Positions 1-64,000 of a stretch of DNA of 64,000 bases are shown in pieces. The position numbers and the translations under genes are program-made. A model generated the notes under the pieces. The model was not told the DNA's origin. It searched no databases and saw nothing but the letters and a program-made list of their open reading frames with translations. Numbering within the stretch: position 1 is the stretch's first letter; every line of letters begins with the position of its first letter. Source of the DNA: Lachnospiraceae bacterium (GTDB lineage: Bacteria > Bacillota > Clostridia > Lachnospirales > Lachnospiraceae); contig JAFSRP010000018.1 of NCBI GenBank assembly GCA_017446045.1, positions 62,001 to 126,000 on the forward strand, written 5' to 3'.

Positions 1-3000
1 GCGTGATCTTAAATCCCGGATTTGTTTCCATGCCATTGGCATTGACGGAAATGACAGGGATCTGGGGCATGCCGGCTTTCTCTAAAGCACGCCGGATAAA
101 TCCGATGTAATTGGATGCGCGGCAGCCTCCGCCGGTCTGTGACATGAAAACTGCTGTCTTATCCAGATCGTATTCTCCGGAAAGAAGAGCGTCCATGATC
201 TGTCCGATCACGATCAGGGAGGGGTAGCAGGCGTCATTATTGACATACTTCAGTCCGGCATCGATCGCGTTGCGGTTGTCATTTTTGAGAACGACGACAT
301 TGTAGCCGAACTTGCGCAGTGCCTGCTCAAGGAAATCAAAATGAATAGGCGACATCTGCGGGCAGAGGATCGTATAGTCTTCCTTCATTTCCTTTGTGAA
401 AAGGACACGGCGATAGGAAGAGGATCTCTGTCTTCGTACCGATTTCTTCATGCCGCGCTCCCGGATCGCCGCGATGAGGGATCGGATACGGATCCGTGCC
501 GCTCCGAGGTTGTTGACCTCGTCGATCTTCAGTACAGTATAGATCTTGTCAGAACCGGTAAGGATATCATTGACCTGGTCGGTGGTAACGGCATCAAGTC
601 CGCATCCAAAAGAATTGAGCTGGACGAGATCCAGGTCCTCACGAGTTTTGACAAAGGTCGCTGCACGGTACAGACGGGTATGATACATCCATTGATCGGT
701 CACGATGGTAGGACGGTCCGCATCACTCAGGTGACTTACGGAATCCTCAGTCAATACTGCAAAGCCGTAGCTCGTGATCATGTCAGCGATGCCGTGATTT
801 ATCTCCGGATCCACATGATAGGGACGGCCGGCAAGAACGATACCCCGATGACCGGTCTCTTTCATCCAGCGTAAAACTTCTTCGCCCTTCTTTTCCGTGT
901 CCATTTTAGCCCGCAGCAGTTCGTCCCAGGCAAGGGAAGCAGCGCGTACGATATCAGCCTTGCTCAGGGGCTCGATACCGGCTTCGGAAGCGTGGATGGC
1001 CAGCGCGTTCGCGGTACCGTCGATCGCAGCGGTATCCTGCGAGGGCTTCTTCGCGCCTTTTCCAAAAAGAGGGCGAAACGCCTTGATCAGTGACTCCGTC
1101 AGCACTTCCCTGTCTGTAAAGGGAAGGAACGGACACATGAAATCCACACCGTTTTCCATAAGGTCAACATTGTTTTTTATGTTTTCCGGATAGGAAGTCA
1201 CGATGGGACAATTATAGTGGTTGCCCGCGTTCGGGCTTTCATTGCGTTCATAAGGAATGCAGGGATAAAAGATAAACTTCACGCCCTCACGGATCAGCCA
1301 TTCGATATGACCATGTGTGATCTTGGCGGGATAGCATTCTGACTCGGATGGAATCGTCTCCATGCCCAATTCATAGATCTTCCGCGTACTTTCCGGACTT
1401 AAGATCACACGATAGCCGAGCTCCTTAAAAAAGGTAGCCCAGAACGGGAAGTTTTCATACATGTTCAAAACACGAGGTATACCGACCGTACCCCGGATGG
1501 CATCGTCCTCCGTGAGAGGCTCGTAATCAAACATGCGGATCTGCTTGTAGCGGAAAAGGTTTGGAATATCACGATTGGCAGCCTCACCGCCCAGTGCTTT
1601 CTCACAGCGATTGCCGGAAATGTAACGCCGCCCGTCGGGGAACTTATTGATCGTAAGTACGCAGTTATTGACACAGCGTCCGCAGCGCCCCATTGAAGTC
1701 GTGAAGCTGAAATCGATGATCTCATCAACAGACAGCATCGTGGTGACAGGATCTTCGCCTGCCTGAAGACGATAGTTATAGCGTTCCCGTGCGATCAGAG
1801 CAGCACCGAATGCGCCCATGATGCCTGCAATATCCGGACGAATGGCTTCGCAATCGGCGATCTTCTCAAATGCGCGTAAAACAGCGTCGTTATAAAAAGT
1901 GCCGCCCTGAACAACGATGTGTCTTCCGAGATCACGGGCATCGCTGATCTTAATGACCTTATACAACGCGTTTTTTATGACCGAGTAAGCCAGGCCGGCA
2001 GAAATATCCGCTACGGTAGCGCCTTCTTTCTGTGCCTGCTTGACGTTGGAATTCATAAACACCGTACAGCGGGTGCCGAGATCAGTCGGGCTCTTGGCAT
2101 AGAGCGCTTCTTTTGCGAAATCGATAACAGAATATCCGAGAGATTTGGCAAAGGATTCGATAAATGACCCGCATCCGGAGGAACAAGCTTCATTCAGCTG
2201 TACGGAATCAACGGCATGATCCTTGATGCGTATGCATTTCATATCCTGACCGCCGATATCGATGATGCAGTCCACATCCGGATCGAAGAATGCGGCAGCC
2301 TTATAATGCGCGATGGTCTCGACCTCACCTTCGTCAAGCTTAAAGGCAGCTTTGATCAGCTGCTCTCCATAACCTGTTGAGCATGCATAAACGATATGGG
2401 CACCGGAAGGCAGCAGATCCCGGATCTCACGAAAACTGCGGATGGCTGTATCCAATGGAGATCCGTTGTTGTTGGAGTAGAATTTGTACAGCAGGGATCC
2501 GTCTTCACCTATCAGCGCGAGTTTGGTCGTTGTGGAACCGGCATCGATCCCCAGAAATACTGGACCCTGATAATCCGCGAGAGAAGCAGTCTTAACATCG
2601 CTTTCCGCATGCCTGTCAAGAAATGCCTGATAAGCCGCTTCATCAATGAACAGGGGGTCGAGACGCTTGATCTCTGTCTGCATGTCCACATGGTCACGAA
2701 GTTTCTGTTCCAGGGTAGTGATGTCGATAGGATCGACATGTTCCGTAGCCTTATAAGTGCTTTTCTGTCCGGGCGCGGGAATCGCAAAGGCGGCACCCGT
2801 AGCAGCATAAAGATGGCTGTCTTCGGGCGCGATCACATGCTCGTCATCGAGCTGCAGCGTGCGGATAAAAGCATTGCGAAGTTCCGGAAGGAAGTGAAGG
2901 GGACCGCCCAGAAAGGCAACATGTCCGCGTATGGGCTTTCCGCATGCAAGTCCGCTGATGGTCTGATTTACGACAGCCTGGAAAATCGACGCCGAGAGAT

Positions 3001-3550
3001 CTTCGCGGGTAGCACCCTCGTTGATCAGCGGCTGGATATCGGATTTTGCAAAAACGCCGCAGCGGGCAGCGATCGGATATATAGCCTTGTAATTGGCGGC
3101 ATAGGCATTGAGACCTGCCGCATCTGTCTGCAGAAGAGCTGCCATCTGGTCGATGAATGAACCTGTGCCTCCGGCACAGATGCCGTTCATGCGCTGATCG
3201 ATGCCGTTTGTGAAATAGATGATCTTAGCATCTTCACCGCCCAGCTCAATGGCAACGTCGCATTCCGGGGAGCGGTAACTCAATACGCTGGATACTGCTA
3301 CGACTTCCTGTACAAAAGGAAGCCCGAGAGCTCTTGAGAGAGCCAGACCGCCGGAACCTGTGATGGCTGCGCGCAGCGAGACAGAACCGAGAGCGGCACG
3401 TGCTTCACTGAGAAGGTCGGCCAGAGTCTCCTGGATGTTTGCAAAGTGTCTGCGGTAGTCAGAATACAGGACACGGTTGTTTTCGTCAGCAAAAGCAACT
3501 TTTACAGTCGTTGAACCAATATCAATACCTAATCTGAAATCCTTGCCCAT
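1..3550 (-). CDS. Acyl-CoA dehydratase activase, double ASKHA type (3' end beyond window)
   Basis: ATP-dependent activator of the 2-hydroxyacyl-CoA dehydratase type (BadF/BadG/BcrA/BcrD family). Members of the family use an iron-sulfur cluster and ATP to inject an electron into a partner enzyme. The frame is open from the ATG at 3550 to the left edge, about 1183 codons, so the C-terminus is missing. Two ASKHA nucleotide-binding domains are visible: the first begins with [10 protein letters not shown] (residues 7-16) and has an [11 protein letters not shown] cluster loop near residue 122. The second begins with [10 protein letters not shown] near residue 331 and has [13 protein letters not shown] Cys-rich segment (RCGRCVNNC, near residue 613) and a region ending in PGFKIT follow, matching the long DUF2229-containing members of about 1400 residues. 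AAAAGG precedes the start. No dehydratase subunits are visible in this window, so the substrate is unknown. Confidence 0.9.
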
Positions 3551-3795
3551 AAATAACCTTTTTAATATAACAAAATGACGGCGTTTATTTCAAAAAACCG
3601 CCATACTGCAATCTGATATCATTTCAAGGAGACATTATAACACATGAACAGGCGGGAATGCCATCAAATTAAGATTAAAAAACCGTAAAGAAAAAAGTAC
3701 ATTTCTTTTGAAAGAAGGTTGTGGTATCATGTGTTCAAATCAATTTTCCGATACTGAAGGAAACCTCAGAGACAGGCAGGAGTACAGCAGAGAAT
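3551..3795. other. Intergenic region between activase and rhomboid-like gene
   Basis: This region holds no convincing gene. A TATAAT-like box on the minus strand (reverse complement of 3634-3639) could serve the activase, but I see no good -35 element at 17 bases. The ATG at 3729 has a well-placed AAGAAGG (3713-3719). It opens a short frame that overlaps the rhomboid-like gene in another phase; see the findings. Confidence 0.4.
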
Positions 3796-4521
3796 ATGAG
3801 CAGCTTTTTTTACAGAATGAAAATGAAGTACCAGCGTTATGCGATCCGCAATCTTGCAGTGTATGTATCCATATGTTTTGCGGTGGGATATCTTCTTCTT
3901 GCATCCGGCATGGGCGGACTGTATATCAACTATCTGTCCTTCCTGCCGCGGCAGGTGCTGCATGGACAGGTCTGGCGCATCGTGACGGCGATCCTGTATC
4001 CTCCGGTAAGCGGCGGCCTGTTCAATGCTGTTCTGGGAATACTGATCTATTACAGCTTTGCTACGACTGTCGAGCGAACGATGGGAGAGTTCGAGTACAA
4101 TGTGTATTTCTTTGGCAGTATCCTGATCGGTGAGCTTGGGGATATTCTGTATTTTCTTCTGACCGGTAATAATGTGCCGTTTTTGCCTGTATTTACTCAT
4201 TTTTCCGTATTCATGGCATTTTCCATCATGTATGCGGATTCCACGATCCTGCTGTTCTTCCTTCTTCCGATCAAAGCCGGATATCTTGCGCTGATCGAGG
4301 CTGCATTGTATATATTCTATTTTATTTTCGGAGATAGTATGAGCCGTGTTTACGGGATCATGTATACCCGTATTTCCATTATTGCCGCATTCATTCCCGT
4401 GATTCTTTTCTATCTGGCAGTCAACAGGGGAAACATGCATGGGGGCAATATATTCAGTGATATAAAATTTCGTATGCAGCAGAAAAAACGCCAAAAAGAA
4501 TGGCGTGACCAATGGAAATAA
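3796..4521 (+). CDS. Rhomboid/Derlin-like integral membrane protein, probably non-catalytic
   Basis: A 241-residue polytopic membrane protein with about six hydrophobic segments. It resembles the rhomboid/Der1-like membrane proteins common in Clostridiales, with LHGQVWRIVTAILYPP in the first loop, but it lacks a recognisable rhomboid GxSG serine motif. A protease activity therefore cannot be claimed. I chose the ATG at 3796 because MSSFFYRMKMKYQRYAI matches the usual N-terminus of the family and CAGGAG lies 13 bases upstream. A GTG at 3721 would add 25 residues. The C-terminus is short and basic (MQQKKRQKEWRDQWK). Function is unknown. Confidence 0.6.
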   Translation: MSSFFYRMKMKYQRYAIRNLAVYVSICFAVGYLLLASGMGGLYINYLSFLPRQVLHGQVWRIVTAILYPPVSGGLFNAVLGILIYYSFATTVERTMGEFEYNVYFFGSILIGELGDILYFLLTGNNVPFLPVFTHFSVFMAFSIMYADSTILLFFLLPIKAGYLALIEAALYIFYFIFGDSMSRVYGIMYTRISIIAAFIPVILFYLAVNRGNMHGGNIFSDIKFRMQQKKRQKEWRDQWK

Positions 4522-4534
4522 AACAGATGGGGAG

Positions 4535-4554
4535 TGTCAATAGATAAGTTGACA
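4535..4554. promoter_or_regulatory. Inverted repeat upstream of the xerD-like gene
   Basis: TGTCAA (4535-4540) and TTGACA (4549-4554) form an inverted repeat just upstream of the recombinase promoter. It may be an operator or chance. No regulator is assigned. Confidence 0.25.
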
Positions 4555-4601
4555 TAAACAATCACGAAATTTCTGCTATAAATTTATACAATATTCCCAA
4601 C

Positions 4602-4630
4602 TTGTCAAGCATCGTATTATTTAATATAAT
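4602..4630 (+). promoter_or_regulatory. Sigma-A promoter of the xerD-like gene
   Basis: TTGTCA (4602-4607), a 17-base spacer and TATAAT (4625-4630) lie about 57 bases upstream of the chosen start codon. The -10 box is perfect consensus. Confidence 0.7.
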
Positions 4631-4687
4631 TACCCTTGCGCTGTTTTTTATCAACATCTAAAAGCGGTGCAGAGAGTGTTTGGGATT

Positions 4688-5533
4688 ATGGAAGAACTGC
4701 TTCGGCAATTTGATAGTTATATAGATAAGGAACTCGGGAAGTCACCGAACACCAGGATATCTTACGTCAGAGACCTTCGTCTGATGTTCAGCTGGCTTTC
4801 CAAGAAGGGGATCAGCAGTATAGAAGAGATCGGCCTGGAGGAATTACAGGCATATATCCGCCATCTGGGATCGCAGCACAGGTCTAACGCTACGATCTCA
4901 AGGTGTGTTGCTTCCATCCGTCAGTTTTTCGCTTTTGCGCTCGCATCAAAGTATGTGTTTAACGACCCTTCCGTACAGCTCAAAGCACCGAAGGTGATTC
5001 GGAAAGCGCCAAAGATCGCGGAGGATTCTGATATCGAACGGCTTCTGAAACAGCCTGAAACCACCTCATTAAAAGGCATGCGCGACCGGGCTATGCTGGA
5101 GATGATGCTTTCCACCGGCATGAGGGTATCAGAACTGATCGGGCTTCGCACAGAAGATGTTGACCTCAAGAAGCGTACGGTCCGTGTAAAGGGAAACGGC
5201 GGACGCGAAAGGACGGTCACATATCGGAGAGATATCTCCGGGATCATACAGGATTATTATCTGATCACCAGGCCGCAGCTCATCGTGGATAAACCGGATG
5301 ACGGCACATTCTTTGTGAGCTGTCAGGGCGAGAAGATGACCCGGCAGGGATTCTGGAAGATCTTAAAGGGATATGGCAAAAAGGCACAGCTGAAGGAAGA
5401 GATAACCCCTTATACCCTTCGCCACAGTTATGCGGTATATGCTCTCAAGAACGGGGAGGATATCCACAAAGTTCAGAGTGCGCTCGGACACAGTGCCATA
5501 TACTTTACAAACGAATACACAAGTCTCATATAA
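4688..5533 (+). CDS. xerD: XerD-like tyrosine recombinase
   Basis: A 281-residue site-specific tyrosine recombinase with an N-terminal core-binding (SAM-like) domain at about residues 1-85 and a C-terminal catalytic domain. Visible catalytic elements are the box I Arg in STGMRVSEL, the beta-hairpin Lys in VKGNGG, the Arg in TPYTLRHSY, the His in LGHSA and the Tyr in FTNEYTS. The box II His that normally lies three residues before the Arg is Tyr here (Y242). The start is set at MEELLRQF, although seven upstream codons are open. The gene stands alone behind its own promoter and ends in a bidirectional terminator. By size and by the absence of phage genes nearby I read it as a chromosomal XerD-like enzyme. 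The box II change leaves it open whether it acts at dif or elsewhere. Confidence 0.85.
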   Translation: MEELLRQFDSYIDKELGKSPNTRISYVRDLRLMFSWLSKKGISSIEEIGLEELQAYIRHLGSQHRSNATISRCVASIRQFFAFALASKYVFNDPSVQLKAPKVIRKAPKIAEDSDIERLLKQPETTSLKGMRDRAMLEMMLSTGMRVSELIGLRTEDVDLKKRTVRVKGNGGRERTVTYRRDISGIIQDYYLITRPQLIVDKPDDGTFFVSCQGEKMTRQGFWKILKGYGKKAQLKEEITPYTLRHSYAVYALKNGEDIHKVQSALGHSAIYFTNEYTSLI

Positions 5534-5562
5534 AAAAGGTGCTGCATGCAGCACCTTTTTAA
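5533..5562. terminator. Bidirectional terminator between xerD and greA
   Basis: A perfect palindrome with GGTGCTGC / GCAGCACC arms is flanked by an A run on one side and a T run on the other. It can stop transcription of both convergent genes. Confidence 0.85.
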
Positions 5563-6074
5563 TAACTTTGAATACGGTCGGTATCGGTTTCGCCTGTTTT
5601 TTGAAGGCCCCGGATCTCCACAAAATAGGATGTGTTTTCGTCGATGCTTACCTGAATGCGGTCACCGACTCTGTGTCCCATGAGCGCCTTCCCGAGCGGA
5701 GATTCGTTTGAAATCAGCCTCTTACGGGAATCACTCCGAATAGAGGTCACGATGCGGTATGTCTCAGTGATATCATCTTCCTCAAACCAGACATCGACCG
5801 TATTATTCATCCCGACTTTTGTTTCATCCGCTTCTTCCGCGATCACGGTGGCATTGCGCAGGATCTTTTCGAGGTAACGGATGCGGCTGTTGTTCATATT
5901 GTTATCGCGTTTGGCAGCGTAATATTCAAAGTTTTCGGACAAGTCACCCATTGCCCTGGCTTCTTTCAGCGCTTTCAGTGCTGCGGGGCGCACTACCATA
6001 CGGCGGTGTTCGATCTCAGCCTCAATGCGTGCGACGTCGGTTTTGGTAAGCTGTTCTGATCCATGTATGCTCAT
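5559..6074 (-). CDS. greA: Transcription elongation factor GreA
   Basis: A 171-residue protein with the GreA/GreB layout: an N-terminal antiparallel coiled coil (about residues 8-85) and a C-terminal FKBP-like domain. The acidic tip motif GDLSENFEYYAAK is intact. The factor reaches the RNA polymerase active site through the secondary channel and stimulates cleavage of backtracked RNA. The second domain ends with the conserved SPLGKALMGHRVGD region. The start is preceded by GGAGCGGA. The promoter diverges from that of the MATE gene and overlaps it. The gene ends in the shared terminator with xerD. Confidence 0.95.
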   Translation of the reverse strand: MSIHGSEQLTKTDVARIEAEIEHRRMVVRPAALKALKEARAMGDLSENFEYYAAKRDNNMNNSRIRYLEKILRNATVIAEEADETKVGMNNTVDVWFEEDDITETYRIVTSIRSDSRKRLISNESPLGKALMGHRVGDRIQVSIDENTSYFVEIRGLQKTGETDTDRIQSY

Positions 6075-6113
6075 GTGAAGATCCGCTCCTTTTTTTCTTT
6101 TGCTGTTTGCATC

Positions 6114-6142
6114 ATTTTAGATGAATATCTTGAAAAAGTAAA
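6114..6142 (-). promoter_or_regulatory. Promoter of greA
   Basis: On the minus strand, TTTACT (6142-6137), a 17-base spacer and TAAAAT (6119-6114). Its -35 box lies inside the divergent promoter of the MATE gene. Confidence 0.55.
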
Positions 6143-6158
6143 TCCTCCGATGTACAAT
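6130..6158 (+). promoter_or_regulatory. Promoter of the MATE transporter gene
   Basis: TTGAAA (6130-6135), a 17-base spacer and TACAAT (6153-6158), 36 bases before the start codon. It overlaps the greA promoter on the other strand. Confidence 0.6.
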
Positions 6159-6194
6159 GCTTCGAACGTATAAAACGAAAGGTCATCTATCTGT

Positions 6195-7553
6195 ATGCTG
6201 AGATCGCGTTCACATGAAATCGATATGCTGCATGGACCGCTCCTTTCCAGGATCCTGGTCTTTGCCCTGCCACTTTGTCTGAGCAATGCGCTGCAGCTGC
6301 TGTTCAATGCAGCCGATGTGATCATTGTCGGGCGATATGCCGGGGCGGGAGCATTGGCTGCTGTTGGCGCCACCACGGTACTGGTCAATCTTATTGTTAA
6401 TTTCTTCATCGGCATTTCTGTCGGTGCCAACATATATTTTGCGTCCGGCTATGCTGCCGGAAGGAAAGAGCAGGTATCCCTTGGCATACACACAGCGGTC
6501 GCTTTTTCCATCCTTGCCGGGATCGTTTTTGGTACAGCGGGTATTCTGCTCACAGATAAGATCCTTTATGCCATGGATACCCCTTCGGAGATCTCGGAAA
6601 TGTCAGCTTCCTATTTCAGGATCTATCTGTTGGGCCTTCCTGCCGTGATCAGCTATAATTTCGGCTCGGCGGCGCTGCGTTCTGTGGGGGATACCCGGCG
6701 TCCGATGTATTATCTGCTGTTTTCCGGGATCCTGAACGTGGTCCTTAATCTGATCACGGTCATCGGCCTCGGATTGGGTGTTGCAGGCGTTGCAATTGCC
6801 ACAGCTGTATCCAACTACATGTCTGCCGGCTTGGTCCTTAATGCGCTCACGAAAGAGGAGTCCTGTCTGCGGCTTTATCCCGGAAAGCTTCGCATTAACA
6901 AAAAGTCTCTGAAGGATATGCTGCGTCTCGGACTTCCTTCGGGCATACAGAGCAGCATGTTTGGCATCGCAAATGTGATGATCCAGTCTTCCGTCAACAG
7001 TTTCGGCGCTGTATTTATAGCCGGAAACGCGGCTGCAGCCAATCTTGAGGGATTTCTTCTGACAGTGATCAATGCTTTTTCTGCAGCAGGGCTTACCTTT
7101 GCCAGCCAGAATATAGGTGTCAGAAAATACCGCAGGGCGGATGCGGTCATGAAGACGGTACTTGTGAGCGGAACACCGATATCGGCAGCTGTCGGGCTGC
7201 TTATGGTCCTGTTCCGCGCTCAGCTGATTTCGCTATATAATTCTGAAGCGGCAGTTATCGCAGTAGGCAGCATCCGTGTCGTGATCATGCTGTCCACATA
7301 CTGGCTGGAAGTGATCATGAATGCTTTCAGTTCTGCAATGCGGGCACTCGGGCATACCGTGGAGCCTATGGCCATTGCTGTCTTCAGTATCTGTGTATTT
7401 CGGATCCTTTATCTGCACACGGTCTTTGTCCGCTGGCATTATTATGAAACTATAGTCATCGTCTGGCCTGTCAGCTGGATCCTGGCCATCCTTGTCAGCT
7501 TTGCGGTGTACAGGCGGATAAGGCGGCGTTATCCGATGGAAGACCTTGGCTGA
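6195..7553 (+). CDS. MATE family efflux transporter
   Basis: A 452-residue integral membrane protein with about twelve hydrophobic segments in two repeated halves, typical of multidrug and toxin extrusion (MATE) transporters. These export organic cations or metabolites against Na+ or H+. Family signatures include FALPLCLSNALQLLFNAADV in helix 1 and VGRYAGAGALAAVGAT in the following loop and helix. The start is the ATG at 6195, with AAAGG upstream; a second ATG ten codons in (MLHGPLL) is possible. It is a single-gene unit divergent from greA. The substrate cannot be read from the sequence. Confidence 0.9.
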   Translation: MLRSRSHEIDMLHGPLLSRILVFALPLCLSNALQLLFNAADVIIVGRYAGAGALAAVGATTVLVNLIVNFFIGISVGANIYFASGYAAGRKEQVSLGIHTAVAFSILAGIVFGTAGILLTDKILYAMDTPSEISEMSASYFRIYLLGLPAVISYNFGSAALRSVGDTRRPMYYLLFSGILNVVLNLITVIGLGLGVAGVAIATAVSNYMSAGLVLNALTKEESCLRLYPGKLRINKKSLKDMLRLGLPSGIQSSMFGIANVMIQSSVNSFGAVFIAGNAAAANLEGFLLTVINAFSAAGLTFASQNIGVRKYRRADAVMKTVLVSGTPISAAVGLLMVLFRAQLISLYNSEAAVIAVGSIRVVIMLSTYWLEVIMNAFSSAMRALGHTVEPMAIAVFSICVFRILYLHTVFVRWHYYETIVIVWPVSWILAILVSFAVYRRIRRRYPMEDLG

Positions 7554-7632
7554 AGATATATGTTCGGGATGTTTTTTTGTCGGATTTCTGTTATACTCAT
7601 AATGACAATTAAAACTACAGGAGAGTGCACAA

Positions 7633-9093
7633 ATGAGCGAACGCAACCTGACGCTTCTGACGGACTTTTATGAACTGACCATGATGCAGGGATATTTCCG
7701 GGAAGAAGAGAAGAATGTCAACGTGATCTTTGATATGTTCTACCGACGCAACCCGGATGATAACGGCTTTGCGGTCTGCTGCGGATTGGAACAGCTGATC
7801 GAGCTGATCGAGAATTTTCATTTTTCTGAAGAAGATATAGAGTATCTGGCATCGCTTAAGATCTTTGACGCGGATTTTCTGGATTATCTACGGGAATTCC
7901 GTTTTACAGGGGATATCTATGCGATCCCGGAAGGAAATGTCATGTTTCCGCGAGAACCTGTAGTCAAGGTAAAGGCACCGATCATGCAGGCACAGCTTAT
8001 TGAGACTGCGCTTCTGAATATTATCAATCATCAGTCGCTGATCGCCACCAAGGCAAGCCGTGTCGTACACGCTGCCAAAGGAGACGGCGTCATGGAGTTC
8101 GGACTTCGCCGCGCGCAGGGACCGGATGCCGGGATCTACGGTGCGAGAGCAGCGGTCATAGCGGGCTGTGTCGGTACTTCCAATGTCCTTGCAGGGCAGA
8201 TGTTCGATATTCCCGTACTCGGAACGCATGCGCACAGCTGGATCATGTCCTTTGAGAATGAGATCGATGCTTTCCGTGCTTATGCCAGGATCTATCCGGA
8301 CAACTGTCTGCTCCTGATCGATACCTATGATACCCTGAGGTCCGGACTGCCAAATGCCATACAGGTCTTCAGGGAGTTGAGAGAAGCCGGCATTACGCCG
8401 AAGAAATACGGCATCCGGATGGATTCCGGAGATCTGGCGTATCTTTCCAAACAGGTCAAGAAGGCTTTTGATGAAGCCGGATTCCCGGATCCTGTGATCT
8501 CCGCGTCGAACGACCTCGATGAAAACCTGATCGCATCCCTGAAGGCGCAGGGTGCCACCATCAACAGCTGGGGCGTGGGGACAAACCTTATCACATCCAA
8601 GGACACGCCGGCGTTCGGAGGCGTTTACAAACTTGCAGCGATAGAAGACCGCAAGACCGGCAAGATGATCCCGAAGATCAAGATCTCGGAAAACTCCGAA
8701 AAGGTCACGAATCCCGGTGATAAGGTGATCTACCGGATCTATGGCAATGACACCGGCAAGATCGTGGCTGATCTCATTGCACTTGCGGATGAAGTCTATG
8801 ATATTAATGAAGACCTTCTTCTGTTTGATCCGATAGAACCATGGAAAAAGACACTGCTCACTGCCGGCACATATACCATGAAGCCGCTGATGATCCCGGT
8901 ATTCAAGGACGGAGTATGCGTGTACCGTGACCGTCCGACTGTCCGCGAACTGCAGAAGATATGTGCTGCCGACATAGCTACGCTCTGGGAGGAATCGACT
9001 CGTCTCGTCAATCCTCACGAAGTGCACGTAGACCTTTCGAAGCCGCTTTATGATCTCAAGCAGGAGCTTCTTGACAGGTACCACAAGGTCTGA
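7633..9093 (+). CDS. pncB: Nicotinate phosphoribosyltransferase
   Basis: A 486-residue enzyme that converts nicotinate and PRPP into nicotinate mononucleotide, the first step of the Preiss-Handler NAD salvage route. Recognisable family blocks are LLTDFYELTMMQGYF at the N-terminus, EFGLRRAQGPDAG, GTHAHSW (the region of the phosphorylated His) and RMDSGDLAYLSK. Length fits the Firmicute family. The start follows AGGAGAGTGCACAA. The gene ends in a strong terminator. NAD synthetase (nadE) is encoded about 10 kb downstream, so both ends of the salvage route are in this window. Confidence 0.95.
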   Translation: MSERNLTLLTDFYELTMMQGYFREEEKNVNVIFDMFYRRNPDDNGFAVCCGLEQLIELIENFHFSEEDIEYLASLKIFDADFLDYLREFRFTGDIYAIPEGNVMFPREPVVKVKAPIMQAQLIETALLNIINHQSLIATKASRVVHAAKGDGVMEFGLRRAQGPDAGIYGARAAVIAGCVGTSNVLAGQMFDIPVLGTHAHSWIMSFENEIDAFRAYARIYPDNCLLLIDTYDTLRSGLPNAIQVFRELREAGITPKKYGIRMDSGDLAYLSKQVKKAFDEAGFPDPVISASNDLDENLIASLKAQGATINSWGVGTNLITSKDTPAFGGVYKLAAIEDRKTGKMIPKIKISENSEKVTNPGDKVIYRIYGNDTGKIVADLIALADEVYDINEDLLLFDPIEPWKKTLLTAGTYTMKPLMIPVFKDGVCVYRDRPTVRELQKICAADIATLWEESTRLVNPHEVHVDLSKPLYDLKQELLDRYHKV

Positions 9094-9118
9094 TGATTTT
9101 GCAGATATAGGATCTGCC

Positions 9119-9157
9119 GAGCACACCGGATGTTTTCCTTGCTCCGGTGTGCTCTTT
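9119..9157 (+). terminator. Terminator of pncB
   Basis: A 12-bp stem (9119-9130 with 9143-9154), a 12-base loop and CTTTA. The right arm overlaps the -35 box and spacer of the next promoter. Confidence 0.75.
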
Positions 9158-9167
9158 ATGATATAAT
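9139..9167 (+). promoter_or_regulatory. Promoter of ileS
   Basis: TTGCTC (9139-9144), a 17-base spacer and perfect TATAAT (9162-9167). The -35 box and spacer sit in the loop and descending arm of the pncB terminator. Confidence 0.7.
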
Positions 9168-9174
9168 AACAGTT

Positions 9175-9278
9175 CGTCTAAGGTTGAAAGGCTTCTTTCA
9201 GCCTGATTATGTGTGTATACTTTTTCAGCGGGAGCTGAATCAATAACAAAGACACCATTTATCAGAGGAGGAATGAGA
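9175..9278 (+). promoter_or_regulatory. Structured leader of ileS without a T-box
   Basis: The leader of roughly 105 nt contains hairpin A/B (9181-9190 with 9195-9204, one G-U pair, 4-base loop) and hairpin C/D (9224-9229 with 9234-9239, 4-base loop). Segments B and C both contain TTTCAGC, so A and D can each pair with either. No T-box core (AGGGTGG...) or specifier domain is visible. The ribosome site AGAGGAGG (9264-9271) is seven bases from the start. Confidence 0.45.
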
Positions 9279-12200
9279 ATGGCGCTTTACAGCAAAGTCG
9301 ATACCTCGATGAATTTCGTGGATCGCGAGAAGGAAGTAGAAAAGTTCTGGAAGGATGAAGACATTTTCCAGAAGTCCATCACGGAGCACGAAGGAGATCC
9401 CAGCTATGTCTTTTATGACGGCCCGCCGACAGCAAACGGCAAGCCGCATATCGGGCATGTTCTGACCAGATGCATCAAGGATCTTATCCCGCGCTATCAG
9501 ACCATGAAGGGGAAAATGGTTCCCCGTAAGGCGGGATGGGATACGCATGGCCTGCCCGTAGAGCTCGAGGTAGAGAAGCAGATCGGCATTAACGGCAAGG
9601 ACCAGATCGAAGCCTATGGCATCGGTCCCTTTGTAGAGCTTTGTAAGGAAAATGTCTGGAAATACAAGGGAATGTGGGAAGATTTCTCCTTTACCGTCGG
9701 CTTCTGGGCAGATATGAAGCATCCCTATGTTACTTATTACGATGATTATATTGAATCGGAATTCTGGGCTCTGAAGGAGATCTGGAACAAGGGACTTCTC
9801 TATAAAGGATTCAAGATCGTACCGTATTGCCCGCGCTGCGGGACCCCGCTTTCTTCTCATGAAGTCGCCCAGGGTTATAAAGACATCAAGGAGCGGTCCG
9901 CGATCGTCCGCTTTAAGGCAAAGGGTGAAGATGCTTATTTCCTTGCGTGGACCACAACGCCATGGACCCTTCCCTCCAATGTCGGCCTTTGCGTCAACCC
10001 GGATGAGACTTATGTGAAGGTCAAGGCTTCCGACGGATACACCTATTATATGGCAGAAGCACTCTGCGAAAAGGTGCTCGGTGAAGGATACGAGATCCTC
10101 GAACGCATGCCGGGACGGGAGCTTGAGTATAAAGAATACGAACCCAATTTCATGCGGGCTGCCGAGATCGCCGAAAAGCAGCACAAGAAGGCGCATTTCG
10201 TACAGGTCGACAGCTACGTTACCATGACAGACGGTACCGGTATCGTTCATACCGCTCCGGCTTTTGGTGAGGATGATGCCCGTGTCGGACGCAAGTATGA
10301 TATGCCTTTCGTACAGCTGGTAGACGGCAAGGGCAACATGACCGACGGAGAAGAGTGGGACGGTGTATTTGTAAAGAAAGCCGATCCTATGGTCCTCAGG
10401 AACCTTGAATCCAGAGGACTGCTTTTTGACGCGCCTGTTTTCGAGCACAGTTATCCTCATTGCTGGCGCTGCAACACACCTCTGCTTTATTACGCAAGAG
10501 AGTCATGGTATATCGCCATGAGCCAGGTAAAGGATGATCTGATCCGCAACAATAACACCATCAACTGGATCCCGGATTCGATCGGCAAGGGACGTTTTGG
10601 TGAATGGATCGCCAATGTCCAGGACTGGGCACTCAGCCGAAACCGGTACTGGGGCACTCCGCTTCCGGTATGGGAGTGTGAATGCGGCAAACGTGAATGC
10701 ATCGGCAGCCGTGCGGAGCTGAAGGAAAAGAGCCCGAATTATCAGGAAGTGCTGGCGGAGCTGAAGGCAGCGGGCGACAAGGGATGGAGCGGAGACAATA
10801 TCGAACTGCACCGTCCTTATATCGACAAGGTCTTCATTACATGTCCGGATTGCGGAAAGCCGATGCGCCGCATTCCCGACGTGATCGACTGCTGGTTCGA
10901 TTCCGGTGCCATGCCTTTCGCGCAGCATCACTATCCTTTTGAAAACCGGGAACTCTTTGAGAAGGAATTCCCAGCACAGTTTATTTCCGAGGCGGTCGAC
11001 CAGACGAGAGGCTGGTTCTACAGCCTGCTTGCGGAGTCCACGCTGCTTTTCAATAAGGCACCATATGAGAACGTGATCGTTCTGGGACATGTTCAGGATG
11101 AAAATGGACAGAAGATGTCCAAATCGAAGGGCAATGCCGTTGATCCGATGGAAGCGCTGGCTGAATTCGGAGCAGATGCCATTCGCTGGTATTTCTATAC
11201 CAATTCCGCGCCCTGGCTCCCGAACCGTTTTTACGGAAAGGCAGTCACCGAAGGACAGCGAAAGTTCCTGGGAACGCTTTGGAACACTTATGCATTCTAT
11301 ATCCTGTATGCAAACATCGATGGATTCGACCCGACCCGGTATACGCTTGACTATGAGGGCCTTACCGTCATGGACCGCTGGATCCTTTCGAAAATGCATT
11401 CCATGATCCGTTCTGTAGACAGGAATATGTCCGCTTACCGGATCCCCGAAGCCTGCAGCGCGCTGGAAGAGTTTACGGATGATCTTTCTAACTGGTATGT
11501 CCGCCGGAGTCGTGAGCGCTTCTGGAAGAAAGGCATGGAGCAGGATAAGATCAACGCCTATATGACGCTGTATACTGCATTGTATAACACCATTCTCTGT
11601 GCGGCACCGTTTATTCCGTTCATGACGGAAGCCATCTATCAGAACATGATCCGCTCTGTAGATCCTGCAGCAAAGGAATCGGTCCATCTCTGCAGTTTTC
11701 CGGTCTGCGATGAAACGAAGATCGATACGGATCTTGAGAAGTCTATGGACGAAGTCCTGAACATCGTCATACTGGGACGTGCCGCCCGTAATGCGTCCGG
11801 CCTCAAGAACCGCCAGCCGATCGGTTCCATGTTTGTCCGGACGGATAAGGAGGAAAAGCTGGCACCGTTCTATATCGATATTATCGAAGATGAGCTCAAT
11901 GTTAAGAAAGTTGAGTTCCGGGACGATGTAAGTGATTTTACCGCATATACCTTCAAGCCGCAGCTGAAGACCCTGGGCCCGAAGTACGGAAAGAATCTCG
12001 GTGTTATCCGCAAATATCTGAGCGAGATCGATGGCAGCAATGCCATGAATGAGCTCAATACAGTCGGCATGCTGAAATTCACCGCACCGGACGGAACGGT
12101 CATTGAACTCGGAAAGGACGACCTGCTGATCGATGCTGCGCAGAAGGGCGGATTCGTGACAGAGGAAGATGTTCATACCACAGTTGTGCTGGATACCAAT

Positions 12201-12470
12201 CTCAGCGAGGAGCTGGTAAGAGAAGGTTATATGCGTGAAATAGTCTCCAAGGTCCAGACCATGCGCAAAGAGGCGGGATTTGAAGTGACCGACCATATCA
12301 TGATCACATATGAAGGTTCTTCAGTCCTGTATGATGTGATCGATGCCTACAGAGACAGCATCAGCCACGACTGCCTCGCTGACAGGGTGGAGCAGACCAC
12401 GCCTTCCGGCTATACAAAGAGCTGGGAAATAAACGGGGAGATCCTGGAGATCGGTGTGCAGAAACTCTGA
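9279..12470 (+). CDS. ileS: Isoleucine-tRNA ligase
   Basis: A 1063-residue class I aminoacyl-tRNA synthetase that charges tRNA-Ile. The HIGH signature appears as GKPHIGHVL and the second signature as KMSKSKGN. The CP1 editing domain lies between them. The start at 9279 is set by AGAGGAGG; an upstream in-frame ATG at 9273 sits too close to it. Length, the HCWRCNTPLLYYA block and the lack of a C-terminal zinc-finger Cys cluster resemble the longer, eukaryote-like IleS2 class rather than the 930-residue IleS1 class. IleS2 members are known to tolerate mupirocin, but that is inference here. It has its own promoter and a leader with alternative pairings. Confidence 0.96.
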   Translation: MALYSKVDTSMNFVDREKEVEKFWKDEDIFQKSITEHEGDPSYVFYDGPPTANGKPHIGHVLTRCIKDLIPRYQTMKGKMVPRKAGWDTHGLPVELEVEKQIGINGKDQIEAYGIGPFVELCKENVWKYKGMWEDFSFTVGFWADMKHPYVTYYDDYIESEFWALKEIWNKGLLYKGFKIVPYCPRCGTPLSSHEVAQGYKDIKERSAIVRFKAKGEDAYFLAWTTTPWTLPSNVGLCVNPDETYVKVKASDGYTYYMAEALCEKVLGEGYEILERMPGRELEYKEYEPNFMRAAEIAEKQHKKAHFVQVDSYVTMTDGTGIVHTAPAFGEDDARVGRKYDMPFVQLVDGKGNMTDGEEWDGVFVKKADPMVLRNLESRGLLFDAPVFEHSYPHCWRCNTPLLYYARESWYIAMSQVKDDLIRNNNTINWIPDSIGKGRFGEWIANVQDWALSRNRYWGTPLPVWECECGKRECIGSRAELKEKSPNYQEVLAELKAAGDKGWSGDNIELHRPYIDKVFITCPDCGKPMRRIPDVIDCWFDSGAMPFAQHHYPFENRELFEKEFPAQFISEAVDQTRGWFYSLLAESTLLFNKAPYENVIVLGHVQDENGQKMSKSKGNAVDPMEALAEFGADAIRWYFYTNSAPWLPNRFYGKAVTEGQRKFLGTLWNTYAFYILYANIDGFDPTRYTLDYEGLTVMDRWILSKMHSMIRSVDRNMSAYRIPEACSALEEFTDDLSNWYVRRSRERFWKKGMEQDKINAYMTLYTALYNTILCAAPFIPFMTEAIYQNMIRSVDPAAKESVHLCSFPVCDETKIDTDLEKSMDEVLNIVILGRAARNASGLKNRQPIGSMFVRTDKEEKLAPFYIDIIEDELNVKKVEFRDDVSDFTAYTFKPQLKTLGPKYGKNLGVIRKYLSEIDGSNAMNELNTVGMLKFTAPDGTVIELGKDDLLIDAAQKGGFVTEEDVHTTVVLDTNLSEELVREGYMREIVSKVQTMRKEAGFEVTDHIMITYEGSSVLYDVIDAYRDSISHDCLADRVEQTTPSGYTKSWEINGEILEIGVQKL

Positions 12471-12515
12471 AAGCCTTATTACAGAGAGATTATTTAAGAA
12501 AGAAGATGTTTTATC

Positions 12516-13661
12516 ATGACAAAGATCGATGTTATTTCCGGTTTTCTGGGAGCAGGTAAAACGACATTTATCAAAAAACTTCTGAGCGAGGCCTTGCAGG
12601 ACGAAAAGGTAGTCCTGATCGAAAATGAATTTGGCGAGATCGCGATTGATGGCGGTTTTCTGAAAGACGCCGGTATCGAGATCCGGGAAATGTCGCAGGG
12701 ATGCATATGCTGTTCACTTGTCGGTGATTTTGAAAAGGCGCTCCGTGAAGTGATCGAACGATTCGCGCCGGAACGGGTGATCATTGAACCTTCCGGTGTA
12801 GGCAAACTTTCAGATGTCATGAAAGCTGTCACGGATGCTTCGGCCAACCTGGATGTCGTGCTGAATTCTGCAGTGACTGTTGTTGACGCCAAAAAATGCC
12901 GGATGTACATGAGAAACTTCGGCGAATTTTTCAACAACCAGGTGCAGTATGCCGGCACAGTAGTCCTGAGCCGTACGGACATCACTGCGCAGGACGTGAT
13001 CGACGCTGATGTCGAGATGATACGCGCGCTCAATCCTTCCGCCGAGATCATTACGACACCTGTGGCCGCTTTAAGCGGTGCGAGACTTCTTGAGATCATC
13101 GAGAAGCGTGACGATATGCTTGAGCAGATGCGAATGGAAGCGCTCTCCGAGCCGGATGGTGAGTCTGAAGAAGAACATGAGGCGCATCACCATCATCACC
13201 ATCATCACGATGAAGACGATGAGGATGAAGATGAGCGTGAACATCATCACCACCATCATCACGATGATGACGACGAGGAGGAAGATGAACATGAACATCA
13301 TCACCACCATCATCACGATGATGACGACGAGGAGGAAGATGAACATGAACATCACCACCACCATCATCATCATGACGGGCATGATGCCGATGAGATCTTT
13401 GAATCTTATGGATGGACCAATGTTCCGCCGATCACACGAGGAAAGCTGGAGGAAGCTCTTGAAAAACTGGCAAACGAGGAACACGAGATCATTCTTCGTT
13501 CAAAGGGCATGCTGAAGGCTGCGGATGCGGATACCTGGTATTATTTCGATATGGTCCCCGGCGAGTACGAGATCCGGGAGGGTATGCCGGATTATACCGG
13601 AAAAGTCTGTGTTATCGGCAGCGGCCTGAAGGAAGAAGAGCTTAAAGGGCTTTTTTTCTGA
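12516..13661 (+). CDS. CobW/COG0523-type GTPase with His/acid-rich repeats
   Basis: A 381-residue putative metal chaperone GTPase. It has a Walker A motif (SGFLGAGKTT, residues 8-17), the family's metal-binding CxCC motif (QGCICCSL, C63, C65, C66), and a C-terminal CobW domain from about residue 295. Between them, residues 224-288 alternate runs of seven or eight His with Asp/Glu runs, which should bind several divalent metal ions. The encoding DNA contains a 54-base unit repeated exactly twice plus partial copies. The next gene is a second CobW-type GTPase, so the two form a metal-handling pair. COG0523 proteins serve zinc, cobalt, nickel or iron; the His-rich linker is most often seen with zinc or nickel. 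No metal-responsive operator is visible upstream. Confidence 0.85.
   Translation: MTKIDVISGFLGAGKTTFIKKLLSEALQDEKVVLIENEFGEIAIDGGFLKDAGIEIREMSQGCICCSLVGDFEKALREVIERFAPERVIIEPSGVGKLSDVMKAVTDASANLDVVLNSAVTVVDAKKCRMYMRNFGEFFNNQVQYAGTVVLSRTDITAQDVIDADVEMIRALNPSAEIITTPVAALSGARLLEIIEKRDDMLEQMRMEALSEPDGESEEEHEAHHHHHHHHDEDDEDEDEREHHHHHHHDDDDEEEDEHEHHHHHHHDDDDEEEDEHEHHHHHHHHDGHDADEIFESYGWTNVPPITRGKLEEALEKLANEEHEIILRSKGMLKAADADTWYYFDMVPGEYEIREGMPDYTGKVCVIGSGLKEEELKGLFF
13185..13380 (+). repeat. 54-base tandem repeat coding His/acid linker
   Basis: Two exact 54-base copies (13242-13295 and 13296-13349) encode seven His followed by an eleven-residue Asp/Glu-rich unit containing one His. They are flanked by a diverged copy on the left and a partial copy (eight His) on the right. 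Exact copy identity suggests recent or ongoing slippage. Confidence 0.9.
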
Positions 13662-13684
13662 GTGCCTGTGAGGTGTGATCAAAC

Positions 13685-14647
13685 ATGGCTGATACAATTC
13701 AAAGCAATGAAATACCGGTCTTCCTGATCAACGGATTCCTGGAGGCGGGTAAAACTTCATTTATTGCCTATACACTCGGGGAAGAGTACTTTCATATCGA
13801 CGGTCATACACTTCTGATCGTAGGAGAAGAAGGTGAAGCAGAGTATGATCCGAAGCTCCTGAAACGGGAAAAAACACATCTTGTCATAGCGGAAACCAGG
13901 GATGTGCTGACAAAAGAATATCTCGCGCAGCTTGGCGCAATGACAAAAGCCGAGCGGGTCCTGATCGAGTACAATGGTATGTGGAGCGATCCCGGTCTGC
14001 TGGATCTTCCTGACGGCTGGGTCCTATATCAGCAGATCACTGTTATGGACGGCAGTACTCTGGGGTCTTACCTGGCAAATATGAAGCCGTTGATGGGACC
14101 GTTGCTGAGAAACTCGGAGCTTTGTATCGTAAACCGCTGCGACGGCAAAACCAACGAAGAACTCCAGGAGTATAAAAAACAGCTTCGTCCCATGCTGCTG
14201 AAGGGTTCCATGATCGTCATGGAAAACAAATACGGAGAGATCCCGCTGGATACTTTGGATGAAGACCTGCCCTATGATGTGAGCAAAGAAACGGTCATTC
14301 TTGATCCCGAGGATTACGGAACCTGGTTTTTTGACGCCAAGGATTACCCGGAGCGATATACAGGGAAGACCATTGAGTTTACCGCACAGATCAGAAAATC
14401 CGGACGGTTCGAGAAAGGGGTATTCGTGCCCGGCCGAATGTCCATGACATGCTGCGAAGCAGACATGACTTTCCTGGGGTACCTGGCGTATTACAGGAAC
14501 CTGGAGGCGTACCCTGACGGCGCCTGGGTCAGATTGAAGGCAAAGTTTGAAGTGCGCAAAAGAAAAGAATATGAGGGAGAAGGACCGTTCCTGATGGTGG
14601 AATCCATGAGCCTGACCGGCCCTATCTCAGAACCGGCAGGTTTCTGA
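13685..14647 (+). CDS. CobW-like GTPase fused to a YcgQ/TIGR03943-type C-terminal domain
   Basis: A 320-residue protein. The N-terminal half is a CobW-like GTPase with Walker A (NGFLEAGKTS) but without the CxCC metal motif: the equivalent stretch reads VGEEGEAEYDP. The C-terminal part (about residues 225-320) has RMSMTCCEADMTFLGY, which resembles the conserved TCC-AD segment of the TIGR03943/DUF1980 (YcgQ) domain. That domain is normally the partner of a permease-like membrane protein in zinc-regulated operons. It starts 23 bases after the His-rich CobW gene and is probably cotranscribed with it. I infer a role in metal allocation. No permease gene is nearby. Confidence 0.7.
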   Translation: MADTIQSNEIPVFLINGFLEAGKTSFIAYTLGEEYFHIDGHTLLIVGEEGEAEYDPKLLKREKTHLVIAETRDVLTKEYLAQLGAMTKAERVLIEYNGMWSDPGLLDLPDGWVLYQQITVMDGSTLGSYLANMKPLMGPLLRNSELCIVNRCDGKTNEELQEYKKQLRPMLLKGSMIVMENKYGEIPLDTLDEDLPYDVSKETVILDPEDYGTWFFDAKDYPERYTGKTIEFTAQIRKSGRFEKGVFVPGRMSMTCCEADMTFLGYLAYYRNLEAYPDGAWVRLKAKFEVRKRKEYEGEGPFLMVESMSLTGPISEPAGF

Positions 14648-14678
14648 CCGGCCCGGATATTCCGGTTAGCTTAAATAT

Positions 14679-15368
14679 ATGGCGCTGAGACCAGACTACA
14701 ATATCATCGTTACGCCCGGCAGCTCGGATGTGGAAGTGAAGAAGTCGCACTTCATCACTTCTTTGCGATGCTGCAGGACAGAAGAAGAGGCGAGACTGTT
14801 TATTGAAGAAGTCCGCCGCGCAAACCGTGATGCGCGGCACAACTGCTTTGCCATGCGGATCGGCGATCCTTCTTCGGTTTTTGAACGTTTCAGTGATGAC
14901 GGTGAACCGCAGGGGACTGCCGGCAAACCTATGCTGGACCTTCTGAAAGGCGCCCGGCTCTGTGATGTCTGCGCTGTAGTCACCAGATATTTCGGCGGCA
15001 CACTGCTGGGCACAGGAGGACTGGTCAGAGCATATTCAGATTCTTTGAAGGAAGCACTTTCCGCTTCGGATATCTCCTCCCTGAATTCCGGGGCTAAGGT
15101 GAGTGTCCGATGTGATTACAGCACTGCGAACCGCCTTCAGCGTGCAGCAGCATCTATGGATCTTTTCACAATGGACGTTATCTATGGCGCTGACTGCGAA
15201 CAGGTCTATCTTGTGCCGGATGAAGATGTTCCGGTGTTTATCCGCAAGGTGACGGATATCAGCGCCGGCACCGCGGAGACTGCGATTAAGGAGTCGGTAC
15301 TGTATTACGGAAAGGAAAGACCGGCCGTATATGCCGTCCGACAGACGGAGGAAGGACAGACTGCATGA
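14679..15368 (+). CDS. YigZ/IMPACT family protein
   Basis: A 229-residue member of the UPF0029/IMPACT family. The conserved core is visible as ARHNCFAMRIG, RFSDDGEPQGTAGKPML and VVTRYFGGTLLGTGGLVRAY. The second half carries the DUF1949-type ferredoxin-like domain. Bacterial YigZ has no firmly established role; the eukaryotic relative IMPACT modulates translation control. The ribosome site is weak. The stop overlaps the start of the next small gene (ATGA), which suggests translational coupling. Confidence 0.9.
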   Translation: MALRPDYNIIVTPGSSDVEVKKSHFITSLRCCRTEEEARLFIEEVRRANRDARHNCFAMRIGDPSSVFERFSDDGEPQGTAGKPMLDLLKGARLCDVCAVVTRYFGGTLLGTGGLVRAYSDSLKEALSASDISSLNSGAKVSVRCDYSTANRLQRAAASMDLFTMDVIYGADCEQVYLVPDEDVPVFIRKVTDISAGTAETAIKESVLYYGKERPAVYAVRQTEEGQTA

Positions 15369-15580
15369 TCAATTTTCAGGATGAAATCAAACGTTTCAAA
15401 CCCTCCCTGGACGTAGATGACATAGAGGATACGATCACCGGGATCGATCTTACGGATATGAATGACCTGATGCTGCAGATGGTTCAGGAAACTGCGAAAC
15501 GCAGTGCCCGTGCTGCTGCTGTTTCCGTGCCTGCCGAGCCGGATGCAGTTCCCATGATGGACGGATTTACAGAGCTATGA
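15365..15580 (+). CDS. Small acidic protein of unknown function
   Basis: A 71-residue frame linked to both neighbours by ATGA stop/start overlaps. The product is hydrophilic and acidic (MINFQDEIKRFKPSLDVDD at the start) and has no signal peptide or membrane segment. The double overlap and its conservative position inside an operon argue that it is translated. I do not recognise the family. Confidence 0.6.
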   Translation: MINFQDEIKRFKPSLDVDDIEDTITGIDLTDMNDLMLQMVQETAKRSARAAAVSVPAEPDAVPMMDGFTEL

Positions 15581-16881
15581 TCTATCCGGCGGATATGTCC
15601 AAAATTGCAAATGCTTACTACAACCGCGGCCTTGAACGGGCGCAGCTGCAGGATCTGAGCGGTGCCGCAATCTATCTGAAAGAGGCGCTCCGCTATGATA
15701 AGTACTGCACAAATGCAAGAAACCTTCTCGGACTGATCTTTTTTGAGATGGGCGAGACTGCTTCAGCGCTTGTACAGTGGGTGATCAGTCTCAATCTTGA
15801 TCCGAAGGAAAACATTGCTGACCGTTATCTGGACGAGGTGCAGCGAAAACCGGCGGTACTCTCCAATGCGTCGTCCACCATCAAGCGTTTTAACCAGGCG
15901 CTGTTTCTCGCACAGAACGGCCAGGAGGATTTTGCGGTCATTGAGCTCAGGGATATTGCTGCGCGGAATCCAAAATATGTAAAAGCGCAGCTTCTTTTGT
16001 CGATCCTCTACATGCAGAATTCCGAGAATGTCAAAGCGGGCCGTGCCCTGATGGAGGTTCTCAAGGTCGACCGGAACAATCCTCAGGCACTCGTTCTGAT
16101 GGATGAGGTCAAAAAACGCACCGGAAGGGCAGATATAGAAAAGTCCCGGTTGGAAAATGCCTTTTCTCACAGACAGATGGAAGATGACGATGTGATCCTT
16201 CCAAAAGCGAAGAGACAGGCAAGCGCGGAACAGATCCTGCTTTATGTGATCGCAGGCATTGCTGTGGGACTTATAAGTTTTTATCTCCTGATCCTTCCGA
16301 CAGTCCGCAAAGGTTACCGGGATGAATTAAACCGTAATATCATGAATAACAGCCAGGAACTCAGCGCAATCAATGCTGATTATACACGGCTGAAAGAAAA
16401 GTATGACAGTCTTCAGGCCGAGTATTCAGATGTCAGTCAGAAACTGACTGCCTATGAAGAAGAAAATGCGGCTTTTACTTCTATGTATGAAAAGCTCAAC
16501 GGTATCATTGACGACTTTAATGCCGGCAATATCCTGGATGCGGTCAATTCCTATCTGGAGATAGATCGTGAAAGGGCGGCCCAGGAACCGTTGCTCGGAC
16601 AGCTGCAGGAAGTGGACCGTGTCATAATAAACGACGGTTTCAACACCATCGTCGCAAACGGAACTACCGAGTGGAACGGCGGCAATCTTCAGGAAGCGGA
16701 ATATTATTACGGTCTGGCACTGAAGATCAAACAGGATGACCCGGAGGCACTCTATCTGCTGGCGCGTCTCCTGCAGAGCCAGGACCGGGTCGGCGAAGCA
16801 AATGCTCTGTTTGACAGGATCGTGGGAGAACATCCGGAGAGCAGGTATGCGCAAAGAGCGATCGAAGCAAGAGGTTATTAA
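15577..16881 (+). CDS. Tetratricopeptide-repeat membrane protein with coiled coil
   Basis: A 434-residue protein. Residues about 10-190 contain TPR-like repeats (AYYNRGLERAQLQDLSGAAI and similar helices). A single transmembrane helix (YVIAGIAVGLISFYLLILP) lies near residues 222-242. A charged coiled coil of about 60 residues follows, then a second TPR region to the end. This suggests an N-terminal cytoplasmic scaffold and an extracytoplasmic C-terminal one. The start overlaps the preceding gene; an ATG six codons later is also possible. Proteins of this shape often organise cell-envelope complexes, but no specific role can be assigned. Confidence 0.75.
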   Translation: MIYPADMSKIANAYYNRGLERAQLQDLSGAAIYLKEALRYDKYCTNARNLLGLIFFEMGETASALVQWVISLNLDPKENIADRYLDEVQRKPAVLSNASSTIKRFNQALFLAQNGQEDFAVIELRDIAARNPKYVKAQLLLSILYMQNSENVKAGRALMEVLKVDRNNPQALVLMDEVKKRTGRADIEKSRLENAFSHRQMEDDDVILPKAKRQASAEQILLYVIAGIAVGLISFYLLILPTVRKGYRDELNRNIMNNSQELSAINADYTRLKEKYDSLQAEYSDVSQKLTAYEEENAAFTSMYEKLNGIIDDFNAGNILDAVNSYLEIDRERAAQEPLLGQLQEVDRVIINDGFNTIVANGTTEWNGGNLQEAEYYYGLALKIKQDDPEALYLLARLLQSQDRVGEANALFDRIVGEHPESRYAQRAIEARGY

Positions 16882-16890
16882 GGAAATCAT

Positions 16891-18726
16891 ATGAGTATTC
16901 AGAAGAGAACAGACATTCGCAATGTAGCTATTATCGCACATGTTGATCATGGCAAGACAACGCTGGTTGACGCGCTGCTCTATCAGAGCGGTATCTTCCG
17001 CGATAATCAGGAAGTAGCAGAGCGGGTAATGGATTCAAATGCCATTGAACGTGAGCGGGGAATCACTATTCTCAGCAAAAACACTGCCATTAATTATAAA
17101 GGACATAAGATCAATATCGTGGACACCCCCGGTCATGCGGATTTCGGCGGCGAGGTGGAACGCGTTCTCAAAATGGTAGATGGTGTAGTTCTCCTGGTTG
17201 ACGCGTTTGAAGGCCCGATGCCGCAGACGAAATTCGTACTCGGAAGGGCAATGGAGCTGGATCTGCCGGTGGTCGTATGCATCAACAAGATCGACAGGGA
17301 CGGTGCCAGACCGCAGGAAGTCGTGGATGAAGTGCTGGAGCTCCTTCTTGATCTCGGCGCTTCCGATGAGCAGATCGACTGTCCCTTTGTCTTTGCAAGT
17401 GCAAGGGCAGGCGCTTCTTCTGTTGATCCGGATGAACCGGGCGTGAATATGCAGCCGTTACTGGATACGATCATAGAGCATATTCCGTGTCCGGAGGGAG
17501 ATCCGGACGCGCCCCTGCAGATGCTGGTTTCAACGATCGACTATAATGACTATGTAGGCCGTATCGGTGTCGGAAAGGTCTCCAACGGCATGATCAGAGT
17601 CAACCAACAGGTCGTATTGTGCAATCATCACGACAGCAGCAAGATGGTCCGGACAAAGATCTCAAAGCTGTATGAGTATAACGGGCTTGCCCGTACGGAG
17701 ATCAATGAAGCTTCTATCGGTTCGATCGTTGCGATCTCGGGCATACCGGAGATCCATATAGGAGATACGATCTGCGCGTTGGACCATGCGGATCCGATTC
17801 CTTTCCAGAAGATCTCAGAGCCCACGATCGCCATGTATTTCATGGTCAATGACAGTCCGCTTGCGGGTACGGAAGGAAGATATGTCACCTCCCGGCATAT
17901 TCGTGACCGTCTGTTCAGGGAGCTGAATACCGATGTTTCGCTTCGTGTGGAAGAAACCGATAATGCAGACTGCTTCAAGGTATCGGGACGCGGCGAGCTG
18001 CATCTGAGTGTGCTGATCGAAAACATGCGGAGAGAAGGGTACGAGTTTGCAGTATCCAAGGCAGAGGTCCTGTATAAGACCGATGAGAACGGCAAGCGTC
18101 TTGAACCCATGGAGACGGTCTACATCGATGTTCCCGAAGAATTCTCCGGTACAGTCATCCAGAAACTCACCCAGAGAAAAGGCGAACTGTCCGGAATGAC
18201 GCCTGTCGGAACGACCAGCGTGCGTCTGCAGTTTTCAATTCCTTCCCGCGGTCTGATCGGGTATCGCAATGAGTTTCTGACGGATACCAAAGGAAACGGC
18301 ATAATGAATGCGGCGTTTGAAGGATATGGACCTTATAAGGGTGATCTCAGCTATCGGCCGACAGGTTCCATCATTGCTTGTGAAGCCGGCGAAGCCATTA
18401 CATATGGGTTGTTCAATGCCCAGGAACGGGGAGCCCTGTTTATCGGTCCGGGAACGAAAGTCTATAACGGCATGGTGGTGGGACAATCCCCGAAGACCGA
18501 AGATGTCGAGATCAATGTCTGCAAAACAAAAAAGCTGACCAATACCAGAGCATCGGGATCTGATGAAGCGCTTCACCTTACGCCGCCCAGGATCATGTCT
18601 CTGGAGCAGTGTATGGATTTTATCGATACCGATGAATTGCTGGAAGTAACGCCAAAATCTCTTCGCATCCGGAAAAAGATCCTGGATCCGCTTCTTCGAA
18701 AGAGAGCATCTTTCCGGAAAGGATGA
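16891..18726 (+). CDS. typA: Ribosome-associated GTPase TypA/BipA
   Basis: A 611-residue translational GTPase of usual length. The G-domain motifs are AHVDHGKTT, the switch I ERERGITI stretch, DTPGHADF and NKID. Domains II, III and V and the TypA-specific C-terminal domain follow. The protein binds the ribosome where EF-G binds and assists late 50S assembly and stress adaptation. The start follows AAGGA nine bases downstream of the TPR gene, so it is probably read from the same transcript. The reading frame of the next gene can be extended back over its stop, but nadE starts later. Confidence 0.96.
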   Translation: MSIQKRTDIRNVAIIAHVDHGKTTLVDALLYQSGIFRDNQEVAERVMDSNAIERERGITILSKNTAINYKGHKINIVDTPGHADFGGEVERVLKMVDGVVLLVDAFEGPMPQTKFVLGRAMELDLPVVVCINKIDRDGARPQEVVDEVLELLLDLGASDEQIDCPFVFASARAGASSVDPDEPGVNMQPLLDTIIEHIPCPEGDPDAPLQMLVSTIDYNDYVGRIGVGKVSNGMIRVNQQVVLCNHHDSSKMVRTKISKLYEYNGLARTEINEASIGSIVAISGIPEIHIGDTICALDHADPIPFQKISEPTIAMYFMVNDSPLAGTEGRYVTSRHIRDRLFRELNTDVSLRVEETDNADCFKVSGRGELHLSVLIENMRREGYEFAVSKAEVLYKTDENGKRLEPMETVYIDVPEEFSGTVIQKLTQRKGELSGMTPVGTTSVRLQFSIPSRGLIGYRNEFLTDTKGNGIMNAAFEGYGPYKGDLSYRPTGSIIACEAGEAITYGLFNAQERGALFIGPGTKVYNGMVVGQSPKTEDVEINVCKTKKLTNTRASGSDEALHLTPPRIMSLEQCMDFIDTDELLEVTPKSLRIRKKILDPLLRKRASFRKG

Positions 18727-18770
18727 TCATTTCCCGACAGTTTTCAAGCTGCAGTAAAGGAGGAAGGCAT

Positions 18771-20924
18771 ATGTTCAATGGATTTATCAAAACCGCTGCT
18801 GTTACCCCGAATCTGATCATAGGAGATGTGAATTACAACGTTACTGAGATCATTGACCAGATGTACCTTGCTGCCGATGCGGGCGTAAAGATCCTTGTGT
18901 TTCCGGAGCTTTGTATTACCGGTGCCGGATGCGGGGACCTCTTCCGGCAGACTCGTCTGATCGAGGCTGCATATTATGGACTCCAGGACATCCTGGATGC
19001 CAGTACCGATCTGGATATGCTTGTTTTTGTGGGGCTTCCATGGAGAAAAGACGGAAAACTCTACAATGTTGCAGCAGTCGTTAAAAGCGGTTCTTTACTG
19101 GGGATCGTGCCGAAAGTCTGTTCTTACAGTTCTGCAGATACAGATGAATACCGCTGGTTTGCGGACGGACAGGAAACAGCGGAAGTGATCGGGACTGACC
19201 TGATGTACGGATATATTCCGGACACAGACAATGCCGTGAATGCCGGGACCGGCCCGTTTCTTTTGCGGAACGACGCGGAAGATGATGATGAGTCTGACAT
19301 TTCAGAGCATGAGGATAACGAGTCGTGTGCTGAAATGGAATCATATGACAGCCTGTCTGAAGATACAGAATATACATCCGATTTTGATGATGCCCTGCAG
19401 ATGATCGAAGCGCCTTTCGGGAGTAATCTGATCTTTGAGTGCACGGATATGGAAGGCCTCTGCATTGCTGTGGAGATCGGAGAAGAATATAAGACCTTGT
19501 ATCCGCCCTCGGAATCACATGCCTGTGCGGGTGCAACGATCATCGTCAATCCCGCCGCGCCGCATGCCCGGGCGGGTCACTTACGGGAAAGCGAAAACGA
19601 ATTAAGGGGATTGTCAGAGCGCCTGATCTGCGCATATGTACGCGCAGGTGCCGGTCCGGACGAGTCTTCGACAGATTTCGTTTCTGACGGGTGCAGAGTG
19701 ATCGCCGAAGCCGGAACCATACTTGCAGCCGGAAAATCCCTCTCAAACGGCATAACGATCAGCGATATCCACATTGAAGCCCTTGAAGCCCTGCGGAGAA
19801 ACGGAAGGAATTTCCTGCCGATAGACGAACAGGAAGCGGAAGAATCCTATACTTATGTCGGATTTATGTTCACGGATGTCCGACGGAGTCCTCTTCACAG
19901 AAAACTGGAGCGAAATCCTTTTGTTCCGGCTGCTCGTCAAAGATCCGTATGCCGCGAGATCCTTGACATACAGTCTGCCGCTCTGGCAAAGCGTATGAGG
20001 CATACCGGTTCGAAGCGTCTCGTGCTGGGACTGTCAGGAGGATTGGACTCAACACTGGCGCTGCTGGTATCTGTTAATGCCGCTGAACTGGCCGGCTTTT
20101 CTTCCTCCGCGGTTTTGTGCGTTTCCATGCCTGCCTTCGGTACTTCTGACAGGACGCATGATAATTCTTCCGCACTCGCGGAATGTCTCGGGACAGAATT
20201 CAGGGAGATCGACCTTAAGGCAAGCCTTCTGCAGCATTTTGCCGATATCGGACATCCCGTCAGTGTACATGATGCGGCCTATGAAAATGCCCAGGCACGT
20301 GAACGCACACAGATACTGATGGACCTGGCCAATATGACAGGAGGCCTGGTCGTGGGTACAGGTGATATGTCCGAGGCAGCCCTGGGCTGGTGCACATATA
20401 ATGGGGATCAGATGTCGATGTATGCAGTGAATGCGGGCATCCCAAAGACCGTAGTGCGTATGATCGTGCACAATTATGCGATGGGTTCGGATGATATGAA
20501 GCTGCGGAATGTGCTTCTGGACATTCTGGATACCCCTGTATCCCCGGAGCTTCTCCCGGTCGATGATAAAGGCAATATCTCCCAACGGACGGAAGATATC
20601 GTGGGACCGTATGAACTGCATGATTTCTTTCTGTATTATATGCTGAAATACGGACTCCGGCCCGACAGGATATACTGGCTTGCAAAAACGGCGTTCGGGA
20701 AGGAGTATACCGCATCTGAGATCCTGCGCTGGCTGCGTGTTTTCTATAAGAGGTTTTTTGCATCACAGTTCAAACGCAGCTGTTCTGCCGACGGTCCGAA
20801 GATCTTCGATATCAGCCTCAGTCCGCGCGGCGGACTGGTCATGCCGTCTGATGCCTCGTCAATGGAATGGACGAGCGAGGTGGATATTCTGGCCATGATC
20901 GAAGACCAGTCCGGAGAGGAATAA
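18771..20924 (+). CDS. nadE: NAD synthetase with a degenerate glutaminase domain
   Basis: A 717-residue two-domain NAD synthetase converting deamido-NAD to NAD. The C-terminal synthetase domain is intact, with the ATP-pyrophosphatase loop LGLSGGLDSTLAL and GTGDMSEAALGW. The N-terminal nitrilase-type glutaminase keeps the Glu (FPELCITG, E46) and Lys (IVPKVCSY, K115), but the position of the nucleophilic Cys (EICED in the family) reads VEIGEEYKTLYPPS, with Gly at 237. An acidic, low-complexity insertion occupies about residues 168-206, making the protein some 70 residues longer than usual. The start at 18771 is set by AAAGGAGG. The changes predict loss of glutamine hydrolysis and use of free ammonia. 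PncB of the same pathway is encoded upstream. Confidence 0.9.
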   Translation: MFNGFIKTAAVTPNLIIGDVNYNVTEIIDQMYLAADAGVKILVFPELCITGAGCGDLFRQTRLIEAAYYGLQDILDASTDLDMLVFVGLPWRKDGKLYNVAAVVKSGSLLGIVPKVCSYSSADTDEYRWFADGQETAEVIGTDLMYGYIPDTDNAVNAGTGPFLLRNDAEDDDESDISEHEDNESCAEMESYDSLSEDTEYTSDFDDALQMIEAPFGSNLIFECTDMEGLCIAVEIGEEYKTLYPPSESHACAGATIIVNPAAPHARAGHLRESENELRGLSERLICAYVRAGAGPDESSTDFVSDGCRVIAEAGTILAAGKSLSNGITISDIHIEALEALRRNGRNFLPIDEQEAEESYTYVGFMFTDVRRSPLHRKLERNPFVPAARQRSVCREILDIQSAALAKRMRHTGSKRLVLGLSGGLDSTLALLVSVNAAELAGFSSSAVLCVSMPAFGTSDRTHDNSSALAECLGTEFREIDLKASLLQHFADIGHPVSVHDAAYENAQARERTQILMDLANMTGGLVVGTGDMSEAALGWCTYNGDQMSMYAVNAGIPKTVVRMIVHNYAMGSDDMKLRNVLLDILDTPVSPELLPVDDKGNISQRTEDIVGPYELHDFFLYYMLKYGLRPDRIYWLAKTAFGKEYTASEILRWLRVFYKRFFASQFKRSCSADGPKIFDISLSPRGGLVMPSDASSMEWTSEVDILAMIEDQSGEE

Positions 20925-20959
20925 CAGACCTCTCCTGATGAAGGATACGGGTAAAAACA

Positions 20960-21766
20960 GTGGAAGGACGCAAACGCAAATTTATACTGGAGCTCCAAAA
21001 AAAGTCCAGACTCCGGAGAGAAACGGGATTATATGTGATCGACGGACCCAAGATGGCAGGCGAGATCCCATCCGATGAAGCGGAAGAGATCTACGTGACC
21101 AGAGAATTTCTCAACTCTCCGCATGCTGCCGGATGTGAATGCCTTCTGAAGGCAAGGGGATTTACCGTAGTGACCGATACGGAAATGAAACAGATGTCGG
21201 ATACGGTGACCCCGCAGGGGATCCTTGCGGTCGTTCGTCAGAGAAGGATCCATGGACTGAAAGCGCTCCTTGAATACCCCGGGCCCCCTTTGCTGATGAT
21301 CCTCGAGACCATTCAGGATCCGGGAAACCTCGGTACGATACTGCGGGCATCTGAAGCAGCCGGTGTCACCGGCGTGATCATGGACCGGGAGAGTGTGGAT
21401 GTATATTCACCCAAGGTGGTCAGGTCCACCATGGGTGCCGTTCTGAGAGTCCCTTTCCTTTGTGTGGATGATCTGCTCCCTGCGGTCACTGCACTCAGGG
21501 AAGGAGGTATGACCGGCGGTATCCCGCTCAGGATCTATGCGGCGCATCTGGATGGAGCCTGCGATTATGCAAAGGTCAGTTATCGGGGACCATGCGCTGT
21601 TATGATCGGCAATGAATCCCGCGGGCTGACAGACAGTCTGACCGATCTGGCCGATGAAAAGATCCTGATCCCGATGTGCGGACAGACAGAATCTCTTAAT
21701 GCAGCCATGGCTGCCGCGATCATCGCGTTTGAAGCTGCCCGGCAGCGCAGAGAGAATGATTTTTGA
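20960..21766 (+). CDS. TrmH/SpoU family RNA 2'-O-methyltransferase
   Basis: A 268-residue SPOUT methyltransferase. An N-terminal substrate-binding domain (about residues 1-95) precedes the knotted SAM-binding domain with the three family motifs: NLGTILRASEAAGV, GNESRGL and LNAAMAAAI. It most likely methylates a ribose in 23S rRNA; the exact position is not readable. The start is the GTG at 20960. A sigma-A promoter for the next operon overlaps its 3' end. Confidence 0.9.
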   Translation: MEGRKRKFILELQKKSRLRRETGLYVIDGPKMAGEIPSDEAEEIYVTREFLNSPHAAGCECLLKARGFTVVTDTEMKQMSDTVTPQGILAVVRQRRIHGLKALLEYPGPPLLMILETIQDPGNLGTILRASEAAGVTGVIMDRESVDVYSPKVVRSTMGAVLRVPFLCVDDLLPAVTALREGGMTGGIPLRIYAAHLDGACDYAKVSYRGPCAVMIGNESRGLTDSLTDLADEKILIPMCGQTESLNAAMAAAIIAFEAARQRRENDF

Positions 21767-21792
21767 CATTGCTTTATGCCTTATGGTATAAT
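21763..21792 (+). promoter_or_regulatory. Promoter of the membrane protein-rpoD operon
   Basis: Perfect TTGACA (21763-21768), an 18-base spacer and perfect TATAAT (21787-21792). The -35 box overlaps the stop region of the RNA methyltransferase gene. Confidence 0.8.
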
Positions 21793-21860
21793 AATAGTTC
21801 AGTTTGGCATCATTTACACTTGAATGCAGCGACATATGCTGCGGTTCGGAAGGAGAACAC

Positions 21861-22169
21861 ATGGCCCCCAAGCGAAGCTACTCACCGAGGAAGCTCGGCA
21901 CCATGCTGGATACGGCACATATCGTGATCGGTCTTGCTGTGGTGATCATGGCTTTCTTTACGGTGCTGGAGCCTGTGAAATACATATTTCTTTTCCCTGT
22001 GATCTTCCTTCTGGCTGCAGTACTCACCCTGATCACGTCATGGTTTATGTTTACCGCATTTAAGCGTAACTCTCGTAAAAAGATTGCGGGAATCATATAC
22101 CTGATCGTAGGGCTTCTGCTGTTTGGACTGTTTGTCATCAGCGGGATCTCGATCTGGATCCGCGGATAG
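21861..22169 (+). CDS. Small three-helix membrane protein
   Basis: A 102-residue protein with a short basic N-terminus and three predicted transmembrane helices, at about residues 20-38, 43-62 and 75-98. The start at 21861 follows GGAAGGAGAACAC. It is the first gene behind a near-consensus promoter and directly precedes rpoD, so it is probably cotranscribed with the primary sigma factor. I do not recognise the family. Confidence 0.7.
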
Positions 22170-22186
22170 CGAAAGGTGGAAGTGAA

Positions 22187-23377
22187 TTGGATAAGGACAA
22201 GCTTCTCGAAAAAGTAAACAGACTTGCGGAAAACGCCAGAAACGCACATAACACGCTGAGTTATGATGAGATCGGCGAAGCGTTCAAAGAAGATGATCTC
22301 AACGCTGATCAGATGGACAAGCTCTATGCGCTGATCGAATCAAAGGGGATCGATATCGTCAATTCCGATAAGGAAACGGATGAAGAACCGGTTCCGGAAG
22401 ACGGTTTTGATACGATGGATCTCAACAAGCTCGACAATGTGGACGATGTACTCGGAGACGGGCTTGATGATGAATACGTGGATGAATTCCCCGAAAAGGA
22501 GATCGACGACAACGTCGATCTTGATGCGGTAGACCTTCTGGAAGGTGTAGGCACAGATGACCCGGTCCGGATGTATTTAAAGGAGATCGGTACTGTTCCG
22601 CTGCTTTCGGCAGATGAGGAGATCGACCTTGCCAAACGCAAGGCAGACGGAGATGAGGCAGCGAAGGAGCATCTCATCGAAGCCAACCTTCGTCTTGTCG
22701 TCAGCATCGCAAAACGCTATACAGGACGCGGGATGAGTTTTCTCGATCTTGTCCAGGAAGGTAATCTGGGACTGATCAAAGGCGTTGAAAAGTTTGATTA
22801 CACCAAGGGATACAAGCTCAGCACCTATGCGACATGGTGGATCCGGCAGTCTGTCACACGCGCGCTGGCTGACCAGGCAAGAACGATCCGCGTTCCTGTG
22901 CATATGGTGGAGACGATCAACAAAATGTCCAAGATGCAGAGGAAGCTTACGCTGGAGCTTGGATATGAACCCAGTATTCCGGAACTTGCAAAAGCGTTGG
23001 ATATGTCTGAAGAAAAGGTCATGGAGATCATGCAGATCGCCCGTGAGCCTGCATCTCTGGAGACTCCCATCGGCGAAGAAGATGATTCCAATCTGGGCGA
23101 TTTCGTTGCGGATTCCAATGTGGTCACACCGGAACAGAACGTGGAGTCAGTAATGCTTCGTGAGCACATAGACGCACTCCTTGGGGATCTTAAGGAAAGG
23201 GAACGGCAGGTGATCGTTCTTCGTTTCGGACTTGAAGACGGACATCCCCGTACACTGGAAGAAGTCGGCAAGGAATTCAATGTTACCCGGGAACGTATCC
23301 GCCAGATCGAAGCCAAAGCACTCCGCAAGCTGCGCAATCCGGTCAGATCGAAACGGATCAGGGATTTCCTTCAATAA
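22187..23377 (+). CDS. rpoD: Primary sigma factor RpoD (sigma-A)
   Basis: A 396-residue primary sigma factor. Region 1.1 is replaced by a long acidic N-terminus (about residues 1-115). Region 1.2/2 begins at [11 protein letters not shown]. Region 2.3-2.4 has [20 protein letters not shown] for -10 recognition and melting, region 3 follows, and region 4 ends with the helix-turn-helix [18 protein letters not shown]. The start is a TTG at 22187, preceded by AAAGGTGG at good spacing. I see no nearby in-frame ATG. The promoters annotated in this window match what this factor should recognise. Confidence 0.96.
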
Positions 23378-23386
23378 AGTATATGT

Positions 23387-24130
23387 ATGACGGCAAAAAG
23401 GAATTACCAGAAAGAACTCGATGAACTGATCGCCCGCAACATGGAAGCCGGCATCCGGCCACGACTTCTGGTACACAGCTGCTGCGCACCGTGTTCGTCC
23501 TATGTCATGGAATATCTCAGCAGATATTTTGATCTGACGATGTTTTTTTACAATCCCAACATGGACAGCCGGGAAGAGTATGAAAAACGGGCAGCCGAGC
23601 TTAAGCGGCTGATCGGTGAGATGAACCGCGGGATAATGAAGGAAACTTCTGATAATGGGACATCCTCCGGGACGTTTCCCGGCAGGACACCGATCAGGCT
23701 GATCGTGGAGGAATATGATCCGGAACCTTTTGAAAAAGCGGCTTTCGGACATGAAAACGATCCCGAACGCGGCGAGCGCTGCCGGAGATGCTACGCGCTC
23801 AGGCTGCGCCGGACAGCGGAATATATGCGGCAATACAACTTGCTGCATAAAGACGATACACATTCCGATGAACTTCCTTTTGATTATTTTGCCACCACGC
23901 TGACTCTGAGCCCCCTGAAAGATGCAGCAGCATTGAATGAGATCGCCGAGCAGCTTGCAGCGCAGTTCAGACTTCACTGTCTCGTGACGGATTTCAAAAA
24001 GAAGGACGGATACAAAAGAAGTATAGTGCTGTCACAAGAATACGGACTATACCGTCAGGATTACTGCGGATGCCGGTATTCAAAAGCAGCAAGAAAAGCA
24101 CACAAAAGCCGGGATATGGATCAGGAATGA
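23387..24130 (+). CDS. queH: Epoxyqueuosine reductase QueH
   Basis: A 247-residue iron-sulfur enzyme that reduces epoxyqueuosine to queuosine in tRNA, a non-orthologous replacement of QueG. Conserved cysteine groups are visible: HSCCAPCSSYV near residue 31, ERCRRCYALRL in the middle and DYCGCRYSK near the C-terminus. They serve the 4Fe-4S cluster and an adjacent metal. It starts nine bases after rpoD and is followed closely by a Mrp-type iron-sulfur carrier, which fits its cofactor need. Confidence 0.92.
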   Translation: MTAKRNYQKELDELIARNMEAGIRPRLLVHSCCAPCSSYVMEYLSRYFDLTMFFYNPNMDSREEYEKRAAELKRLIGEMNRGIMKETSDNGTSSGTFPGRTPIRLIVEEYDPEPFEKAAFGHENDPERGERCRRCYALRLRRTAEYMRQYNLLHKDDTHSDELPFDYFATTLTLSPLKDAAALNEIAEQLAAQFRLHCLVTDFKKKDGYKRSIVLSQEYGLYRQDYCGCRYSKAARKAHKSRDMDQE

Positions 24131-24160
24131 ACATATCCTGTTATACAGGAGGAATATATC

Positions 24161-25018
24161 ATGAGTCAGGATTGCGCACCCAGCGCCTGCAGCACCTGCA
24201 GCGCCAACTGCGGCGACAGAAAAGCAGAAAACCAGTTTGCGGCCCATCTGGGCGAGGGTTCGTCAGTAAAACACGTTTATGCCGTGATGAGCGGAAAGGG
24301 CGGCGTTGGTAAATCCCTGGTCACAAGCCTTCTGGCATCGGCATTTTCAAAAAGCGGACATCGGGTTGCGGTTCTGGATGCGGACATTACGGGACCGTCT
24401 ATTCCCAAGGCATTCAATATCAACAAGGAAGATCTGGCAGTCAATGAAAGAGAACAGCTCGTTCCGCCTGTCAGCCGCGGCGGTGTGCACGTTCTTTCTT
24501 CCAATCTTCTTGTCCAGCATGATGACGATCCCATCCTCTGGCGCGGCGCTCTGATCGCGGGTGCCATCAAGCAGTTCTATACCGATGCCTTCTGGGATGA
24601 TATCGATTATATGTTCGTGGATATGCCGCCCGGAACCGGTGACGTACCGCTGACAGTATTCCAGTCACTGCCTGTTGAAGGGATCATCATGGTGACCAGT
24701 CCCCAGGAACTTGTCTCCATGATCGTGGGCAAAGCGGTCAATATGGCCCGCAAAATGAATGTGCCGGTCCTTGGCGTGGTGGAAAACATGTCCTATGTGA
24801 AGTGTCCTGACTGCGGAAAGCACATAAATGTTTTCGGAGAAAGCCATATCGATGAAGTTGCCGCATCCTATAATCTTTCCGTGCTGGCAAAACTCCCCCT
24901 CGATCCGGAGTATGCGGCGGCAGTAGACAGCGGCAACGTGGAAACACTGGACACTTCCTGTATGGAAAGGGCAGTGGATATTATCCGTATGGTCAGCGGA
25001 TTCGCTGTCAATCAGTAA
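24161..25018 (+). CDS. Mrp/NBP35-type iron-sulfur carrier ATPase
   Basis: A 285-residue P-loop ATPase of the Mrp/ApbC family, which binds and transfers 4Fe-4S clusters. The deviant Walker A is SGKGGVGKS (about residue 44), the switch region is MPPGTGDVPLT, and a C-terminal CPDC pair forms the bridging cluster site of the dimer. The N-terminus has an additional Cys group (DCAPSACSTCSANCGD), as in eukaryotic Nbp35. That would allow a second cluster. The gene follows an iron-sulfur tRNA enzyme (queH). Confidence 0.92.
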   Translation: MSQDCAPSACSTCSANCGDRKAENQFAAHLGEGSSVKHVYAVMSGKGGVGKSLVTSLLASAFSKSGHRVAVLDADITGPSIPKAFNINKEDLAVNEREQLVPPVSRGGVHVLSSNLLVQHDDDPILWRGALIAGAIKQFYTDAFWDDIDYMFVDMPPGTGDVPLTVFQSLPVEGIIMVTSPQELVSMIVGKAVNMARKMNVPVLGVVENMSYVKCPDCGKHINVFGESHIDEVAASYNLSVLAKLPLDPEYAAAVDSGNVETLDTSCMERAVDIIRMVSGFAVNQ

Positions 25019-25022
25019 AATT

Positions 25023-26069
25023 ATGAAAAAAATACTCGTTGCCGGCGGCGCCGGATATATCGGATCTCACATTTGTGTAGAATTGATCAATGAAGGTTAT
25101 GATCCTTTTGTGATCGATAACCTGTATAATTCTTCCGCTCTTGCTGTACACCGCGTGGAAGAGATCACCGGAAAGCATGTACCGCTTTACAGGGCGGATT
25201 TCCTGGATCCTGCGGAGATCAGCAGAATATTTGAGCTGGAAAAGCCCGAAGCGGTGATCATGTGCGCGGGATATAAGGCTGTGGGTGAGTCCGTGGCGAA
25301 GCCGCTGGAGTATTATTATAATAACCTCGGCAGCCTGCTTCTGGTATGTGATGTGATGCGGAAGCATGACTGCCGCAATATCATTTTTTCTTCGTCGGCA
25401 ACGGTATACGGCGATCCGGCCGAGATCCCGATCACCGAGAACTGTCCGAAAGGAGAGATCACGAATCCCTACGGGCAGACCAAAGGAATGATCGAGCAGA
25501 TCCTCACCGATATCCATAAGGCAGACAATGGCTTCAGTGTTGTTCTGCTCCGTTATTTCAACCCAATAGGGGCACATCCTTCGGGTCTGATCGGGGAGGA
25601 TCCCAACGGCATTCCTAATAATCTGGTGCCGTATATCGCACAGGTCGCTGTCGGGAAGCGGGAGATGATCCACGTATTCGGGAACGATTATCCGACGCCC
25701 GACGGCACCGGGATACGGGATTATATCCATGTCGTTGATCTGGCACGGGGCCATGTCAGCGCGCTGCGCAAACTGGAGCGTGACCCGGGCCTGCACATAT
25801 ATAATCTCGGGACCGGTCATGGCTATTCGGTCCTGGAAGTGATCGCGGCTTTTGAAAAAGCCTGCGGGAAGCCACTGAAGAAAGTGATAGATCCCCGACG
25901 TCCCGGAGATATCGCATGTTGTTACTGTGATCCTTCAAAAGCCCTGGAAGAGATGGGCTGGAAGGCCGAACTCGGCATTGAGGAAATGTGTCGTGATTCC
26001 TATCATTGGCAGACTCTCAATCCGGACGGATACGGGGATGGAGAACATGCACCTCTGTGCCTGCTTTAA
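25023..26069 (+). CDS. galE: UDP-glucose 4-epimerase
   Basis: A 348-residue extended short-chain dehydrogenase that interconverts UDP-glucose and UDP-galactose. The N-terminal NAD-binding motif is GGAGYIGSHICVEL. The catalytic Ser is in SSSATVYG and the YxxxK pair in NPYGQTKGM. A C-terminal substrate domain follows, with RPGDIACCYCD. The start lies four bases after the mrp stop and has no clear ribosome site, so coupling to mrp is likely. No other Leloir genes are nearby. Confidence 0.95.
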   Translation: MKKILVAGGAGYIGSHICVELINEGYDPFVIDNLYNSSALAVHRVEEITGKHVPLYRADFLDPAEISRIFELEKPEAVIMCAGYKAVGESVAKPLEYYYNNLGSLLLVCDVMRKHDCRNIIFSSSATVYGDPAEIPITENCPKGEITNPYGQTKGMIEQILTDIHKADNGFSVVLLRYFNPIGAHPSGLIGEDPNGIPNNLVPYIAQVAVGKREMIHVFGNDYPTPDGTGIRDYIHVVDLARGHVSALRKLERDPGLHIYNLGTGHGYSVLEVIAAFEKACGKPLKKVIDPRRPGDIACCYCDPSKALEEMGWKAELGIEEMCRDSYHWQTLNPDGYGDGEHAPLCLL

Positions 26070-26085
26070 TGCATTTGAATAACCA

Positions 26086-27333
26086 ATGTCTCACATTATC
26101 GTCATTGGAGGCGGCGCTGCCGGTATGATGGCTGCATACACTGCGGCACTGAGAGGGCACAGCGTACTGCTTCTGGAAAAAAACGAAAAACTGGGAAAAA
26201 AGATCTATATCACAGGCAAGGGGAGATGCAACCTCACCAATGCCTGTGATTTTCCTGTTTTTATTGAAAACATTGTGAGCAATCCCCGCTTTATGTATTC
26301 TTCGGGTCGCGCATTCGGACCCGGCGATATGATCAGCCTGTTGGAAGAGACCGGCTGTCCGGTCGTCGTGGAACGTGGCTGCCGTGCATTTCCTGCTTCC
26401 GGGCATGCTTCCGATGTCACAAAGGCATTGGAACGACGGCTGAAGGAAGCCGGAGTCCGTATTGAACTTGAAACTGAAGTGCTCCGGATACTGCCATTGG
26501 GACCTAAGGGTTTTTCTGTCACAGTATTACAAAAAGGAAATAAACGGGAGCTGCCCGCAGAGAGTGTGATCGTCTGTACCGGAGGGCTCAGTTATCCTTC
26601 GACCGGATCGACGGGTGACGGTTATCGTTTTGCAAAAGATGCCGGACTGGATATACGCCCCTGCTCACCCGCACTTGTTCCGCTGACGGTGGAGGAAGAC
26701 TGCAGCTGTCTTCAGGGAGTGAGTCTCAAAAATGTCTCGATCCATATCAGTGAAGCTTCCGGCGGCAAAACAGTATATGAAAGCGAACCAGGCGAACTCC
26801 TGTTCACACATTTCGGCCTGAGCGGACCTTTGATACTTACGGCATCTTCCCTGATCACGGGCGGCATCTCTGCCGGCAAAAGGTATTTGCTGCACATCGA
26901 TCTTAAGCCGGGTCTTACGCCTGAAAAGCTGGATGACCGGCTTCTCCGGGACTTTCAGGACCGTCAGAATATGCAGGTCGAAAACGCGCTCGGGAAGCTT
27001 TTGATCGCTTCACTGCGTCCTGTAATCGTGCAGCGTGCGGCGATCGATCCGCTGAAACGGGTGCGCGACATCACCAAAAAAGAACGCCTCCGCCTTGCGG
27101 AGATAATAAAGGGTCTGAGCTTCACCATCAGCGGGACACGAGGATATTCGGAAGCTGTGATCACGCAGGGCGGGGTCAGCACTACGGAGATCGATCCGAA
27201 GACTATGGAATGCAAACGCTGTCCCGGGCTTTATTTTGCCGGCGAGGTACTGGATGTGGATGCCTTTACGGGAGGATTTAACCTGCAGATCGCCTGGAGT
27301 ACAGGACATGCGGCGGGAGCGGGATGCGGATAA
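26086..27333 (+). CDS. BaiN/HI0933-type flavoprotein
   Basis: A 415-residue FAD-dependent oxidoreductase of the HI0933/BaiN/YhiN family. The Rossmann motif VIGGGAAGMMAAYTAALRGH is at the N-terminus, GKGRCNLTN follows, and the C-terminal block has AGEVLDVDAFTGGFNLQIAW. In some gut clostridia the BaiN member takes part in bile acid 7-dehydroxylation, but most members are of unknown substrate. No bai genes are visible here. The 3' end overlaps the extended cmk frame but not its chosen start. Confidence 0.9.
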   Translation: MSHIIVIGGGAAGMMAAYTAALRGHSVLLLEKNEKLGKKIYITGKGRCNLTNACDFPVFIENIVSNPRFMYSSGRAFGPGDMISLLEETGCPVVVERGCRAFPASGHASDVTKALERRLKEAGVRIELETEVLRILPLGPKGFSVTVLQKGNKRELPAESVIVCTGGLSYPSTGSTGDGYRFAKDAGLDIRPCSPALVPLTVEEDCSCLQGVSLKNVSIHISEASGGKTVYESEPGELLFTHFGLSGPLILTASSLITGGISAGKRYLLHIDLKPGLTPEKLDDRLLRDFQDRQNMQVENALGKLLIASLRPVIVQRAAIDPLKRVRDITKKERLRLAEIIKGLSFTISGTRGYSEAVITQGGVSTTEIDPKTMECKRCPGLYFAGEVLDVDAFTGGFNLQIAWSTGHAAGAGCG

Positions 27334-27383
27334 ACGACGTCTTACAAAGCCGTTTCGGGACAGGCTGGGTCAAGGAGGCCAGA

Positions 27384-28109
27384 ATGAATAAAAACACAGA
27401 TCCTCTGCAGAGTGCGGAGAAGAGCATCGGTAATTCAGGTACCGTAAGCGTTGCGATCGATGGACCGTCCGGTGTCGGAAAGACCTCGATCGCCAGATCT
27501 ATTGCGGAAAAACGTCATTATTTATATATTGATACAGGTGCCATGTTCCGTGCGCTGGCTGTTTATTATGTGAAGAAAGGGATCCCCGCGGAAGACGAAG
27601 AGCAGGTCATACTGCATCTCCCGGAGATCTCGCTCGATATGAAGCATAAAGAGGGGACCCAGCACATGATCGTCAACGGAACAGACGTGACGGATGAGCT
27701 GCGTACGGAAATGATCTCTCACGCCGCTTCCGTGATCTCTCAGTATGGGGCCGTACGGACCCGGCTTCTGGAAATGCAGCGGATGATCGCGGAAACAGAA
27801 AATGTGGTTATGGACGGGCGGGATATCGGGACCGTGGTGCTTCCGAAAGCCACGCTCAAAGCGTTTCTGACCGCCCGGCCGCATGTGAGGGCAGAACGCC
27901 GGTACCGGCAGCTTGAAGCGCTTGGAAAACTTGACGGCGCAACTCTTGAATCGATTGAAAAAGATATCGAGGAGAGGGACTACAGGGATTCTCACCGTGA
28001 GATCGCGCCGCTGAAGCCTGCAGATGATGCCGTGATCATCGACACTTCAGACCTTACCATCGGGGAAGTGGAAGCAAAGATCTTAGGCGCACTGGAGGAG
28101 AGGATATGA
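27384..28109 (+). CDS. cmk: Cytidylate kinase
   Basis: A 241-residue kinase that phosphorylates CMP and dCMP. The P-loop is AIDGPSGVGKTSIA, followed by YLYIDTGAMFRALA. The NMP-binding insert and RPHVRAERRYRQLE lie further on, and the lid DRDYRDSHREIAPL type sequence is near the C-terminus. The start at 27384 is set by CAAGGAGG; an upstream start at 27324 would add 20 residues without a ribosome site. The stop overlaps the ispH start (ATGA). Confidence 0.93.
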   Translation: MNKNTDPLQSAEKSIGNSGTVSVAIDGPSGVGKTSIARSIAEKRHYLYIDTGAMFRALAVYYVKKGIPAEDEEQVILHLPEISLDMKHKEGTQHMIVNGTDVTDELRTEMISHAASVISQYGAVRTRLLEMQRMIAETENVVMDGRDIGTVVLPKATLKAFLTARPHVRAERRYRQLEALGKLDGATLESIEKDIEERDYRDSHREIAPLKPADDAVIIDTSDLTIGEVEAKILGALEERI

Positions 28110-29077
28110 AAGTCAGACTGGCCCGTACCGCAGGATTCTGCTATGGCGTCGAACGGGCTGTCGATATGGTCTGTGAAGAGGTAAAGCGTAAGCAGGCATC
28201 CTGCGGCGGAAAAGATACTGATGGGCAGGCAGGTGCGAAAATATACACATACGGTCCCATCGTGCATAACGACAGCGTCGTGAAAGAACTTGAATCGCAG
28301 GGAGTTTCGGTGATCCGCGACCTGGATGATCTCAGGGAAAAATGCGGTAAAAGCATGATGGAAGGAGCTTCTGTCGTAATACGCGCGCATGGTGTAGGAC
28401 AGGAAGTGATGGATATCCTGACCGATCCGCGCTGGGGGATCCGGGTGGTGGATGCGACCTGCCCGTTTGTCAAAAAGATACATGATATCGTGCGGGAACA
28501 CCACGCAGCCGGTGAAAAGATCATTATAACCGGGACGGAAAGTCATCCCGAGGTACAGGGGATCCTCGGCCAGATCGGCTTTGATGCCGCGGTGATCGAA
28601 AGTATGGAAGATGCCGGGCGCCTTGCGGAGGATATTTCAACAGGGCGGCGCGGTTCGATCCGTTCGGAAAGCCGGCCGGAGGACAATGCGCTTCCTGCGC
28701 GTTATTGCGTCGTGTCTCAAACCACTTTTAATACAGAAAAATTCAAAGATATAGTTGATTTTTTAAAAAAACAGTTATATTATGTTACTGTTGTGAATAC
28801 TATTTGCAATGCTACACAACTCAGGCAGAAAGAAGCGCTTGCTCTAAGCCGTGAATGTGATGCCATGATTGTTATAGGCGGTAAACATTCATCTAACACA
28901 GCCAAGTTGTACGACATCTGTTCGAAGGAGTGTAGTGCGACGTATTTTATAGAGTCATTAGATGATTTGAATGAAACTATTGATCAATCTGTGCGTTGCT
29001 TTGGTATTACTGCAGGGGCATCGACCCCAAAAACCATTATTCAGGAGGTTCTAAAATATGTCAGAGATGAGTTTTGA
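28106..29077 (+). CDS. ispH: 4-hydroxy-3-methylbut-2-enyl diphosphate reductase
   Basis: A 323-residue 4Fe-4S enzyme making IPP and DMAPP in the last step of the MEP isoprenoid pathway. The three cluster cysteines are in TAGFCYGVERA, DATCPFV and NTICNATQLRQ. The active-site TGTESHPEV is present. The gene is coupled to cmk by ATGA and overlaps rpsA by 20 bases in another frame. In many clostridia IspH and S1 are one fused protein; here they are separate. The last third of the gene is markedly AT-rich (111 G+C in 28741-29040, 37%), in contrast with 63% in 28621-28680. Confidence 0.95.
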   Translation: MKVRLARTAGFCYGVERAVDMVCEEVKRKQASCGGKDTDGQAGAKIYTYGPIVHNDSVVKELESQGVSVIRDLDDLREKCGKSMMEGASVVIRAHGVGQEVMDILTDPRWGIRVVDATCPFVKKIHDIVREHHAAGEKIIITGTESHPEVQGILGQIGFDAAVIESMEDAGRLAEDISTGRRGSIRSESRPEDNALPARYCVVSQTTFNTEKFKDIVDFLKKQLYYVTVVNTICNATQLRQKEALALSRECDAMIVIGGKHSSNTAKLYDICSKECSATYFIESLDDLNETIDQSVRCFGITAGASTPKTIIQEVLKYVRDEF

Positions 29078-29100
29078 AGATATGCTCAATGAGTCTTTCA
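28721..29100 (+). other. Low-GC segment covering the 3' part of ispH and the rpsA start
   Basis: By count, 28741-28800 has 12 G+C in 60 and 28741-29040 has 111 in 300, whereas 28621-28680 has 38 in 60. Codon choice changes with it: A/T-ending codons dominate in this stretch. The encoded protein remains a normal IspH. Confidence 0.8.
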
Positions 29101-30221
29101 AAACAATACGTACAGGAGAGGTAGTTACAGGCAAAGTCATCGATGTGAAGCCTGAGAGCATTCTGCTCAACATTGGCTACAAGTCTGATGGTATTGTTAA
29201 CAGAGCAGATTATTCCGCAGATTCTGCCCTGGATCTCACCACCGTCGTAAAAGTCGGTGACGAGCTCGAAGCAAAGGTCAGAAAGATCAACGACGGCGAG
29301 GGTCTGGTCGTGCTGAGCCACAGGGACATCCTTACCGAGAAAAACAATCAGAAGGTCCAGGAAGCATTCGACAGCAAGGAAGTGCTGACCGGTAAGGTCG
29401 ACAAGGCTGTGAACGGCGGTCTTTCCGTGATCTTTGACGGCGTCAGGGTCTTTGTTCCCGCAAGCCTTGTCTCCGATACATTTGAAAGAGACCTTACCAA
29501 ATACGTAGGTCAGGATATCGAGTTTGTGATCACCGAGTTCAATCCGCAGAAGCACAGGATCATCGGTGACCGCAAGCAGCTGATCGTAGCGCGTAAGGCA
29601 GCAGCCAGAAAAGCACTTCTGGAGAGCATTCATGAAGGCGATGTCATCGACGGCACTGTTAAGAATGTAACTGACTTCGGTGCGTTTGTTGACCTCGGCG
29701 GCGCTGACGGACTTCTTCATATTTCCGAGATGGGATGGGGCAGGACCGAGAGCCCGAAGAAAGCGTTCCACAGCGGCGATGAGATCCGTGTCATGATCAA
29801 GAGCATCAGCGAGGAAGGCAAGATCGCCCTTACCCGCAAGTTCCCGGATGAGAATCCGTGGGTACTGGCACTGACCAAGTATGCTCCCGGCAATGTTATC
29901 GAAGGCAAGGTCGCAAGACTGGCTGATTTTGGCGCATTCATCAATCTGGAGCAGGGAATCGACGCGCTTCTTCATGTTTCCCAGATCTCCAATGAGCGTG
30001 TGGAAAAGCCCTCCGATGTTCTGAAGGTCGGCGATGTTATCAAGGCTAAGGTTACCGATCTGGATGCTGAGGCAAAGAAGATCTCCCTTTCCATCAAGGC
30101 ACTTCTGAATGAGAAGGCTCGCAAGGAAAAGGAAAAAGAGGAAGATCTTGAAGTAGCTGATGTTTATATCGACAATGTCGAGGAAGAAGCTGAAGAGGCT
30201 CCGGCTCCGACCGAAGAGTGA
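29058..30221 (+). CDS. rpsA: S1 RNA-binding domain protein (ribosomal protein S1 homologue)
   Basis: A 387-residue protein with four S1 (OB-fold) domains at about residues 18-88, 104-165, 188-259 and 273-347. The last two are the most canonical (DFGAFVDLGGADGLLHISEM and similar). An acidic tail ends the protein. It is shorter than the six-domain proteobacterial S1, as expected for Firmicutes, and likely assists mRNA binding to the ribosome. The start is set by AGGAGG (29043-29048) within ispH. A hairpin follows the stop. Confidence 0.9.
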   Translation: MSEMSFEDMLNESFKTIRTGEVVTGKVIDVKPESILLNIGYKSDGIVNRADYSADSALDLTTVVKVGDELEAKVRKINDGEGLVVLSHRDILTEKNNQKVQEAFDSKEVLTGKVDKAVNGGLSVIFDGVRVFVPASLVSDTFERDLTKYVGQDIEFVITEFNPQKHRIIGDRKQLIVARKAAARKALLESIHEGDVIDGTVKNVTDFGAFVDLGGADGLLHISEMGWGRTESPKKAFHSGDEIRVMIKSISEEGKIALTRKFPDENPWVLALTKYAPGNVIEGKVARLADFGAFINLEQGIDALLHVSQISNERVEKPSDVLKVGDVIKAKVTDLDAEAKKISLSIKALLNEKARKEKEKEEDLEVADVYIDNVEEEAEEAPAPTEE

Positions 30222-30251
30222 TCCGGATCAGCGATACGCATAAGTGTGTAA

Positions 30252-30280
30252 CAGGCTGCCGCAATTGCGGCAGCCTGAAG
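30252..30280 (+). terminator. Hairpin after rpsA
   Basis: A perfect 26-base palindrome (30252-30277) is followed by AAGTATTTAT. The stem is strong but the T tract is weak, so it may be a terminator or an mRNA-stabilising end. Confidence 0.55.
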
Positions 30281-30302
30281 TATTTATAGGGTTTGTATAG
30301 AA

Positions 30303-30788
30303 ATGGGATACGAGATCGAAAGAAAATGGCTGGTTGGGGAGATACCGGATGATATCCTTCAAAAGATGAATTCGGAGGAATTCAGGCACACCCGCATTCT
30401 GCAGGGGTATCTCAGCACGGATCCTGTCGTGCGCGTCCGCAAAGACGGAGACGAATACTGGCTGACATGCAAGGGAAGCGGAGCTCTATCACGGGAAGAG
30501 CTTAATCTGCCAATGAAGGAAGAGGTATTCCGGAAACTTCTCGATAAGGCAGACGGATCCATTCTCGAAAAGGAAAGATATCGGATCCCCGATGGCTCCG
30601 GACTGATGATCGAACTTGACATTTTTCACGGATCGTATGAAGGGCTTATTTATGCAGAGGTCGAGTTTCCCGACGAAGCAGCCGCCGCTGCTTATTCTGT
30701 GCCAGGCTGGTTCGGACGTGAACTGACGCATGAAAAAGGATGGTCCAATGCATCGTTATCACTTGCAAAGCCACGGGCTTTATGTTAG
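30303..30788 (+). CDS. CYTH domain protein (triphosphate tunnel metalloenzyme)
   Basis: A 161-residue member of the CYTH/TTM superfamily, which hydrolyses triphosphate-containing substrates in a beta-barrel tunnel with a divalent metal. The diagnostic ExExK motif is at the N-terminus (YEIERKWLV), followed by alternating charged strands (VRVRKDGDEYWLTCKG, EVEFPDE). Bacterial relatives are inorganic triphosphatases or thiamine triphosphatases. The true substrate here is unknown. The gene stands between the rpsA hairpin and the tig promoter. Confidence 0.85.
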   Translation: MGYEIERKWLVGEIPDDILQKMNSEEFRHTRILQGYLSTDPVVRVRKDGDEYWLTCKGSGALSREELNLPMKEEVFRKLLDKADGSILEKERYRIPDGSGLMIELDIFHGSYEGLIYAEVEFPDEAAAAAYSVPGWFGRELTHEKGWSNASLSLAKPRALC

Positions 30789-30791
30789 AAT
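30763..30791 (+). promoter_or_regulatory. Promoter of the tig-clpP-clpX-engB operon
   Basis: TTGCAA (30763-30768), a 17-base spacer and TAGAAT (30786-30791), overlapping the end of the CYTH gene. Confidence 0.55.
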
Positions 30792-30853
30792 TTAAAGCTG
30801 ACTTTGTATATTTATATAAGCGAACAATCTAAGAGATACAGGAGACAACAGTA

Positions 30854-32206
30854 ATGAATGTAAAAGTTGAAAATCTGGAGAAAAACACTTCTAAGATCAT
30901 TGTCGAAGTAGCGGCAGAGGATTTTGAAAAGGCGCTGACATCCGCTTATCGCAAAAACAGAGGCCGTATCAATGTTCCGGGATTCCGTAAAGGCAAGGCA
31001 CCGCAGGCCATGATCGAAAAGATCTACGGAACCGGTGTATTCTACGAAGACGCAGTCAATGAGATCCTTGACAGCACCTATCCGCAGGCAATGAAGGAGT
31101 CCGGACTTGAGATCGTCAGCCGTCCGGAGATCAATATCGAAGAGATCAAGCGCGGTGAGCCGCTTGTTTATACCGCCGTCGTGGCTACCAAACCTCCTGT
31201 AGAACTGGGACAGTATAAAGGAATTAATGTAGAGAAAGCAGATGCCACTGTTTCCGTAAAGGAAGTCAACGAGGAGATGAAGCGCCTCCAGAAGCTCAAC
31301 TCCAGACTTGTTTCCGTAGACGATCCGGAATTCAAGATCCGCAAGGAAGACATTGCCTATATCAATTTTGAGGGCTTTGTCGATGGCGTTGCCTTCGAAG
31401 GCGGAAAGGGTGAGAACTATCCGCTGACGATCGGTTCCGGTTCTTTCATTCCCGGCTTCGAAGATCAGCTGATCGGACATAAGGCGGGCGATGAACTGGA
31501 TGTCAACGTCACATTCCCGAAAGACTATCAGTCCAGTGACCTCGCCGGAAAGGCAGCTGTTTTCAAGGTCAAGGTCAATGAGATCAAATATAAGGAGATC
31601 CCGGAACTCGATGATGACTTTGCACAGGATGTATCCGAGTTCGATACACTGAAAGAGTACAAGGCTTCCGTAAAGGCTGATCTTAAGTCCCGCAAGGAAA
31701 AGGCTGCAGCCCAGACCAACGAAGACAACATCCTGAAGGCGGCTGTGGATAATGCGAAGGTCGAGATCCCCGCAGCCATGATCGAGACCACCATTGACAA
31801 TATGGTGCAGGATATGGCGCTTCGTCTGCAGCAATCCGGCCTGAAGCTTGATCAGTATCTTGGCTATCTCGGACAGACCATGGAGCAGTTCCGTGAGGGC
31901 ATGCGTCCGGAGGCTGAGAAGAATACCAAGACACGTCTCGTACTTGAGGAAATCGTCAAGCAGGAAAAGATCAGCGTTTCTGATGAAATGCTTGATCAGC
32001 GTGTCGAGCAGATGGCCCAGAGCTATAAAATGTCTGCGGAAGATGTGAAGAAGAGCCTAGGCAGCGCATTGGAAGATATGCGGAAAGATCTTGCCTGCCA
32101 GGAAGCCATTGACCTGCTTGTCGCGGAAGCAGAGCTGACTGAGCCTGCCAAAAAGTCTGCGGCAAAGGCTGAGCCGGAAGCGGATGCGGAAGCAAAAGAG
32201 GAGTGA
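30854..32206 (+). CDS. tig: Trigger factor
   Basis: A 450-residue ribosome-associated chaperone and peptidyl-prolyl isomerase. The N-terminal ribosome-binding signature GFRKGKAP is at about residues 43-50. The FKBP-type domain includes [14 protein letters not shown] and [16 protein letters not shown], and the C-terminal helical arms follow. An acidic Ala/Glu tail ends the protein. It is the first gene of tig-clpP-clpX-engB, the usual Firmicute arrangement. Confidence 0.95.
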
Positions 32207-32208
32207 TC

Positions 32209-32793
32209 ATGCCTTATACGATTCCCTATGTAATCGAACAGACTTCCCGCGGGGAGCGTTCTTATGATATTTATTCCAGACTGTTGAAAGACAGGATCAT
32301 TTTTCTCGGGGACGAGGTCAACGAGACAAGCGCGGCGCTGATCGTCGCTCAGCTCCTGTTTTTGGAGTCGGAGGATCCCGGAAAGGATATCCATCTGTAC
32401 ATCAACAGCCCGGGCGGTGTGATCACAGCCGGCATGGCGATCTATGATACCATGCAGTATATCCGCTGTGATGTATCCACCATATGTGTCGGGATGGCTG
32501 CCAGCATGGGTGCTTTTCTGCTGGCAGGCGGTGCAAAGGGCAAGCGGTATGCGCTTCCCAATTCCGAAGTCATGATCCACCAGCCCTCAGGCGGTGCGCA
32601 CGGACAGGCTACGGAGATCCAGATCACAGCAGAATGGATCCTTCGCACCAAGAAGCGCATGAACGAGATCCTGGCAGCAAACACCGGCCGTCCGGTCGAG
32701 CAGATCGCTGCGGATACCGAGCGCGACAAATGGATGACTGCGCAGGAAGCTCTTGCGTACGGCATCGTCGATCAGATCATCGAAAACCATTGA
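32209..32793 (+). CDS. clpP: ATP-dependent Clp protease proteolytic subunit
   Basis: A 194-residue serine peptidase forming the ClpP tetradecamer. The catalytic triad is visible as Ser in GMAASMGAF, His in MIHQPSGG and Asp in ADTERDKWM. The ATG at 32209 follows AGAGGAGTG two bases after the tig stop. It works with ClpX, encoded immediately downstream. Confidence 0.97.
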
Positions 32794-32815
32794 TTTTTTA
32801 TCAGGAAGGACATTT

Positions 32816-34123
32816 ATGCCTCCGAAGACACCAGGCAATATCAGATGCAGTTTTTGCGGCAAGTCCCGCGGTCAGGTACAGAAACTGATCGCGGGCGTTA
32901 ATAATACTTATATTTGTGACGAGTGCATAGAGCTTTGCAACGAGATCCTTGAAGAAGAGTATCAGAAAGGCAATCTTGACCGAAAGTCCGTTATTGATGA
33001 GATCCGGCTTCAGAAGCCCAAGGAGATCAAGGAGTTTTTGGACGAATACGTCATAGGGCAGGATCAGGCCAAGAAAGCACTCGCTGTAGCGGTTTACAAT
33101 CATTATAAAAGGATCATGGGAGACGTGCAGGACATTGAGGTGCAGAAATCCAATATCCTGATGATCGGGCCTACCGGTTCCGGCAAGACCTATCTTGCGC
33201 AGTCTCTTGCCAAGCTCCTGGGCGTTCCTTTTGCCATTGCGGATGCAACATCCCTGACCGAAGCGGGATATGTCGGTGAAGATGTGGAGAACATTCTTCT
33301 GAAGCTGATCCAGGCTGCCGATATGGATATAGCGAAGGCAGAGATCGGCATTATCTATCTTGATGAGATCGATAAGATCACAAAGAAATCAGAGAATGTC
33401 TCGATCACACGGGATGTTTCCGGCGAGGGAGTCCAGCAGGCGCTTCTGAAGATCATCGAAGGAACGATGGCTTCCGTTCCCCCTCAGGGAGGGCGCAAGC
33501 ATCCGCAGCAGGAGATGATGCAGATCGATACGACCAATATCCTGTTTATCTGCGGCGGTGCTTTTGACGGATTAGAGAAGATCGTCAGTCAGCGTGTATC
33601 CACGGGAGGGATCGGCTTCGGTGCGGAGCTTGTCAATAAAAATGATGAGAATATCGACGAGCTGATCGCGCAGACAGAGCCGGAGGACCTGATCAAGTTT
33701 GGACTGATCCCGGAATTCATCGGACGTGTTCCGGTCACTGTCCCGCTCAAGACGCTGGATGAAGAGGCGCTGATCCGCATTCTGAAAGAGCCGCGTAATG
33801 CGCTTACAAAGCAGTATACGAAGCTTTTTGAGATAGACGGCGTAAAGCTGGAATTTACTCACGATGCACTGCGTGCGATCGCCCGCAAGGCTGTCGTCAA
33901 GAGAACAGGTGCCAGAGGACTGCGCAGCATCCTGGAGTCTGTCATGATGAACATCATGTATGAGATCCCTTCCGATCCTGCGATTGAGTCAGTCACGATC
34001 ACCAAAGAGTGTGTGGAAGAAGGAAGCGAACCGCTCGTGACCTATTCAGACGGCATGGTAAGCCTCGGTGAACCTGAAGACGATACCGTTTCACCGCTCC
34101 ATATCAGAGACGTGACCGCGTGA
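32816..34123 (+). CDS. clpX: ATP-dependent Clp protease ATP-binding subunit ClpX
   Basis: A 435-residue AAA+ unfoldase. The N-terminal C4 zinc-binding domain (CSFCGKS...CDEC) is followed by Walker A (GPTGSGKT), Walker B ([10 protein letters not shown]), a ClpP-docking IGF loop (GGIGFGAE) and the sensor 2 region ([10 protein letters not shown]). The start at 32816 follows AGGAAGG; an upstream frame extension into clpP is not used. The stop overlaps the engB start (TGATG). Confidence 0.97.
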
Positions 34124-34806
34124 TGATGAACGTGCCTGATAACAGAAAACCAGGCAGGACAGAGCCGGTGTCCCTGATAAAGATATGCAGTGCCGAACTT
34201 GAGACTGTCTGCGGTATAAAAAGCAGTTTTCCCGATCACGTCTATCCGGAGTATGCATTTGCGGGCAAATCAAATGTCGGCAAATCCAGTCTGATCAATA
34301 CCTTGGTACAGCGTAAAGCGCTGGCACGTACATCGGCTACACCCGGAAAGACCCAGACGATCAATTTTTACAAGGTCGGCATACGACCCGGTGAAACCGG
34401 GGCGGGATCATCGGATGACCGGATCCTGTATATGGTCGATCTTCCGGGTTACGGTTATACAAAGGCTGCCGAATCTGTCAAAGCTGACTGGGGCAGGATG
34501 GTAGAGCGGTACCTCCATCAGACAAAGATGCTGAAGACCGTGTTTCTCCTTGTGGATATACGCCATAAGCCTACGGCCGATGATATGCTGATGGACCGGT
34601 GGATACGCGATCAGGGGTTTCAACCGGTCATCATTGCCACCAAAGCCGATAAACTGGGTAAAAACGAGAAAGCAAAGGCACTGAGACTGATCCGGGAGAC
34701 ATTTGGTCTTGAAAAAGATGACTGCCTTATATCTTTTTCCGCTGTAACGAGGGAGGGCCGTGAAGACCTGTACCGCATACTTCTGCAGCAGGATCAGAGC
34801 ATATAA
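34123..34806 (+). CDS. engB: Ribosome biogenesis GTPase EngB/YihA/YsxC
   Basis: A 227-residue GTPase for 50S subunit assembly. G1 is AGKSNVGKSS, G3 is DLPGYGYTKA, G4 is TKADK and G5 is the SFSAV region. A short insertion (RPGETGAGSSDDR) precedes G3. The start overlaps the clpX stop, so translation is coupled. In many Firmicutes lon lies between clpX and engB; it is absent here. Confidence 0.95.
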   Translation: MMNVPDNRKPGRTEPVSLIKICSAELETVCGIKSSFPDHVYPEYAFAGKSNVGKSSLINTLVQRKALARTSATPGKTQTINFYKVGIRPGETGAGSSDDRILYMVDLPGYGYTKAAESVKADWGRMVERYLHQTKMLKTVFLLVDIRHKPTADDMLMDRWIRDQGFQPVIIATKADKLGKNEKAKALRLIRETFGLEKDDCLISFSAVTREGREDLYRILLQQDQSI

Positions 34807-34830
34807 AACTGCGGCCTCCGACCGCGGTTT
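34806..34830 (+). terminator. Weak hairpin after engB
   Basis: A 9-bp stem with one wobble pair (34806-34814 with 34822-34830) is followed by CAATAATATT rather than a T run. Its termination activity is uncertain. Confidence 0.35.
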
Positions 34831-34886
34831 CAATAATATTCAGCCGGGCCCTGGTATGGTCCGACAAAGAAAGGAGATTTGTAACT

Positions 34887-36665
34887 ATGGCAATGATAAC
34901 ACTGCATGACGGCAGCCTTCAGGAGGTTAATGAAAACGAGGAGTTGTATCTCTCGACATTACGTCACAGCTGCTCCCATGTACTTGCACAGGCAATCAAA
35001 CATCTTTATCCCGGTGCAAAGCTTGCCATCGGTCCGTCCATCAAAGACGGATTCTATTACGACATCGATTTTGAAGAGCCCATCTCAGAAGCCAATCTGG
35101 AAGGCATCGAGAATGAGATGCGCAAACTGATCAAAAAGAATGAAAAGATCGAGTACTTTGCTCTTCCGAGAGAAGAGGCGATCTCGCTGATGGAGGAGCG
35201 TCAGGAACCGTACAAGGTAGAACTGATCAATGATCTTCCGGAAGGAGAGCTGATCTCTTTCTTCAAACAGGGCGACTTTACTGATCTTTGCGCGGGCCCG
35301 CATCTTCAGTCTACGGGAGAAGTGGGAAAGGCATTTAAGCTGCAGACCCTTGCCGGCGCATACTGGAGAGGTTCTGAGAAGAACAAGATGCTCACCCGTA
35401 TCTACGGAACAGCATTCCGGACAAAGGAAGAGCTTGAGAATTATCTCACTATGATCGAGGAGGCAAAGAAGCGCGATCACCGTAAGATCGGTAAGGACCT
35501 CGGACTCTTCATGTTCAGCGAGTACGGTCCGGGATTCCCGTTCTACCTTCCCAACGGTATGACGCTGAAGAACCAGCTCATCGATTACTGGAGATACCTT
35601 CACAGGAAAAATGGCTACGTGGAGATTTCTACCCCGATCATCCTGAACCGCAGCCTTTGGGAGACCTCCGGTCACTGGGATCACTATAAGGAGAATATGT
35701 ACAGCACTGTCATCGACGACCAGGATTTCTGCGTCAAGCCGATGAACTGCCCCGGATCCATTCTGGTTTACCAGTCCGAGCCGCGTTCCTACCGTGACCT
35801 TCCGCTTCGGTTCGCGGAGCTGGGCCTTGTGCACAGGCATGAGAAGTCCGGCGAGCTGCACGGTATGTTCCGTGTCCGCTGCTTCACCCAGGACGACGCC
35901 CATACCTATATCCGTCCGGACCAGATCCAGGAAGAGGTCAAGGCCATTTCCGATCTGATCAACCAGTTCTATCAGCTGTTCGGTTTCAAATACTTTGTGG
36001 AGCTTTCCACCCGTCCGGAGGATTCCATGGGATCCGATGAAGACTGGAACAATGCTGAAGCGGCGCTGAAGCAGGCTCTGGAGAGCCTCGGCATCGATTA
36101 TATCCTGAATGAGGGCGACGGCGCCTTTTACGGACCGAAGATAGACTTCCACCTGATCGACGCCCTGGGCAGATCCTGGCAGTGCGGAACGATCCAGCTT
36201 GATTTCCAGCTGCCCCAGAGATTTAATCTCGAATACATGGGCGCGGACGGAGAAAAGCATCAGCCGATCATGATCCACCGCGTGGTATTCGGTTCCATCG
36301 AGCGTTTCATCGGCATCCTTACCGAGCATACGGCAGGCGCCTTCCCCACATGGCTCGCGCCGACCCAGGTCAAGATACTGGCTGTATCTGATAAGTTCAT
36401 GGACTATGCCAAGGCTGTGGCGTCTGAGATCGAAGCCGCCGGCATCCGTGTGACCGTAGATGAGCATTCCGAGAAGCTCGGCTGGAAGATCCGCCAGGCA
36501 CAGAAGGAAAAAGTTCCGTACATGCTGATCGTGGGCGAGAAGGATCAGGCGGAGAAGACCGTATCCGTACGTTCACGTGCCAACGGAGACGAGGGACCCT
36601 GCCAGCTGGCCGCATTCATCGATCGTGTCAGGTCGGACATCGATTCAAAAGTCATGCCGCAGTAA
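34887..36665 (+). CDS. thrS: Threonine-tRNA ligase lacking the TGS domain
   Basis: A 592-residue class II synthetase. The N-terminal TGS domain (about 60 residues) found in most ThrS is absent. The protein begins almost directly with the editing-domain region, whose HxxxH-type motif appears as RHSCSHVLAQ. The catalytic core has GPGFPFYLPNG, the zinc-ligand Cys in MNCPGS, RFAELGLVHRHE and the motif 3 arginine region near HRVVFGSIERFIG. A normal anticodon-binding domain is at the C-terminus. AAAGGAGA precedes the start. The 80-base upstream gap is too short for a T-box. Confidence 0.94.
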   Translation: MAMITLHDGSLQEVNENEELYLSTLRHSCSHVLAQAIKHLYPGAKLAIGPSIKDGFYYDIDFEEPISEANLEGIENEMRKLIKKNEKIEYFALPREEAISLMEERQEPYKVELINDLPEGELISFFKQGDFTDLCAGPHLQSTGEVGKAFKLQTLAGAYWRGSEKNKMLTRIYGTAFRTKEELENYLTMIEEAKKRDHRKIGKDLGLFMFSEYGPGFPFYLPNGMTLKNQLIDYWRYLHRKNGYVEISTPIILNRSLWETSGHWDHYKENMYSTVIDDQDFCVKPMNCPGSILVYQSEPRSYRDLPLRFAELGLVHRHEKSGELHGMFRVRCFTQDDAHTYIRPDQIQEEVKAISDLINQFYQLFGFKYFVELSTRPEDSMGSDEDWNNAEAALKQALESLGIDYILNEGDGAFYGPKIDFHLIDALGRSWQCGTIQLDFQLPQRFNLEYMGADGEKHQPIMIHRVVFGSIERFIGILTEHTAGAFPTWLAPTQVKILAVSDKFMDYAKAVASEIEAAGIRVTVDEHSEKLGWKIRQAQKEKVPYMLIVGEKDQAEKTVSVRSRANGDEGPCQLAAFIDRVRSDIDSKVMPQ

Positions 36666-36688
36666 GCTTCCGGTTCCAAAAATAGTTC

Positions 36689-36717
36689 TTGACAAAAGAG
36701 TATTTGATGATTATACT
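36689..36717 (+). promoter_or_regulatory. Promoter of rpmF
   Basis: Perfect TTGACA (36689-36694), a 17-base spacer and TATACT (36712-36717), about 36 bases upstream of the start. Confidence 0.75.
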
Positions 36718-36752
36718 TCAAATGTTGTATTTCGGAAAAAGGAGGTGTAGAC

Positions 36753-36935
36753 ATGTCAATCTGTCCTAAGAATAGGTCATCCAGAGCCAGAAGAGATTCT
36801 AGAAGAGCGAACTGGAAGATGAGCGCACCCAATCTTGTCAAGTGCAGCAAGTGCGGAGCACTGGTTATGCCTCACAGAGTATGCAAGAATTGCGGTTCCT
36901 ATAATAAGCGTGAGATCGTAAAGGTCGAGGAGTGA
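36753..36935 (+). CDS. rpmF: Ribosomal protein bL32
   Basis: A 60-residue 50S ribosomal protein of the zinc-binding form, with two CxxC pairs (KCSKCGA and VCKNCGS). AAAGGAGG precedes the start. It lies directly upstream of plsX, as in most bacteria, but here a terminator separates the two. Confidence 0.96.
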   Translation: MSICPKNRSSRARRDSRRANWKMSAPNLVKCSKCGALVMPHRVCKNCGSYNKREIVKVEE

Positions 36936-36970
36936 TCCTGGGTCCTTTCACGTGACATACAGCGTATGAG

Positions 36971-37004
36971 GGCTTCCGGCCATTAAAGGTCGGAAGTCTT
37001 TTTT
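36971..37004 (+). terminator. Terminator between rpmF and plsX
   Basis: An 11-bp stem (36971-36981 with 36988-36998, two wobble pairs), a 6-base loop and a run of T. Confidence 0.8.
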
Positions 37005-37032
37005 ATCAGTAATATTTCCCTGGGAGGAGACT

Positions 37033-38040
37033 ATGATCAGGATAGCACTCGATATGATGGGCGGAGATAATTGTCCGGACTGTAATCTGGATGGGGCATT
37101 TGACGCACTTGGTACCACGGAAGGATTTGAGCTGCAGTTGATAGGTCCCGAAGAAATGCTGCGTGAAAAAACAAGCGGCTGGGATGAGGCACGCAGATCC
37201 CGGATCACTTTTATTAATGCTTCGGAAGTTATTTCACTCGATGAATCCCCTGTCCAGGCGATGCGTACGAAAAAAGATTCTACCATCGTCCGGGGAGCGG
37301 AGATGGTACGTGATAAGGAGTCGGATGCATTTATTTCTGCCGGCTCATCAGGAGCGATCCTTGCTGCCGGACAATTGAAAGTGGGACGCCTTCCCGGCGT
37401 ACAAAGAGCTCCGCTTGCCGCATTCGTTCCGACGCGCACAGGATTCTGCTTTTTTATGGACTGCGGGGCCAATGTCGATGCAAAACCCGAATGGCTTTGC
37501 CAGTTTGCACGGATGGGTACTATTTATATGAAAGAGATCATGCATTGTCAGGACCCGACTGTGAAACTTGCAAATCTCGGTGTTGAGGATGAAAAGGGCA
37601 ATGCGATGACAAAAGCCGCCCATCCCATGCTCAAAGATATGGCAGATATCAATTACCGGGGATTTATTGAATTTCGGGATGTGGTATACGGAGATGCGGA
37701 TATCGTCATAGCAGATGCATTTACAGGGAATGCGATCATCAAAACGCTGGAAGGCACTGCGAATGTCCTCTTCGGCATGATCAAAGATGTGTTGAAAAGC
37801 AGCCTGGCGACAAAACTTGCAGCCGCTGTCATTGCCGGTCCACTGAAGGAAAAAGTGCGGTCTTTTGATGCTTCGGAACACGGCGGGGCTGTTCTTCTCG
37901 GCCTGAAAGGACCTGTGATCAAATGTCATGGCAACGCCAGCCGCAAGGAGGTCTGCAATGCCATTCTTCAGGCGAAAAGTTATGTGGATTCCGGGGTGGG
38001 AACAAAGATCGCTGCCGCGATGCAATCTGACGTACAGTAA
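37033..38040 (+). CDS. plsX: Phosphate acyltransferase PlsX
   Basis: A 335-residue enzyme converting acyl-ACP to acyl-phosphate for phospholipid synthesis. MIRIALDMMGGDNCP opens the protein and GSSGAILAAGQ and GFCFFMDCGANVD are recognisable. The start follows GGGAGGAG. It heads the plsX-acpP-rnc-smc-ftsY segment. No FapR-type operator is visible near it. Confidence 0.95.
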   Translation: MIRIALDMMGGDNCPDCNLDGAFDALGTTEGFELQLIGPEEMLREKTSGWDEARRSRITFINASEVISLDESPVQAMRTKKDSTIVRGAEMVRDKESDAFISAGSSGAILAAGQLKVGRLPGVQRAPLAAFVPTRTGFCFFMDCGANVDAKPEWLCQFARMGTIYMKEIMHCQDPTVKLANLGVEDEKGNAMTKAAHPMLKDMADINYRGFIEFRDVVYGDADIVIADAFTGNAIIKTLEGTANVLFGMIKDVLKSSLATKLAAAVIAGPLKEKVRSFDASEHGGAVLLGLKGPVIKCHGNASRKEVCNAILQAKSYVDSGVGTKIAAAMQSDVQ

Positions 38041-38068
38041 GATTCTTCCGCAAGTTGACACTTAGGTG

Positions 38069-38097
38069 TTGATTAATTGTCCCTTATGCGGTATAAA
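38069..38097 (+). promoter_or_regulatory. Promoter of acpP
   Basis: TTGATT (38069-38074), a 17-base spacer and TATAAA (38092-38097). A TTGACA at 38055-38060 has no matching -10 at the right distance. Confidence 0.6.
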
Positions 38098-38161
38098 AAA
38101 AGTTAGTTGATGATTCTGTCAATCAGGTTTTTAAAATACCAGTTATGAGGGAGACCGAAGT

Positions 38162-38389
38162 ATGGAATTTGAAAAAATTGCCGGCATTATTGCAGAAGTA
38201 CTGAATATCGACGCTGAAGAGATCACGCCCGATATGAGTTTTGCAGATGATCTTGGCGCTGATTCCCTGGATTTGGCTCAAATCGTAATGGCTTTCGAAG
38301 ACGAGCTTGGGGTCGAGATAGATCCGGAAGAGATCGGCAGCATCCAGACAGTAGCGGATGTGATCGACAAGATTAAAGATCTTGCCTGA
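38162..38389 (+). CDS. acpP: Acyl carrier protein
   Basis: A 75-residue acidic four-helix protein with the phosphopantetheine attachment Ser in GADSLDLAQI. It carries acyl chains for fatty acid synthesis and supplies PlsX, encoded upstream. It has its own promoter. Confidence 0.97.
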   Translation: MEFEKIAGIIAEVLNIDAEEITPDMSFADDLGADSLDLAQIVMAFEDELGVEIDPEEIGSIQTVADVIDKIKDLA

Positions 38390-38395
38390 TGATGC

Positions 38396-39082
38396 ATGGA
38401 AAAAGAGCTAGACAAGCTTCAGAATATTATCGGATATCAGTTTCATAACACTTCACTGCTTCGGCAGTCGCTGATCCATCCATCGTATTCCGGCGAGATG
38501 AAAATGCAGCGGTTTGAAAGCAACCAGCGGCTTGAGTTTCTGGGAGATGCCGTACTGGAGTTGGCTGTATCGGAGTATTTATATAAGGCACATCCGTTGA
38601 TCGAAGAGGGAGAGCTTACAAGAAAGCGCTCCTCTCTTGTTTTTGAGACTGCATTGGAAACATGCGCACGCTCGATCGATCTGGGAGATTATCTTTACCT
38701 CGGACACGGTGAGGAATTGAGCCTTGGGCGCGAGAAGCCCTCGATCCTTTCGGATGCATTCGAGGCGCTGATCGGTGCGATCTATCTTGACGGCGGGTAT
38801 GATGCCGCTGAAAGATTCATTGACAGTTTCGTCATTGGCAAGATCGAGGAACTTGCACTCCTGAGAGACGGGAAAAGCCTTATCCAGGCTTATGTTCAGC
38901 AAAGCAACGATCAGGTGCTGTCATACCGCACCGAGGCGATCGCGGGCCCGGAGCATAAAAGGCGTTTTCATGCCGAACTTTATATTAACGAGAGTCTGGT
39001 GGCAGAAGGAGAAGGTCATTCCAAAAAGAACGCGGAACAGGATGCAGCGGTAAAAGCCTGCCGCAGACTTCATATTATTTAA
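38396..39082 (+). CDS. rnc: Ribonuclease III
   Basis: A 228-residue double-strand-specific RNase. The catalytic signature NQRLEFLGDAVLEL is near residue 42, a second catalytic acidic cluster (DAFEALIGAIYLDGG) follows, and a C-terminal dsRNA-binding domain ends the protein (KKNAEQDAAVKAC). It processes rRNA precursors. The gene follows acpP by six bases and precedes smc by one. Confidence 0.96.
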   Translation: MEKELDKLQNIIGYQFHNTSLLRQSLIHPSYSGEMKMQRFESNQRLEFLGDAVLELAVSEYLYKAHPLIEEGELTRKRSSLVFETALETCARSIDLGDYLYLGHGEELSLGREKPSILSDAFEALIGAIYLDGGYDAAERFIDSFVIGKIEELALLRDGKSLIQAYVQQSNDQVLSYRTEAIAGPEHKRRFHAELYINESLVAEGEGHSKKNAEQDAAVKACRRLHII

Positions 39083-39083
39083 G

Positions 39084-42000
39084 ATGTATTTACGATCCAT
39101 AGAAATCCAGGGTTTCAAGTCTTTTGCACACAGGACCCTGCTTCAGTTTAATGACGGCGTCACTGCCATTGTAGGCCCGAACGGATCCGGCAAATCCAAT
39201 ATTGCCGATGCCGTTCGCTGGGTGCTTGGCGAACAGAAAGTCAGGCAGCTTCGGGGTACCGCGATGCAGGACGTCATTTTTGCGGGCACTGCGCTGCGAA
39301 AGGCGCAGGGCTTTGCTTTTGTATCCATAACGATCGATAATGCTGACGGCGTTCTCCCGGTAGATTATAAAGAAGTTACGGTATCGAGGCGTCTGTTCCG
39401 TTCCGGAGAGTCGGAATATGTGATCAATGGTCAAAAAGTCCGTCTCAAAGACGTTCAGGAGTTGTTCTATGATACCGGTATCGGTAAGGAAGGCTATTCC
39501 ATCATCGGACAGGGACAGATCGATGCGATCCTGAACGGACGTCCCGAAGACCGACGGGGATTGTTTGACGAAGCGGCAGGCATTGTCAAGTTCAAACGCC
39601 GCAAGATGCTTGCTGTCCGCCGTCTGGAAAGTGAACAGGCGAACCTCCGGCGGATCACCGATATACTGGATGAGCTGGAAAGACGCGTTAAGCCACTGGA
39701 ACGTCAGGCAGAAACCGCCAGGATATATCTGAAACTCAGAGATGAACAGAAGATCCTGGATCTGAATCTGTTTATCCGGGAGACCGGGCATATTGTGGAA
39801 AGCCTGGAAAAAGCCAGGGCTAATACCCAGATCGTTCGCGCGGCGCTTGAGGAGGCAAACGCGGAGAATGAACGTCTGAAAGACGCAGGAGCCGGTTTGG
39901 CTGAATCCCTTCAGAAGCTGGAGGAGGAACTGTCGGCAAAACGGGAGGAGCATACAAAAGCTGAAGTACTGCTGCAGAATCTTCAGGGCCAGATCCAGGT
40001 GCTTGAAACAGAGATCCATGCCGAAGAACAGAATATTCAGCGTTATACGGAGCAGACGGAAAGGCTTACGTCGGAAAAAGCCGAAGAACAGAACAATATC
40101 CTTCAGTATCTGCAGTCACTTGATGAGCTGGCACGCAGCCTGGCTGCTTTTCGTGAGGCGGATACCGATGAGGCAGGAATCGACAGGGCAGAGATCGGAG
40201 ATCTGAAAGACAGGGTCTCTCTGTTTCGTCAACGTCTTCTTGCGATCGGAGAGATACGTTCTCTTTATGGCGCCTGCGGACAAGCTGCCGAATCCGTTAC
40301 AGATCCGGAGAGTGAAGAAAGCAGACAGCCTGCGGACAGTGATACCGACGATTCATTTCAACTTCCTGACTGGATGAAGGCGATCCGTAATAAGCGTGAT
40401 GACCTTGCCGAGATACGGGAAAAAGAAGAGAAAACGACAGCGTGGCTCGCTGATGCCACAGAAGAGTACAACCGTCTGACGGCAGAGCTGAATGAGCAAT
40501 ATCGCCTTCGTAATAAAGCAAGGCAGGAATACGCAGCCGAGACCGCGCGTTACGATCAGCTCAAGAATCTGGCGGAACGTTATGAAGGATTTGGAGAAAG
40601 CGTACGCGCACTTATGCGTGAACGCAGCAGGATCGGCGGGATCCACGGCGTTGTTGCCGACCTTATCCATACCGGAAAGCAGTACGAGACCGCGATCGAG
40701 ACAGCGCTCGGAGGAAGGATCCAGAATGTAGTCACCGAAAACCAGCGCAGCGCAAAGGCCGGGATCGAATATCTCAAACGCACGAAACAGGGACGCGCCA
40801 CGTTCCTGCCGCTGGACGCTCTGAAGTATAAAAATCAGAATGAATACAGGCAGGCAGCCGCTGAGATCGGCGCGATCGGAATAGCCAGCGAACTTGTTGA
40901 GGCTGATCCGGAATATCGTGATCTGGTCAATTATCTTTTGGGCAATGTGCTTGTCACGGATCATATCGACCATGCCCTCAGTATTGCCAATAAATACAGA
41001 CAGAGCCTGAGGATCGTCACGTTGGAAGGAGAGCTTCTTTCACCCGGAGGATCCATGGCAGGAGGAGCATACAAGATCAGTTCCAACCTGATCGGGCGAA
41101 GCCGTGAGCTGAACGAGTTTGAAGAACGTCTGGTAAAAATGAGTTCCCATGTCGAGGAACTCAGGGAAGGCATTGACCGGCTGGAAAACCTGATCGGGAA
41201 AAAGGGCGGAGAGATCGATGATCTTAATGCAGAGATGAAACGTATCTCGGAGGAACGCAATTCCCTGAGTTATGGCATCATGTCCGATATGCGTCTTCGC
41301 TATGCCGAATTCCGACAGAAATCGGATTTCCTGAAAGAAAACATCGATCGGATCTGCAGTTCCTGGGAACAGCGCGAGAGTGCTGTGCAGGAGTTATTCC
41401 GTCAGACGGATGACAGCCGAGGAAAGATCGGTACAGCAGAGTCTGATATTAAAGAAAGAAACGCAGATATCAGGCATATTGAAGAGGGCAAAAGAAAACT
41501 GGAGCAGGAGATCGCCGATACGGAAGCTTCCAGGGAGGCTCTTTCCGGTTCCCGTTCCGGCTATGCGTCCAGACGGGAGGAACTGAATACAGAGATCCTT
41601 GAACTGCAGAAAGATCTACTCCGCCTGGAGAACCAGGCAGATAAAGAACAGCAGAAGCTGGACACCCAATCTGAGTACATATGGAATGAATATGAGATGT
41701 CGCTTTCCGACGCGAAGGGATTTTATGACGAAGGCATTGGAAGTGCCCAGCGGATCCGGCAGCGTCTCGGAAGCCTGCGGGGGGAGATCAGGGAGCTGGG
41801 TCCAGTCAATGTTCAGGCTATTGAGGAGTTCCGGGAAGTTTCAGAGCGGTATTCTTTCCTGAAAACGCAGCACAGCGACCTTACGGCGTCAGAGGCATCG
41901 ATCCTTGAGATCATCCGCGAACTGGATGATGGCATGAAAAAGCAGTTCAACAGCCAGTTCCGGCTTATACAGGAGCAATTCCAGCAGGTATTCGCCGAAT

Positions 42001-42431
42001 TGTTCGGCGGCGGCCAGGCTTCCCTGGAGCTGGTATTTGAGCAGGATGAGTCCGGGCAGGAAGCGGGAAATGATGAGCTGGATGCAGGAATCGCGATTCA
42101 TGTCCAGCCGCCGGGAAAAAAACTGCAGAATATCATGCAGTTATCCGGCGGAGAAAAGGCCCTGACTGCGATCGCTCTTCTGTTTGCGATCCAGAATCTG
42201 AAGCCCTCGCCATTCTGCCTGCTGGATGAGATCGAAGCAGCGCTGGATGATTCCAATGTTATCCGCTTTGCGCGCTATCTGCACAAACTGACGGAGCATA
42301 CACAGTTTATCGTGATCACACATCGCCGGGGCACCATGGAGTCTGCCGACAGACTGTACGGTGTCACGATGCAGGAGAAAGGTATAACAAAACTGGTCAG
42401 TGTTGACCTGGTCAGTGATGATTTGAGTTAA
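39084..42431 (+). CDS. smc: Chromosome partition protein SMC
   Basis: A 1115-residue ABC-type ATPase that compacts and segregates the chromosome with ScpA/ScpB. The N-terminal Walker A is GPNGSGKSNIADAVRWVLGE. Two long coiled-coil arms flank the hinge (about residues 510-665, GGIHGVVADLIHTGKQYETA). The C-terminal ABC signature is LSGGEKALTAIALLFA, followed by Walker B (FCLLDEIEAALDD). It is about 70 residues shorter than the B. subtilis protein, probably from shorter arms. Confidence 0.95.
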   Translation: MYLRSIEIQGFKSFAHRTLLQFNDGVTAIVGPNGSGKSNIADAVRWVLGEQKVRQLRGTAMQDVIFAGTALRKAQGFAFVSITIDNADGVLPVDYKEVTVSRRLFRSGESEYVINGQKVRLKDVQELFYDTGIGKEGYSIIGQGQIDAILNGRPEDRRGLFDEAAGIVKFKRRKMLAVRRLESEQANLRRITDILDELERRVKPLERQAETARIYLKLRDEQKILDLNLFIRETGHIVESLEKARANTQIVRAALEEANAENERLKDAGAGLAESLQKLEEELSAKREEHTKAEVLLQNLQGQIQVLETEIHAEEQNIQRYTEQTERLTSEKAEEQNNILQYLQSLDELARSLAAFREADTDEAGIDRAEIGDLKDRVSLFRQRLLAIGEIRSLYGACGQAAESVTDPESEESRQPADSDTDDSFQLPDWMKAIRNKRDDLAEIREKEEKTTAWLADATEEYNRLTAELNEQYRLRNKARQEYAAETARYDQLKNLAERYEGFGESVRALMRERSRIGGIHGVVADLIHTGKQYETAIETALGGRIQNVVTENQRSAKAGIEYLKRTKQGRATFLPLDALKYKNQNEYRQAAAEIGAIGIASELVEADPEYRDLVNYLLGNVLVTDHIDHALSIANKYRQSLRIVTLEGELLSPGGSMAGGAYKISSNLIGRSRELNEFEERLVKMSSHVEELREGIDRLENLIGKKGGEIDDLNAEMKRISEERNSLSYGIMSDMRLRYAEFRQKSDFLKENIDRICSSWEQRESAVQELFRQTDDSRGKIGTAESDIKERNADIRHIEEGKRKLEQEIADTEASREALSGSRSGYASRREELNTEILELQKDLLRLENQADKEQQKLDTQSEYIWNEYEMSLSDAKGFYDEGIGSAQRIRQRLGSLRGEIRELGPVNVQAIEEFREVSERYSFLKTQHSDLTASEASILEIIRELDDGMKKQFNSQFRLIQEQFQQVFAELFGGGQASLELVFEQDESGQEAGNDELDAGIAIHVQPPGKKLQNIMQLSGGEKALTAIALLFAIQNLKPSPFCLLDEIEAALDDSNVIRFARYLHKLTEHTQFIVITHRRGTMESADRLYGVTMQEKGITKLVSVDLVSDDLS

Positions 42432-42445
42432 AGCAAGGAGATGCC

Positions 42446-43354
42446 ATGGGCCTTTTTGAACGTTTAAAGGAAGGGCTGAGCAAAACAAGCAGCAGTATTG
42501 CGAACGGGCTGGATGCGGTATTCGGGGACTATTCCCAGGTCGATGATGAGTTCTTTGAGGAACTGGAAGAAGTTCTGATCATGGCAGATGTGGGAATGAA
42601 GGCGACAGGCGAGATCCTGCCCCGTATGCGTTCCAGAGTATACGAAGAGCATTTGAAGAAACCGGAAGATGTCAAGCGTGTACTGGCTGAGACGATCGCG
42701 GAACAGCTGAGGCCGCACGAAGATGCCTACGCGTTTACCGAACAGAGATCGGTCGTTCTGGTGATCGGTGTCAACGGTGTCGGGAAGACCACCACGATCG
42801 GCAAGCTGGCAATGAAATATAAGAACGCGGGCAAAAAAGTGATCCTGGCAGCGGCAGACACCTTTCGCGCGGCTGCAATCGAACAGCTGGAGGTCTGGGC
42901 AGAGCGCGCCGGGGTCGAGCTTGTTTCCAAACCGGAAGGTTCTGATCCTGCCGCTGTTATCTATGATGCCGTACAGGCGTTTAACAGCCACGGCGGCGAT
43001 ATACTGATCTGTGATACCGCGGGTCGTCTCCATAATAAAAAGAACCTTATGGAAGAGCTTGGAAAGATCAACCGCATCCTTGCGCGCAGCCTGCCGGATG
43101 TCCGCAAGGAAGTTCTGCTCGTTCTGGATGCCACGACCGGACAAAATGCGATCTCCCAGGCAAGGGAGTTTGCGGCAGTCTGCGAGCCTACCGGGATCAT
43201 TCTTACCAAAATGGACGGCTCGGCAAAAGGCGGCATCGTGATCGCCATTTCCAGCGAGTTTGACATTCCGGTAAAGTATATCGGCGTAGGAGAACATGCG
43301 GAGGACCTGCAGGAATTTGATCCGGATGCATTTATGCGTGCCCTGTTTCAATAA
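42446..43354 (+). CDS. ftsY: Signal recognition particle receptor FtsY
   Basis: A 302-residue SRP GTPase with an N domain (about residues 1-95) and a G domain. G1 is [15 protein letters not shown], the insertion box has [19 protein letters not shown] is G3 and [10 protein letters not shown] is G4. It lacks the long acidic A domain of proteobacteria. It receives ribosomes delivered by Ffh, whose gene lies 13.5 kb downstream rather than adjacent. Confidence 0.96.
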
Positions 43355-43363
43355 CTTCAATAC

Positions 43364-43392
43364 TTGCCCCCTGCAATAGCTTGTGCTAAGAT
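43364..43392 (+). promoter_or_regulatory. Promoter of the L,D-transpeptidase gene
   Basis: TTGCCC (43364-43369), a 17-base spacer and extended -10 TGCTAAGAT (TAAGAT at 43387-43392). It shares the 13-mer TTGTGCTAAGATA with the promoter of the esterase gene at 50.9 kb. Confidence 0.6.
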
Positions 43393-43438
43393 AGGGTTTA
43401 ATATGATTGCCGCTCGACGGCACGGGAGGAAGATAAAC

Positions 43439-44308
43439 ATGCTGTATCATGATGACTGTACCCGCGGATGGTCACGTACTGTTCGCAAGTATGCCGCAGC
43501 CATGCTGTTGGCGGCTGCATTTCTGCTTACGCTCGGAGGATCTTTCGGGATCACTTCTTATGCGGATACGAGCCCGGATGTAGTGCTTTCCGCCGAAAGC
43601 GCGGGACCGGGGTCAAATGGCTGGGTGCAGCGTGATGACGGACAGTGGACATATATGAAGTGGGGGTTCCCGGTAAAAGGCCGTTGGGAGAACATCGGCG
43701 ACCGCTGGTACTGGTTCAATGCCGAAGGCGTGATGCAGACCGGCTGGATCGAGCTTGACGGTGCCGCATATTATCTTGCGGAAGCAACCACCGAAGGCCG
43801 TCCCATGGGCTCCTGCTATATTAATGAGACGACACCGGACGGATTTATCGTAGATGAAAACGGCGCGCGCTCCGGGCAGGCTGCGCCTCCGGTTCCGACT
43901 TCCGCTACCAGGCCCAACCCTTACGGTTATTCGTGTGTAGAAGTAGATATCACCAACCAGACTGTCTATTGCTATATCAATCAGGATCTGGTCGTCGTCA
44001 CCCCCTGCGTCACCGGCAACGCCTGGGCACATCCGACTTCGACCGGCGTTTTCCGTATCAATTCCAAGGAGCGGAACAGATACCTTCAGGGCTATAACAG
44101 CGACGGTTCACGTTATAAGAGCTGGGTCAATTTCTGGATGCCGTTCCATGGCGGACAGGGTCTGCACGATGCCGGATGGCGTTCTTCCTTCGGCGGCAAT
44201 ATCTATCAGAGCGGCGGGTCCCACGGCTGTGTCAATATGCCTTATGATGCCGCAGCCGCGATCTATAGTGTTTCATGGGTCGGAATGCCGGTCATTGTGC
44301 ATAAATAA
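43439..44308 (+). CDS. Secreted L,D-transpeptidase with cell-wall-binding repeats
   Basis: A 289-residue exported protein. An N-terminal signal segment (AAAMLLAAAFLLTLGGSFG) is followed by two or three choline-binding-type aromatic repeats (GRWENIGDRWYWFNAEGVMQ, GWIELDGAAYYL). A YkuD domain covers about residues 160-289, with the catalytic SHGCVNMP (Cys264) and upstream His in GGQGLHDAGW. It likely forms 3-3 peptidoglycan cross-links or attaches wall proteins. GGGAGGAAGAT precedes the start; earlier in-frame starts have no ribosome site. It opens the surface-gene block between ftsY and ylxM. Confidence 0.9.
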   Translation: MLYHDDCTRGWSRTVRKYAAAMLLAAAFLLTLGGSFGITSYADTSPDVVLSAESAGPGSNGWVQRDDGQWTYMKWGFPVKGRWENIGDRWYWFNAEGVMQTGWIELDGAAYYLAEATTEGRPMGSCYINETTPDGFIVDENGARSGQAAPPVPTSATRPNPYGYSCVEVDITNQTVYCYINQDLVVVTPCVTGNAWAHPTSTGVFRINSKERNRYLQGYNSDGSRYKSWVNFWMPFHGGQGLHDAGWRSSFGGNIYQSGGSHGCVNMPYDAAAAIYSVSWVGMPVIVHK

Positions 44309-44341
44309 TCAAAGAGCTTATTCTCTCAGGAGAGAAAATCG

Positions 44342-44380
44342 GAGGAAGGATGTATTTAAGCATTCTTCCTCTTCTTTATT
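44342..44380 (+). terminator. Terminator after the L,D-transpeptidase gene
   Basis: An 11-bp stem (44342-44352 with 44361-44371, one wobble pair), an 8-base loop and TTCTTTATTT. Confidence 0.65.
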
Positions 44381-44382
44381 TA

Positions 44383-44391
44383 TGGTAGAAT
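44383..44391 (+). promoter_or_regulatory. Extended -10 promoter of the LRR-VWA-MoxR operon
   Basis: TGGTAGAAT gives an extended -10 box (TAGAAT 44386-44391) 18 bases before the first start codon. No clear -35 is visible. The short leader suggests transcription begins close to the gene. Confidence 0.45.
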
Positions 44392-44409
44392 AGGAAAGAC
44401 AGTGCAGGG

Positions 44410-45315
44410 ATGATCCAGATGTCTTTCTTATATGAACAAGTTAAGATCGGTCAAGTTACCGGCATGCGGCTCCTCGGATATGAAGGGGAAGCGCGCAGGC
44501 TGAGGGTGCCGGACAGTCTGGATGGACTGCCCGTGATTTCTGTAGGCAAACAGGCATTTACGGAGAAGAACCATAAGCTGGAGGAAGTGACCCTGCCTGC
44601 CGGTCTGCTGGAAGTCGAATCCTTTGCTTTCTCCTTCTGCAGCGCACTCAGAAAACTGAATCTGTCTGACAGCATCGTATCTTTTCATGACGGAGCCATA
44701 CGGACCTGTTTTAATCTCCGGGATATTGAGCTGAAGATCTCAAATAATGGTTTTGTTCTGGCGCGCCGCCTTTTGGGGGACAGTGACCGGAAGCTTCGGG
44801 TGAAGTTCCTTTTTTCGGAAGAGGACCTTCAGCTCGTGTTTCCTGATTATTACAGCAACAGCATTGAAGATACCAGATCCCAGGCATTCCATATACGGAT
44901 CGACGGCTGTGGTTTCAGTTACCGTGAATGTGTCTGCACCGGAGGTCTCAGGCTTCGGGAATATGACAGCCTTTTCGGACGTGCGGTATCTGCCGGGGAT
45001 CCGGAAGCGGCTGCGTCGATCGCGGTCTCGCGTCTTATGTACCCGCGGGGTCTTTCGGAACAGGCCGGCTGCGTATACAGGGACCATATCCGCAAACATA
45101 TGGAACAGATCCTGCCTCTTTGTATTCTGCAGGAAAACGAGGGGTGGATGGAATTACTGATGAAAGAAAAGCTGTTGTCTGAGGCGGATATGGATACGGC
45201 CCTCAGGCTGACGACCGAATACGGTCTTACACAGCTTTCGGGAGAGCTGATGGCTTACCGCAGTAATGAATATGGTACAAAGAAAGGCATCCTCACCTTA
45301 GAGGATGACTGGTAA
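44410..45315 (+). CDS. Leucine-rich-repeat protein of the LRR-VWA-MoxR operon
   Basis: A 301-residue protein without a signal peptide, so probably cytoplasmic. Residues about 25-115 form BspA-type leucine-rich repeats (LRVPDSLDGLPVISVGKQAF, LEEVTLPAGLLEVESFAF). A segment of unknown fold follows, then an alpha-helical C-terminus (about 190-290) with ankyrin-like helices. It is nine bases upstream of the VWA gene and likely cotranscribed with it and the MoxR ATPase. In such sets the LRR protein may select clients, but that is inference. The start could be the ATG at 44419 instead. Confidence 0.7.
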   Translation: MIQMSFLYEQVKIGQVTGMRLLGYEGEARRLRVPDSLDGLPVISVGKQAFTEKNHKLEEVTLPAGLLEVESFAFSFCSALRKLNLSDSIVSFHDGAIRTCFNLRDIELKISNNGFVLARRLLGDSDRKLRVKFLFSEEDLQLVFPDYYSNSIEDTRSQAFHIRIDGCGFSYRECVCTGGLRLREYDSLFGRAVSAGDPEAAASIAVSRLMYPRGLSEQAGCVYRDHIRKHMEQILPLCILQENEGWMELLMKEKLLSEADMDTALRLTTEYGLTQLSGELMAYRSNEYGTKKGILTLEDDW

Positions 45316-45323
45316 AGCCACGG

Positions 45324-46685
45324 ATGAAAACAAGAGAGAATCTGGAAGAACTCGGCATCCGAATACTGAATACTTCCCGCACGGAGCTCCTTCTCTCCAT
45401 GCGTTTTATGGGAAGCGCGCTGGACAGCCTTTCTTATGTGATGGATCTTACGACACGTACAGCAGGAACGGACGGTGTATTCATCCGTTTTAATCCGACT
45501 TTTCTGATGGAATTATGGCTGAACCGGCCGGTCCATCTCAACCGCCTTTATGTCCACATACTGCTTCACTGCATATTTCGGCATGTTTTTACGGCAGAGG
45601 ATCATGAAGATGCAGAACTGTTTGACCTCTGTGCCGATATTGCCGTTGAATCAGTGATCGACAGTATGGAATACAAGGCAGTGCAGACAACATGGTCTGA
45701 TTTCAGGCAGGGCTGGTATGAAAGACTGGAGAAAGATCTGGGGGTGCTGACCGCGGAAAAGCTGTACAGACACTTTACGATGCAGCGGCTCGGATATGAC
45801 GATCTTATACGCCTCCATAATGAATTTACCAAGGACGATCACGCGTTCTGGCAGCGCCTGCAGGAGCAAAAAGAAGAGAAGGACGGCAGCCGGCAGCCGG
45901 AAGATCATCCGGAAGAGGAAAACAAAAAGAGCGACAGTCCTGTTCCTTCCGAAACGGAAGACAAATGGAAGTCCCTAGCGGACAGGGTCAAGGTCGAACT
46001 GGAAGCAGCCGGAAGCGGCGGTTCCATGGAATACGGCAGTTTTCTCCGTACGCTGCGGTTTGTACAGAAACGACGAAGAGGGTATACGGATTTTCTGAAA
46101 CGTTTTTCCGTATTACATGAAGAAACAAAAGTCGATCCGGATTCCTTTGATTACGCCTACTACACGTTCGGAATGGATATGTACGGCAACATACCTCTGA
46201 TCGAGGAGAATGAGTACAGGGAAGCAAAGAAGATCCGGACGCTCGTGATCGCTCTCGACACGAGCGGATCCTGCCAGGCGACTCTCGTACAGCGATTTTT
46301 AAACGAGACCGCAGATATCCTGCAGCGGCAGGAATCATTTTTCCGTCATGCGGAAGTGCTGCTGCTTGAATGTGATAATGTTATACAGGAAGAGATCCAT
46401 TTTACAGATCCCCAGGAAATGAAAAAATACGCGGAAGGCTTTCAGATAAGAGGCGGTTTCGGAACCGATTTCCGGCCGGTATTCCGCCGCGTGGGGGAAC
46501 TGCTGAAAGAAGGAAGGCTGATAAACCTGAAAGGTATGATGTACTTCACTGACGGTTTCGGTCTTTATCCTGAAAGTCCCCCTTCATGGGAAACTGCCTT
46601 TGTTTTGTACCGCGAGGATCCCAGATCCGAGCCCAGTGTGCCGGAATGGGCTTATACCCTTTATCTGGACGGGAGTGATCTATGA
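45324..46685 (+). CDS. VWA-domain protein with degenerate metallopeptidase-like N-terminus (DUF2201-like)
   Basis: A 453-residue cytoplasmic protein. The N-terminal part resembles the DUF2201 putative metallopeptidase domain, but the HExxH helix reads HILLHCIFRH (H78, H82, H87) with no Glu. A charged linker follows (about residues 180-215). The C-terminal VWA domain has a full MIDAS: DTSGS (D312, S314, S316), the Thr in GGFGTDFRP and the Asp in YFTDGFG. The stop overlaps the MoxR start (ATGA). MoxR ATPases usually act with a VWA partner to insert metals or remodel client proteins. Here the client is unknown. Confidence 0.8.
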   Translation: MKTRENLEELGIRILNTSRTELLLSMRFMGSALDSLSYVMDLTTRTAGTDGVFIRFNPTFLMELWLNRPVHLNRLYVHILLHCIFRHVFTAEDHEDAELFDLCADIAVESVIDSMEYKAVQTTWSDFRQGWYERLEKDLGVLTAEKLYRHFTMQRLGYDDLIRLHNEFTKDDHAFWQRLQEQKEEKDGSRQPEDHPEEENKKSDSPVPSETEDKWKSLADRVKVELEAAGSGGSMEYGSFLRTLRFVQKRRRGYTDFLKRFSVLHEETKVDPDSFDYAYYTFGMDMYGNIPLIEENEYREAKKIRTLVIALDTSGSCQATLVQRFLNETADILQRQESFFRHAEVLLLECDNVIQEEIHFTDPQEMKKYAEGFQIRGGFGTDFRPVFRRVGELLKEGRLINLKGMMYFTDGFGLYPESPPSWETAFVLYREDPRSEPSVPEWAYTLYLDGSDL

Positions 46686-48214
46686 ATATTAAAAATGCAA
46701 AAGAAGAATTAAAGAACATCGTGATCTCTTATCTTGCGAAAGATGAGAACGGCCTGCCGCTGATCCCCGAAGAGCATCAGCGTCCGGTCCTCCTGATGGG
46801 GCCACCGGGCATCGGAAAAACTGCGATCGTAAAGCAGATCGCACAGGAAAAGGGGATCAATCTCGTTTCCTATACGATCACACATCACACACGGCAGTCT
46901 GCTATCGGACTTCCCGGTATCGTGCACCGTACCTATGATGGAGAGGATATTGCCGTTACGGAATATACCATGAGTGAGATCATTGCTTCCGTATATGCAC
47001 AGATCGAGCGTTCCGGAATAAGGGAAGGTATTCTGTTCCTTGATGAGATCAACTGTGTTTCCGAAACACTGGCTCCCACGATGCTGCAGTTCCTTCAGTT
47101 CAAGACCTTCGGGACGCACAGGGTGCCTGAGGGATTTGTGATCGTGACGGCAGGAAATCCGCCTGCCTATAATCTCTCTGTGCGTGAATTTGATATCGTA
47201 ACGCTGGATCGTTTGCGCCGCATCGATATTGAAGCGGATTATCCGGCTTTCAGGGAATATGCATTCCGCGCGGGCGTACACGGATCGATCATGGCTTATC
47301 TGGAGATCCGTAAGGACCGGTTTTACCAGGTGAATGCCGACACGGACCGCAAGCGATTTGTTACAGCCCGTGGATGGGAAGACCTTTCCGATGCCCTGCG
47401 CGCAAGTGAAATGCTGAAACTGCCGGTCACTGCGTCGCTTATAAGTCAATATCTTCAGGATCCTGATATTGCAGGCGATTTTGCGGTATATTATGAACTT
47501 TACAGAAAGTATGAAAGCTTTTATCAGGTTCCCGGCATTCTTGAGGGCAAGACCGATATCAGCAGTGAAATGAAATATGCTCCATTTGACGAAAAGCTGT
47601 CCCTGATCGCGCTTTTACATGATGCGCTGAATGCGGAATGCAGGACCTACCGCAACAGGCAGGCAGAAGCAGAAGGATTGCTGCATTTTCTGCAGGATTA
47701 CGGAAGGACATTGAAGGAGAAACAGGAGGAGGATCCTCATGTTATTCTGGACAGTATGCTGCGGAAGTATTCAGAAGAGCGCGAAGCGAAAAAACGCACG
47801 ACCATACTGACAGCGGAAGCTGAAGGCGATGCGGTCAGGATAGAGAGGGCGATCCGGGATCTTGGCAGGGAAATGAAGATATGGAATACGGAAAGCAGAG
47901 ATGCGAAGGCGGCTTTTTCCTATGCACGAAGCTGGTTTGCGGAAAAAGAAGAGGAGAGGCAACGGGAGATCAAAGAAACCGGCAGTCATTTCTCCAATGT
48001 TTTCAATGCCCTGGAAAAAGCTTTCGGCGAAGGACAGGAAATGGTCCTCTTTCTTTCCGAGGTGAATGCGGGCTACTACTGTCTTAAATATATCAATGAA
48101 TGCGGAAATGATGAATACTATAAATACAATAAACTGCTTCTTCTGAAAGAGCGGAATGACAGTCTGCGCAGAGAGATCCTTTCAGTCAGGGACCAGTCCC
48201 GCACAGAGCAATGA
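46682..48214 (+). CDS. MoxR-type AAA+ ATPase
   Basis: A 510-residue AAA+ ATPase. Walker A is GPPGIGKTA (G40-T47), Walker B is ILFLDEINCV, sensor 1 is TAGNPP and the arginine-finger region is LDRLRRIDIE. The AAA+ module covers about residues 1-260. A helical C-terminal extension of about 230 residues with coiled-coil character follows and is longer than in typical MoxR proteins. Translation is coupled to the VWA partner. Confidence 0.88.
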   Translation: MNIKNAKEELKNIVISYLAKDENGLPLIPEEHQRPVLLMGPPGIGKTAIVKQIAQEKGINLVSYTITHHTRQSAIGLPGIVHRTYDGEDIAVTEYTMSEIIASVYAQIERSGIREGILFLDEINCVSETLAPTMLQFLQFKTFGTHRVPEGFVIVTAGNPPAYNLSVREFDIVTLDRLRRIDIEADYPAFREYAFRAGVHGSIMAYLEIRKDRFYQVNADTDRKRFVTARGWEDLSDALRASEMLKLPVTASLISQYLQDPDIAGDFAVYYELYRKYESFYQVPGILEGKTDISSEMKYAPFDEKLSLIALLHDALNAECRTYRNRQAEAEGLLHFLQDYGRTLKEKQEEDPHVILDSMLRKYSEEREAKKRTTILTAEAEGDAVRIERAIRDLGREMKIWNTESRDAKAAFSYARSWFAEKEEERQREIKETGSHFSNVFNALEKAFGEGQEMVLFLSEVNAGYYCLKYINECGNDEYYKYNKLLLLKERNDSLRREILSVRDQSRTEQ

Positions 48215-48324
48215 TCCCCAGTTAAAATTGCACAAAAATCAGTAATTTTTTTCTTTTATTTCTGTGAATGAAATGATACTATTAGAATAGTCGTTTATTA
48301 TTCAGAACGGGAGGTTTATCTGTG

Positions 48325-50688
48325 ATGAAAAAGACAGCATATATAATCGCTATGATCACCGCATCTGTCCTGATACTGACAGCGTGCGGCAGTAAGAAAA
48401 CAGCAGAACCCGAAACTGCTGCGGAAGAAATAACCGCTGCCGAAACAACAGCTGAGGTTCCTCAGGAGACTGCTGCAGAAACGGAAGCGGCAGAAGAGAC
48501 GGAAGCGGAAGAAGCCGCTGTTGTCGCCGAGGAAACCGAAGCTGCGGAAGAAGAAACCGCGGAAGAAGTGCCGGCTGAAGAAGAGCCTGCCGTGGATGAG
48601 GTCTTTTCCAACGGCCTGTTTTCCATCACGATCCCGGCATACTTCGACGGCAGATACGAGGTCGACTATTCAGCCGATGATAACGGCATTATGGTCTATG
48701 ACAAGGCCGCAAAGGAGGCCGGCTGCGGAGGATTTGCCTTCGGTATAGCTGCGTTTGAAGATCCGGCCGACCGCGCGTATCTACCGGGCGGAACAAAAGT
48801 CGGAGAACTGTGCGCAGAAGACGGCACACTGTATGACATTGAGCTGATGCATCCCACCGATGTGCAGTGGGATTTCAATATCGGACCGGACGACTACATG
48901 GAGCTTTATGAGGCCGGTGAAGACATCGCACGCAGTATGACGGGCGATGCCGGCAGCACATTCGTTTACGGCGCAGGTACAAAAGGAGAGGATCTGTATC
49001 AGGAGATCCTCGCGAAGCACGTAGATGCGATCAGCGGGGAGTGGGATACCGCCGCTCTGGCCGAAGAGGATATGAGCCCCATGTATTATACTATGGCCTT
49101 GGACGGAAGGGGCGATGTCTTCGACAGGATCGGCTATGCATACTGTGACCTGAACGGAGACGGTGTGGACGAACTTATGATCGGTGAGATCGCTGATGGC
49201 GATTGGAAAGGTATCATTTATGATCTCTACGCCGTCATCAACAGGGAGCCCGTACATGTTCTCAGCGCAACCGGCAAAGACCGATTCTTCTCAGGTTCGG
49301 GGTCAACGCTCTGCAGCGAGTATTCCGAGGGCCCGTATGTACGGGGACTTCGTGTCTACACCATCGATGAAGGCAGCGGTGAGATTTCCCAGATCGTCGA
49401 TTTCAAGACGGATACATATGAAAATGAGGAACAGCCCTGGTTCGTAAACTATGATCCCGGCAACGAAGATGCCTGGGAAAATGTAACAGAGGAAGACTGG
49501 AATAGTTATAAGGCGAATTTCACTGAATACCGCCGTTTCGATTACGAGCCTCTTTCCGGTGTGCGTGATGCCGCCGAGGAATTTGCTGCCTATGATGTAT
49601 ACAGGGATCTCCTGAGAAGCGCCGGTTACGGAGAGGAGTCTACATGTGTCATCACACAGAAATATCCGTGTGCGGATGCTGTCGGATCAGCCATCGCTTA
49701 CGCATATCTGCTGAATGAGATCGGTGTAGACGCAGAGGCGGCGATCGGCGGAGAGCTTCAGGAAGAAGTTGCCTACGCGCTGGATGTATTTGGAGTTACG
49801 ATCCCCACGTTTGCTGAGACCGCAGGAGAAGGCCAGTTTGTACTGATCGATCACAGCAGTTACGCTGACGCTGTCGATGGAATGGACGGTGCCCGAATAC
49901 TCGGCCTTGTAGATCGCCACGGTATCGGAGATGTCGTTTCCTCCGGCCCCGTCAATATCAGGGTAGCTCCGGTAGGCGCAACGTCTACGCTCGTTTACAA
50001 GGCGTATGAAGAATGCGGCATCAAGATCCCGAGGAATATGGCCCGTGTGCTTCTGATGGGTATTGTCTCAGAGACGGGCAATATGTCAAAGTATTATACT
50101 GCGCTTGATAAGCAGGCCTATAAGGAGCTTAAGGCTATTGCAAGGATCAAGGATTTTGACGGATTCTGTGAGCTGATGGCAGCAGTCGGTGAGCCGGGAG
50201 AAGAGGTGCTTGCTGAGGAAGAAGAAGCAGAAGAGACTGAAGAAGCTCTTGATGCCGAGTCCGGAGAAGAGATCGCTTCCGATGAGACAGAACCGGAAGA
50301 AGCTCTGACTGATGAAGCCGGCGAACCAGAAGAAGCTGTCGTCGAAGAGGATGAGGGAGCAGAGGCTGAGGCACAGGACGAGGCAGCCCCTGAAGATGCT
50401 TCCGGAGAAGAAGAGATCTCTGAAGACGAGGAAGAGGCTTTGACGGAGGATGCTGAGATCACCGAGCCTGCAGATGCCGATACCGGAGAGGAGATCGCTG
50501 AGGAAGAGGTCTCTGAAGACAAAGAAGCCCCGGCTGCTGATGAGGATGCTGCCGCTGAAGAGGAAGAGGCTCCGGAAGATGAAAAGGACGCCGCAAAAAC
50601 GGGCAGTGGCGCCTCAAAATCAAAGTCTGCAAAGGTCCATTCAAAGGCAGATGTTTCCTCGGTTGAAAATCTTCCGGGAATAACGTGA
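48325..50688 (+). CDS. Lipoprotein with a degenerate family II pyrophosphatase (DHH) domain
   Basis: A 787-residue lipoprotein: signal peptide with lipobox LTAC (Cys21), Glu/Ala-rich linker (about 25-92), a globular domain (about 93-210), a segment with an EF-hand-like loop DLNGDGVDE (275-283), and a domain at about 440-640 clearly related to the N-terminal (DHH) half of family II inorganic pyrophosphatase. Matching blocks include GSAIAYAYLLNEIGVDAEA, LIDHSSYADAVDGMDGA, APVGATSTLVYKAYEE and IKIPRNMARVLLMGIVSET. Metal ligands are partly lost: the His and first Asp of GHxNPDTD are Gln445 and Cys449, while the second Asp is kept (D451). DHN keeps its Asp (D509), DHH reads DRH (530-532), and the later Asp is Glu583. 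The DHHA2 domain is absent; an acidic Ala/Glu tail (641-787) replaces it. GGGAGG precedes ATG 48325. Function is unknown, possibly a binding rather than a catalytic role. Confidence 0.85.
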   Translation: MKKTAYIIAMITASVLILTACGSKKTAEPETAAEEITAAETTAEVPQETAAETEAAEETEAEEAAVVAEETEAAEEETAEEVPAEEEPAVDEVFSNGLFSITIPAYFDGRYEVDYSADDNGIMVYDKAAKEAGCGGFAFGIAAFEDPADRAYLPGGTKVGELCAEDGTLYDIELMHPTDVQWDFNIGPDDYMELYEAGEDIARSMTGDAGSTFVYGAGTKGEDLYQEILAKHVDAISGEWDTAALAEEDMSPMYYTMALDGRGDVFDRIGYAYCDLNGDGVDELMIGEIADGDWKGIIYDLYAVINREPVHVLSATGKDRFFSGSGSTLCSEYSEGPYVRGLRVYTIDEGSGEISQIVDFKTDTYENEEQPWFVNYDPGNEDAWENVTEEDWNSYKANFTEYRRFDYEPLSGVRDAAEEFAAYDVYRDLLRSAGYGEESTCVITQKYPCADAVGSAIAYAYLLNEIGVDAEAAIGGELQEEVAYALDVFGVTIPTFAETAGEGQFVLIDHSSYADAVDGMDGARILGLVDRHGIGDVVSSGPVNIRVAPVGATSTLVYKAYEECGIKIPRNMARVLLMGIVSETGNMSKYYTALDKQAYKELKAIARIKDFDGFCELMAAVGEPGEEVLAEEEEAEETEEALDAESGEEIASDETEPEEALTDEAGEPEEAVVEEDEGAEAEAQDEAAPEDASGEEEISEDEEEALTEDAEITEPADADTGEEIAEEEVSEDKEAPAADEDAAAEEEEAPEDEKDAAKTGSGASKSKSAKVHSKADVSSVENLPGIT

Positions 50689-50752
50689 CTGTAATACGTT
50701 CCGGATACAGATCTCCGGGATCGCACGTCAAATGATCATTTTTCTGTTATAT

Positions 50753-50785
50753 GGGAAGAGGGAATGTGTCCCTCTTCCTTTTTTG
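50753..50785 (+). terminator. Terminator after the lipoprotein gene
   Basis: A perfect 10-bp stem (50754-50763 with 50769-50778), a 5-base loop and six T. Confidence 0.9.
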
Positions 50786-50841
50786 TGAAAAACAACCAAT
50801 TTATTATCATAAAAATCGTTGATTTGACATACAGATTTAAT

Positions 50842-50871
50842 TTAGCACGATAAAGCGTTTGTGCTAAGATA
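50842..50871 (+). promoter_or_regulatory. Promoter and inverted repeat of the triple esterase gene
   Basis: An extended -10 (TGCTAAGAT, TAAGAT at 50865-50870) lies 17 bases after TTAGCA (50842-50847). The arms TTAGCAC and GTGCTAA form an inverted repeat spanning the promoter. The 13-mer TTGTGCTAAGATA (50859-50871) is shared with the L,D-transpeptidase promoter. Confidence 0.5.
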
Positions 50872-50938
50872 TAGTATAAAGGGATGAATATGCAATTCTT
50901 TAACGTATGTAACCTATTTTCATCTTCAGGAGGGTAAT

Positions 50939-53900
50939 ATGAGAAAGACACGTTATTTGCTATTGGCAGGAGCTTTGGCCATATCTCTGTTCGCTGCCAG
51001 CACCGTGACGGCATATGCCGATACGGCAGAAGCTGCAGTAGAAGCTGAAGAAGCGGTTGAAGAGGCTGCTGAGGAAGAAGCTGCCGAAGAAGAAGCAGAA
51101 GCCACAGAAGCAGAGGCAGCAGAAGAAGCAGCTGCAGACGAAGCAGAAGCAACAGAAGAAGCTGATGTTGAAGAAGCAGAGGCTGCAGAAGAAGCCGTTG
51201 CTGAAGAAGCAGAAACAGTAGAAGAAGCTGCTGAAGAAACAGAAGCAGCAGCCGAAGATGTCAAAGGACCGGCTCTTACCGGCCTGACGGTGAGAGACAG
51301 CTCACTGAAGCCGATCTTTGAAGGCTTTGATCCGGAGATCACTGAGTATGCCGTGAATGTCCAGAGTGATATTTATGGCGTGCTGATCGATCCCAAGGCA
51401 CCCCTTGGCACAAAGGTGACTGTGACCGCTGATAAGGATGCTTTTGCGTATGACGGCACACAGAACTATGAAGCCGGGTCCAAGATCCCTTACAACTTTG
51501 ATCTTGACGGATATGTGGTCCAGCTTGGGCAGGCTTATGAAGATTATGACAGTGAGTTCATACAGACCGTGACCATCGAGCTGTCTGCTGCAGGTGTTTC
51601 TACAGATTATACCATCGTGATCACCAGGGCAGATGATGCCGAGACCTATGCTCTCTTTGAAGAGAAGGAGTTTACCGGTTCTGACGGAACGGTCATTCCT
51701 TATGAACTCTATGTTCCGACCACTTATGATGAGTCCAAGGAATATCCTGTAGTCTTTGCGCTTCATGGCTCCGGACAGAGAGCACAGCCTCTCGACATGG
51801 TTTTGAAGAGATATCAGATGGCGACCATCTGGGCTAAGGATTCCGAGGCCGGACACAATGAGTGTATCGTACTGGCACCGCAGTGCGCGTCGGATGACCC
51901 GAACGTGAACTGGACAACACTGCAGGCTTCTGAAGCAGGAGAGGCAGATGACACGTTTGCGCCAATGCCGCAGCTTGATGCAGCTTATGAGCTCCTGCTC
52001 GAGGTACTGGACGAGTATTCCTGTGACAAGGACCGCGTATACATGACCGGCCTTTCCGCAGGAGGCTGGGCTACCTTTACGCTTGCCGAAATGTATCCGG
52101 ATACTTTTGCCGCTATCGCTCCTGATGCAGCCGGAGCAGATCCCGCAGGCATTGATGCTCTGCAGGGCATGCCGATATGGATCTTCCAGGCAGCAGGAGA
52201 TCCTTCTGTACCGCCGGAGAAATGGTACTATCCGACGATCATGGCACTGGACGCGCATGGCATTGAGTACAATCGGACTTTCTATAAGGAAGGCGATATA
52301 TTCTTCCCGCACGCTCATTTCAGCTGGGTGGCAATGTATGCGGATGAAGAGTTCCGTGACTGGATGTTTGCGCAGACAAAATATCATCTCACCGAAGAGG
52401 ATGCGGTCCTTACCGGCCTTGGTATAAGAGATGCAACACAGAAAGAGATCTTTGAAGGATTTGATGCGGAAAAGACAGAGTTTGCTGTCGATGTACAAAG
52501 CGATATCTACGGTGTCCTGATCAGCCCGGAGGCTGCAAAGGGCGCTAAGATCACTGTGACAGCTGACAAGGATGCTCTTGCTTATGACGAGACAGTCAAC
52601 TATCAGGCCGGAGATCCGATTCCTTATGACAAGTCTCTTGGCGGCTATGTCGTTCAGCTTGGTCAGTCTTATGCGGATTATGATGATGTATTCGTTCAGA
52701 CAGCAACGATCACTGTTGAAGCAGCCGGCGCATCCAACGAGTATAAAGTCGTGATCACAAGAGCAGACGATAATGATGTCTACGATCTCTTCGATATTGA
52801 GGAGTTTACGGATGACGAAGGCACCACGATCCCCTATGCGATCTATGTGCCCTCAAACTATGACGCTTCCAAGGAGTATCCGCTGGTATTCGCTCTCCAT
52901 GGATCCGGACAGAGGACACAGCCGACCGATATGGTCCTGAAGAGATACCAGATGGCGACCATCTGGGCCAAGGACTCCGAGGAAGGCCACAACGAGTGTA
53001 TCGTTCTTGCTCCGCATTGCGCGATCGAAGATCCCGATACCCAGAACTGGTGCAATAAGAATGAAGACGGCTACTATGAGGACAGCCCGGAACTGACTGC
53101 CGCATACGCGCTTCTCGGTTCTGTGATCGACGAATATTCCGTTGATACAAACCGTATTTATATGACCGGTCTTTCCGCAGGCGGACGCGCCACCTTCAGT
53201 CTTGCCATCCAGCATCCGGATGTATTTGCCGCGATCGCTCCTGATGCAGCAGGTGCAAACCTTAGTGACATTACCGCTCTGAAGGGAGTTCCGATCTGGC
53301 TGTTCCAGGCTGCGGATGACCCGACTGTAGACGCTAAAGCGAACTACTACGAGCAGATCAAGATCTTTGATGCGGAAGGTATCGATTATAAGTCCACCGT
53401 TTATAAAGAAGGCGCTGTCTTCTTCCCGAGTGCGCATTTCAGCTGGGTGCCGATGTATGCTGACGAAGAGTTCCGTGACTGGCTGTTCGAACAGAATCTG
53501 GCAGAAAACAACCTGGCCGGACCCGAGGACGCGATCCTGACGGATCTCGGACTGAGAGACGCTACCCTGAAGGAGATCTTCGACGGCTTCGATCCCATGC
53601 TGGATGAGTTTGAGGCAACGGTACAGAGTGACATCTACGGTGTGCTTCTCTGCGCGGCAGCTCCGAGGGGTGCCGCCATCAGTGTAACTGCTGATACGGA
53701 TGCCTTTGCTTATGACGGAACACTGAATTATGAAGCCGGTACCGAGATCCCCTATGACGATAAGCTGGGCGGATATGTTGTACAGTTAGGACAGGAATAT
53801 GATGACTATGACAGCGAGTTCATTCAGACTGTTACGGTCACGGTTTCCGCGGGCGGCGCATCCAAGGATTATAAGGTCGTGATCACCAGGGAAGATGACT

Positions 53901-54649
53901 CCGATGTCTATGAGCTGTTCCAGGCGAAGGAATTCACGGATTCCGCGGGAACTGTGATCCCGTATGAACTGTATGTTCCGACAGATTATGATGAGACGAA
54001 GAAATATCCGGTAGTCTTTGCGCTGCATGGTTCCGGCCAGCGTACACAGCCTCTTGATATGGTCCTGAAGAGATATCAGATGGCAACTATCTGGGCAAAG
54101 GATTCTGAAGAAGGCCACAACGAGTGTATCGTACTGGCACCGCAGTGTACGGTCGAAGATGCCAATGTCGAAAACTGGACGACACTGATGGCATTCCGCG
54201 CGGGTGAAGCTGAAAACTCATACGCGCCGATGCCGCAGCTGGATGCAGCGTATGAGCTGCTTCTGGAAGTACTGGACGAGTATTCCTGTGACAAGGACCG
54301 TGTATACATGACCGGCCTTTCCGCAGGCGGATATGCAACGTTCACCCTGGCTGCAATGTATCCCGATACCTTTGCGGCGATCGCACCGGATGCTTCCGGC
54401 GCTGATCCCGAGACCGTGGGAGCAATGAAAGGTATTCCGATGTGGATCTTCCAGGCAGCTGATGATCCGACAGTTGCCGTTGAGACCAACTATTATCCGA
54501 CCATTCAGGCACTTGATGCCGCAGGAGTCGAGTACAAGAGAACTGTTTACAGCGACGGCGAAGTCTTCTTCCCGAGCGCGCACTTCAGTTGGGTCCCGAT
54601 GTATGCGGATGAAGAATTCCGCGACTGGATGTTTGAACAGTCGAAATAA
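50939..54649 (+). CDS. Secreted protein with three tandem beta-sandwich/esterase modules
   Basis: A 1236-residue exported protein. A signal peptide ends near AYA-DT (residue 27), a Glu/Ala-rich linker spans about 29-108, and three consecutive units of about 375 residues start at 113, 491 and 867. Each unit has a cadherin-like beta-sandwich (TEYAVNVQSDIYGVLI type) followed by an alpha/beta-hydrolase of the PHB-depolymerase/feruloyl-esterase kind. Each hydrolase has VVFALHGSGQR or a close variant, the nucleophile in GLSAGG (S373, S746, S1128), an acid in the GDPSVP/DDPTV segment and a His in the AHFSW segment. All three triads look intact. No wall anchor is visible, so it may be released. Likely substrates are ester-linked plant or host polymers; the actual one is unknown. 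GGAGGG precedes the start. Confidence 0.88.
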   Translation: MRKTRYLLLAGALAISLFAASTVTAYADTAEAAVEAEEAVEEAAEEEAAEEEAEATEAEAAEEAAADEAEATEEADVEEAEAAEEAVAEEAETVEEAAEETEAAAEDVKGPALTGLTVRDSSLKPIFEGFDPEITEYAVNVQSDIYGVLIDPKAPLGTKVTVTADKDAFAYDGTQNYEAGSKIPYNFDLDGYVVQLGQAYEDYDSEFIQTVTIELSAAGVSTDYTIVITRADDAETYALFEEKEFTGSDGTVIPYELYVPTTYDESKEYPVVFALHGSGQRAQPLDMVLKRYQMATIWAKDSEAGHNECIVLAPQCASDDPNVNWTTLQASEAGEADDTFAPMPQLDAAYELLLEVLDEYSCDKDRVYMTGLSAGGWATFTLAEMYPDTFAAIAPDAAGADPAGIDALQGMPIWIFQAAGDPSVPPEKWYYPTIMALDAHGIEYNRTFYKEGDIFFPHAHFSWVAMYADEEFRDWMFAQTKYHLTEEDAVLTGLGIRDATQKEIFEGFDAEKTEFAVDVQSDIYGVLISPEAAKGAKITVTADKDALAYDETVNYQAGDPIPYDKSLGGYVVQLGQSYADYDDVFVQTATITVEAAGASNEYKVVITRADDNDVYDLFDIEEFTDDEGTTIPYAIYVPSNYDASKEYPLVFALHGSGQRTQPTDMVLKRYQMATIWAKDSEEGHNECIVLAPHCAIEDPDTQNWCNKNEDGYYEDSPELTAAYALLGSVIDEYSVDTNRIYMTGLSAGGRATFSLAIQHPDVFAAIAPDAAGANLSDITALKGVPIWLFQAADDPTVDAKANYYEQIKIFDAEGIDYKSTVYKEGAVFFPSAHFSWVPMYADEEFRDWLFEQNLAENNLAGPEDAILTDLGLRDATLKEIFDGFDPMLDEFEATVQSDIYGVLLCAAAPRGAAISVTADTDAFAYDGTLNYEAGTEIPYDDKLGGYVVQLGQEYDDYDSEFIQTVTVTVSAGGASKDYKVVITREDDSDVYELFQAKEFTDSAGTVIPYELYVPTDYDETKKYPVVFALHGSGQRTQPLDMVLKRYQMATIWAKDSEEGHNECIVLAPQCTVEDANVENWTTLMAFRAGEAENSYAPMPQLDAAYELLLEVLDEYSCDKDRVYMTGLSAGGYATFTLAAMYPDTFAAIAPDASGADPETVGAMKGIPMWIFQAADDPTVAVETNYYPTIQALDAAGVEYKRTVYSDGEVFFPSAHFSWVPMYADEEFRDWMFEQSK
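51275..54646 (+). repeat. Three direct repeats of about 1.1 kb inside the esterase gene
   Basis: Units at 51275-52408, 52409-53536 and 53537-54646 share long near-identical stretches, for example around the segments encoding RYQMATIWAKDSE and GLSAGG. They could recombine to change copy number. Confidence 0.85.
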
Positions 54650-54696
54650 GGATTGATCAGGTATTTCCCTTTGCCAGAGTCGGCATAAGCGAGGGG

Positions 54697-54726
54697 GCGT
54701 CCGGCAATTATGCCGGGCGCTCTTTC
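54697..54726 (+). terminator. Terminator after the triple esterase gene
   Basis: A 10-bp GC-rich stem (54697-54706 with 54711-54720, one wobble), an ATTA loop and TCTTTC. Confidence 0.7.
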
Positions 54727-54794
54727 GATGCCTGACGAGGGAGGGGCAGCGATCTTTGTGACAGACTGAGGAAGTCCCGGGAGGACTGTAAGTT

Positions 54795-56438
54795 ATGGAT
54801 AAAGGCACAAGGCTTATAGACATTCATTGCCCGCAATGCGGTGCACCGGCAGAATTCGATATAAAATTCCAGAAATACACCTGTGCCTATTGCGGCAGCC
54901 AGGTTGGGATCAGCGAGGCGCAGAAGCAAAAGCAGGGCTTCCGCAAGATCCAGAAAGAAAAAATGAATAATAACGTCAGGAAATACCGCCTTTACCAGGG
55001 TTCCTGCACAGGATGCGGTGCTGTTGTAGTGTTTGAAGAAGATGAAGCACTTTCAAACTGTGCATTCTGCGGACGAAGCCTGATCAGGAGCGAGTATCTT
55101 GATGCGGAGCGAATGCCGGAAAGCATCATTCCTTTTGCACTGACACAGGAGGAAGCGAAAGCGCTTCTTAAAAAATGGTGTGATGAAAACCGCGCAAAGC
55201 CTGAAGCCAAGCACCTTTTTGCGCTTCTTTCCGAACTGAAAGGATTTTACCTTCCTTATGAGCTGGTGCGCGGACCCGTACATATGAAAGTCTCACGTAT
55301 GGACGGCGGTGGCACATTCCCGTGTGAAGGATTCATCAATGATGAATATGTAAACAGTTCCAAACAGCTTGACAATCTGCTGCTTGACGCCATGGAACCA
55401 TTTGATTCCGATGCGCTTTCTGCTTTTGACTTTGCTTTTGTGGCCGGGCATCACGTGAAGATCGCCGATATTACCGACAATATACTAAAACAACGTGTAT
55501 CTCAGGAGACCGCGGAGTCCTACACTCCGGCAGTCAGAAAGACACTCGAAACAAAAGCGGTTGACGTTGTGGCAGATGTCTCTTCCGCGATCAGCCTGCC
55601 GGTGTTGCTTCCTGTCTATTACATATGCCAGGATAATGTGATGGCAGCTGTCAACGGGCAGACAGGCAAGGTCAGTGTACGCGCGGAAAAAGAGTCTCAT
55701 TATTACTTCCTTCCCTGGTGGCTGAAAGCGATCCTCGCTACTGTGGTCTTCAGTATTGTGGCTTTTTGTGCAATGCGTACGTTGGGAATGGAGCAGGGCG
55801 GAAGCCTGATGATCACGGGAGTGCTGGCTTTGATACTCCTGATCGTTACGCTCTGCCTCTACAGTGATACAACAAAGAACGCGTTCCGGGTGGAATCCGG
55901 AAGAAAGATCTATACTTCCGGTACGAAGACAGTCCGTCGCGAGGCGGGCAGACTGGTTCCGGATGAGAAGGAGACGGAACGCAGGACTGAAAAGCCGGTG
56001 TTCTTCTGGAATATCAAAGGAAAGGAAGAAGAAGTGGTGCTGAGATTCACGACGCCCGGCAGGATCCTGAAAATGGTCCTGCTGTGTCTGGGAGTACTCT
56101 TTCTTCCTGTGATCCTTGCTCTTTTGATCAACGGCTTCGACTTTCAAAGGCTGGAACTCGGGGGATCGGCTGTGTGGTTTTGTATTTTTGTTCCGATCGT
56201 TCCTATATATCTGCTGAAGTTCGGTATCGTCGAATTCTATGAAAAGCCCTGGATCTATCTGGTAAAGGACAATGGCAGGCTGAAGAGATATAAGGAACCG
56301 GTGAGGCTCGGTATCGAAAAAGAAGACGTTCTTATGGTGCTGAAGGCGCTCTTTATTCCGCCCGTCTCTCTGGCGGTGTGGTTCGGCATTGCCTCTTTCT
56401 TTACCATGGTATACCTGACCGCATTCGGCTTTGACTGA
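54795..56438 (+). CDS. Zinc-ribbon membrane protein of unknown function
   Basis: A 547-residue protein beginning with two zinc-ribbon-like motifs ([10 protein letters not shown]...CAYCGSQ and CTGCGAVV...CAFCGRS). A soluble domain of about 200 residues follows. Then come paired hydrophobic helices at about residues 311-330 and 337-357, two more near 419-465, and a hydrophobic C-terminus near 510-540. Similar TFIIB-type zinc-ribbon membrane proteins occur in clostridia without known function. The charged loop between the helix pairs contains basic stretches ([20 protein letters not shown]). It closes the surface block before ylxM and ends in a terminator. Confidence 0.75.
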
Positions 56439-56459
56439 AAAACTTGATCCGGATCCGAA

Positions 56460-56498
56460 GGGGTGTCAAGATAAAGTACTTGACACCCCTCTTGTTTT
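56460..56498 (+). terminator. Terminator after the zinc-ribbon protein gene
   Basis: A perfect 11-bp stem (56460-56470 with 56479-56489), an 8-base loop and TCTTGTTTTA. Confidence 0.8.
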
Positions 56499-56507
56499 AT
56501 GTAATAA
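56480..56507 (+). promoter_or_regulatory. Promoter of the ylxM-ffh operon
   Basis: Perfect TTGACA (56480-56485) is embedded in the descending arm of the preceding terminator. It is followed after 16 bases by TAATAA (56502-56507). Confidence 0.6.
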
Positions 56508-56565
56508 TGTCTCTCGTTGCAGCTGTAAAGAGAGGGCGCAGTATGTCCGGAGGACTGGGTCAACG

Positions 56566-56802
56566 ATGGAAAAACTGGTTCGGCAGGGAATGTTATACGA
56601 TCTGTATGGTGAGCTGCTGACAGATCACCAGCGCAAAGTCTACGGAGAACTGGTCAATGATGATCTTTCTCTGTCAGAGATCGCTGAGCTGAACGGCATT
56701 ACCAGACAGGGAGCACATGACCTGATCAAACGCTGCGATAAGATATTGGAAGGCTACGAAGCAAAGCTTCATCTTCTGGAGCAGAAGCTGGCAGAAGGAT
56801 AA
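56566..56802 (+). CDS. ylxM: YlxM/UPF0122 DNA-binding protein
   Basis: A 78-residue helix-turn-helix protein related to sigma region 4 ([20 protein letters not shown]). Its gene sits immediately before ffh in most Firmicutes, and it is thought to modulate the SRP pathway. The start at 56566 fits the family. An open extension to 56431 would run through the terminator and promoter, so I reject it. Confidence 0.88.
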
Positions 56803-56808
56803 CATCAG

Positions 56809-58170
56809 ATGGCATTTGAAAGCTTATCCGAAAAATTTCAGAAGATATTCAAGGATCTGACCGGAAAGGGGCGCCTGAAGGAAGAAGATGTCCATGAAGC
56901 AATGAAAGAAGTCAAACTTGCATTGCTTGAGGCGGATGTCAACTTCAAAGTTGTCAAGAAATTCGTTCGTGAGACAGAGCAGAGAGCGATCGGCGAGGAT
57001 ATCCTGAACAGTCTTACTCCTGCCCAGATGGTCATCAAGATCGTTAACGAAGAGCTGGTCCGCATGATGGGCGGTGAGCCCATACGGATGGAACTGAAGC
57101 CCGCCGGACAGGTCACGGTCATCATGATGGCCGGTCTGCAGGGTGCAGGTAAGACGACCACCGCTGCCAAAATGGGCGGCAGATTCAAATCCGCCGGAAA
57201 GAAAGTACTTCTTGCCGCAGGCGACGTATACCGGCCGGCTGCTATCCGTCAGCTGGAGGTAAATGCTTCAAGACTGGGACTTGATGTATGTTCGCTGGGC
57301 ACGGACGCCACACCCGTGGAGATCGCGAAAGCGGCATATGACCGCGCCCGAAAGGAATCCTACGGAGTACTGATCATTGATACCGCAGGCCGTCTTCACA
57401 TTGACGAAGATATGATGCGGGAGCTTTCGGATATCAAAGAAGCCATACCGGTTGATTATACTGTACTTACAGTAGATGCCATGACCGGTCAGGATGCGGT
57501 CACGGTCGCGACAGAGTTCTCGGAGAAAGTCGGGATCGACGGTCTGGTCATAACAAAGCTGGATGGCGATACCCGCGGCGGTGCGGCGCTTTCTATCCGT
57601 GCCGTCACAGGCAAACCGGTATACTTTGCCGGTATGGGCGAAAAGCTTGAAGACCTGCAGGAGTTTTATCCGGATCGCATGGCATCGCGTATTCTCGGAA
57701 TGGGAGACGTGCTCAGCCTGATCGAAAAGGCAGAAGCGACCGCAGACCTTGAGGAGCAGAAAAAGGTCGCGGAACATTTCCGCAAAGCACAGTTTACCTA
57801 CGATGATTTCCTTACGCAGATGAACCAGATGCGCCGCATGGGAGGACTCGGGTCCATCATGTCCATGCTTCCGGGAATGAAAGGAATAGATCCTGATGCT
57901 ATCGATCAGAAGCAGTTCGACCGTATCGAAGCGATCATTCTGAGCATGACTCCCCAGGAACGGAATAATCCCAAACTGATGAATCCGTCGAGAAAGCGGC
58001 GTATCGCGCGTGGTTCCGGCACTGACATCGCTGAAGTCAACCGTATCGTGAAGCAGTTCGAACAGATGCAGAAGCTGATGAAGCAGATGAAAGGTATGCA
58101 GAAACACGGAGGACTGGGCCGTGTGTTCGGCGGACGGACCGGCATGTTCCGCGGAAGCGGATTGTTCTGA
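56809..58170 (+). CDS. ffh: Signal recognition particle protein Ffh
   Basis: A 453-residue SRP54 GTPase with N, G and methionine-rich M domains. G1 is GLQGAGKTTTAAKMG, G3 is DTAGRLHID and G4 is TKLDGDTRGG. The M domain at about residues 300-430 has MNQMRRMGGLGSIMSMLPGM and SRKRRIARGSG, the RNA-binding helix-turn-helix. It binds signal sequences and SRP RNA and works with FtsY. Confidence 0.97.
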   Translation: MAFESLSEKFQKIFKDLTGKGRLKEEDVHEAMKEVKLALLEADVNFKVVKKFVRETEQRAIGEDILNSLTPAQMVIKIVNEELVRMMGGEPIRMELKPAGQVTVIMMAGLQGAGKTTTAAKMGGRFKSAGKKVLLAAGDVYRPAAIRQLEVNASRLGLDVCSLGTDATPVEIAKAAYDRARKESYGVLIIDTAGRLHIDEDMMRELSDIKEAIPVDYTVLTVDAMTGQDAVTVATEFSEKVGIDGLVITKLDGDTRGGAALSIRAVTGKPVYFAGMGEKLEDLQEFYPDRMASRILGMGDVLSLIEKAEATADLEEQKKVAEHFRKAQFTYDDFLTQMNQMRRMGGLGSIMSMLPGMKGIDPDAIDQKQFDRIEAIILSMTPQERNNPKLMNPSRKRRIARGSGTDIAEVNRIVKQFEQMQKLMKQMKGMQKHGGLGRVFGGRTGMFRGSGLF

Positions 58171-58278
58171 AGATCCCCGATAAGCACCTAATAATATGTT
58201 ATCCGCCATTCACGGCGACTGCGCCGGATGGATGATCGATAAAGATATCAAGTATAAGCAGAAAAGGAGAATACAAAA

Positions 58279-58524
58279 ATGGCAGTAAAAATCAGACTGA
58301 GAAGAATCGGCGCTAAGAAAAAGCCTTTCTACAGAGTGATCGTTGCAGACAACAGATCCCCGCGTAATGGCAGATTCATTGAGGAGATCGGCTACTATGA
58401 TCCGAACGAAGAGCCCAGCATCATCAAGATCGATGCGGAAGCCGCCAAAAAGTGGCTCAATAACGGTGCTATTCCCTCAGCTACTTGCGTAAAGCTTCTT
58501 GAGATCGCCGGCATCACGAAGTGA
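58279..58524 (+). CDS. rpsP: Ribosomal protein bS16
   Basis: An 81-residue 30S protein with the opening [20 protein letters not shown] and the conserved region [27 protein letters not shown] precedes the start. The 108-base gap after ffh has no convincing terminator. Confidence 0.97.
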
Positions 58525-58551
58525 TCCTTGGATCAGTGAGTGAGGTGGCTA

Positions 58552-58779
58552 ATGAAGGAGATTTTGGTATTTATCGCAAAGTCACTGGTTGATAATCCGG
58601 ACGCAGTTACGGTAACGGAAGAGCAGAAAGATGACACACTTGTTCTGAAGCTGCAGGTGGCGCAGTCCGACATGGGCAAGGTCATCGGCAAGTCCGGCCG
58701 CATCGCGAAAGCGATCCGTCAGGTCATCAACGCCGCTGCCGCCCGGGATAAGATCAAGGTTATCGTGGATATCGGCTGA
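58552..58779 (+). CDS. khpA: KH-domain RNA-binding protein KhpA
   Basis: A 75-residue KH-domain protein with the RNA-binding GKSGR loop (VIGKSGRIAKAIRQVI). It pairs with KhpB/Jag in Firmicutes and affects cell division and sRNA function. The start is set at 58552, after GTGAGGTGG; a GTG at 58540 overlaps that site. It sits between rpsP and rimM, as is usual. Confidence 0.92.
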   Translation: MKEILVFIAKSLVDNPDAVTVTEEQKDDTLVLKLQVAQSDMGKVIGKSGRIAKAIRQVINAAAARDKIKVIVDIG

Positions 58780-58818
58780 GTATCCCGGATGGCTCAAACA
58801 TATGTGTAAAGGTATACA

Positions 58819-59331
58819 ATGAACGCAGAATTAAGAGTCGGCGTCATCGTAAAAACACACGGGATCAAAGGAGAGGTAAAGGTCTATCCGACCACAGACT
58901 CTCCTTTGCGTTTTGAAGAACTGACGCATGTAACACTGAGATCCGGCAAAACGGTCAGGGAACTGGATATCGAACAGGTTCGTTTTTTTAAAAACCTGGT
59001 GATCCTGAAATTCAAGGGCATCGACAATATCAATGCTGTCGAGCAGTATAAAGGTGCCGACCTTTACATCCCGCGGGAAGAAGGGCAGGAGCTGGAAGAA
59101 GGCGAGTACTATATCGCCGATATTATCGATATGCGCGTCGTGACCGATACCGGTGAGGAACTCGGCACTGTACGCGATGTCCTGGAGACCGGTGCCAATG
59201 ATGTATATATAATAAAGCGCAAAGACGCGAAAGATCTGCTGATCCCCGCAACGGAAGAATGCATTCTTGATGTGGACATAGAAAACAACATCATGACGGT
59301 ACATCTGCTGGATGGCCTTCTGGATCTCTGA
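58819..59331 (+). CDS. rimM: 16S rRNA processing protein RimM
   Basis: A 170-residue 30S assembly factor with an N-terminal RimM barrel (VIVKTHGIKGEVKVYPTTD) and a C-terminal PRC barrel (YYIADIIDMRVVTDTGEELG). It binds S19 during head assembly. It is followed by trmD after a four-base gap. Confidence 0.95.
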   Translation: MNAELRVGVIVKTHGIKGEVKVYPTTDSPLRFEELTHVTLRSGKTVRELDIEQVRFFKNLVILKFKGIDNINAVEQYKGADLYIPREEGQELEEGEYYIADIIDMRVVTDTGEELGTVRDVLETGANDVYIIKRKDAKDLLIPATEECILDVDIENNIMTVHLLDGLLDL

Positions 59332-59335
59332 ATCT

Positions 59336-60100
59336 ATGAATTTTTATGTTATGACCCTGTTTCCGGAAATGATCCTCCAGGGCGTCAACACCAGTATTAC
59401 GGGACGCGGCATAAAAAGCGGAGCGATCTCCGTGGAGGCGGTACATATCCGGGACTATACAACCGATAAGCATGGAAAGACAGAGGATGCGCCTTATGGA
59501 GGCGGCGTCGGTCTTGTGATGCAGGCCCAGCCGATCTGGGACTGCTATCAGGCAGTGCTCGGAATGATCAGAGAGCGTGATCCCGAAAACAAGACCACAA
59601 AGCAACCCAGGGTATTGTATATGTCCCCGCAGGGGCGGGTCTTTGATCAGAAACTGGCTGAAGAGCTTTCCGCGGAAGAAGATCTGATCATGCTCTGCGG
59701 ACATTACGAAGGAGTGGACGAGCGCGTGCTCGAACTCATGGGAGCGGAAGAGATCTCCATAGGGGATTATGTTCTGACCGGCGGAGAATTGCCGGCTATG
59801 GTGCTGATCGACAGTATCAGCAGGCTGGTTCCGGGTGTTCTCGGAAAGATAGAATCCGCGGAGATCGAATCGTTCCATGACAACCTGCTCGAGTATCCGC
59901 AGTATTCCCGTCCCGAGGTCTTCATGGACAGGAAAGTGCCGGAGATCCTTTTGTCCGGGCATCATGCCAATGTGGATAAATGGAGGCGGGAGCAGTCTAT
60001 TATACGGACCCTGCAGAAACGCCCTGATCTTTTGGAAAAGGCGGAACTCTCGGAAAAAGAAAAGAAATACCTTGACTCTCTCAGGAAAGGTATGCTATAG
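59336..60100 (+). CDS. trmD: tRNA (guanine-N1)-methyltransferase TrmD
   Basis: A 254-residue SPOUT enzyme that makes m1G37 in tRNAs and so prevents frameshifting. Recognisable blocks are MTLFPEMI, DAPYGGGVGLVMQ, LCGHYEGVDERV and the knot segment EISIGDYVLTGGELPAMVLI. I set the start at 59336; an earlier frame start would overlap rimM. Confidence 0.96.
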   Translation: MNFYVMTLFPEMILQGVNTSITGRGIKSGAISVEAVHIRDYTTDKHGKTEDAPYGGGVGLVMQAQPIWDCYQAVLGMIRERDPENKTTKQPRVLYMSPQGRVFDQKLAEELSAEEDLIMLCGHYEGVDERVLELMGAEEISIGDYVLTGGELPAMVLIDSISRLVPGVLGKIESAEIESFHDNLLEYPQYSRPEVFMDRKVPEILLSGHHANVDKWRREQSIIRTLQKRPDLLEKAELSEKEKKYLDSLRKGML

Positions 60101-60221
60101 TAATACGGCTTGTGAAAAACAATTAAAAACGATGGTCCGCTGACGATGGATCTTCTGAGATCCCCGGCATCTTTTTCCCGGATTCGTGTATGAACATCGG
60201 ATAATTTTAAGGAGGAAAAAC
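60101..60221 (+). promoter_or_regulatory. Leader between trmD and rplS, possible ribosomal protein leader
   Basis: The 121-base gap contains a perfect hairpin (GGATCT 60148-60153 with AGATCC 60158-60163) and a second potential CCGG-paired stem close by. Autoregulatory L19 leaders are known in Firmicutes; I cannot confirm that this is one. Confidence 0.3.
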
Positions 60222-60578
60222 ATGCACGAGATCATTGAGAAGATCGAACAGGAACAGAAGGAGCAGATGAACAAAGAGATCGCTTCCTTCAACGTGGGTG
60301 ACACCGTCAGGGTCCACAACCTCATCCGTGAGGGCAACAGAGAGCGTATCCAGATCTATGAAGGCACCGTTATGCAGAGACAGGGTCACGGTATCCGTGA
60401 GACTTTCACTGTCAGGAAGCTTTCCAACGGTGTAGGCGTTGAGAAGACCTGGCCGCTTTACAGCCCCTTCGTCGCAAAGATCGAGGTGGTGAGACGCGGT
60501 AAGGTAAGACGCGCGAAGCTGAATTACCTCAGAGACAGAGTCGGTAAGGCAGCCAAGGTCAAGGAATTGATGAGATAA
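60222..60578 (+). CDS. rplS: Ribosomal protein bL19
   Basis: A 118-residue 50S protein at the subunit interface. The family stretch [20 protein letters not shown] and the C-terminal [20 protein letters not shown] are present. AAGGAGGAAAA sets the start at 60222. It is the last gene of the ylxM-ffh-rpsP-khpA-rimM-trmD-rplS group. Confidence 0.97.
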
Positions 60579-60616
60579 GCTGTCAGGACTGTTTGTATCG
60601 TGGTTATGATTCATGC

Positions 60617-60648
60617 AGGACCGGTCATAAGACCGGTCCTTTTTCTTT
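60617..60648 (+). terminator. Terminator after rplS
   Basis: A perfect 10-bp stem (60617-60626 with 60631-60640), a 4-base loop and a T tract. Confidence 0.9.
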
Positions 60649-60875
60649 GTCTATTATTACTTCCATTGTTTTCCCCGGGAACGCTTTGCCGTTGATTTCT
60701 CACAATCTTTATAAAATATATATAAACTATATTAAAAATATGGAATGCGCTATTAAATTTTATTAATAGCAAACTGAAGAGAGATGTGATAAAATATCCA
60801 CAGATGTGAGAGAAGTTGCTTTGTAATTGTGCAGTTTTACCACACTATCTATTTTATTTCAAGGGGGTATTTTTT
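60649..60875 (+). other. AT-rich upstream region of the NhaC-family transporter gene
   Basis: No gene is present between the rplS terminator and the transporter start. The region is strongly AT-rich and holds one perfect palindrome (separate entry), a GATAAAAT that may be a -10 (60788-60795) and a strong AAGGGGGT ribosome site. Confidence 0.5.
60749..60770. promoter_or_regulatory. Perfect palindrome upstream of the transporter gene, possible LysR operator
   Basis: GCTATTAA and TTAATAGC, separated by six bases, form a perfect inverted repeat containing T-N11-A spacing as in LysR-type boxes. The likely -10 box is about 20 bases downstream. Confidence 0.45.
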
Positions 60876-62297
60876 ATGAACACAGGAAAGAAGGCGAATG
60901 GCCTTGCGCTGCTGCCGTTCTTAGTATTTATCGTTCTGTTCATGGGCTTCGGTATTTTCTACCTGGTGACAGGTGTGGATATGCCGTTCTATCAGTTCCC
61001 GACAGTAACCGCGATGTTTGTCGCTGTTATCGTTGCATTTTTACTGAGCAAGGGTTCCATTGATGAGAAGTTTGCTACCTTTGCAAAGGGTTCCGGCAAC
61101 CTGGATGTCCTTACCATGCTGATCATTTACATCCTTGCCGGTGCTTTCGCTGGTGTTGCAGCTGCCATGGGCGGCCGTGACGCGACTGTCAACCTTGGCC
61201 TTTCCCTGGTTCCGGTACAGTTCCTGTGTGCAGGCCTGTTCATCATTTCCGCATTCATGGGTACCGCGACCGGTACTTCCATGGGAACGATCTCTGCAGT
61301 CATCCCGATCGCGGCCGGTGTTGCCGCAAAGGGTAACCTGAGCCTTCCGATCACAGTTGCAGCAGTTGTCGGCGGTGCAATGTTCGGTGATAACCTTTCC
61401 ATGATCTCCGATACCACTATTGCGGCTACCAGATCCCAGAAGTGTGAGATGAGAGATAAGTTCAGAGTTAATCTGCTGATCGCGCTTCCTGCAGCTATCC
61501 TGACGATTATCGTACTGCTGGTAGTCGGTCGTCCGGAGCAGCTTGCTGACCTCGGTGATCTGAGCTTCAACTTCCTGAAGGTCATTCCGTATCTGTGCGT
61601 TCTGATCCTGGCACTTGTCGGCATGAACGTATTCCTTGTACTGACTCTCGGCATTTTCATTGCAGGCATCATCGGCATGATCACCGGCGACCTGACCATC
61701 GCTGCATGGGCACAGGCTATCTATGATGGCTTCTGCGGCATGAACGAAGTATTCTTCCTGACCCTTCTCTGCGGCGGTATGTCTGAGCTGATCGCCAAGG
61801 AGGGCGGTATCCAGTGGCTGATCGAGAAGTTCCAGAGCATCATGAAGGACAACAAGTCCGCACAGATCGGCATTGCCGGACTGGTTGCTGCATGTGACGT
61901 CGCTACCGCAAACAACACGGTTGCTATCATCGTTGCCGGCGGTATTGCTAATGATATCTCCAAGGAGTACAAGGTCGACCCGCGTCGTACCGCTTCTCTG
62001 CTGGATGTCTTCGCCTGCGTACTGCAGGGCATCATCCCTTACGGAGCTCAGCTCCTGGTCGCTGCATCCCTTACCAATGCTACCGTTGAGGGTGCAAACA
62101 TGAGCGCGGCCAACATCATGCCCTCTCTTTGGTACTGCTGGTTCCTGGCTGTATTCGGAATCCTGAGCATCTGGATCCCGTTTGCTGACGGCGTATGCCG
62201 CAAGGATCCCTGGAACTGGGAGTATGACTGCGCTGAGTCCAAGGTCGCTGAGAGAAAGGCACAGCTTGCAGCTTCTGCTGAGTCCCATATGAACTAA
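60876..62297 (+). CDS. NhaC-family Na+-coupled transporter
   Basis: A 473-residue polytopic membrane protein of the NhaC/ion-transporter superfamily with about eleven to twelve helices. Family blocks include SAFMGTATGTSMGTISAVIP, GGAMFGDNLSMISDTTIAA and GLVAACDVATANNTVAII. NhaC members exchange Na+ for H+. Some, found near methionine genes, are predicted methionine transporters (MetT-like). Its neighbourhood (LysR regulator and a methionine gamma-lyase type gene) favours an amino acid role, which is inference. AAGGGGGT sets the start. A bidirectional terminator follows. Confidence 0.85.
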   Translation: MNTGKKANGLALLPFLVFIVLFMGFGIFYLVTGVDMPFYQFPTVTAMFVAVIVAFLLSKGSIDEKFATFAKGSGNLDVLTMLIIYILAGAFAGVAAAMGGRDATVNLGLSLVPVQFLCAGLFIISAFMGTATGTSMGTISAVIPIAAGVAAKGNLSLPITVAAVVGGAMFGDNLSMISDTTIAATRSQKCEMRDKFRVNLLIALPAAILTIIVLLVVGRPEQLADLGDLSFNFLKVIPYLCVLILALVGMNVFLVLTLGIFIAGIIGMITGDLTIAAWAQAIYDGFCGMNEVFFLTLLCGGMSELIAKEGGIQWLIEKFQSIMKDNKSAQIGIAGLVAACDVATANNTVAIIVAGGIANDISKEYKVDPRRTASLLDVFACVLQGIIPYGAQLLVAASLTNATVEGANMSAANIMPSLWYCWFLAVFGILSIWIPFADGVCRKDPWNWEYDCAESKVAERKAQLAASAESHMN

Positions 62298-62324
62298 AGC
62301 CTGAGACGCTTTACGAAGATCAAA

Positions 62325-62363
62325 AAACACCCCGGCGGTCTTTATGACTGCCGGGGTGCTTTT
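62325..62363. terminator. Bidirectional terminator between transporter and lysR gene
   Basis: A 13-bp stem with one wobble pair (62328-62340 with 62346-62358) has an A run on the left and a T run on the right, serving both convergent genes. Confidence 0.85.
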
Positions 62364-62404
62364 GTACTGCCATAACTTTGCGCAGCGGATGCGGTTTGCC
62401 TCTG

Positions 62405-63370
62405 TTAAATATTTGAATCAAGTGCCTCCTTAGTGATCCGCTCTGTATACTCTACCGCATCCAGAACAGAGGCATTAAGGAGCGAAATGAATTCCTGCGC
62501 AACGGGATCCACTCTTGAACCGCGAATATGAAGCCAGCCAAGATGGATCTCCGGGAGACCCGCGATCGGAAGGCTGATCACACCATCCGTTGAAATACCT
62601 TTCACGAGCAGTCCTGTCCCTGTCGTGATCGCGTCTGTATTTGCGACGATATCGGTAGCGGCAGATCTGGTATTGATCACGATGCGACGTGCCGGTTTTT
62701 GCGCGTTGAAAAACTGGCATTCTTCCGAAAAGTCTATTGCGACACCTTCTGACTGTTCAAACGAGATATAAGGATAGCGTGCCAGATCGGATTCAGTGAT
62801 CTGTTCCAGTTTTGAAAGAGGATGTCCCACACGCATATAGACCTTTGCCGGAACTGTCTGTAATTCTGTAAACTCAAGATCACGGGAAGAGAGCAGACGC
62901 AGGATGATCTTGCTCGTAAGATCAGACAAAAATATGATCCCGACATCCGAGCGACGGTCATAAACATCATCTATAACGCCGTCCATGCCGGTCTCACGCA
63001 GTTCCATACGATACATGCTGTTTTCGTGATTACGGATCAACTTCAGGAACGCATCCTCTACAAAAGGATAACGCTGGGAAGAGATACTGACAAATGTGGA
63101 TGCCGTTTCGCCATGCGTGCCGCTGTAGAGCTTTTCCAACTGTTTTTTGCTGTCCAGCAGGGATACGGCGTGACTGAGGAATTCTCTTCCTTCAGGAGTA
63201 AAAGTGACCCCGCGGTTTGTACGGATAAAAAAGGTGATTCCGAGCTCTTCCTCCAGTTCCTTGATGGCGATCGATATCCCTGATTGAGATAAAAACAGTT
63301 TCTGTGCGGCTTTATTGATCGATCCGCATTTTGAGATCTCTACCAGGTAGTTCAGCTGCTGAAATGTCAT
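62405..63370 (-). CDS. LysR-type transcriptional regulator
   Basis: A 321-residue regulator. The N-terminal winged helix-turn-helix (TFQQLNYLVEISKCGSINKA, then LSQSGISIAIKELEEELG) is followed by a two-lobed co-inducer domain (about residues 90-310). I set the start at MTFQQLNYL (63370), after CGGAGGACATTGTA; the frame stays open for 22 more codons without a ribosome site. It is divergent from the methionine gamma-lyase type gene and convergent with the transporter, and probably regulates one or both. Confidence 0.88.
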   Translation of the reverse strand: MTFQQLNYLVEISKCGSINKAAQKLFLSQSGISIAIKELEEELGITFFIRTNRGVTFTPEGREFLSHAVSLLDSKKQLEKLYSGTHGETASTFVSISSQRYPFVEDAFLKLIRNHENSMYRMELRETGMDGVIDDVYDRRSDVGIIFLSDLTSKIILRLLSSRDLEFTELQTVPAKVYMRVGHPLSKLEQITESDLARYPYISFEQSEGVAIDFSEECQFFNAQKPARRIVINTRSAATDIVANTDAITTGTGLLVKGISTDGVISLPIAGLPEIHLGWLHIRGSRVDPVAQEFISLLNASVLDAVEYTERITKEALDSNI

Positions 63371-63451
63371 TACAATGTCCTCCGAAACGCTTAAAAAACA
63401 ATGATTTACAATGAAAAGAACAATGAAAATCAACATTTACATTTGTATTCA

Positions 63452-63480
63452 GTATAGTACACAAAATCAAAGCAGTCAAC
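63452..63480 (-). promoter_or_regulatory. Promoter of the lysR-type gene
   Basis: On the minus strand, TTGACT (63480-63475), a 17-base spacer and TATACT (63457-63452), about 80 bases upstream of the start. Confidence 0.7.
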
Positions 63481-63544
63481 ATTGTTATAAATAAAATATT
63501 TAACTGATTCAAGATAAGAAAAACTACTTCTATTTTCATGTATG

Positions 63545-63553
63545 TGGTATAGT
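63545..63553 (+). promoter_or_regulatory. Extended -10 promoter of the megL-type gene
   Basis: TGGTATAGT gives an extended -10 (TATAGT 63548-63553). The -35 is poor, suggesting activator dependence, which would fit the divergent LysR protein. Confidence 0.5.
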
Positions 63554-63664
63554 ATTAGGTGAAAAGAGACAACAGTTTTAAAAAAGGATGCGGTTTTTTA
63601 TTCAGGATTACATGTTTTTTTAATTGTTTCGGCTTCTCTCACTCACTCAGGACTTACCTGGCCG

Positions 63665-63679
63665 TAACAACTGTTGTTA
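63665..63679. promoter_or_regulatory. Inverted repeat in the megL-type leader
   Basis: TAACAAC and GTTGTTA arms around a single T form a perfect 15-base palindrome about 54 bases upstream of the start codon. Its role is unknown. Confidence 0.35.
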
Positions 63680-63732
63680 TCAAAAAAGTAATTTGCACAT
63701 CAATATTTTATAATTGAAAGGACGGTTCTATC

Positions 63733-64000
63733 ATGGATTGTAAGAATTTAGGTTTCGCATCTCGTCAGATTCATGCCGGCAAAGAATCCAACACCGCAGG
63801 CGCTCTGGTCACACCGATCTATCAGACTTCCACATTCGAATTCGATTCCGTTGAGCAGGGCGGCAGACGTTTTGCAGGACAGGAAGATGGCTACATCTAC
63901 TCCCGTCTTGGCAACCCCTCTCTGAACCAGGTCGAGCTGAAGCTCGCCAGCCTTGAAGGCGGTGAGGCATGCGCAGCTACCGCTTCCGGTATGGGTGCCA
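63733..64000 (+). CDS. Cys/Met metabolism PLP enzyme, methionine gamma-lyase type (3' end beyond window)
   Basis: The first 89 codons of a gamma-family PLP enzyme. The visible stretch has RQIHAGKES, LVTPIYQTSTFEFDS and YIYSRLGNPSLNQVE, typical of methionine gamma-lyase, cystathionine gamma-synthase and O-acetylhomoserine sulfhydrylase. The PLP lysine lies beyond the window. GAAAGGACGG precedes the start. The QTSTF...YSRLGNPS pattern and neighbouring transporter favour methionine gamma-lyase, but the subtype cannot be fixed from 89 residues. Confidence 0.8.
   Translation, partial: MDCKNLGFASRQIHAGKESNTAGALVTPIYQTSTFEFDSVEQGGRRFAGQEDGYIYSRLGNPSLNQVELKLASLEGGEACAATASGMGA

What the first reader, a model, noticed from the sequence alone, without database searches (positions are those of the whole stretch)
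48325..50688. A lipoprotein carries a ligand-depleted family II pyrophosphatase DHH domain
Seen: residues 440-640 follow the N-terminal domain of family II inorganic pyrophosphatase block by block (SAIAYAYLLNEIG, VDGMDGARILGLVDRHGIGD, APVGATSTLVYKAYEECG, IPRNMARVLLMGIVSET), inside a protein with a lipobox at Cys21. Known: these enzymes are cytoplasmic and use His9, Asp13, Asp15, Asp75, His97 and Asp149 (B. subtilis numbering) plus a C-terminal DHHA2 lid. Here three positions are Gln, Cys and Arg, one is Glu, and the lid is replaced by an acidic tail. Inference: an exported pseudoenzyme reused as a binding or sensing module for phosphorylated ligands or metals, which I have not seen described.
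Basis: partly seen in the sequence, partly recalled or inferred. Interest (0 to 1): 0.8.

Follow-up and report, generated by a model that had tools for sequence, protein, structure and literature searches.

The report
Surface lipoprotein with dead pyrophosphatase domain
A bacterium carries a lipoprotein fused to a well-folded but probably inactive half of a pyrophosphatase, and its nearest relatives turn out to be little-noticed intact pyrophosphatases that also look exported from the cell.

Summary
ORF 48325-50688 encodes a 787-aa lipoprotein whose residues ~425-630 are the N-terminal (DHH) domain of a family II pyrophosphatase: NF003877 E=6e-40, Pfam DHH E=3e-10, AlphaFold pLDDT 90, target-normalised TM 0.89 to the solved B. 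subtilis N-terminal core. Four of six metal ligands are replaced (H9Q, D13C, H97R, D149E), D15 and D75 are kept, and the DHHA2 lid is absent.

The premise that these enzymes are cytoplasmic is too narrow. Thirty relatives form one clade with the window domain (99/97); 29 keep all six ligands (L109 changes one), all 30 keep the lid's RK pair, and 28 pass a rough test for an N-terminal signal or anchor. The nearest, lipoprotein L093, is 50-52% identical and intact. Multiple ligand substitutions were seen in this copy only, on a long branch; two other members are broken.

The domain follows a lipoprotein "head" that ends there in four relatives and carries other C-terminal stretches in others. 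Best reading: an exported pyrophosphatase N-domain was added to a modular lipoprotein; catalysis was lost and the fold kept, perhaps as a structural or dimerising module. Decay is the main rival. Ligand sensing is untested.

The parts
48310..48314 (+). GGAGG ribosome-binding-site-like sequence
   Evidence: read
48325..48387 (+). signal peptide with lipobox LTAC, residues 1-21 (Cys21)
   Evidence: translation; motif recalled, no predictor run
48388..48606 (+). acidic E/A/T-rich linker, residues 22-94 (27 D/E, 2 K/R of 73)
48607..49566 (+). lipoprotein 'head', residues 95-414; no match in Pfam, NCBIfam or PDB sequences; relatives exist head-only or with other C-terminal stretches
49597..50214 (+). 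family II pyrophosphatase N-terminal (DHH) domain, residues 425-630, ligand-depleted
49657..49659 (+). Gln445 at the position of metal ligand His9
49669..49671 (+). Cys449 at the position of metal ligand Asp13
49675..49677 (+). Asp451, metal ligand Asp15 kept
49849..49851 (+). Asp509, metal ligand Asp75 kept
49915..49917 (+). Arg531 at the position of metal ligand His97 (DHH motif reads DRH)
50071..50073 (+). Glu583 at the position of metal ligand Asp149
50215..50595 (+). acidic low-complexity tail, residues 631-757 (65 D/E, 2 K/R), where the DHHA2 lid would be
50596..50685 (+). short basic C-terminal end, residues 758-787; no other copy found in the held genome

Best explanation
Shown: the gene encodes a lipobox protein made of a head (a domain at whose end the protein stops in four relatives), the N-terminal domain of an exported-type family II pyrophosphatase, and an acidic tail in place of the catalytic lid. 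Shown: four of six metal ligands and the lid are gone while the ORF stays open and without an internal gap against its nearest relative. Inferred: it cannot hydrolyse pyrophosphate; it arose when the exported enzyme's gene (or its first half) was joined in frame to the end of the lipoprotein gene. Inferred, weaker: the domain is now a folded structural, dimerising or protein-binding module held off the membrane by acidic spacers, because the N-domain has been solved on its own (1WPN) and because this lipoprotein family differs in its C-terminal stretches between species. I hold 'inactive exported fusion that keeps the fold' at about 0.85 and 'structural, dimerising or protein-binding role rather than small-ligand sensing or decay' at about 0.4.
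For: Domain identity and fold: pLDDT 90.4, pTM 0.89; PDB ranks 1-16 are family II PPases; 1WPN, the N-terminal core alone, TM 0.89 by target length. Ligand loss. Placement inside the exported clade: (10-row subgroup, 99/96 and, with nine ligand/motif columns removed, 97/96). Of 28 columns invariant in 30 exported rows, the window changes 6; each of those rows, left out in turn, changes 0-2 of 28-30. Ligands are over-represented among the changed conserved columns, 4 of 6 against 3 of 17 (one-sided Fisher p=0.045, on the columns). No stop in 184 codons, against 3.1 expected after neutral drift to 63% identity (none in 4.5% of 400 runs), and no internal gap against L093 from residue 435 on. GC and codon usage of head and domain resemble neighbouring genes. 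Modular head: head-only lipoproteins L148, L149, L150, L151, and different C-terminal additions in L147, L069 (same gene as L061), L070 (same gene as L062) and L063.
Against: Only one genome (79% complete draft, 63 contigs) carries it; none of the other 24 held for its genus shows it (some are only 53-80% complete), so selection on this copy cannot be measured. The long branch (1.12 against a median 0.15) and changes at conserved non-ligand sites (G444T, T482V, G502E) also fit a domain simply decaying. p=0.045 is weak, and the drift simulation is crude and rests on my estimate of 63% identity to the ancestor. In one search the codon reference was the same neighbours, and the two acidic linkers score near zero. 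The AlphaFold alignment held 31 mostly intact relatives, which pulls the model towards their fold. Nothing tests dimerisation or binding.
Confidence: 0.5

Rival explanations
1. Decaying passenger: after the fusion the pyrophosphatase half had no function and is drifting; lost ligands and lid are first signs of decay, not a new role.
For: Very long end branch: longest of 48 rows (1.12; L130 1.1), second of 36; 6 of 28 invariant columns changed, including non-ligand sites; single genome. Two other members of the clade are broken: L119 lacks the stretch from the DHH motif to SDT, L136 leaves the frame.
Against: No stop over 184 codons and no internal gap against L093, codon usage of the domain like its neighbours and out-of-frame controls clearly worse, domain modelled with high confidence, though on an alignment of intact relatives.
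Confidence: 0.3
2. Binding or sensing module: the remaining acidic residues, Arg531 and His532 bind a metal, phosphate or pyrophosphate without hydrolysis, and the lipoprotein reports or captures it outside the cell.
For: D451, D509, E583, H510, D530, H532 present; exported relatives would be expected to act on extracellular pyrophosphate (inference); an Arg replacing a metal ligand could stand in for a cation (inference).
Against: The lid with its substrate Lys/Arg is absent; the H9/D13/D75 site keeps one of three ligands (site composition recalled); among 32 exported-type loci the only neighbours shared by three or more loci are two small clusters of three loci each; no transducer is visible in this gene.
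Confidence: 0.2
3. The protein is still an active hydrolase with altered metals, using D451, D509, E583 and H532 for one metal, perhaps on another phosphoester.
For: Asp-to-Glu at one ligand is conservative; L109, an otherwise normal relative, has Asn at D13.
Against: Both ligand histidines and D13 changed together, His to Arg in the DHH motif, no lid.
Confidence: 0.03
4. Assembly chimera: two genes wrongly joined in the draft genome.
For: Draft genome, 63 contigs, 79% complete; no relative found here shows the same fusion.
Against: In frame through both joins, similar GC (0.530, 0.528) and codon scores in head and domain, contig of 359 kb; the acidic linker style at both ends is the same and is shared with the downstream gene.
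Confidence: 0.04

Closest known systems
Family II (Mn-dependent) inorganic pyrophosphatase, e.g. B. subtilis PpaC (1K23, 1WPN), Shewanella 6LL7, S. mutans 1I74
   Same: N-terminal DHH domain by sequence and predicted fold; D15, D75, D96, H98 equivalents kept
   Different: four of six metal ligands changed, no DHHA2 lid, lipoprotein signal, fused to an unrelated head
Exported or anchored family II PPase clade found here (L093-L107, L109-L112, L114-L118, L120, L121, L125, L126, L129, L132; similar: Selenomonas ruminantium plasmid pSRC7 WP_014431014.1, not placed in the tree)
   Same: one clade with the window domain; DHS motif; L093 also has a lipobox; homology to L093 starts at its post-signal YRxLL...YG segment
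   Different: 29 of 30 keep all ligands and all 30 keep the RK pair of the lid; in the rows read, no such head and no acidic tail
Lipoprotein head family (L147-L152, L061-L063)
   Same: 49-51% identical head in three same-genus genomes; lipobox and linker of similar style
   Different: others end after the head or carry other C-terminal stretches; no DHH domain seen on reading them (Pfam run on L069 and L070 only: no family)
Other DHH phosphoesterases (NrnA, GdpP, RecJ-like, yeast PPX1)
   Same: DHH superfamily fold, weaker Foldseek matches
   Different: 15-20% identity in the listed rows; different second domain (recalled)

Membership tests
DHH superfamily (PF01368) | profile match over the curated cut-off | tested here: met
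   40.9 bits against 28.1
Family II inorganic pyrophosphatase | N-terminal domain sequence and fold | tested here: met
   NF003877 E=5.7e-40 over positions 3-187; Foldseek to 1WPN TM 0.89 by target length
Family II inorganic pyrophosphatase | full-length curated score | tested here: not met
   137.7 bits against 283; note that two lid-bearing exported relatives also stay under it (265.9 and 241.9)
Family II inorganic pyrophosphatase | six metal ligands H9, D13, D15, D75, H97, D149 | tested here: not met
   two of six kept
Family II inorganic pyrophosphatase | DHHA2 domain with SRKKQ-type signature | tested here: not met
   no Pfam match in the protein at E<=1; only DHHA2 found in the genome is elsewhere; no similarity of the tail to L093's second domain
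Family II inorganic pyrophosphatase | Mn/Co-dependent pyrophosphate hydrolysis | not testable with these tools
   needs an assay
Exported family II PPase clade (defined here) | groups with it in a tree against cytoplasmic PPases | tested here: met
   99/97 for 30 rows plus window; 100/99 for 27 rows plus window, nine ligand/motif columns removed
Exported family II PPase clade (defined here) | N-terminal signal, lipobox or membrane anchor | tested here: met
   window: lipobox at Cys21; relatives: 28 of 30 over a hydropathy threshold of my choosing, 17 of 17 cytoplasmic comparison rows under it or too short to score; no dedicated predictor
Bacterial lipoprotein | lipid-modified Cys21, surface location | not testable with these tools
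   motif only
Pseudoenzyme | fold kept, catalytic residues lost, function kept under selection | tested here: inconclusive
   predicted fold and residue loss met; selection only indirectly, one sequence

The most novel reading that the evidence does not exclude
An unnoticed clade of exported family II pyrophosphatases acts on extracellular pyrophosphate in gut bacteria, and in one lineage a copy lost its metals and lid and became a surface receptor or dimerising module on a modular lipoprotein, with Arg531 as a built-in cation where the metal cluster sat, able to hold phosphate or pyrophosphate without cutting it.
Probability: 0.12. Interest if true: 0.75.

Novelty: new variant of a known kind. 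Interest (0 to 1): 0.5.

Why it matters
It indicates that family II pyrophosphatases, treated as cytoplasmic in the review passages I could read, have a branch with intact active sites and export or anchor signals, many of its records coming from animal guts by title; this raises the testable question of who makes and who uses pyrophosphate outside the cell. Within that branch the window protein is an apparent case of an enzyme half turned into a non-catalytic part of a lipoprotein.

Tried and rejected
Close relatives by single-sequence scan of genome contigs: 28 stretches matched a pattern, none confirmed; the scan with the two-row alignment A2 gave 45 confirmed loci of 231. Viral contigs: 60 stretches, none confirmed. 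Phages: 13 records, 33-39% identity in the ten listed, not examined further. Plasmids: 30 records, ten listed, only the Selenomonas hit examined. Neighbourhood of the exported enzymes, 32 loci, mechanical ORFs of at least 110 aa: apart from the enzyme itself and its antisense frames, only two clusters shared by three loci, L099/L101/L106 (not examined) and the close relatives L102/L103/L104. Tail as a lid remnant: no similarity. Tail end as a repeated sorting signal: no second copy in the held genome. Head fold: single-sequence AlphaFold failed (pLDDT 36), no PDB sequence match. Exact sister of the window domain: not resolved (p-AU 0.46 for pairing with L093). Another copy with several ligands substituted: not found among 45 loci, nor among the few matches at the strict thresholds used in 397 family, 398 phylum and 391 class genomes, which overlap and where a degenerate copy could fall below the cut-off; the looser family search of 299 genomes was listed only in part.

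Rows dropped before the ligand, invariant-column and tree counts: of 45 loci, 11 CBS-pyrophosphatases and L130 served as cytoplasmic comparison with five further rows (four canonical, one own CBS); L131 (contig cut), L119 (internal deletion) and L136 (frame lost) were left out. The second tree also left out L130, L099-L101 and eight comparison rows to reduce long branches and size.

Full report
What was checked. The ORF at 48325-50688 is real and continuous: 787 residues, lipobox LTAC at Cys21, GGAGG ahead of the ATG. Residues 441-580 match Pfam DHH over its cut-off, residues 439-622 match positions 3-187 of the 308-position family II pyrophosphatase model NF003877 at E=5.7e-40, and the eleven best solved relatives are inorganic pyrophosphatases. 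Against these and against a canonical relative, the six metal-ligand positions read Q, C, D, D, R, E instead of H, D, D, D, H, D. A 2026 paper on the Shewanella enzyme, of which I saw passages only, builds its active-site model from His8, Asp12, Asp14, Asp72, Asp93, His94, His95, Asp146, Lys203, Arg293 and Lys294 (PMC13219714); I take the first eight as the positions discussed here and the last three as lying in the second domain. The second domain, DHHA2, is absent: the protein has no such match, the only DHHA2 found in the held genome is in its CBS-pyrophosphatase, which has all ligands, and the tail resembles nothing in L093's second domain.

Fold. AlphaFold2 on the window domain with 31 relatives gave mean pLDDT 90.4 and pTM 0.89, with only the last 11 residues under 50. 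Foldseek puts family II pyrophosphatases at ranks 1-16; the B. subtilis N-terminal core solved alone, 1WPN, aligns at 2.0 A with TM 0.89 by target length. Because the alignment consists mostly of intact relatives, the model shows that the sequence is compatible with the fold, not that it is stable without metals.

Relatives. In the window's own genome the only other match at E<=0.01 is the CBS-pyrophosphatase. In the 25 genomes held for the genus, four of them without any match, no second copy of this fusion appears: the other matches have open frames of 548-605 residues and align in the pattern of CBS-pyrophosphatases. In 397 family genomes the search at E<=1e-45 lists the window, G101 and G323, the last a canonical enzyme. 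G101 led the way: a 415-aa protein with one N-terminal hydrophobic helix and a pyrophosphatase with all ligands; locus L110 encodes the identical protein. A scan of genome contigs with the stretch shared by the two returned 45 loci. Of these, 11 are CBS-pyrophosphatases, L130 is a cytoplasmic-type enzyme, L131 is cut by its contig, L119 and L136 are broken, and 30 form the set used below.

The exported clade. In 28 of the 30 a hydrophobic segment precedes the domain (a simple hydropathy threshold of my choosing, not a signal-peptide predictor); L107 falls just under the threshold and L095 has none. All 17 cytoplasmic comparison rows fall under it or have an N-terminus too short to score. In the subgroup that holds the window domain, 8 of 9 rows have a cleavable-looking signal or a lipobox (L093); three Phascolarctobacterium rows have signal-like N-termini; in the remaining 18 the N-terminus holds mostly a single helix, and which side of the membrane the enzyme lies on is not proved there. 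29 of 30 have all six ligands (L109 has Asn at D13), and all 30 keep the Arg-Lys pair of the lid. In the tree the 30 rows plus the window stand on one side of a branch with support 99/97, and the window sits in the ten-row signal/lipoprotein subgroup with 99/96, or 97/96 with nine ligand and motif columns removed and several long rows left out. Its exact sister is unresolved. Its end branch, 1.12, is the longest of 48 rows (next L130, 1.1; median 0.15); in the second tree it is second (1.07, after L003 at 1.11). The program warns that the place of such a long row is unsure.

Is the loss specific? Of 28 columns invariant in the 30 exported rows the window changes six (G444T, H445Q, T482V, G502E, H531R, D583E; D449C is not counted because L109 also varies there). 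Each exported row tested in the same way changes none to two. Among 23 columns conserved in at least 46 of 47 pyrophosphatases of both kinds, four of the six ligands and three of the other 17 are changed, one-sided Fisher p=0.045. This is a mild excess at the active site on top of a fast-evolving domain. Simulated neutral drift of the 184 codons to 63% identity gives 3.1 stops on average and none in 4.5% of 400 runs; the 63% is my estimate from branch lengths, and at 80% identity 21% of runs have none. Against L093 there is no internal gap from residue 435 to the end of the domain. Head and domain have like GC and codon scores, in the range of five neighbouring genes that were also the reference (the head at its lower edge), while out-of-frame readings score clearly worse and the two acidic linkers near zero. 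Together these favour, without proving, a protein kept as a protein.

The host protein. The head, residues 95-414, has no match in Pfam, NCBIfam or the PDB sequences at the thresholds used. Three same-genus genomes have it at 49-51% identity: two continue for 681 and 690 residues that include, by eye, four repeated modules (L069, L070) and one into a different C-terminal stretch (L063). A search of 250 family genomes found 17 with a match at E<=1e-6, the window's own included. Of the six best other loci, read at the frame level, four end right after the head (L148, L149, L150, L151), L147 carries another C-terminal stretch, and L152 runs off the end of its locus; the weaker matches were not read. 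The window's DHH domain begins just after this natural end, and the homology to exported enzymes starts with their own post-signal segment (YRDLLRSAGYGEEST against YRSLLTSFDYGEETT in L093). The simplest history is an in-frame fusion of a complete lipoprotein with an exported pyrophosphatase whose second half was lost or left behind.

How it likely works. The protein is exported and anchored by lipid (motif evidence). It very probably cannot hydrolyse pyrophosphate, since both ligand histidines, D13 and the whole lid are missing. What remains is a stable-looking alpha/beta domain between acidic, presumably disordered stretches. I think a structural, dimerising or protein-binding role most likely; that the PPase N-domains form the enzyme's dimer contact is recalled from the structural literature and was not tested here. 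A sensor for phosphate, pyrophosphate or metal is possible but loses most of the known binding residues. Decay after the fusion is the strongest rival.

Known or new. The 2024 review PMC11210485 (passages seen) treats family II enzymes under 'cytoplasmic PPases'; 'lipoprotein' does not occur in its text, its one 'signal peptide' concerns a presumed mitochondrial targeting sequence, and no passage found by the words extracellular, periplasm or secret describes an exported family II enzyme. Two papers list an ordinary manganese-dependent pyrophosphatase in proteomic tables: in a heparin-bound protein table of Staphylococcus aureus (PMC5480030) and, marked as no signal-peptidase substrate, in Streptococcus sanguinis (PMC5817204) (passages). 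Searches for exported, secreted or periplasmic pyrophosphatase, for family II with signal peptide, for DHH with lipoprotein and for pseudoenzyme with pyrophosphatase listed no paper that by title and abstract start describes such proteins (open-licence papers only; one search listed 12 of 141). PMC7062746 was opened for residue names and gave no passage. So, as far as those searches reach, both the exported clade and the dead fusion appear undescribed, but the parts are of known kinds: a new variant.

Noticed in passing
L093-L107, L109-L112, L114-L118, L120, L121, L125, L126, L129, L132: A clade of exported or membrane-anchored family II pyrophosphatases with (29 of 30) intact metal ligands, patchily spread over records labelled Oscillospiraceae, Lachnospiraceae, Erysipelotrichaceae, Anaerovoracaceae, Christensenellaceae, Acidaminococcaceae and one actinobacterium, many from animal guts by title.
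   Followed up: partly
L145 3866-4954 (Selenomonas ruminantium plasmid pSRC7): A family II pyrophosphatase with an N-terminal hydrophobic segment lies on a plasmid typed as mobilizable, between a ShlB/FhaC-type secretion transporter gene and a large filamentous adhesin gene.
   Followed up: no
L119 3674-4375: Butyrivibrio sp. INlla14 lipoprotein of the same kind with an in-frame loss of the stretch from the DHH motif to the SDT motif; the RK pair of the lid is kept. A second, different degeneration or an assembly collapse.
   Followed up: partly
L109: An otherwise normal anchored pyrophosphatase has Asn in place of metal ligand Asp13 and Cys in the DHS motif.
   Followed up: no
window 50939-54649: 1236-aa protein with a signal-like start, an E/A-rich linker and three repeated cadherin-like plus esterase stretches in one chain.
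   Followed up: partly
window 45324-48214: DUF2201/VWA-like gene overlapping a MoxR-like AAA ATPase gene, beside a BspA-type leucine-rich-repeat gene (44410-45315).
   Followed up: no
window 43364-44308: L,D-transpeptidase (YkuD) with choline-binding-type repeats.
   Followed up: no
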